A DNA stretch of 20,218 bases, from positions 1 to 20,218 of IMG/VR virus record IMGVR_UViG_3300011113_000008. One strand, given 5' to 3'. The notes under the pieces were generated by a model. It saw nothing but the letters and a program-made list of their open reading frames with translations. It ran no database searches and had not been told where the DNA came from. Below, piece by piece: positions 1-20,218 of this stretch. Positions within the stretch are counted from its first letter, which is position 1; each line of letters starts with the position of its first letter. The DNA is from a virus. The position numbers were made by a program, and so were the translations under genes.

Positions 1-1
1 T

Positions 2-205
2 TTCTTGGTGACTCAAGGCTCTACTGCTTACTACAACTCTGCCGTTCAAGTGGATGGCACAACCTCTGGAGTTACAACTCGTTGGTTAGGTGGTGCGCCT
101 ACAGCGGGTAATGCTAGTGGCATTGATAGCTATCGTTATCTTTTGATAAAAACGGGTAGTGCAACCTTTACAGTCTTGGCAAGCAACACACAATTTAAGG
201 CCTAA
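2..205 (+). CDS. C-terminal end of a phage tail or structural protein (partial)
   Basis: The reading frame is open to the left edge, so the gene begins outside the window and only the last 67 codons are visible. A TTG at position 5 is inside this frame but there is no reason to treat it as the start. The visible piece is rich in Gly, Thr and Ser and contains short beta-prone stretches (TTRWLGGAP, YRYLLIKTG, ATFTVLASN), as expected for a tail or fibre C-terminus. It sits directly upstream of an endonuclease and a fibre gene, which supports a tail role. Its TAA stop overlaps the ATG of the next gene by one base (TAATG). The role is inferred from composition and context; I cannot name the family. 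Confidence 0.7.
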   Translation, partial: FLVTQGSTAYYNSAVQVDGTTSGVTTRWLGGAPTAGNASGIDSYRYLLIKTGSATFTVLASNTQFKA

Positions 206-798
206 TGAACACCGCCTACGTTTATACGCTGACAGACCCTAGAAATGGGATGCCTTTTTACGTTGGTAAGGGTGTGGGTAGACGTTGCCATTTTCATGCT
301 TGGGAAGCCAAGAACTCTGATAAACCAACATACAAGTTAAACAAGATTCGTAAGATTCAAAGTCTTGGATTAGACATTATTGTTAATAAAGTTGAAGAAA
401 ATGTAAGCCATGAGCAAGCTAAAGAACTTGAGTGTTTCTTGATAGCTGAGATGCGTGGGTTTGGCATTAACCTGACAAACGCAACTAATGGTGGTGATGG
501 TCGTGCGGGGTATGTTGTTAGTGAAGAAACTCGTAATAAGTTAGGCCGTCCCAAAAGTGAAGCAGATAAGCAACGAATTAGCGAAGCATTAAAAGGCAAC
601 AAACATTTTTATTATGGTGTTCCTTGTTCTGATGAACGAAAAGCGGCAATCATTGCAGGTACAACTGGTGTAAAGAAATCAACAACAATTAACATGAAGA
701 AGCCAAAGCGTAAAGAACAATGCCCACATTGCGGAATAATGGCAAGTGGTGGAAACTTAGCTAAGTGGCACATGAATAACTGCAAGAGCAAGGAATAA
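205..798 (+). CDS. GIY-YIG homing endonuclease with C-terminal zinc finger
   Basis: Predicted free-standing homing endonuclease that nicks or cuts DNA to spread its own gene into phages lacking it. The N-terminal 90 residues form a GIY-YIG nuclease domain: YVY at 5-7 replaces GIY, YVG at 19-21 replaces YIG, basic residues R26/R27 follow, and E76 in the helix ELECFLI is the likely metal-binding Glu. TNGGDG (94-99) is a familiar end to this domain. Residues about 105-135 (SEETRNKLGRPKSEADKQRI) look like a NUMOD3-type DNA-binding repeat. The C-terminus has C173-x2-C176-x12-H189-x3-C193, a probable zinc finger. The gene starts within the stop of the upstream tail gene and lies between two tail genes, which is typical for phage homing endonucleases. 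The target site is not visible. Confidence 0.88.
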   Translation: MNTAYVYTLTDPRNGMPFYVGKGVGRRCHFHAWEAKNSDKPTYKLNKIRKIQSLGLDIIVNKVEENVSHEQAKELECFLIAEMRGFGINLTNATNGGDGRAGYVVSEETRNKLGRPKSEADKQRISEALKGNKHFYYGVPCSDERKAAIIAGTTGVKKSTTINMKKPKRKEQCPHCGIMASGGNLAKWHMNNCKSKE

Positions 799-800
799 CA

Positions 801-2783
801 ATGCCTTTACAATCGACTAGCGGAGCAGCGAGTTATGACGCATTTGGTGGCGGGACAACTGCCAAAGTTAATTACATTGAAGACTTTTTTCAATCTTACT
901 TGCGGACAGGCACTGGCGCATCTGCAACTGTTACTACTGGCTTAGATGGTTCTACCAAAGAAACCTTGGTGTGGACAAAATCACGTTCTGCCGCTACTAA
1001 TCACAAGCTGACAGACAACGTACGTGGGGCTACTAAAGCCCTAAGTAGCAACACAACAGGTGCAGAAGCTACAGATAGCCAAGGCTTGACTGCTTTTAGT
1101 GCCACTGGCTACACGATTGGTACAAATACTGACTACAACAATAGCGGTGCAACTTATGTTGACTGGCAGTGGGTATCGCAACCAAAGTTCTTTGATGTTG
1201 TGACTTATACGGGTGATGCAGTTTCAACAGGCTATCAATCAATTCCTATTCCAGCATCTTTTGGTACAGGTGCTGATCTTGGTTGTTATATTGTTAAAAA
1301 TACATCCAATGCTGAAGACTGGTATGTATGGCATAGAGGAAATCCTGTTAGCGATGATTATGGAAGTTTAAACAGCACTGCTGCTTTTGGAAGTCCTCCC
1401 GGTGAAAGGGGATGGGGCGTTAGTGGAAATACTTTTGTTGTTGGTGGCGGTGCAAGGAACAATAATGGCAATAGAAGTGGCAACACATACGTCGCCTACT
1501 TATTCGCCCACAACGCAGGAGGCTTTGGCCTAACTGGTACAGACAATGTGATTTCGTGTGGGTCTGTTTCTGTAACTAATTCAACTCAAAGTGTAAGTGT
1601 TGGTTATGAACCGCAATGGATTTTGTGGAAAAAATCTAGTGGCATAGGTTCTTGGTGGATGTTTGACACCATGCGTGGTTTGGTTGTTGATAACGGGTCA
1701 GGAACTGGTGATAAAGCTCTTTACGCAGAATTATCAAACGCTGAAACAGGAACTTATGGCATTGACCCAACTGCCACAGGTTTTCAATTATCCGCTGGAT
1801 GGGGTGCTGGTGACTACATCTACATAGCCATTCGTAGAGGCCCAATGAAAGTGCCTACGAGTGGGACGAGTGTGTTTAACACGATGCTTGTTACTGGCAA
1901 TGGAACAAATGAAAGGCAAATTACTGGTGTAGGTTTTCCTCCTGATTTACTCATTGGAAAAAGAAGATCATCTGCCCTTTTGCCACTTTGGTTTGACAAA
2001 CTTAGGGGCAAAGAACGCTACCTTGATTCAAGTTCAACAAGCGCAGAAACTGCATTAGCCGCTGGTAATGAAGGCTTAATGTTGCAAGATGGCTTTGTCA
2101 TTGATAACAACTACGGCAGTTTGAATGTAAATGGAAGCACCTACGCTGATTGGGTAATGAGACGCGCCCCCAGTTTCTTTGATGAGGTTTGCTATACAGG
2201 GACGGGAGTAGCAGGTAGAACTGTTACGCACAACTTAACTGTTGTCCCAGAGTTGATGATTGTTAAAGGCAGAAGTAATGCAGGGCAATGGCGTGTTTAC
2301 AGTAGTGCATTAGGTGCAACTCAGGCGGCACGATTAAATTCCACAGATAGTTTTGGCTCTAATCCATACGCTTGGAACGACACAGCACCTACGGCATCTG
2401 TTTTTACTGTTGGCGATGACACGGGTGTTAATCAAAATACTTACACTTATGTCGCCTACCTATTTGCAACTTGTGCAGGTGTTTCCAAAGTAGGAAGCTA
2501 CACAGGTACAGGCGCAACACAGACCATATCTTGTGGTTTTACTGGGGGCGCGAGATTCGTCCTCATTAAGAAAACAAGCGGTACGGGTTCGTGGTACGTC
2601 TGGGATAGTTCACGGGGTATCGTGTCTGGTAATGACCCTTACCTTTTATTGAACTCTACTGCGGCTGAAGTTACCAATACAGACTACATTGATACTTACT
2701 CAGCAGGTTTTGAAATTAGTTCAACAGCCCCCTCAGAAATCAACGAAAATGGCGGTAGTTTTATCTTTTTGGCGATTGCCTAG
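801..2783 (+). CDS. Tail fibre-like protein with repeated DUF7483-type modules
   Basis: A 660-residue protein rich in Gly, Ser, Thr and aromatic residues, with the repeating beta-rich layout of phage tail fibre or adhesin proteins often labelled DUF7483. The N-terminal part has LVWTKSRSAATNHKLTDNVR and later a TYVDWQWVSQPKFFDVVTYT stretch. A module then recurs: W-x-V-W/Y near residues 173 and 496, LNST, TYVAYLFA near 230 and 550, ISCG, a hydrophobic IL-x-KK-x-SG-x-GSW strand, and a short (M/S)RG segment. The end is SFIFLAIA. AGGA about 10 bases upstream supports the ATG. Genes on both sides are homing endonucleases. A receptor-binding or distal tail role is likely from family and context; the receptor is unknown. 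Bases 801-2783 show no frameshift. Confidence 0.82.
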   Translation: MPLQSTSGAASYDAFGGGTTAKVNYIEDFFQSYLRTGTGASATVTTGLDGSTKETLVWTKSRSAATNHKLTDNVRGATKALSSNTTGAEATDSQGLTAFSATGYTIGTNTDYNNSGATYVDWQWVSQPKFFDVVTYTGDAVSTGYQSIPIPASFGTGADLGCYIVKNTSNAEDWYVWHRGNPVSDDYGSLNSTAAFGSPPGERGWGVSGNTFVVGGGARNNNGNRSGNTYVAYLFAHNAGGFGLTGTDNVISCGSVSVTNSTQSVSVGYEPQWILWKKSSGIGSWWMFDTMRGLVVDNGSGTGDKALYAELSNAETGTYGIDPTATGFQLSAGWGAGDYIYIAIRRGPMKVPTSGTSVFNTMLVTGNGTNERQITGVGFPPDLLIGKRRSSALLPLWFDKLRGKERYLDSSSTSAETALAAGNEGLMLQDGFVIDNNYGSLNVNGSTYADWVMRRAPSFFDEVCYTGTGVAGRTVTHNLTVVPELMIVKGRSNAGQWRVYSSALGATQAARLNSTDSFGSNPYAWNDTAPTASVFTVGDDTGVNQNTYTYVAYLFATCAGVSKVGSYTGTGATQTISCGFTGGARFVLIKKTSGTGSWYVWDSSRGIVSGNDPYLLLNSTAAEVTNTDYIDTYSAGFEISSTAPSEINENGGSFIFLAIA

Positions 2784-2785
2784 AC

Positions 2786-3445
2786 ATGAAAAGCGGAATT
2801 TATCACATCAAGAATACTGTGAGTAACGGCATCTATTTTGGAAGGTCTGTTGATGTTCCAGATAGATTGTCGCACCACAGACAACAATTAAGGCGTGGTG
2901 TTCATGTTAACAAGCGTTTGCAACATTCATGGAATAAACATGGTGAGCAAGTATTTGAATTCAAAATGGTTTGGGAAGAAACTCAAGATAAGCTAGAAGA
3001 ACTTGAAGGTTTTATTCTTGAGGAAGTATGGGGCAATGAGAGATTGTTTAACCATCACAAACTATCTGCTGGTGGATTCTTGCCAAACAATAAACTAGGT
3101 TGTTTTACAAGGTCAGAAGAAACTAAAAAGAAAATGAGTGTTGCCTTTAAGGGCCGTGAGTTTTCTGAACAACATAAGCAAAAGATTGCAGTAGGTAAAA
3201 CTGGTTTAAAAGCTAGTGATGAAACCAAAAAGAAAATGTCAGATAAAAGGATTGGTAAAGCAAGACCTCAATCATGGCATGACAAGATGGCTGAATATAG
3301 GGAAAACAACCCAAACCCTATGCAAGGCAAGATTAGCCCCATGAGAGGAAAGAAGTTCCCTACTATTGCTTGTGAGCATTGTGGTAAGGAAGCCTCAAAA
3401 GGAAATTACTTACGCTGGCATGGAAATAATTGTAGGAGCAAATAA
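2786..3445 (+). CDS. GIY-YIG homing endonuclease with NUMOD3 repeats and zinc finger
   Basis: Second predicted homing endonuclease, 219 residues. The nuclease domain (1-95) has GIY at 4-6, IYFG at 16-19 in place of YIG, R27, and E74 in the helix LEELEGFIL. HKLSAGGFLPN closes the domain. Residues 108-157 hold two NUMOD3-type repeats (SEETKKKMSVAFKG and SDETKKKMSDKRIG with a linking SEQHKQKIAVGKTG), which bind DNA along the minor groove in related enzymes. The C-terminus has C196-x2-C199-x12-H212-x3-C216. This finger has the same spacing as, and is clearly related in sequence to, the one in the endonuclease at 205-798, although the nuclease domains differ. The gene begins two bases after the fibre stop and its TAA overlaps the next ATG (TAATG). 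Confidence 0.9.
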   Translation: MKSGIYHIKNTVSNGIYFGRSVDVPDRLSHHRQQLRRGVHVNKRLQHSWNKHGEQVFEFKMVWEETQDKLEELEGFILEEVWGNERLFNHHKLSAGGFLPNNKLGCFTRSEETKKKMSVAFKGREFSEQHKQKIAVGKTGLKASDETKKKMSDKRIGKARPQSWHDKMAEYRENNPNPMQGKISPMRGKKFPTIACEHCGKEASKGNYLRWHGNNCRSK

Positions 3446-3939
3446 TGCAAATCAGAACACAAACAGGCGCAGTCATGTACGAAGCAGAATTTCGTGCATA
3501 CACAAAAGCCAATGGTGGCCCATCATGGGAAACAACAACAACTGAAGTCTTGGAAAGCTTGGGTGCTGATGTAGTCTTTGAAGGCGCACAAGCTACAGGT
3601 GGTACTGTTTACCAATACTCTCAAGCCTCTGGTGTTGAGCAGATTGAAGGTAAGTGGTACACAAAGTATGTGCTTGGCCCTGTCTTCATTGACCAAGTTG
3701 TAGATGGTGTAACTACTACTGCTGCTGAACAAGAAGTGGCTTACAAGGCTTCTAAGGATGCTGAACAGGCTAAGAATGTTCGTGCTTCTAGGGATGCTAA
3801 GTTAGCTGAGACAGATTGGAGATTTCGTAGCGATATGACACCATCTCAAGAGTGGAAAGATTACTGCCAAACATTGAGGGATATTCCTTCTCAAGAAGGC
3901 TTCCCTTGGACAATTACATGGCCTGTTGAGCCACAATAA
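3445..3939 (+). CDS. Phage tail assembly chaperone-like protein (Phage_tail_APC type)
   Basis: A 164-residue protein. Residues about 111-160 match the Phage_tail_APC pattern (PF16778) as I remember it: a basic helix NVRASRDAKLAETDW, then MTPSQEWKDYCQTLRDIPSQ, then GFPWTITWP. These signatures (LAxTDW, W-x-x-Y-x-x-x-LRDIP, GFPW-x-I-x-WP) are shared by tail assembly chaperones and by C-terminal ends of fibre-associated proteins. The N-terminal 100 residues are less familiar and include WYTKYVLGPVF and a helix AEQEVAYKASKDAEQAK. The start overlaps the preceding endonuclease stop by one base. The gene follows the fibre gene, so a role in fibre or tail assembly is likely. No slippery frameshift site of the lambda G/GT kind is seen. 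Confidence 0.82.
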   Translation: MQIRTQTGAVMYEAEFRAYTKANGGPSWETTTTEVLESLGADVVFEGAQATGGTVYQYSQASGVEQIEGKWYTKYVLGPVFIDQVVDGVTTTAAEQEVAYKASKDAEQAKNVRASRDAKLAETDWRFRSDMTPSQEWKDYCQTLRDIPSQEGFPWTITWPVEPQ

Positions 3940-3948
3940 GGAGCAATC

Positions 3949-6900
3949 ATGGCTATTTCTGACGCATTGCGTTATCAACTTAATACAGGTGGTTCTGCGG
4001 ATACCCTGTATGGAATCATTCGTGATTTTCTTGCTACAAACCCAGATGCTGCTACTACTCAAGCACAGATGGCTCAGTATGGAATCTCTGGTGAAGACGT
4101 AGCCAATGCTACAGGTGGTAAATCAGGTGGTTTGCTTAGTGGCAACATCTTAGCGGGTGCTAGTTGGAATAGTTCTAACACTGCTTTACAGAACCAACTT
4201 ACTGAGGCTACTGGTCAACAAACGGCTAACTATGCTGTTGCTGGCTCTACTACTTCTGACACTCTTAAACAACTAAATACATTCTTAGCAGGTGGTGGTC
4301 AGTTTGATCCTAATGCTACTGTTTACTTGCAAGCAGGTGGTGTTGACTTTATTACTGGCGTAGATAAAGGTGTTGTTAAAGATAACCTAAACCAGATCGT
4401 TAAGACTCTTGGCGATCAAGGTGTCAATGTTGTTCTTACTGGCTCGCCTTATGCTAAGTCTGTTGAAGATGTAATCACTAACAACTTTGATCCTAAAGTT
4501 GACCAGATTTATACAGATGTTGCCAAGGCTAACTCTAATGTTGCTTTAGTTGGTACTCAAGGTGAGATTCTGCAAAACAAGAAATTGTTGGTAGATGCTT
4601 TACATACCAACGCTGAAGGTACTGCAGTCTATAACCAATCAGTTATTGATGCTTTATCTCAGTTTAAGAATGAAGTTCCATCTAGCACTCCGCAAGCTAT
4701 TGCACAAGTACAACAGACAAATACTGTAGCTACAACTCCCCCAGTTATTACTCAGGCTGCTGAAAATCCTGATGTTGCTCAATCATTAGTTAGAGCAATT
4801 CCTACTCCTCGTGGTCGGGTGATTGAAGGTGACAACATTGAAGCGCAAATGGCTGGTGTTCCTCAAGTTGTTTATGAGACTAAAGTAGACCCCAACAATC
4901 CTGCCAACTGGCAAACTGTTAATCCTAAAACGGGTGAAGTAATCAACTCAGGCACTTTTGCTGGTGGTGGTGATCGTGGTTTATTAGCCGCTGCTGCTCC
5001 TGTCATTGGATTGGCTGCATCTACTGTTGGTCTGCCTTTTATTTCAGGTCTGTTAGGTGGAGCTACTGGCTTGACAGGCTCTGCTTTGGCTGGTGCTACA
5101 GGTGCAACCATTGGTGGTGGAACAACTGCAATAGCAGGTGGTACAGGTAAAGATATACTTAAAGGTGCTTTGCTTGGTGGTGCTGCTTCTTATGGTGCAT
5201 CTGCATTGGATAACTATCTTGCTACTGGTTCTACTGCTGACGTTGGATTGACAGAGCGTCAGTTTGCTATTCAAGATGCCAAGAACTTAGCAAGCCAAGG
5301 TTTATCAACTACTCAAATTGCTGATACTTTGACGGCTGGTGGGTATAACGACATAACTGTTCAAAGAGCAATATCTTCTTTAACAGGCACTGCAGCATCA
5401 ACATTGCCAATACCTGGCGCTGTAAATGTTACTGGTACTGCTGCACCTGCAATTAGTACGGGTGGTTTATTGAGTAGTGTAGTTGCTCCAACAACTACTG
5501 CAACTACTACTCCAGTAACGCAAGGTGGAACTGTAAATGTAACTGGTGCGGCACAACCACAAATGGTAGATCAAGCAACTTTAAATTTGGTTGCTAATCA
5601 ACTTGCTTCTAATTTAGGAACTAACGCTAACTTAGCAAATGTTCAAATTACAGCAGACAGACCAGCTTCTGCGCAAGAGATTACAAATGCAATTCTTGCA
5701 ACTGTACCTAATGTAACTCTTCAACAAGCACAAACTCAAGCACAAGTATTGATTACAAGTGGTCAGAACTTAACTACTAATGATTTGGTTACTGCTGTAT
5801 CTTCTGTTTCGCCAAACATTACTAATAGTGTTGCAGAGCAGATTATTACTAGTTCAAATTCAAGTTCTATCCCGTCAGTAGTTAACTCTTTGGCGGCAGT
5901 TACTGCATCAACAATTCCTGCTAGTTCGATTGCAACTCAAACAATTACTGGCAAAAGAGAACCTGGCATTACCAGTGATATTACTGCTGCAACAATCCCG
6001 TTGATTCAGCCAAGTACGCCATTAACATTGCCTGAAATACCAAAGCAAACAACAACAGCATCCAATCCTTTGCTTAACACGGCAGGGACTTTAGGCTTAT
6101 CAAGTTTGCTATCAGGATTGCCTAACTTGATCTCTGGTGGTCTTGGTACTGCGGGTAATCTTTTGCAGATGCAAACGTCAAGAGAAGCAGCTCAACGTGC
6201 GCAAGCAATGATTGATGCTGAGACAAAAGCGGCTAAAGATGCGGCTCAGTTCAGACCTATTGGCATGACCACAAGGTTTGGTACTTCTCAGTTTGGTTTT
6301 GATCCTGCCACTGGTAGATTAACAAGTGCTGGTTATGCCTTAACACCTGATGTTAAAGCCCAACAAGATCGTTTTATGGCTTTGTCCAATCAAGGTCTGA
6401 CACAAGCAGAACAAGCACAAGGACAATTTGCTCCTCTCCAGACGGGCGCACAACGTCTATTTGGTTTGGGTAATCAATACTTGGCTCAATCTCCAGAGGC
6501 AGTTGCCCAGAACTATCTGAACCAACAGATGGCTTTGCTACAACCAGGTCGTGAGTTAGAACTTGCTAATCTGCAAAATAAACTCCAACAACAAGGTCGT
6601 GGTGGTCTATCTGTGGCTCAAGGTGGAACTATGGGTGCTACTACTCCTGAACTACAGGCTCTGTACAACGCTCGTGCCCAACAAGAAGCTCAATTAGCTG
6701 CTAATGCACAACAAGCGGGTCAAAGAGATGTCATGTTTGGTGCGGGATTGTTAGGTCAAGGTGCGGGTGCTATGGGGCAGTATTATTCTGGTCAACAAGC
6801 CGCTTATGCGCCTTATACCGCTGCTTTGGGTCAGGCTCAGACCTTGGAGACATTAGGTCAACAACCTTACAACATGGGTGTTAACTTGGGTCAACTTGGC

Positions 6901-7164
6901 GCACAAGCAGGATTTAATGTTGGTCAACTAGGCTTAAAAGGTGCACAGATTAGCGCAGGTTTAGCTACAAGTGCTGATGCAACACGCAATCTCTTGGCTC
7001 AAGGTTTAACTGCCGCAGGTAATCCTAATGCGATGTTTGGTCAAGCATTGGGCGGTTTGTTTGGAGGTGGTCTTCAATCTGCGTTTAGTGGAACTGGTTT
7101 AGGTGCATCAGGTTTTGGCACTGGATTGGCTTATGGCAATCAAGACCTCGGCTTGTTCTTATAA
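3949..7164 (+). CDS. Large virion-associated protein with an N-terminal SGNH hydrolase-like domain
   Basis: A 1071-residue protein, probably carried in the virion (internal or ejected, or tail-associated). Residues 1-57 form a short helical module. Residues about 64-235 show the SGNH/GDSL blocks in order: LAGASW with the candidate nucleophile S72; NYAVAGSTTSD with G99; VYLQAGGVDF at 125-134, where GxND reads GGVD; VVLTGSPY; and VDALHTNAEG with D216 and H219. The middle is Ala/Thr/Asn-rich and carries a VNVTG-like motif at about 492, 529, 565 and 664. The C-terminal third is Gln/Gly/Ala-rich with coiled-coil potential (QTSREAAQRAQAMIDAETKA). AAGGAG seven bases upstream supports the ATG. The hydrolase call is from motif order only; the substrate is unknown, perhaps acetyl or acyl groups on host surface glycans. 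Confidence 0.75.
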   Translation: MAISDALRYQLNTGGSADTLYGIIRDFLATNPDAATTQAQMAQYGISGEDVANATGGKSGGLLSGNILAGASWNSSNTALQNQLTEATGQQTANYAVAGSTTSDTLKQLNTFLAGGGQFDPNATVYLQAGGVDFITGVDKGVVKDNLNQIVKTLGDQGVNVVLTGSPYAKSVEDVITNNFDPKVDQIYTDVAKANSNVALVGTQGEILQNKKLLVDALHTNAEGTAVYNQSVIDALSQFKNEVPSSTPQAIAQVQQTNTVATTPPVITQAAENPDVAQSLVRAIPTPRGRVIEGDNIEAQMAGVPQVVYETKVDPNNPANWQTVNPKTGEVINSGTFAGGGDRGLLAAAAPVIGLAASTVGLPFISGLLGGATGLTGSALAGATGATIGGGTTAIAGGTGKDILKGALLGGAASYGASALDNYLATGSTADVGLTERQFAIQDAKNLASQGLSTTQIADTLTAGGYNDITVQRAISSLTGTAASTLPIPGAVNVTGTAAPAISTGGLLSSVVAPTTTATTTPVTQGGTVNVTGAAQPQMVDQATLNLVANQLASNLGTNANLANVQITADRPASAQEITNAILATVPNVTLQQAQTQAQVLITSGQNLTTNDLVTAVSSVSPNITNSVAEQIITSSNSSSIPSVVNSLAAVTASTIPASSIATQTITGKREPGITSDITAATIPLIQPSTPLTLPEIPKQTTTASNPLLNTAGTLGLSSLLSGLPNLISGGLGTAGNLLQMQTSREAAQRAQAMIDAETKAAKDAAQFRPIGMTTRFGTSQFGFDPATGRLTSAGYALTPDVKAQQDRFMALSNQGLTQAEQAQGQFAPLQTGAQRLFGLGNQYLAQSPEAVAQNYLNQQMALLQPGRELELANLQNKLQQQGRGGLSVAQGGTMGATTPELQALYNARAQQEAQLAANAQQAGQRDVMFGAGLLGQGAGAMGQYYSGQQAAYAPYTAALGQAQTLETLGQQPYNMGVNLGQLGAQAGFNVGQLGLKGAQISAGLATSADATRNLLAQGLTAAGNPNAMFGQALGGLFGGGLQSAFSGTGLGASGFGTGLAYGNQDLGLFL

Positions 7165-7173
7165 GGAATCATC

Positions 7174-8703
7174 ATGGCAGAAAATATCGTAGCGGGTCTG
7201 TTTGGTTTGACTCCACAAATGTATCAAAACCAACAGTACAACCAAGACCTTAAAAGAGGCTATGAGTTGGCACAACTCTCCCCTGGTGCTGCGGCTCAAG
7301 CGGGTCTACAGGCTAGTGTTGGTCAACTAGGTCGTGGATTTGCAGGTGCTATGGGCATAGAAGACCCTCAGTTGAAGATGATTACGCAACAAGCGCAGTT
7401 ATTGCAAGGCTTGAATTTGCGTGATCCGCAATCTTTGGAAGCGGCGGCAATACAAGCTAATCAAATGGGTAATACGCCATTGGCTATAAAATTACTTGAT
7501 TTATCAGATGCAGCTCAAGTTAGAGCGCAGCAGATGCAAACACAACAACAGACTTCTTTAGCCCAACTTATTGCACAACGTGCATATCAGCCTGGCATTC
7601 CCGAAAGACCACAGATGTTGGATGTTCAGGAACGTCAGCAGATGTCAGATCAAGGCACTCCAATGCCTGAGAACATTCCTGCTGTTGCACCAAGTTATGA
7701 CATTCGCAGAGTTGCTCCTCAGTTGCAAGCACTTGGTGCGCCTGGCATTGCTCAATTAACTGCTGCATTGGCAGTACAAAAAGCAATGAGACCAGAGACA
7801 GTTTCGCTTAAAGAAGGTGAGAAACTTTACACAGTTCCGACTGAGGCTGGTCAAAGTTACAAAGAAATTGCTACTGGCGGTGAAAAACCAAGACCATTTA
7901 CAGGCGATTTAGCAAATGCTGCAAATGCTTTGTATAGAACTGATGATCCGGCTAAAATTTTTGCTCAATATGGTCAAGCAGGCATTGACGCTGTTGAGAA
8001 AAAAGCATTAACAATGACTGAAGCAAAACGACAAATTGTCAATGTAACAGCTCCAGTTTCAATCAATATGCAAAAAGGTTTTGGTGAAGATTTAACTGAA
8101 ACTTTAACCGCTAATTTAAGGGGTGGCAGAGTTGCAGGAAACACTCTTGGTACTGTACAGAGCATGAAAGCCTTGATTGAAGAAGGAACAAAGACGGGAT
8201 TTGGTGCTGATACTATGGTTCAATTAGCTAGAGTAGGACAAGCATTTGATCCAAACTTTAAAGTTTCAGGAGTTGCAGGTGCTGAAGCATTCCAAGCATT
8301 TTCCAATTCTGTGATTTTGCCAGAGGTGAAGAAACTTGGAGTTAATCCAACTGATACTGACTTGAAGTTTATTGTTCAAGGCTCACCAAGTCTTTCAAAG
8401 TCTCCGCAGGGTAACTTAATTCTGTTGGACACATTGGAGTTAAAACTTCAGCGTGAACAAGACTTGGCTAAATTTAGCAATCAATGGTTAGCCCAAAATG
8501 CTAATACTGTTAAAAACAATCCAATTATTGCTCAAACACAATTTAATGATGCGTTTAATAACTATGTTCAAACAAGTCCACTTTACAAGCCACAAGCAGA
8601 TGTACTGCGTCAACGCATAATTCAATTGCAAACAACTGGCGCTGGTAGAACACCAACTCCTGCTCGAAACACATTGCAACGTGGTAATTTCATAAATCCT
8701 TAA
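7174..8703 (+). CDS. Putative internal virion protein, 509 aa
   Basis: I do not recognise a named family. The protein begins MAENIVAGLFGLTPQMYQ and has a Gln- and Ala-rich N-terminal half with strong helical and coiled-coil character (LRDPQSLEAAAIQANQMGNT, and a run of Gln around residues 115-130). The C-terminal half is more globular (FGADTMVQLARVGQAFDPNF, QGSPSLSKSPQGNLILLDT) and has a long helix ending in FSNQWLAQN. There is no signal peptide or membrane segment. AAGGAA upstream supports the ATG, and the gap to the previous gene is nine bases. Size, composition and its place between two other large helical proteins fit the set of ejection or core proteins that some short-tailed phages carry. 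This is an inference from context. Confidence 0.65.
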   Translation: MAENIVAGLFGLTPQMYQNQQYNQDLKRGYELAQLSPGAAAQAGLQASVGQLGRGFAGAMGIEDPQLKMITQQAQLLQGLNLRDPQSLEAAAIQANQMGNTPLAIKLLDLSDAAQVRAQQMQTQQQTSLAQLIAQRAYQPGIPERPQMLDVQERQQMSDQGTPMPENIPAVAPSYDIRRVAPQLQALGAPGIAQLTAALAVQKAMRPETVSLKEGEKLYTVPTEAGQSYKEIATGGEKPRPFTGDLANAANALYRTDDPAKIFAQYGQAGIDAVEKKALTMTEAKRQIVNVTAPVSINMQKGFGEDLTETLTANLRGGRVAGNTLGTVQSMKALIEEGTKTGFGADTMVQLARVGQAFDPNFKVSGVAGAEAFQAFSNSVILPEVKKLGVNPTDTDLKFIVQGSPSLSKSPQGNLILLDTLELKLQREQDLAKFSNQWLAQNANTVKNNPIIAQTQFNDAFNNYVQTSPLYKPQADVLRQRIIQLQTTGAGRTPTPARNTLQRGNFINP

Positions 8704-8715
8704 TGGAGTAAAAAA

Positions 8716-10773
8716 ATGGCAACCCTAAAAGATCAAATTACTGACCTGCAAAATGAACTCCTTGTTGCAAAAGATGAAGGAAAAATAACTCCAGAAGGCG
8801 TGAAATTGTTAGGTCAAATTCAAAGTGGGCAATGGCAAACTGGTGGTTTTGGACAATTCTTGAAAGGAATGACAGCAAACTTTTCAGATGAAGGAATTGG
8901 TGCTTTAAAGTCTTTTATTTCATCTGAACCAAAAGCTATTTCAGAAGCAATAAAGAAAATCAACCCACAAGAACCACAACCAACACCAAGAGAAGTTGGT
9001 ACTGCTCTTGAGAGAGTTGCTCAATCAGAATACTCACAAGAAAATCCTTTTAGGTCTGCTGCCTATCAAGTCGGTGGCGCAATGGTTCCATCACTTGTGA
9101 CAAAACGACCAGGCCCACAATCAATGATTGGTCAAATGGGTTTAGCTGGCCTTGTGGGTGCTACTTCTGGTGTTGGTGAATCTGAGGCTGAATTGTTTAG
9201 CCCAGAAACAGGAAAAGAAGCATTAACAGGAACTGGCATAGCAATGGCATCTGTGCCAATTGCAAAAGGATTTGGGCTTGTTATTGGTAAAGGTTACAGA
9301 TCAGCAGTAAGTGCCATGTTTGACAACCCACAAAGAATGGGTGTAGATCAATCTAGGGCAATGATTAGAGAGGCTTTAGGCGCAGACGCTGGTGGCGTAG
9401 ATGAGGCCATTAAGATGATCCTAGACAAGGCTGGAAAGCCTTATACGCTTGCAGATATTGGCCCTAATTCAAGGGCATATTTGGATGCTGTAAACCAGTT
9501 GCCTGGGCCTGGCAAACAAGCCGCCAAAACATTTTTAGAAGACAGAGACAAGGGTTTACTTAAGCGCCTGACAAGCGATATGCAAGTTGCGTTTGGTAAC
9601 AAGGCTGCTTACTTTGATGAGTTCAATGCTTTAAAAGAAGCACGTTCAGCTATTGGTGGTAAGTTGTACGGAGCTGCTTTGCCAAGGCCAGTTGAGATTA
9701 CTACCGAATTTACTGAGTTGCTTCAGCGCCCAAGCATGAAACAGGCTTATGACAGAGCAGTTAATTTGGCTCAAGAACAAGGCATCAAATTGCCTAAAGT
9801 TCAAATTAGTGCAGAGGGTAAATTAGTAACTGATAAAGGATTACCAGTTACAGACATAGACACTACTTTCATGCACTATATGAAAATGGGACTTGATGAT
9901 TTGGTATATACAGGAAAATCACCAACATCAGGTATAGGCAGCACACAACTTGGTGCAATTAAGCAAACAAGAGGTGAATTTATTGATTTACTAGATAATT
10001 CAAATCCTGCTTATAAAAGAGCTAGAAATTATTGGGCAAACGATACTGCTGTTTTAGATGCCATGAATGAAGGTAGAACAATTTTTAGCAAAAAACCTGC
10101 TGATTTAGATGCACTTTTGAATGATGTAAAAACCATGTCAAAGTCTGAAAAAGACGCATTGAGACTTGGCACTATGCAAAGTCTTCTTGATCGTCTTGGT
10201 GGCGCTCAAACAGCAGACACAATGGTGAGCGCAGTTGGAAACCCTGCAATGGATATATTGAAAAATCCTAAAAATGTTAGGATTATTAAAGCAACATTTG
10301 ATAGTGATGAGGCTGGTCAAAAGGCTTATAACAAGTTTATGAGTAACTTAATGAGTGAGGTGGAAATGAAAACCACTTCTAAAGTTGTTTTGCAAGGCTC
10401 ACAAACTGCTGGACGTACTGAGGCAATCAGAACAATCAAAGAAGGCGCTCAAAGAGAGTTACCAGTTATGACGGGCGCACAATTCATTATGAGAGCTTTG
10501 CAAAGAGATTTTCAAGACCTTGGCGATCAACAACTCAAAGCTACTGCCAGTGAAATTGCAAGGGTTTTAACAACAAGTGACCCAACCAAATTGCAAAGAA
10601 TTGCTAAAGAGTTGGCGGGTAATGACATCAGAACTGTTTTGCGAAAAGAAGCGCCAGAAGTGTTGCCAATTTTAGGTAGAGCATTGCTTGGCCCGTTCTC
10701 ACTTGGCTCAATTGGTGGAAATGTTGCTCCCAATATTAACCAAATGGCAACAGGTATGTTGTCTGGTCAATAA
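8716..10773 (+). CDS. Putative internal or ejected virion protein, 685 aa
   Basis: A largely helical 685-residue protein with no catalytic motif that I can see. It starts with an amphipathic helix MATLKDQITDLQNELLVAKD. Residues about 44-65 read FGQFLKGMTANFSDEGIGAL, a pattern (G-x-x-x-N-F-x-DE) familiar near the N-terminus of phage DNA-transfer and internal proteins. A Gly/Ala-rich stretch around 140-190 could pack against or enter a membrane. The central part has YTLADIGPNSRAYLDAVNQL and several long helices. GGAG upstream supports the ATG; the preceding gene ends 12 bases earlier. As third in a row of large late-region proteins, it may help deliver DNA across the cell envelope. I saw no lysozyme or transglycosylase motif. 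Confidence 0.65.
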   Translation: MATLKDQITDLQNELLVAKDEGKITPEGVKLLGQIQSGQWQTGGFGQFLKGMTANFSDEGIGALKSFISSEPKAISEAIKKINPQEPQPTPREVGTALERVAQSEYSQENPFRSAAYQVGGAMVPSLVTKRPGPQSMIGQMGLAGLVGATSGVGESEAELFSPETGKEALTGTGIAMASVPIAKGFGLVIGKGYRSAVSAMFDNPQRMGVDQSRAMIREALGADAGGVDEAIKMILDKAGKPYTLADIGPNSRAYLDAVNQLPGPGKQAAKTFLEDRDKGLLKRLTSDMQVAFGNKAAYFDEFNALKEARSAIGGKLYGAALPRPVEITTEFTELLQRPSMKQAYDRAVNLAQEQGIKLPKVQISAEGKLVTDKGLPVTDIDTTFMHYMKMGLDDLVYTGKSPTSGIGSTQLGAIKQTRGEFIDLLDNSNPAYKRARNYWANDTAVLDAMNEGRTIFSKKPADLDALLNDVKTMSKSEKDALRLGTMQSLLDRLGGAQTADTMVSAVGNPAMDILKNPKNVRIIKATFDSDEAGQKAYNKFMSNLMSEVEMKTTSKVVLQGSQTAGRTEAIRTIKEGAQRELPVMTGAQFIMRALQRDFQDLGDQQLKATASEIARVLTTSDPTKLQRIAKELAGNDIRTVLRKEAPEVLPILGRALLGPFSLGSIGGNVAPNINQMATGMLSGQ

Positions 10774-10774
10774 C

Positions 10775-10870
10775 ATGAAAGACTGGGCTGAAGCAATCAT
10801 TGCGGCGGCCTGTATAGTGGCTTTTGTAATTTTTGGCACATACATGATTGCATGGAGTTGGGCGTGGTAA
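10775..10870 (+). CDS. 31-residue single-transmembrane peptide
   Basis: A short open frame beginning one base after the previous stop and ending directly before the next ATG (TAAATG). It encodes 31 residues: a charged start MKDWAEA, then one hydrophobic helix of about 20 residues (IIAAACIVAFVIFGTYMIAW) and a Trp-rich end SWAW. This is the layout of a small phage membrane peptide. A longer in-frame version starting at 10688 would overlap the upstream gene heavily and is less likely. The gene opens the lysis region, so a role in membrane disruption, holin control or exclusion is possible, but none of this is shown by sequence. Its gapless placement between two genes is the main support. Confidence 0.66.
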   Translation: MKDWAEAIIAAACIVAFVIFGTYMIAWSWAW

Positions 10871-11158
10871 ATGCGTTGGCTTATTCTTTTAACACTGCTG
10901 GCGCTGGTCAGTGCCACGGCCAAGAATGGCTGTCATGTGCGCGAGTTCTATGGGATAGCGTACACAATTCACAACCCATCAGAGCGCCATCAGCAGATGA
11001 TTCAGTGGCTCAAAAACAATGCTCAGTATTGCAGGAGCCAAGATTACGTAGTTATTTGGAACAACTTGTCCGAGTGGGCGGGTACAGCCGATTCAGCAGA
11101 AACCAGAAGTTTGGTTGTTCATGGATACAAAGATGCACTTGAGCGTGAAAAGAAATGA
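10871..11158 (+). CDS. Small exported protein, 95 aa
   Basis: The N-terminus MRWLILLTLLALVSATA is a good Sec signal peptide with likely cleavage after ATA (about residue 17). The mature part is about 78 residues with two Cys (C21 and C54) that could form a disulfide in the periplasm. It contains HQQMIQWLKNN and a Trp-containing segment VIWNNLSEWAG. There is no proper lipobox, since the residues before C21 are KNG, so it is not a typical outer-membrane spanin. The ATG follows the preceding TAA at once and the end overlaps the next gene by ATGA. Lying among lysis genes, it may act in the periplasm during lysis or control it, as antiholins do. I do not recognise the family. Confidence 0.72.
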   Translation: MRWLILLTLLALVSATAKNGCHVREFYGIAYTIHNPSERHQQMIQWLKNNAQYCRSQDYVVIWNNLSEWAGTADSAETRSLVVHGYKDALEREKK

Positions 11159-11394
11159 TACCGCCCATACACAAATGGTATCCAATGGTACAACCAGAAG
11201 GTTATCCAAACAGGACTGATGCGCTTGAACGCAGGGCAGAGCGTCTGTCGGAAGAATACAAACAAGCCTTGAAAATGAAGAAGGTGAAGGACAAAATTGA
11301 TGACCTTGAGTTTGAGTTGTACGTCAAGAAGGCAGAACGCAATCAACTTAGCCTTGAGATTTTTACCAACCGCAAACTGGATATATACGCATAA
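11155..11394 (+). CDS. Small coiled-coil protein, 79 aa
   Basis: Starts in the ATGA overlap with the exported protein and ends in a one-base overlap with the next ATG. The N-terminus is Pro-rich (MIPPIHKWYPMVQPEGYP). Residues about 22-70 are highly charged and helical with heptad-like spacing (ALERRAERLSEEYKQALKMK, IDDLEFELYVKKAERNQLSL), so a coiled coil is likely. No signal peptide or membrane helix is present. Known i-spanins have a coiled coil but also an N-terminal membrane anchor, which this lacks. The function is unknown. Tight coupling on both sides is good evidence that it is a real gene. Confidence 0.72.
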   Translation: MIPPIHKWYPMVQPEGYPNRTDALERRAERLSEEYKQALKMKKVKDKIDDLEFELYVKKAERNQLSLEIFTNRKLDIYA

Positions 11395-12125
11395 TGGTCA
11401 CTAAAAAACCCCCTGCAAAGGTAGCCCCTGTTAAGCGCAGGACACCCAAACCCAAAGCAGAACAAACTATCAATGTGACGATGGCTGCGCCAGCTCCTGC
11501 GCCAAAGACTGAAGCCAAAAAAGACGACTCTACATTAGGTAAAGTCATAGGCTTGATTGAGTGGGTGGATAGCCCATTTAAGCTGTTTACAGTCATTTTG
11601 CTGTCATTCCTAGCGTTTGCTGGTTGGTTTGCATGGGATTCTAGGCAGGTCATTCTTCACGCCATCACAACGCAAGATAAGATGCCACAGTTGGCAAAGC
11701 AAGAATCATTGCTTGCACCTGCTCGTAGCTTAATGAAGGACGTAGATGGGGTTGTTCTTTTGGTTCACAAAGCCAATTTAGCAACAAACTCACGCACTAC
11801 TGTCTTAGCTTTGAACGCTGATGGGTCACGAGAAAAGGCTGTTGAAGGGTCTGTAACGTCCCTGTTCAACGCAAGCGCAGACCGCAATGGCGCAATGGTG
11901 GCTATGCTCAATGGTGAGGTTCTGTGTGAGGAATTTAACCCATCGTCTAAGGTAGGTGAGTGGGGTGTAAAGCAAGGTATCAAGTTTATGTGTAGAGGCT
12001 CGATTCCTCCAGATATGGGTAAGTTTGCAGGGTATGTAGCGATTGGATTTAAGGAAAAGCCAGAAGATATTGCGGCTTTAAAGACTCGGATTAACTTGGC
12101 GGCAACTGATATGTCGGAGGATTGA
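11394..12125 (+). CDS. Membrane protein with one TM helix and a C-terminal domain, lysis region
   Basis: A 243-residue protein. Residues 1-50 are basic and Pro/Ala-rich (KKPPAKVAPVKRRTPKPK and an APAPAP stretch), so they should stay in the cytoplasm. One membrane helix spans about 62-81 (FKLFTVILLSFLAFAGWFAW). The remaining 160 residues would then lie in the periplasm. They form an alpha/beta-looking domain with VVLLVHKANL, TTVLALNADGSREK, NGAMVAMLNGEV and FAGYVAIGF, which faintly recalls small sensor folds of the GAF or PAS kind. The start overlaps the previous stop by one base. GGAGG near its end serves the next gene. It may regulate holin timing or sense the periplasm; this is an inference from topology and position. 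Confidence 0.7.
   Translation: MVTKKPPAKVAPVKRRTPKPKAEQTINVTMAAPAPAPKTEAKKDDSTLGKVIGLIEWVDSPFKLFTVILLSFLAFAGWFAWDSRQVILHAITTQDKMPQLAKQESLLAPARSLMKDVDGVVLLVHKANLATNSRTTVLALNADGSREKAVEGSVTSLFNASADRNGAMVAMLNGEVLCEEFNPSSKVGEWGVKQGIKFMCRGSIPPDMGKFAGYVAIGFKEKPEDIAALKTRINLAATDMSED
12116..12120 (+). promoter_or_regulatory. Ribosome binding site that fixes the holin start
   Basis: GGAGG at 12116-12120 lies seven bases before ATG 12128. An in-frame TTG at 12122 is only one base from this site and cannot use it, so the holin is given 164 rather than 166 residues. Confidence 0.8.
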
Positions 12126-12127
12126 TT

Positions 12128-12622
12128 ATGTTAGATATTCTTAGTGGTGGTTTATTAGGCTCTATCTTTGGTGGCATCTTTAGGATGGCGCCAGAGGTGC
12201 TCAAATGGCTCGATAAGAAAAATGAAAGAGCGCATGAACTCTTGATGTTTTCCCGTCAGTGCGAACTGGAGCAACTGCGCGGTCAGCAAAAGCTGGCTGA
12301 AATTGGTGCTCAAAGAGAGGCTGCCATTGATGTGGGCGTGATGGATGCGTTTAATAATGCCATCACTCAGCAGGCCGAAATGGTCAAGGCTGCAGGTGGA
12401 TGGGTTGCATCATTGAGTGCTAGTGTCAGGCCGCTGGTAACTTATTGGGTGCTATTTGTCTGGTCGTTCATTCATGTGTGGTTTGCATGGAATGCGTGGC
12501 TTGCTGGTGCGCCTGCTGTAGAAGTGTTTAAAACCATGATGACTCCTGATTTCTCAGCCCTGCTGTCTGGAACAATCAATTATTGGTTCCTTGATAGAAC
12601 TCTTGCCAAGCGTGGAATATGA
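12128..12622 (+). CDS. Holin, GTA_holin_3TM type
   Basis: A 164-residue inner-membrane protein of the three-TM holin type found in gene transfer agents and many phages (PF11351 as I recall it). A Gly-rich hydrophobic N-terminus (3-20, with GSIFGGIF) is followed by a charged helical stretch with NERAHELLMF and an Arg/Gln-rich coiled coil (42-66). Then comes the family-typical RP at 101-102 before TYWVLFVWSFIHVWFAW (105-121) and a last hydrophobic segment ending NYWFLDRTLAKRG. Holins open the inner membrane at a set time so the lysozyme can reach the wall. The partner is the GH24 lysozyme that starts in its ATGA stop overlap. The lysozyme has no signal, so it needs such a hole. Confidence 0.87.
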   Translation: MLDILSGGLLGSIFGGIFRMAPEVLKWLDKKNERAHELLMFSRQCELEQLRGQQKLAEIGAQREAAIDVGVMDAFNNAITQQAEMVKAAGGWVASLSASVRPLVTYWVLFVWSFIHVWFAWNAWLAGAPAVEVFKTMMTPDFSALLSGTINYWFLDRTLAKRGI

Positions 12623-13062
12623 ACCTAGAGTTAGCTGCCGCTTTGTGCCGCCAATTTGAGGGCTACCGCGCCAAGCCGTACTTGTGTCCGGCTGGCGTGG
12701 CTACGATTGGCTATGGTTCTACCTACTACGCAGACAAACGCAAAGTGACTTTGGAAGACCCACCAATGGATGAACCCACGGCTAGGGCGCTTTTGATGAT
12801 TGAGCTGGAACATACCTACCTGCCTGGCGCTTTGCGTAACTGTCCAATTCTTGCAACTGATGAGCGCAAGTGCAACGCTATTGTGGATTTTTGCTACAAC
12901 CTTGGAATTGGCAGACTTCAAACATCAACCCTCAAACGCAAGATAAACGCAGGGGATTGGGACGGGGCAAAAGAGCAATTGATGCTGTGGACAAAAGGGG
13001 GCGGTAAGGTCTTGCCTGGTTTACTCAAACGCAGACAGGCCGAATGCGCTCTTATTCTTTAA
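12619..13062 (+). CDS. Endolysin, GH24 lysozyme (T4/P22 type)
   Basis: A 147-residue muramidase that cleaves the beta-1,4 bond between N-acetylmuramic acid and N-acetylglucosamine in the cell wall. The catalytic block FEGYRAKPYLCPAGVATIGYGST contains E14, then C23 where T4 lysozyme has Asp, then T29, with the exact E-x8-C/D-x5-T spacing of the family. Cys at the second site is also seen in some lambdoid endolysins. The C-terminal half has CNAIVDFCYNLGIG and GLLKRRQAECALIL, both typical. There is no signal peptide or signal-anchor, so release depends on the holin encoded just upstream (ATGA overlap). Its last 11 bases overlap the end of the convergent - strand gene. Confidence 0.94.
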   Translation: MNLELAAALCRQFEGYRAKPYLCPAGVATIGYGSTYYADKRKVTLEDPPMDEPTARALLMIELEHTYLPGALRNCPILATDERKCNAIVDFCYNLGIGRLQTSTLKRKINAGDWDGAKEQLMLWTKGGGKVLPGLLKRRQAECALIL

Positions 13063-13243
13063 CCAGCGCCCTATAAGCCTCAATAGCCGTCTTCAGATCG
13101 CATTGCAACTGCTGAATGCGGTCATCCTGTTCGCACAGTTTGACATAACATTCGCCTGCAAAATCAACCAAACTCTCGCGCTCCCAAATGTCAAACTTGG
13201 GCATTTGAATTTGGCGCTTGCGCCAGCCACTTTGGTTAGTCAT
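13052..13243 (-). CDS. Small coiled-coil protein, 63 aa, last gene of the leftward operon
   Basis: A longer frame opens at 13345, but the ATG at 13243 is preferred: it overlaps the preceding stop by eight bases, as elsewhere in this operon, while the longer version runs deep into the upstream gene. The protein has a basic start MTNQSGWRKRQ, then KFDIWERESLVDFAGE, and ends in a helix with heptad pattern (DDRIQQLQCDLKTAIEAYRAL). Cys are at 32, 37 and 48. The function is unknown. Its end overlaps the end of the lysozyme gene by 11 bases, so the two converging transcripts have antisense 3' ends and there is no room between them for a classic terminator. Confidence 0.65.
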   Translation of the reverse strand: MTNQSGWRKRQIQMPKFDIWERESLVDFAGECYVKLCEQDDRIQQLQCDLKTAIEAYRALVKE

Positions 13244-13427
13244 TGGTTTCTTTCTTTGAAGGTGCGTCCAGTTCACGGCGGTAATACTTGGCAGGCATCT
13301 TGGCTTTCTTGTCCAATTGCTTACGCAGCCACTCAGCGCCGCCAAGTTCTTGCAAGATCATCCAATGTCTGTCAGACATCCTGATCTGTCGTCCTATCAA
13401 TGGCTCGGGTGGTTTGGGGCGTGGCAT
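13236..13427 (-). CDS. Small basic protein, 63 aa, possible DNA-binding regulator
   Basis: The protein starts MPRPKPPEPLIGRQIRMSD and continues RHWMILQELGGAEWLRKQLD and a Lys-rich tail. The order strand (GRQIRMS), helix, LGGAEW turn, second helix is compatible with a small ribbon-helix-helix-like DNA-binding fold, but no diagnostic residue confirms this. Net charge is strongly positive. AGGAGA about 11 bases upstream, inside the end of the previous gene, supports the ATG. The preceding stop directly abuts this start. It could be a small regulator or a nucleic-acid-binding accessory of the replication operon. Confidence 0.65.
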   Translation of the reverse strand: MPRPKPPEPLIGRQIRMSDRHWMILQELGGAEWLRKQLDKKAKMPAKYYRRELDAPSKKETND

Positions 13428-13613
13428 TTACCGGACTCTCCTAAGTGGCATATCCATCACACGCTCGGGCGGCGGTGGCGGCATACCCTCACTAGGCGGT
13501 GTCCAACCATGTTTGCGCCAGAGGGCTTGCACATCCGATCCGGACTCCCACTTAAAATCCTTAGCAGGAATTGACGGGTAGCTGATTTTTGAATAGGGTG
13601 GTTTTTCTAACAT
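13428..13613 (-). CDS. Hypothetical protein, 61 aa
   Basis: I do not recognise this protein. It begins MLEKPPYSKISYPSIPAKDF and has a Trp-containing helix DVQALWRKHGW. A run of five Pro (about residues 46-50) follows, with a basic tail MDMPLRRVR. A strong ribosome site (AAGGAG) lies seven bases before the ATG, which is the main evidence that it is translated. It has no membrane segment. It lies in a group of four short genes downstream of the helicase. Confidence 0.62.
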   Translation of the reverse strand: MLEKPPYSKISYPSIPAKDFKWESGSDVQALWRKHGWTPPSEGMPPPPPERVMDMPLRRVR

Positions 13614-13622
13614 GATGTCTCC

Positions 13623-13823
13623 TTAAAAGGGGATTTGATCCCATTCCCAATGCTCACACTCAACTATGCCAGTGATCCACTCTAGCGGCGGCTTTGCTCC
13701 ATATTGTTGACAGATGCCTGTCTCAAAATTGTTACACTGGCGGCAATTGACTTGGATGGTGTTAATCTGTTTGACTTGACTGTCCAAATGCCTTTTGATA
13801 GCGCTTAGTTCAATAAAATTCAT
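13623..13823 (-). CDS. Small Cys-rich protein, 66 aa, probable metal binder
   Basis: The N-terminal 20 residues are helical (MNFIELSAIKRHLDSQVKQI). The remainder carries C27-x2-C30-x7-C38 and C56-x-H58, enough ligands for one zinc ion or possibly an iron-sulfur site. The end EHWEWDQIPF is a pattern I associate with small phage proteins near recombination genes, but I cannot give a function. The start lies inside the end of the helicase gene (14-base overlap) and GAGG upstream supports it. A nucleic-acid or protein-binding accessory role for the helicase is possible. Confidence 0.68.
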   Translation of the reverse strand: MNFIELSAIKRHLDSQVKQINTIQVNCRQCNNFETGICQQYGAKPPLEWITGIVECEHWEWDQIPF

Positions 13824-15420
13824 ATTCTTTTACCTCAGTATATTTTCCATTTTTACGGGTCAAAATCCTGTCTGGTTCTTTGATTTTATGCAAAACAGTC
13901 CATGTAAATGCCTCTTGTGTGCCTGATGGCATAGACTTCTTTTCCCTTCGCATCCACCAGTTTTCGGCCTTTTGCCGAGCGTAGCCAACGTGACTGAAGC
14001 AAATCCACTCACTTGCGACCATCAGTAAGCCAGCGTAATAGTCCACTCTTAATGAATCAGGCTTGCCTTCTTTGCGGTGGATGGCATAGGCAACCCTACT
14101 CACATCATGCCAAACAAAATTATCTACACTCGCCCGACTTGACAAGAGCGCTGCCAATGAAACCTTGGCATCAAGTGGTTTGGCTTCTTCTTCTCGGATT
14201 TGACCACCACAATGAATGCAAATAAGAGCTGCGGGTGCGTTGCGCTCACCGCAGTTAGGGCAGATGCAGAAGGGCGCTTCCTGAGTGCCTGACCTCTTCT
14301 TAGCCCTGCCTTGGATGGTATCGACTGGCCCCAAGCGCTCAACTGTGTCGGTAAAGTCAAGCACCAGGCAGTCAGTCTTGCCATCTGCAATTCGAGTGCC
14401 TCGGCCCATCCCTTGTACATAAAGCACTGGCGACCTCGTGGGCCTACACCAAATAATGCAGTCAACGTCTGGCACATCAAAGCCAACCGACAAAGCCAAA
14501 ACAGTGACCAAACAGTGAATTTGACCATTTCTAAATTGAGCAATCAAGTCTTCACGCTCTTGTTTGGGGGTTTCGCCGCAAACCACCGCGCTGACAATGC
14601 CTCGATAATTTAAGCGATCTGCAAGGCTTTCAGCGTTTTTGACACTCGGTGTAAAGGCGATCCATTTCTTACGCTCTGAGGCGATTCTGGTAGCTTCTGC
14701 GGCTACTTTGGATAGGTATTTTTCAACCTCACGGGAAAGTTCGCCAACCTTATAGTCTCCATTGGCTATCCCAACGTGGCTGGCATCGATGCGGGTTTCA
14801 ATCCGGTCTGGTGGAACCAGTGGTGCAATGAACTTGGCATCAAGCAATTCACGCATGGAGACTCGGCTTGCAATGCCTGTGAACAATGGCTCATCCCCAT
14901 CAGTCAACCAAACACCATTACCTCTAAACGGCGTGGCGGTCATGCCAACAGTTCTGAACTCGCAAAGTTGGCTAAGGTCAAACAGAAACGATCTGAACAT
15001 TCCAGTTTGATCCCCCTTCTGGCTCACCAGATGAGCCTCATCAATGACCACGGCCTTGATGTTTCCCAAGAGTTGAGCATCCCTGTGGATGCTGCCAATG
15101 GTGGCAACAATCACATCTGCTTGGTGCTGTTTCTTGCCCAAACTGGCGCTGACAAAGCCAACGCTGATGTTTGGGGGAAGCAAGGCCCTAAGTTTGGCAG
15201 CGTTCTGTTCTGCCAGTTCCTTGGATGGAACGAGCACCACAGTGCGAGGGTGAAACAGAGGCCATTGATCCCACATCTGGCGCACAATCTCAGCGCAGAT
15301 CACCGACTTGCCTGCGGCGGTGGGTAGCACCAACAGAGGAATGTCGGTGTTTTCTTGGTGCTTTGTCCACCATGCAAACAGGTCTGTGACTGCGCGGGAC
15401 TGATAGTCACGAAGGATCAA
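13810..15420 (-). CDS. Superfamily 2 DEAH-box DNA helicase with zinc ribbon
   Basis: A 536-residue ATP-dependent helicase. The Q-like start MILRDYQSRAV is followed by motif I PTAAGKS (33-39), motif Ia VLVPSKELAEQ, motif II DEAH (127-130), motif III TATP (161-164), motif IV-like WIAFTPSVKNAE (253-264), motif V LALSVGFDVPDVD and motif VI QGMGRGTR (336-343). A C4 zinc ribbon (C387, C390, C401, C404) interrupts the C-terminal part. The last 100 residues (SLRVDYYAGLLMVASEW, ARQKAENWW) form a domain that I have seen mainly in phage helicases. Genes upstream encode a nuclease, a DUF669 protein and a recombination ATPase, so it probably opens DNA or drives branch migration in replication and recombination. 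The start overlaps the previous gene by 14 bases. Confidence 0.92.
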   Translation of the reverse strand: MILRDYQSRAVTDLFAWWTKHQENTDIPLLVLPTAAGKSVICAEIVRQMWDQWPLFHPRTVVLVPSKELAEQNAAKLRALLPPNISVGFVSASLGKKQHQADVIVATIGSIHRDAQLLGNIKAVVIDEAHLVSQKGDQTGMFRSFLFDLSQLCEFRTVGMTATPFRGNGVWLTDGDEPLFTGIASRVSMRELLDAKFIAPLVPPDRIETRIDASHVGIANGDYKVGELSREVEKYLSKVAAEATRIASERKKWIAFTPSVKNAESLADRLNYRGIVSAVVCGETPKQEREDLIAQFRNGQIHCLVTVLALSVGFDVPDVDCIIWCRPTRSPVLYVQGMGRGTRIADGKTDCLVLDFTDTVERLGPVDTIQGRAKKRSGTQEAPFCICPNCGERNAPAALICIHCGGQIREEEAKPLDAKVSLAALLSSRASVDNFVWHDVSRVAYAIHRKEGKPDSLRVDYYAGLLMVASEWICFSHVGYARQKAENWWMRREKKSMPSGTQEAFTWTVLHKIKEPDRILTRKNGKYTEVKEYEFY

Positions 15421-15598
15421 ACTCGCGCTCCTTGATCATTGCATCTGCAATTTTATATGCCCTTTCTGCAATCTTTGAAGGCTCATGCCACCAGCTATAG
15501 CTCATATTATCTTGCGTTCCTTGTTCGAGATCGCCAGCAAGAGCTTGCCCTGCAAAAAAGTCACGCAATGTCATGTTGTTAATTGATGGTGTTTTCAT
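15407..15598 (-). CDS. Small protein, 63 aa, between nuclease and helicase
   Basis: The start MKTPSINNMTLRDFFAGQAL and the end AYKIADAMIKEREFDPS form two helices separated by a Gln/Trp-containing linker (DNMSYSWWHEP). The MTLRD-x-F-A core and a closing A-x-AMI-x-ERE helix are a pattern I recognise from many short phage proteins of unknown function. It overlaps the nuclease stop by four bases (ATGA) and its end overlaps the helicase start by 14 bases, so translation is coupled on both sides. It may be an adaptor for one of these enzymes, judged by position only. Confidence 0.72.
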   Translation of the reverse strand: MKTPSINNMTLRDFFAGQALAGDLEQGTQDNMSYSWWHEPSKIAERAYKIADAMIKEREFDPS

Positions 15599-16683
15599 AC
15601 GAACCTCGCATTGTGTTGTTTACGCAGGCCCAGAGCAAACTCGTCCACCAAGGCGGTCTTGTCTGTGCAGGCATGGATTTCTGCGCTACTGATGTGGTCA
15701 AAGTTTTTGTCTGGGTCGCCGTTCACAAACTGTTTGCCATCTGCCATTTTGTAGATCACATTGTCATTTTGATCAAGGTCAACTGGATGGGCTGTCTTAG
15801 CAAGCAAGATGGGGATGTAGCGGTGATCATTGCAACCTTTTCGTTGCATTCCTTCTGACAAAACTGTGCTATGTGAAGCGCATGACCAAACTGCATTGCC
15901 ACCCAATTCAGGCGTGGCGTGAACGCATGAACGGCACGTTGGCATAGGGACATCTGTGCCGTGGCAAATAGCCTGGTAGTCGCAGAACTTGCACTCAAAC
16001 CAAGTTGGATCGGTAGACACTCCAACTGGCGGCTCGGGCGCGGTAATCACCGCCATTGCCTTGGCGACAATCTCCTGTGCCTCATCCTTGTTAAATTCTA
16101 TGCGCTCGGTGTAGATGTCATCATTGTCTTTGTTCACGACAAAGTAAAGCGCACGTTTACACCCATCTTCTCCAAACTCATCAATTGACCATTTCATGTA
16201 TATTTGCATCTGTGCGTAATGCTCTGGCTTGGCCTTCTTTACGCCATTTTTTTGCATATCTTTAAACATCTTGTCAGATGCGGTCTTGATCTCCAACAAG
16301 TGCGGAGACTTTGGCGCTTGCGGTAGGCCCGTGACAATGCCGTCCGCATTGCCTTGGAAATGATGGCCTGTGGTCGCTTCGGTGAATGACCACTGGCGGC
16401 CTGTGGCGGGGTTGAGTTGGTAGACAGTGCAGCCAATGCTTGCCAAGTCTGCATAAACTCTAGGTTCCTGCAAGTGACCAGACTGAAACACTCGGTAAAG
16501 CCTGCCAGAGAACTCGGCAGGCTTTGACCACCGGAAAGAGTACCAATGCTGGCGCAGGCAAGGCTTACCAATGCTTGATGCACCAAGGTAAGGTCTTTGT
16601 GCTTCTGAGCCATACTTTGCCTTGTAATGGGCAAAGATGGCATCAGCCACAGGATCAACAACTGATTGTGGAAGCAAGGCCAT
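15595..16683 (-). CDS. Cas4/RecB-like PD-(D/E)XK nuclease with probable Fe-S cluster
   Basis: A 362-residue nuclease. The PD-(D/E)XK core shows GNADG (D114), LLEIKT (E131, K133) and the helix HYAQMQIYM with a conserved Gln. A likely E73 lies in the first helix (SGHLQEPRVY). C42 in GKPCLRQ, together with C231-x2-C234-x5-C240, reproduces the split four-Cys pattern that holds a 4Fe-4S cluster in Cas4 and AddB. A second C4 set follows (C250-x2-C253-x14-C268-x15-C284) and may bind zinc. The start is ATG 16683, with AAGGAAAGG just upstream and one base after the DUF669 stop. A longer frame to 16833 only overlaps that gene. It probably resects DNA ends for the AAA_24 ATPase, like lambda exonuclease for Beta. 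Confidence 0.88.
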   Translation of the reverse strand: MALLPQSVVDPVADAIFAHYKAKYGSEAQRPYLGASSIGKPCLRQHWYSFRWSKPAEFSGRLYRVFQSGHLQEPRVYADLASIGCTVYQLNPATGRQWSFTEATTGHHFQGNADGIVTGLPQAPKSPHLLEIKTASDKMFKDMQKNGVKKAKPEHYAQMQIYMKWSIDEFGEDGCKRALYFVVNKDNDDIYTERIEFNKDEAQEIVAKAMAVITAPEPPVGVSTDPTWFECKFCDYQAICHGTDVPMPTCRSCVHATPELGGNAVWSCASHSTVLSEGMQRKGCNDHRYIPILLAKTAHPVDLDQNDNVIYKMADGKQFVNGDPDKNFDHISSAEIHACTDKTALVDEFALGLRKQHNARFV

Positions 16684-16684
16684 G

Positions 16685-17212
16685 TCAGCCTTTCCTTGCC
16701 CATGCGGGTGCTTTGGACTTGGCGGCCTCTTGCTCGGCGGTAGGCCATGCAACTGTGTCTGCCATCGTAGGCATAGGCGTTGGTGCAGTAGCTGGTGCAA
16801 CTGGTGCGCTGATGCCACCGCCTGCGGCCTCATAGCCCTTGATGTTGTTGCTTGCTTTGTAAATGCCTTGGGCCTCGCGCACAGTCACGTTGATGCGAAC
16901 TGGCTTGAAGTGCAGGGCGGCAGTGTCCATCAACTTGATCACGTTCACGGCATGGCAAAGCGCAGACAACTGGCTTTGGGCAATGCGTTGAGTATCTTCG
17001 TTGGCGTGACGGATGTTCAAGTTCTCCCAAACCTTGCGGCCTTTGTATTGTCCATCGAGGATTTCAAAGGTAAGTTTCAAGCCTTCGCCATTGCCAGACT
17101 TCAAAGGCTGCACATCAGATTCGGTGATGTGAGCCAAATAAGTTCCGGCAGGCAGTGGGCCTGTGGACTGTTGGGGAGCGACTTGGGATGCGTCAAAATT
17201 AAACTGAGCCAT
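16685..17212 (-). CDS. DUF669 protein, probable ssDNA-binding protein
   Basis: A 175-residue protein. Residues about 18-125 match DUF669 (PF05037) as I know it: LPAGTYLAHITESDVQPLKS, GEGLKLTFEILDGQYKGRKV, WENLNIRHANEDTQRIAQSQ and FKPVRINVTV. DUF669 genes sit beside recombinases and helicases in many phages and are thought to bind single-stranded DNA. The C-terminal 45 residues are Ala/Pro-rich and low complexity and end AWARKG, without the acidic tip of bacterial SSB. AGGAAA upstream supports the ATG. It lies 39 bases after the AAA_24 gene and one base before the nuclease start, which fits joint action on resected DNA. Confidence 0.85.
   Translation of the reverse strand: MAQFNFDASQVAPQQSTGPLPAGTYLAHITESDVQPLKSGNGEGLKLTFEILDGQYKGRKVWENLNIRHANEDTQRIAQSQLSALCHAVNVIKLMDTAALHFKPVRINVTVREAQGIYKASNNIKGYEAAGGGISAPVAPATAPTPMPTMADTVAWPTAEQEAAKSKAPAWARKG
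16689..16697 (-). promoter_or_regulatory. Ribosome binding site that fixes the nuclease start
   Basis: On the - strand AAGGAAAGG ends five bases before ATG 16683. It decides for this start over the longer frame that opens at 16833 inside the DUF669 gene. Confidence 0.72.
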
Positions 17213-17251
17213 GATAAATTTCCTAAAAAGTTAAGTTACGAACTGGGGTGA

Positions 17252-17998
17252 TCAAGACTGCGCTTGTGTAAGCGCTGCTTGGAATGCCGTCCAGTCAAGC
17301 GGCATATTTTGAAGGCCAAAGCGGTTGCCACCGCAATGAGCCGGATGAGGTTCAACGTGCAAGATGCGCTCGCCAGTTGTCGTGGCCTTGGTTTCTTTCT
17401 TAGAGAAACCTGCGTCTGTCTTGCTTGTAAAAATGCGGTAGCCTGCGTAGCCAATGACATCTGCCCACTCTTGCACTAGGCCAGCGGCTTTGTCGTGCAG
17501 TTTAAGGACATGGCTGTCATAGCCCTCGGTCAACGGGTCTTCTATGCGCTTGATCTTGTCGTGGGCAATCAGGATGATGCCCATGCCCTTGGCTGAACGC
17601 AGGACTTCTAGGCCAGACAACAGGTTACGCCATTCCTCGGCGGCGGCAACGTAGCCCTTGCCGAAGCCTGGTGCTTCAATGTTCTTCCAATTGTTCTGCT
17701 TGCACACATACTCTTGGATCATGGGTTCGAGCCAATCCAGACTGTCAATGAACAAGGTCTGGAAGTCATGCTTTTGGTTGATCAGCGTGTCGATGGCGGC
17801 ATAAACCTCGGGCAGGCTGGCAGCCAATGGGAAGGCGTTTGCGTCCACCGCATCAGCGCCGTCTTCAGTCAGGATGCCAATGGCGTTGGGAGCCATAGCC
17901 GCGAAAGTGGTCTTGCCAATCTTGCCTTGGCCCACCACCACAATCTTGGGTGAGCGTACACGTTTGGTTTTGGAGATGGATGATAGGTCGAATGCCAT
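17252..17998 (-). CDS. AAA_24 / Sak4-like recombination ATPase
   Basis: A 248-residue RecA-fold ATPase. Walker A is G23-QGKI-G28-K29-T30 and Walker B is TLFIDSLDWL with D85. MGIILIAHDKIKRIEDP (about 139-155) resembles the strand and sensor region after Walker B. It lacks the extra domains of full RecA. Proteins of this kind (PF13479) include the Sak4 group of phage single-strand annealing or recombination proteins, which work with an SSB and an exonuclease. Here the next two genes are DUF669 and a Cas4-like nuclease, which supports that role. The gene is one base from its upstream neighbour and probably translated by coupling; only a weak GAAAG lies before the ATG. Confidence 0.88.
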   Translation of the reverse strand: MAFDLSSISKTKRVRSPKIVVVGQGKIGKTTFAAMAPNAIGILTEDGADAVDANAFPLAASLPEVYAAIDTLINQKHDFQTLFIDSLDWLEPMIQEYVCKQNNWKNIEAPGFGKGYVAAAEEWRNLLSGLEVLRSAKGMGIILIAHDKIKRIEDPLTEGYDSHVLKLHDKAAGLVQEWADVIGYAGYRIFTSKTDAGFSKKETKATTTGERILHVEPHPAHCGGNRFGLQNMPLDWTAFQAALTQAQS

Positions 17999-17999
17999 G

Positions 18000-18368
18000 T
18001 TAGTCTTTCAAGTCAATGGATGGTTTTGCGGGTTTGCTGGTGATGAACACTGCTGCCTTGTTGTAGGCAGAAGAGTCAATTTCGGAGAGGGATCGCAGAT
18101 AAGCCAAATTAACTTCTGCTTTCCAACGAAAGGCTTTTTGTGCATTGGTAGGCAGATCGTCATAGTCGGCGGCTAGGCGGTCGGTATCTACTGCTCGGGT
18201 CAGTTTCCAAGTGATGGTGAAGTCTTCATCTTGGTGTGTGCCTTCGCCATTCTCAGGCTTGGCAAATTGGTCGGTGATCAGGCTTTCAATGCGAAGGCGC
18301 TCGGCCTTGGCATCAGTCTCGGCTTGCTTGGCTTTGCGTAGTAAGGTTGCCAGTTCAGAGATCGTCAT
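18000..18368 (-). CDS. Hypothetical protein, 122 aa, in the recombination operon
   Basis: The frame can be opened at 18410, but ATG 18368 has GAGGA eight to ten bases upstream and overlaps the previous gene by only 14 bases, so it is chosen. Residues 1-35 are a charged helix with coiled-coil character (ELATLLRKAKQAETDAKAER). The rest has a strand TITWKLTRAVDTD, a helix-rich part LPTNAQKAFRWKAEV and an end VFITSKPAKPSIDLKD. I know similar proteins next to Sak4-type genes in phages but not their function. A structural or regulatory partner of the ATPase immediately downstream is possible. Confidence 0.72.
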   Translation of the reverse strand: MTISELATLLRKAKQAETDAKAERLRIESLITDQFAKPENGEGTHQDEDFTITWKLTRAVDTDRLAADYDDLPTNAQKAFRWKAEVNLAYLRSLSEIDSSAYNKAAVFITSKPAKPSIDLKD

Positions 18369-18630
18369 TTTTGTAGTCCTCAAGTGCTGTGGTTGTGATG
18401 TGGTCAACAAGGCCCTGCAAGATCAAGTGACCAATGTCTATGTCTGTGCCTTTGATGTAAGCGCTGACAAGTTCCATAGTTTCGGCGTAGTCAGGCTCAT
18501 CAGGTAAGCCACGGCTATCGAGTGAGCCAATTTCTTCTGGGATGTACTCCAAGTGGCAGACCAAATCGACACCTTCGAGTTCGCACTCAAACTCAATGAT
18601 TCCTTGGGGGCAGGCGGGTGTGGGGTTCAT
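18355..18630 (-). CDS. Strongly acidic protein, 91 aa
   Basis: By my count 21 of 91 residues are Asp or Glu against three Lys/Arg, so the net charge is near -18. The N-terminal half is beta-prone with alternating residues (IIEFECELEGVDLVCHLEYI). Then come PEEIGSLDSRGLPDEPDYAE and a helical end GHLILQGLVDHI with EDYKNDDL. Cys at 7, 16 and 25. GGAGAG lies before the ATG, and the start overlaps the stop of the 37-residue gene by ATGA. I recognise the layout from small phage proteins of unknown function. The charge would fit a DNA mimic or a binder of basic proteins, but that is speculation. Confidence 0.72.
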   Translation of the reverse strand: MNPTPACPQGIIEFECELEGVDLVCHLEYIPEEIGSLDSRGLPDEPDYAETMELVSAYIKGTDIDIGHLILQGLVDHITTTALEDYKNDDL

Positions 18631-18740
18631 TCAGCTCTCCTACATTGTTTGTTGCAGGCTGGGTTGTGTTTGGACTGACATACGCCAAGAATTTCACAGC
18701 GTGTCAATTTAGGTTTGATAGGTATCAAAACTGATTTCAT
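18627..18740 (-). CDS. 37-residue Cys-rich protein, probable zinc knuckle
   Basis: A very short frame joined by four-base ATGA overlaps at both ends: its ATG lies in the stop of the 47-residue gene and its TGA in the start of the 91-residue gene. It encodes 37 residues: a hydrophobic and basic start MKSVLIPIKPKLTR, then C15-x5-C21-x7-C29-x3-C33 and a basic tail RRAE. Four Cys at these spacings in so short a protein suggest one bound zinc ion. GGTGG ten bases upstream may serve as ribosome site. It could bind nucleic acid or a partner protein. The two-sided coupling is the main support, since such overlaps are unlikely by chance. Confidence 0.68.
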   Translation of the reverse strand: MKSVLIPIKPKLTRCEILGVCQSKHNPACNKQCRRAE

Positions 18741-18880
18741 GTTGACCACCATGCAACCAGTAAGGCGGCCAAGCTGATGCCAATGGCAAGGGCGGTGAGA
18801 AGGTCAAGTCCTGCTTCTGCGCAGGCGGTTAGCCTGGCGCTCTTGACTTCAGGGTAGTGGAAATGTTTATGGTGTTTCAT
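18737..18880 (-). CDS. 47-residue single-transmembrane protein
   Basis: Encodes 47 residues: a His-rich and basic start MKHHKHFHYPEVKSARLT, then one hydrophobic helix from about 25 to 45 (LDLLTALAIGISLAALLVAW), ending WST. The basic start should stay inside, with the C-terminus out. Its TGA overlaps the next ATG by four bases. The ATG lies 13 bases after a strong hairpin and has only a weak ribosome site (GAAAG). A small membrane protein expressed early could alter the host membrane or exclude other phages, but this is a guess. The His-rich tip (H3, H4, H6, H8) could bind a metal. Confidence 0.62.
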   Translation of the reverse strand: MKHHKHFHYPEVKSARLTACAEAGLDLLTALAIGISLAALLVAWWST

Positions 18881-18892
18881 GTTGTGCTTTCG

Positions 18893-18906
18893 GGGGCCGA
18901 AGCCCC
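18893..18906 (-). terminator. C(UUCG)G hairpin, possible attenuator or mRNA stabiliser
   Basis: On the - strand the sequence reads GGGGC-TTCG-GCCCC: a five-pair GC stem closed by the very stable C(UUCG)G tetraloop, with one more possible C:G pair outside. It starts 10 bases after the stop of the 126-residue gene and ends 12 bases before the ATG of the 47-residue gene. No run of T follows, so it is not a normal intrinsic terminator. It may limit readthrough, protect the 3' end of the first message, or mark an RNA cleavage product. Confidence 0.6.
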
Positions 18907-18916
18907 GTGGATTGGA

Positions 18917-19297
18917 TTAGGCTGCGGCTTTCTCAGCAAATAAGCGTGTGGCTTCTGTGCCCTGATCAACGTAAGAGTCAGAACCATAAGCAGGATCAAT
19001 TTCGTACCAAAAAGATGGTGATAATGTTTTACCAGCTTTGAGAGAAGCGTTGACGCGAATAGCCAACTTGCTGGCTTTAGCTTTCGCTTGATCGCGCATA
19101 TCGGGAAAATAAGAATCGCCAGACTCAGGGCAAACAACTTCTTGAGTGCCATTAAAAGTGGCTTGATGACGGAAGCGGCGACCGGCTTCGTTTTCAATCA
19201 CAACGTAATACTGTTCGGCGATGAAGGGCTGACCATCGCATGAAAAACCGGCGTTGTATAAATCGCTCCATGGATAAGCTGTGTAAGTTGTGTTCAT
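18917..19297 (-). CDS. Hypothetical protein, 126 aa, first gene of the leftward operon
   Basis: A 126-residue protein, probably cytoplasmic. It starts MNTTYTAYPWSDLYNAGFSC and has a beta-rich part (AEQYYVVIENEAGRRFRHQA). Then come YFPDMRDQAKAKASKLAIRV, and an acidic, aromatic end (SFWYEIDPAYGSDSYVDQGT) with an Ala-rich tip. AAGGAAA lies nine bases before the ATG. It is the first gene after the leftward promoter, so it should be made early and in quantity. I have seen similar proteins in phage early regions but know no function. It could act on the host during takeover, by position only. A strong hairpin follows its stop. Confidence 0.75.
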   Translation of the reverse strand: MNTTYTAYPWSDLYNAGFSCDGQPFIAEQYYVVIENEAGRRFRHQATFNGTQEVVCPESGDSYFPDMRDQAKAKASKLAIRVNASLKAGKTLSPSFWYEIDPAYGSDSYVDQGTEATRLFAEKAAA

Positions 19298-19362
19298 TTT
19301 GTGTTTCCTTTATGGCCTTTCGGCGTGATGGACAGAGAACCAATTTCCCTGCCACGCTTTGA

Positions 19363-19390
19363 ATTCTAGCGAGTTGCTAGATGTTGTCAA
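19363..19390 (-). promoter_or_regulatory. Leftward sigma70-type promoter for the early operon
   Basis: Read on the - strand: -35 TTGACA (19390-19385, perfect consensus), a 16-base spacer, -10 TAGAAT (19368-19363, five of six). Transcription would start near 19356, about 60 bases before the ATG of the first operon gene. GCTAGA copies cover its -10 box and lie in its spacer, so a bound repressor would block it. Confidence 0.75.
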
Positions 19391-19411
19391 GCCCTTTGCT
19401 AGAATTATTTT
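19384..19411 (+). promoter_or_regulatory. Possible rightward promoter for the HTH-primase pair
   Basis: TTGTCA (19384-19389, five of six), 16 bases, TATTTT (19406-19411, four of six). Its -35 box overlaps that of the leftward promoter almost exactly because TTGTCAA is near-palindromic. An alternative is an extended -10 TGCTAGAAT at 19397-19405 without a good -35. Either way a GCTAGA copy lies in the promoter. The choice between them is not settled. Confidence 0.5.
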
Positions 19412-19416
19412 CATAG

Positions 19417-19686
19417 GTGTTTTCCCTATTGCCAAAAGAATCTATCAATGTGCTAGAGTGGATAGCTATGAACACACAAATACCACCAGATGAGCGCCGA
19501 CAACTGGCAGAAAAAGTTGGCATCAATGAGCAGTACCTTTACCAATGTCTCACTGGCAGGCGAGAAATGTCAGCTTGGGAGGCCGTTCGGGTAGAACAGG
19601 CCAGTGAGGGCAGGCTTACTCGGCAGATGGTGTGCCAGGGCAGTTGGCAGTCTATTTGGCCAGAACTTGTGGAGGCCAAAGCATGA
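19417..19686 (+). CDS. YdaS/Cro-like helix-turn-helix transcriptional regulator
   Basis: A small DNA-binding protein, up to 89 residues from GTG 19417. The HTH is DERRQLAEKVGINEQYLYQC followed by LTGRREMSAWEAVRVEQASE, then LTRQMVCQGSWQSIWPEL. The pattern L-A-x-x-x-G-x-x-x-x-Y-L, T-G-R-R, A-V-x-x-E-x-A-S and a closing W-P-E-L is that of the YdaS/Cro group. The start is uncertain: ATG 19468 would remove VLEWIAMNTQ, whose helix seems to belong to the family, while GTG 19417 lies almost at the predicted transcription start. TTG 19429 or GTG 19450 are alternatives. The stop overlaps the primase ATG (ATGA). It probably controls the divergent promoters, as its gene lies beside repeated operator-like sites. 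Confidence 0.82.
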   Translation: MFSLLPKESINVLEWIAMNTQIPPDERRQLAEKVGINEQYLYQCLTGRREMSAWEAVRVEQASEGRLTRQMVCQGSWQSIWPELVEAKA

Positions 19687-20218
19687 GCAGTCTTACATCT
19701 ATTTTCCCCAACGGCTTCGCAGCTGCCACAGAATCGCAAGACCTAATCAACCCTGAAGAGGGGTTCAGGAAGCACTGTGAGGCATCTGGCCTGCTGATCA
19801 AGGAGATCATCGCAGATGGTGAGATTCACAGGGTGGCTCATGTGTCGAGCAAGAAGGGTGCGCTTGATGGTTGGTACATCTTGCACTCCAGTGGCAAAGT
19901 GCCTGTGGGCATTGCAGGCTGTTGGAAGGAGCCAGTGTTTGAGAGTAAATGGATAGCAGACACTGGCAGGCAAATGTCTTTTACTGAGCGCTTTGAGCAT
20001 GACAAGTGGTTGGTAGAGGTGAAAGCCAAGAAGGATGCTGACAGGTTGGCATCGCAGGCGGTGGCTGCCGAACGTGCAGAGGATGAGGTAGTGACGTATG
20101 CAGATGCGTCTGACGATCATCCTTACCTTGTCAGGAAGCACGTTGGGGCGCATGGGATCAAGATTGACAGGGCAGGCAGGCTGGTTGTGCCTGTGATCAA
20201 TCAAGCAGGGGAAATTCT
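19683..20218 (+). CDS. Toprim-type DNA primase/helicase, N-terminal part (runs off window)
   Basis: An open frame of 178 codons with no stop before the right edge. GGAGG at 19671-19675, seven bases before ATG 19683, and the ATGA overlap with the HTH gene fix the start. Residues about 25-115 form an N-terminal domain with KHCEASGLLIKEIIADGEIH and GALDGWYILHSSGKVPVGIA, then a charged helix (115-135). The end HPYLVRKHVGAHGIKIDRAG and RLVVPVINQAGEI is the stretch that precedes the Toprim domain in phage and plasmid TraC-like primases. The Toprim active-site residues and any helicase domain lie outside the window. It would make RNA primers for phage replication and is read rightward under control of the HTH switch. 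Confidence 0.85.
   Translation, partial: MSSLTSIFPNGFAAATESQDLINPEEGFRKHCEASGLLIKEIIADGEIHRVAHVSSKKGALDGWYILHSSGKVPVGIAGCWKEPVFESKWIADTGRQMSFTERFEHDKWLVEVKAKKDADRLASQAVAAERAEDEVVTYADASDDHPYLVRKHVGAHGIKIDRAGRLVVPVINQAGEI

Follow-up and report, generated by a model that had tools for sequence, protein, structure and literature searches.

The DNA analysed, a 20,218-base uncultured virus record (the window), carries an open reading frame for a modular, putative virion protein of 1071 aa, in which a helical head, an SGNH-fold module, a hydrophobic Gly-rich segment, a T/S/A-rich linker, and a C-terminal core follow one another (Table 1). The genes in this region are arranged in the order tail fibre, tail chaperone, the SGNH-core gene, and the genes for proteins of 509 and 685 aa. 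The initial annotation had placed an SGNH-like domain at 4130-4660, at the head of the large protein. The domain does lie at the N-terminal end, but the assigned extent was slightly short, as the module occupies residues ~60-244 (4126-4680), and it is preceded by a helical head of ~57 aa. Relatives without the SGNH module have heads similar in form to this one. The hydrophobic segment is possibly a membrane-active part. Two plus-strand ORFs of the homing-endonuclease type, at 205-798 and 2786-3445, encode GIY-YIG proteins with NUMOD3 motifs (the second NUMOD3 match being just under the cut-off) and flank the tail-fibre gene.

Table 1. Coordinates in the window of the SGNH-carrying protein, its parts, and neighbouring genes
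Feature	Position	Strand	Basis or details
Whole modular protein, 1071 aa	3949..7164	+	ORF list and translation
Helical head, residues 1-57, IRDFLATNPDAATTQAQMAQYGISGEDVANATGG type	3949..4119	+	AF2 helices 5-12, 17-30, 34-42, 48-54
SGNH-fold module, residues 60-244	4126..4680	+	Pfam, AF2, Foldseek, alignment
Block I LAGASWNS, residues 68-75	4150..4173	+	Nucleophile S72 at 4162-4164; A71 replaces the GDS Asp; N74
Block II NYAVAGSTTSD, residues 94-104	4228..4260	+	Oxyanion-hole G99 at 4243-4245
Block III VYLQAGGVDF, residues 125-134	4321..4350	+	Q128; V132 replaces Asn (4342-4344); D133
Block V LLVDALHTNAEG, residues 213-224	4585..4620	+	D216 at 4594-4596; H219 at 4603-4605
Hydrophobic segment, residues 345-365 (LLAAAAPVIGLAASTVGLPFI), opening the Gly/Ala-rich region	4981..5043	+	Kyte-Doolittle scan
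T/S/A-rich, charge-poor linker, residues 441-720	5269..6108	+	Composition; length varies among relatives
C-terminal core, residues 735-1071	6151..7161	+	Relatives with the same part
509-aa downstream protein	7174..8703	+	gp15/gp20-like ejection place, judged from order and size only
685-aa protein (phrog_5880)	8716..10773	+	Place of a gp16-like ejection protein
Tail fibre (DUF7483)	801-2783		Separate gene from the SGNH protein

SGNH fold and canonical sister modules

Judged by its sequence scores taken alone, the window domain is borderline. PF00657 (Lipase_GDSL) matched the N-terminal 254 aa with 24.9 bits against a cut-off of 23.6, and reached up to 34 bits on window-type relatives, while solved SGNH esterases matched the domain weakly (E 0.004-0.006). 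Relatives were collected by scans of IMG/VR, which gave more than 100 loci; a second scan, with a diverged member as the query, added a set 60-69% identical to that member. Sister modules with 34-42% identity to the window type were found in the same protein type at loci L140 (4225-7020), L127 (4270-7011), and L210. They read LAGDSW and IGGNDL, the canonical forms of block I and block III, and a sister module was matched by PF13472 at 47.5 bits and by SGNH esterases of the PDB at E ~3e-8. That the sisters in the same protein type keep GDSW and GGND proves the descent of the window module from SGNH enzymes. Block V of the three sisters reads LVDASGFH, with Ser at the position of the DxxH Asp and an Asp two residues earlier; it might act as a Ser-His dyad, of a kind known in CE2 (PMC9487903).

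The structure was predicted from an alignment combining window-type and sister-type modules. The AF2 model of the domain had a mean pLDDT of 82.7, exceeding 90 across most of residues 121-230, and displayed the SGNH order of strands and helices (alpha/beta/alpha), in which the Ser follows the first strand of the domain and D216-H219 lie in the loop ahead of the last helix. Nearly all Foldseek matches in the PDB were SGNH enzymes, including TesA of P. aeruginosa (4jgg, TM 0.74) and TAP of E. coli (TM 0.69). The sister modules with canonical blocks, the AlphaFold model, and the Foldseek matches together settle the fold: by prediction and by descent, residues ~60-244 form a genuine SGNH-type (TesA/TAP-like) domain. 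The SGNH-like assignment made earlier thus holds, with a PF00657 score above the cut-off, sister homology, AF2, and Foldseek in agreement, and no other fold came out of the structure prediction.

The module shares fold, topology, and the order and spacing of the blocks with TesA/TAP-type hydrolases (4jgg, 1ivn, CrmE10 7c23, and AlinE4 7c2a), together with the block I Ser, the block II Gly, and the DxxH of block V. It differs from them in having Ala for the GDS Asp, Val for the block III Asn, and Gln for the acidic residue four positions before this Asn. Moreover, it is a putative enzyme and is fused to a phage protein.

Neither the module nor the whole protein had a match among GenBank phage proteins, where the sister module gave weak, mostly unrelated SGNH matches. 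The module had no match in GTDB genomes, so that a recent bacterial donor was not found, and an NCBIfam search yielded nothing useful. An uncharacterised phage protein in UniProt, A0A6J5LR05, already includes the module (86% identical).

Active-site residues of the window clade

For residue conservation, 92 window-clade sequences and the three canonical sisters were combined into one alignment (n = 95). The motifs lie where the initial annotation had put them, LAGASW at 68 (S72), VAGSTTSD at 97 (G99), GGVD at 130 (V132 and D133), and DALHTNAEG at 216 (D216 and H219), and the triad that it described as intact is present, with S72 and H219 in 95/95 sequences and D216 in 92/92 of the clade. A loss of S72 or H219 among homologues was therefore not seen; W73, G99, G130, G131, and D133 are likewise invariant in all 95. 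The two substitutions reported before, A71 and V132, are confirmed and fixed in 92/92 clade members, as are N74, S75, Q128, D216, and L218, whereas the three sisters have D, L, A, D, N, S, and F at positions 71, 74, 75, 128, 132, 216, and 218, respectively. In the terms of canonical SGNH enzymes, the block I Ser, the block II Gly, and the DxxH of block V are present in the clade, and the Asp of block I GDS and the Asn of block III are absent. By its sequences, the GAS/GGVD form is a fixed subfamily.

This pattern bears on whether the module is still an enzyme. Identity within the clade drops to 54%, and other sites of the module, such as Y168 and D185, vary. The dN/dS ratio was 0.13 for the whole module and 0.03 for block V, the strongest purifying selection among the blocks. 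However, near-invariant columns make up about a third of all alignment columns, so conservation supports catalysis and does not prove it. The blocks were only marginally enriched in invariant columns or in clade-diagnostic ones (P = 0.06 each), and conservation alone is accordingly weak evidence. A switch between TCN and AGY codons at S72 was considered as a test of selection, and only AGY was seen.

An unlikely, though serious, alternative is that the SGNH fold was kept while catalysis was lost, so that the module now binds a host envelope glycan or acts as a spacer. Both the GDS Asp and the block III Asn are gone throughout the 92 clade members, and loss of this Asn abolishes the activity of OatA (PMC9487903). 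Replacement of the module by unrelated N-terminal modules (the DUF4214-type heads described below) would also fit a binding or adaptor role. Yet the catalytic Ser, Asp, and His are invariant in the clade even at 54% identity, the block holding the Asp and His is the most constrained one, and a domain that only binds would have no obvious need for all three residues. Other SGNH enzymes without the Asn are also active (PMC9487903). The conservation part of this argument has limited power, given the share of near-invariant columns mentioned above.

The nature of the substitutions can be compared with TesA, where Asp8 (the GDS Asp), Glu71, and Asp47 bind two conserved waters together with the amides of Gly73, Gly74, and Asn75 (PMC3715468). 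By HMMER alignment and motif order, Glu71 of TesA corresponds to Q128, Asn75 to V132, and Asp8 to A71, the last equivalence resting on motif order. The window clade has thus lost an acid, a second acid, and the Asn of one water network together, whereas the sisters keep Asp, Asp, and Asn. Because A71, Q128, and V132 were replaced as a set, the co-ordinated Ala/Gln/Val replacement looks like remodelling, not decay. As the active site is altered consistently in dozens of relatives, the module may perform unusual chemistry on the host envelope.

Several SGNH-type families have an oxyanion hole without the usual Asn side chain: SASA (CE6) uses a block I Gln instead, BcPatB1 (DHHW) a block II Arg, and XOAT1 (PC-esterase) residues near the block I Ser (PMC9487903). 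Changing the block III Asn of OatA to Ala abolished activity (PMC9487903), and for this reason V132 could also mean a dead enzyme. Unlike SASA, the window clade lacks the block I Gln and the block III HQGE motif; unlike BcPatB1, it lacks the block II Arg, with the block II Gly kept. No sequence match of the clade to the SASA, BcPatB1, or XOAT1 families was found. We infer N74 and Q128 as candidate stand-in residues of the oxyanion hole.

A very improbable reading of the same residues is an acyl transferase-like activity, in which a hydrophobic block III residue would exclude water and an acyl group would be moved onto an envelope glycan, or off it to another acceptor, instead of being simply hydrolysed. 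The plant xylan acetyltransferase XOAT1 is hydrophobic at the position of the block III Asn and draws on Asp/Asn near the block I Ser, and OatA shields its pocket with Val residues (PMC9487903); the window clade has V132 and an invariant N74 two residues past the Ser. However, no donor-supplying partner (MBOAT/AT3) was recognised among the window proteins scanned, the closest folds are hydrolases, and an ejected protein would be a poor place for a donor-dependent transferase.

Exchange of the module among phage proteins

The C-terminal ~337 aa of the window protein recur in 94 unique complete ORFs, and the SGNH head is present in 29 of them. The core also occurs as a stand-alone protein of 336-350 aa. 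The contig G007 has just 1,244 bases in common with the window (98% identical, 6133-7376, corresponding to the core) and has no SGNH module. At locus L254, positions 9150-10393 match window 6133-7376 at 98% over 1,244 bases, a stretch that takes in the core and the first part of the following gene, and there is hardly any other match; judged from the sequences, this match is a recombination patch inside a putative virion-protein gene. Loci L109, L182, and L190 have a DUF4214-type head at the same N-terminal place; a DUF4214 domain within a phage structural protein could likewise be a binding module that is exchanged.

Conversely, the SGNH head is joined to other C-termini. It was found on a protein encoded in the portal-scaffold interval (G003), on one encoded in the capsid/tail-fibre interval (G002), and, at loci L301 and L303, on a part matching the 'DNA ejection' family phrog_598. 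The portal-scaffold protein is present without the SGNH head in GenBank MW202710.1. As the core occurs with or without the module, and the module heads several unrelated proteins, the SGNH domain is, by these comparisons, a swappable module.

Giant proteins at L311, L312, L313, and L316 carry the SGNH module as well. Very long PA/PT repeats are present in those of L312 and L313, and the proteins of L311, L312, and L313 end in the motif 'SDxIPAMxxxxEFVxxADxVSALG', which matches tape-measure families. A further carrier, at L238 (3313-6720), is longer than 1,130 aa, being cut by the contig end; the parts before and after the module differ from those of the other carriers.

Gene order and a proposed role at DNA ejection

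At L301-L303, a head-closure Hc3 gene (that of L303 matching phrog_578 at E 3.5e-94) is followed by the SGNH-ejection fusion and then by a gene for ~480-550 aa (in L301, the contig cuts the next gene). The fusion part matched phrog_598 at E 3.7e-7 in L301 and 1.5e-6 in L303. The SGNH-ejection fusion in these loci stands at the position that gp7 has in P22. In the window, the series of the core, the 509-aa protein, and the 685-aa protein resembles the order and sizes of gp7-gp20-gp16 (compared with PMC8954989). Weak similarity links the 685-aa protein to a 'putative DNA transfer protein' of Phage DSL-LC05. The window's own C-terminal core had no match in PHROG, its hhalign comparison with a phrog_4287-like ejection-family protein was not significant, and its AF2 model was poor (pLDDT 56); for these reasons ejection is deduced from the relatives and the gene order. 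On this basis, the window protein is probably a component of the virion that enters the host along with the DNA.

The comparison with P22 gp7 and T7 gp14 (phrog_598; PMC8954989) therefore has two sides. The phrog_598-like C-terminal part of L301 and L303 stands behind an Hc3 gene, and the gene order and downstream sizes of the window are compatible with this type. On the other hand, gp7 and gp14 are proteins of ~180-240 aa without an enzyme, whereas the window protein has 1071 aa with an SGNH head, and its own core matches no family. The peptidoglycan-hydrolase domain that T7 has in gp16 can instead be found in the gp15 homologue (PMC8954989), and the moving SGNH head would be an analogous case.

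A surface location was weighed against ejection. In this quite unlikely alternative, the module would be displayed on a tail or head fibre and work as a depolymerase or deacetylase prior to DNA ejection, like the known phage tailspike deacetylases. Some tail fibres and tail-tip proteins are known to carry SGNH domains (PMC5380687, PMC7048315), BFVD matches are named tail fiber or esterase, genes for the tail fibre and for tail assembly are located shortly before the SGNH-core gene in the window, and one version of the module is encoded between capsid and tail-fibre genes. However, the search of the 1071-aa protein revealed neither a fibre nor a beta-helix domain, the protein carries a hydrophobic Gly-rich segment, and the fused C-terminal cores resemble ejection or tape-measure-associated parts. 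A tailspike was rejected as the first-choice reading because of the missing fibre domain and the ejection- and tape-measure-like fusion partners. The role at entry suggested in the initial annotation is plausible, but the context points to an injected, ejection-type protein in preference to a surface tailspike. Phi11 gp44, 80alpha gp59 (Tal), and the tail-fibre and tailspike deacetylases resemble the putative virion protein of the window in having an SGNH fold and a presumed action on the cell envelope during entry. They are tail tips, fibres, or spikes, whereas the window carrier looks internal and of the ejection type, and its active site is altered.

Our preferred explanation, to which we give a probability of about 0.55, is that a modified, probably catalytic SGNH domain on a gp7/gp14-like ejection protein cuts (or transfers) ester groups of the envelope. 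Under this proposal, the swappable module heads a long phage protein built of several parts, the core of which takes the position expected for the first DNA-ejection protein (P22 gp7 or T7 gp14). When a cell is infected, the protein would be released from the virion ahead of the DNA, bringing the module to the outer membrane or periplasm, where S72-H219-D216 would cleave the ester. As the substrate, an O-acetyl group of peptidoglycan or another envelope glycan would be most likely, and the acyl chains of phospholipid or LPS would be less probable. The atypical oxyanion hole would be formed by the amides of S72 and G99, and an invariant side chain, for example that of N74 or Q128, might serve as a new donor. 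From its residues and its predicted fold, the SGNH module is probably, though possibly not, catalytic. Other positions in the virion are possible as well, since versions of the module are encoded between portal and scaffold genes and between capsid and tail-fibre genes.

The stronger proposal, that the Ala/Gln/Val set with the triad kept is a new oxyanion-hole design and that the cassette has moved among DNA-ejection proteins, injecting an ester-cutting or ester-transferring activity into the periplasm, is doubtful at present. No description of an SGNH domain in an ejection or DNA transfer protein was found in the open-licence papers searched by full text. The known virion SGNH enzymes are on tail fibres, spikes, or tail tips. 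If true, the few activities that phages inject with their DNA, among them the peptidoglycan hydrolase of T7 gp16, would be joined by ester chemistry from a swappable SGNH cassette on proteins of the ejection type. A natural comparison is offered by the canonical GDS/GND and remodelled GAS/GVD forms, which occupy one position within a single protein type, and the pair lets one ask how an SGNH enzyme works, or retires, without its oxyanion Asn. Elsewhere in the window, positions 12619-13062 on the plus strand encode a phage lysozyme (PF00959, E 2e-32), probably the endolysin.

Follow-up and report, generated by a model that had tools for sequence, protein, structure and literature searches.

We found that the window, a 20,218-base viral record analysed over its whole length, carries three 17-bp dyads on two divergent promoters upstream of a gene for a YdaS-type Cro repressor, and that this arrangement is probably a Cro-only, collapsed form of a lambda-type immunity region in which Cro would repress both early operons. 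This reading draws on the dyads themselves, on how they are conserved and coincide with promoter boxes, on the O_L and O_R counterparts seen in prophages, and on searches of long relatives in which neither CI nor a tyrosine integrase was found.

In the proposed mechanism, both promoters would fire upon infection, with P_L driving recombination and replication genes and P_R making cro and the primase. As Cro accumulates, its dimers would bind the three dyads (TCTAGC-N5-GCTAGA), two of them (O1 and O2) on the −10 and −35 boxes of P_L and the third (O3) on the extended −10 box of P_R, thereby occluding both promoters and bringing early transcription down in a self-limiting manner. The outcome would be a delayed negative feedback on early genes, such as lambda Cro exerts in the lytic cycle, without the lysogenic branch. 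O_L/P_L would here adjoin O_R1/P_R without an intervening cI segment, making the region a Cro-only remnant whose cI would have been lost from a temperate ancestor rather than never having been present. The features concerned are as follows.

13810..18630, minus strand: rest of the leftward operon under P_L (helicase, Cas4-like exonuclease, SSB-like DUF669 protein, Sak4-like annealing protein, two small genes)
18917..19297, minus strand: first leftward-operon gene, 126 aa, weak PHROG 1507 match
19363..19390, minus strand: P_L, predicted leftward early promoter, TTGACA (19390-19385), N16, TAGAAT (19368-19363)
19365..19381, no strand: putative operator O1 (O_L1 equivalent), TCTAGCgagttGCTAGA, perfect 17-bp dyad
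19387..19403, no strand: putative operator O2 (O_L2 equivalent), TCAAGCcctttGCTAGA, one mismatch to the dyad
19414..19428, plus strand: TAGGTGyTTTCCCTA, conserved 15-bp element, 12 bp upstream of O3
19441..19457, no strand: putative operator O3 (O_R1 equivalent), TCTATCaatgtGCTAGA, one mismatch to the dyad
19451..19459, plus strand: P_R, extended −10 box TGCTAGAGT, predicted start 19465-19468
19468..19686, plus strand: cro, 72-aa YdaS-type Cro repressor, recognition helix at residues 21-28
19683..20216, plus strand: primase(-helicase) gene, PHROG 2249 DNA primase; its start overlaps the cro stop and it runs off the record

A Cro repressor gene and its upstream dyads

The cro product belongs to the YdaS-type Cro proteins because of its profile match to 8co2/8c7k, the Cro/YdaS of prophage CP-933P (E 2-3e-13), and because its AlphaFold model (pLDDT 83.5), which places the recognition helix as listed, found YdaS as its best Foldseek match, followed by other Cro and CI domains; this is despite a score of 25.7 bits against Pfam YdaS PF15943, below the curated cut-off of 30. 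It also matches PHROG 35, transcriptional repressor, and no close relative differs from it in the recognition helix. An alternative GTG start at 19417 was discarded, as the conserved protein begins at the ATG at 19468.

The homologous Cro of solved structure comes from the CP-933P immunity region of E. coli O157:H7 (PaaR2, YdaS, YdaT; PMC8630535; PDB 8c7k, 8co2), where YdaS is a Cro analogue with footprints over two divergent promoters carrying repeated palindromes. The window likewise has repeated dyads over cro's own promoter and the divergent one, and a cro gene beside a replication gene. Unlike the window, CP-933P encodes analogues of CI (PaaR2) and CII (YdaT), and it has 18-bp palindromes with the half-site consensus GTTTAGTAA and a P_L located away from P_R.

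GCTAGA occurs at 19365-19370 on the minus strand and at 19376-19381, 19398-19403 and 19452-19457 on the plus strand, giving the core spacings of 11, 22 and 54 bp that the initial annotation had recorded. Its total in the whole 20,218-base window is unremarkable (9 copies vs. 7.4 expected); none of 200 simulated windows had four copies inside 92 bp. Individually the copies are half-sites, and the unit is the 17-bp dyad TCTAGC-N5-GCTAGA, of which the record holds three at up to one mismatch, all in this region, vs. 0.035 expected. The same annotation had pointed to a 9-bp inverted repeat (19362-19370 and 19398-19406); this exists in the window but is not supported as the functional unit, since its outer bases are not conserved and the units are the three dyads.

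The leftward promoter proposed at the outset was recovered as TTGACA-N16-TAGAAT, with 11 of 12 consensus matches. The left half of O1 forms its −10 box. Its −35 box, whose TTGAC is retained in about 91% of distinct relatives, overlaps O2 in the left half as read on the minus strand (GCTTGACA), and this overlap would account for the single base at which that half departs from consensus. The leftward operon's leader (19326-19364, around GAGAACCAATTTCCCTGCCACG) is also conserved, though the first gene varies between subgroups.

Overlapping −35 boxes for two divergent promoters had originally been put forward, but the TTGTCA that overlaps the −35 box of P_L lies only 10 bp from the rightward TAGAAT at 19400, so the two do not share a −35 region. 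For this reason, and because its final −10 base varies among relatives, a rightward promoter at O2 (TGCTAGAAT, 19397-19405) was rejected as the main one. The invariant rightward feature is TGCTAGA(G/C)T at O3, present in 66 of 66 distinct relatives, where the right half of the dyad is the extended −10 box of P_R; no −35 hexamer was found at 16-18 bp from it. Because the T of the TG motif is inside the O3 spacer and the final T of the −10 box is outside the dyad, both look as if they were kept for polymerase. With 10-11 nt between the end of O3 and the cro ATG, the predicted transcription start would fall on or beside the ATG, leaving a cro mRNA that is leaderless or nearly so. An RNA hairpin in the cro leader was separately considered and dismissed, with 19404-19470 folding no better than shuffles (z = −0.05).

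That some GCTAGA copies are −10 boxes, as the initial annotation had suggested by way of a competing reading, is true of the left half of O1 and the right half of O3, alongside their role as putative operator halves. A stricter version, in which all copies are only −10 boxes (TGnTAGAAT) and their repetition reflects polymerase recognition with no operator, can claim the P_L −10 box in O1 and the invariant extended −10 box in O3. We find it scarcely credible: the right half of O1, both halves of O2 and the left half of O3 could not serve as −10 boxes but are nevertheless conserved, the spacer always being 5 bp, and the same dyads occur in prophage O_R and O_L.

Conservation across IMG/VR relatives

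A scan of IMG/VR with the 72-aa HTH protein adjoining the dyads gave 80 relatives, 75 of which carry exactly three dyads (0-2 mismatches) at most 160 bp upstream of the HTH gene; among the other five, two are truncated where the contig stops, and in three, one of the sites was too weak to be scored. No further dyad at 0-1 mismatch was found elsewhere in any of the 80 loci (435 kb scanned). The sites are thus kept in essentially all relatives with the same HTH gene, which was the check proposed for a CTAG-core operator array tied to a YdaS/Cro-like gene over divergent promoters, and the idea survived it. When distinct upstream regions are compared, hardly any half-site position changes, whereas the O1 spacer and the outer bases of the O2 spacer vary freely, a pattern that is the footprint of putative protein-binding sites and not of plain relatedness.

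Spacing between the dyads is also constrained. O1 and O2 lie 22 bp apart in 59 cases and 21 bp in 7, and nine different distances separate O2 from O3, ranging from 52 to 74 bp and mostly close to an integral number of helical turns. The clustering of distinct O2-O3 values at helical turns has a simulated P of 0.005, with values that are not independent, and helical phasing of O2 and O3 is suggestive only. Of the phasing of all copies near one face of the helix claimed earlier, the constant O1-O2 distance and this O2-O3 tendency stand, but the 11-bp spacing drops out, being the two halves of one dyad (O1).

In some window-type phages, another operator, the fourth and a perfect one, lies about 5.5 kb leftward (L136 at 276, L157 at 602, L161 at 479, L168 at 228; L095 at 10160), over a promoter-like TGCTAGAAT before the next leftward gene; the window has no fourth operator at this position.

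The 15-bp element TAGGTGyTTTCCCTA sits exactly 12 bp upstream of O3 in 65/65 relatives that have it. Because its distance to O3 is fixed and that to O2 varies, it is probably part of P_R, and it is perhaps a site for an activator of this promoter. It is missing in 5 of 70 relatives, four of which have palindromes in its place (e.g., AAACCCTTAAGGGTTT). No second copy was found at other promoters at 0-1 mismatch in any window-type locus, leaving a single copy per record. In one prophage (L128, 4585-4599), a version with one mismatch lies 13 bp from O_L, inverted relative to cro.

Prophage counterparts and the search for CI

Bacterial relatives of the Cro protein, at 44-65% identity, are found in Polaromonas, Acidovorax, Rhodoferax, Azohydromonas and Paucibacter. 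Most of the Burkholderiales prophage relatives have dyads of the same type near −72, −48 and −26 of cro (O_R), between cro and a divergent gene in the CI position; this gene encodes an S24 repressor in L088, and diverse proteins without a recognised S24 domain in several other prophages. Beyond the CI-position gene, 1.3-4.2 kb to the left, lies a second dyad pair (O_L) with members 22-23 bp apart, present in L087, L125/L129 (one genome), L127, L128, L131 and L133, and in L089 as a pair with a variant half-site common to its own O_R. For instance, the O_L pair of L087 (ATTCTAGCaccacGCTAGActatgTCAAGCacaaaGCTAGA) comes with a leftward TTGACA-N16-TAGAAT, in the same layout as window 19363-19403.

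Because these prophages have the same dyads, spacing and promoter layout, O1/O2/P_L are the counterpart of O_L, and O3/P_R that of O_R1. Prophages of this Comamonadaceae/Burkholderiales set (L087, L088/L129, L089, L131, L133, L127, L128) share with the window the 22-bp pair with a TTGAC −35 box inside the second operator, and the −10 box just before the cro ATG. Unlike the window, which keeps one half of such a switch, these prophages retain it in full: a CI-position gene separates O_L from O_R, O_R has up to three operators, and P_R includes a −35 box but no TAGGTGyTTTCCCTA. Within the window group, the O_L and O_R1 counterparts are adjacent to each other, with no cI segment, O_R2 or O_R3.

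More distant relatives bear on what binds the dyads. L089 has its variant half-site in O_L and O_R alike. In L132 and L187, whose recognition helix begins with different residues, only TAGC-N5-GCTA is retained, and Enterobacteria phage mEp043 (JQ182734), which has the closest Cro relative among deposited phages (38% identity, opposite a CI gene), combines a quite different recognition helix with TTTACC-N4-GGTAAA operators; unlike the window, it is temperate, with CI and CII. Operators thus appear to track the cro gene and to change with the Cro sequence, a covariation seen in a handful of distant cases, and since the sites also adjoin cro, we take Cro as their putative binder. They might alternatively serve mainly another regulator (a resident-prophage CI or a host factor), with the nearby Cro not binding; prophages of the likely hosts do have matching operators, so their CI could bind, but sites that always adjoin the cro start and change with Cro in distant relatives make this very improbable. 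Within prophage L087, the CI-position protein (2412-2921, SEEYIYQLVEGK) and Cro (3001-3240, NEQYLYQCLTGR) resemble each other in their recognition-helix segments, which would be expected of two proteins reading a common operator, and the first gene under its P_L (1-311) encodes an AntA/AntB-type antirepressor.

The initial annotation had envisaged a compact two-way genetic switch, and this part was not borne out, as a CI partner was not found. As in a lambda-type immunity region, cro is accompanied by putative operators over both P_L and P_R, but no CI gene was found divergent from cro in records that may be incomplete, and one operator (O3) rather than three lies at the cro promoter. Searches of ten relatives of 35-39 kb, whose records are probably incomplete and could hide a diverged CI or integrase, returned no S24 protein and no integration function of the tyrosine integrase type (PF00589). 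Six prophage CI-position proteins had no match in any window-type record. A 39-kb relative has genes for a terminase, a P22-like portal, a primase-helicase and recombination; none of its scanned genes codes for a second regulator. Finally, the 126-aa product of the gene divergent to cro gave no repressor match in any search and is not HTH-like, and this gene differs between subgroups.

These results weigh on whether the phages are temperate and hold a complete lysis/lysogeny switch, with an unrecognised CI sharing the operators with Cro. The operators are of a type common to CI and Cro in prophage relatives, some CI-position proteins there are diverse and lack S24, and the records are not proven complete; against this, the searches for S24, PF00589 and CI-position proteins came back empty, the divergent gene does not look like a repressor gene, and O_R2 and O_R3 are missing. 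We therefore consider a complete switch unlikely, and a Cro-only region the probable reading.

Related systems and implications

Lambda O_L and O_R are 17-bp dyads over P_L and P_R, and Cro is the lytic repressor. The window resembles lambda in its 17-bp dyads over both promoters and its Cro; lambda differs in having three plus three operators, CI and CII, and kilobases between O_L and O_R. Cro-type operator arrays are textbook knowledge, and the protein family has a characterised member. Descriptions were not found for a conserved lineage with Cro in which O_L and O_R1 stand side by side and CI is missing, for this operator consensus, or for the P_R upstream element; the open-access literature yielded no paper on GCTAGA operators in phages and no described case of virulent phages keeping cro without CI. 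Lytic Streptococcus thermophilus phages with deleted lysogeny modules are an earlier example of the principle.

A Cro-only region would show what is left of a lambda-type switch without its lysogeny half. Selection would have maintained this remainder in dozens of freshwater phages, which argues that Cro repression of early genes may be valuable by itself in the lytic cycle. The operator consensus for Burkholderiales YdaS-type Cro could help to annotate prophage O_L and O_R, and it yields predictions as to which lysogens may have immunity against these phages. A more specific picture is possible but, taken as a whole, rather doubtful: a widespread CI-less lineage might have fused O_L and O_R1 into a compact Cro-only timer and replaced the −35 box of the cro promoter with the rigidly placed TAGGTGyTTTCCCTA, read by an activator, and the CI of a resident lysogen could shut these phages off as their operators match those of local prophages.

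Among described phages, DSL-LC05 and Rhodoferax phage P26218 have portals 80% and 42% identical, respectively, to that of a window relative; unlike the window, neither record reports a cro homologue. Elsewhere in the window, between tail-region genes, the two ORFs at 205-798 and 2786-3445 have by sequence the look of GIY-YIG/HNH-type homing endonucleases (YVYTLTDPRNGMPFYVGKG; GIYHIKNTVSNGIYFGRS).
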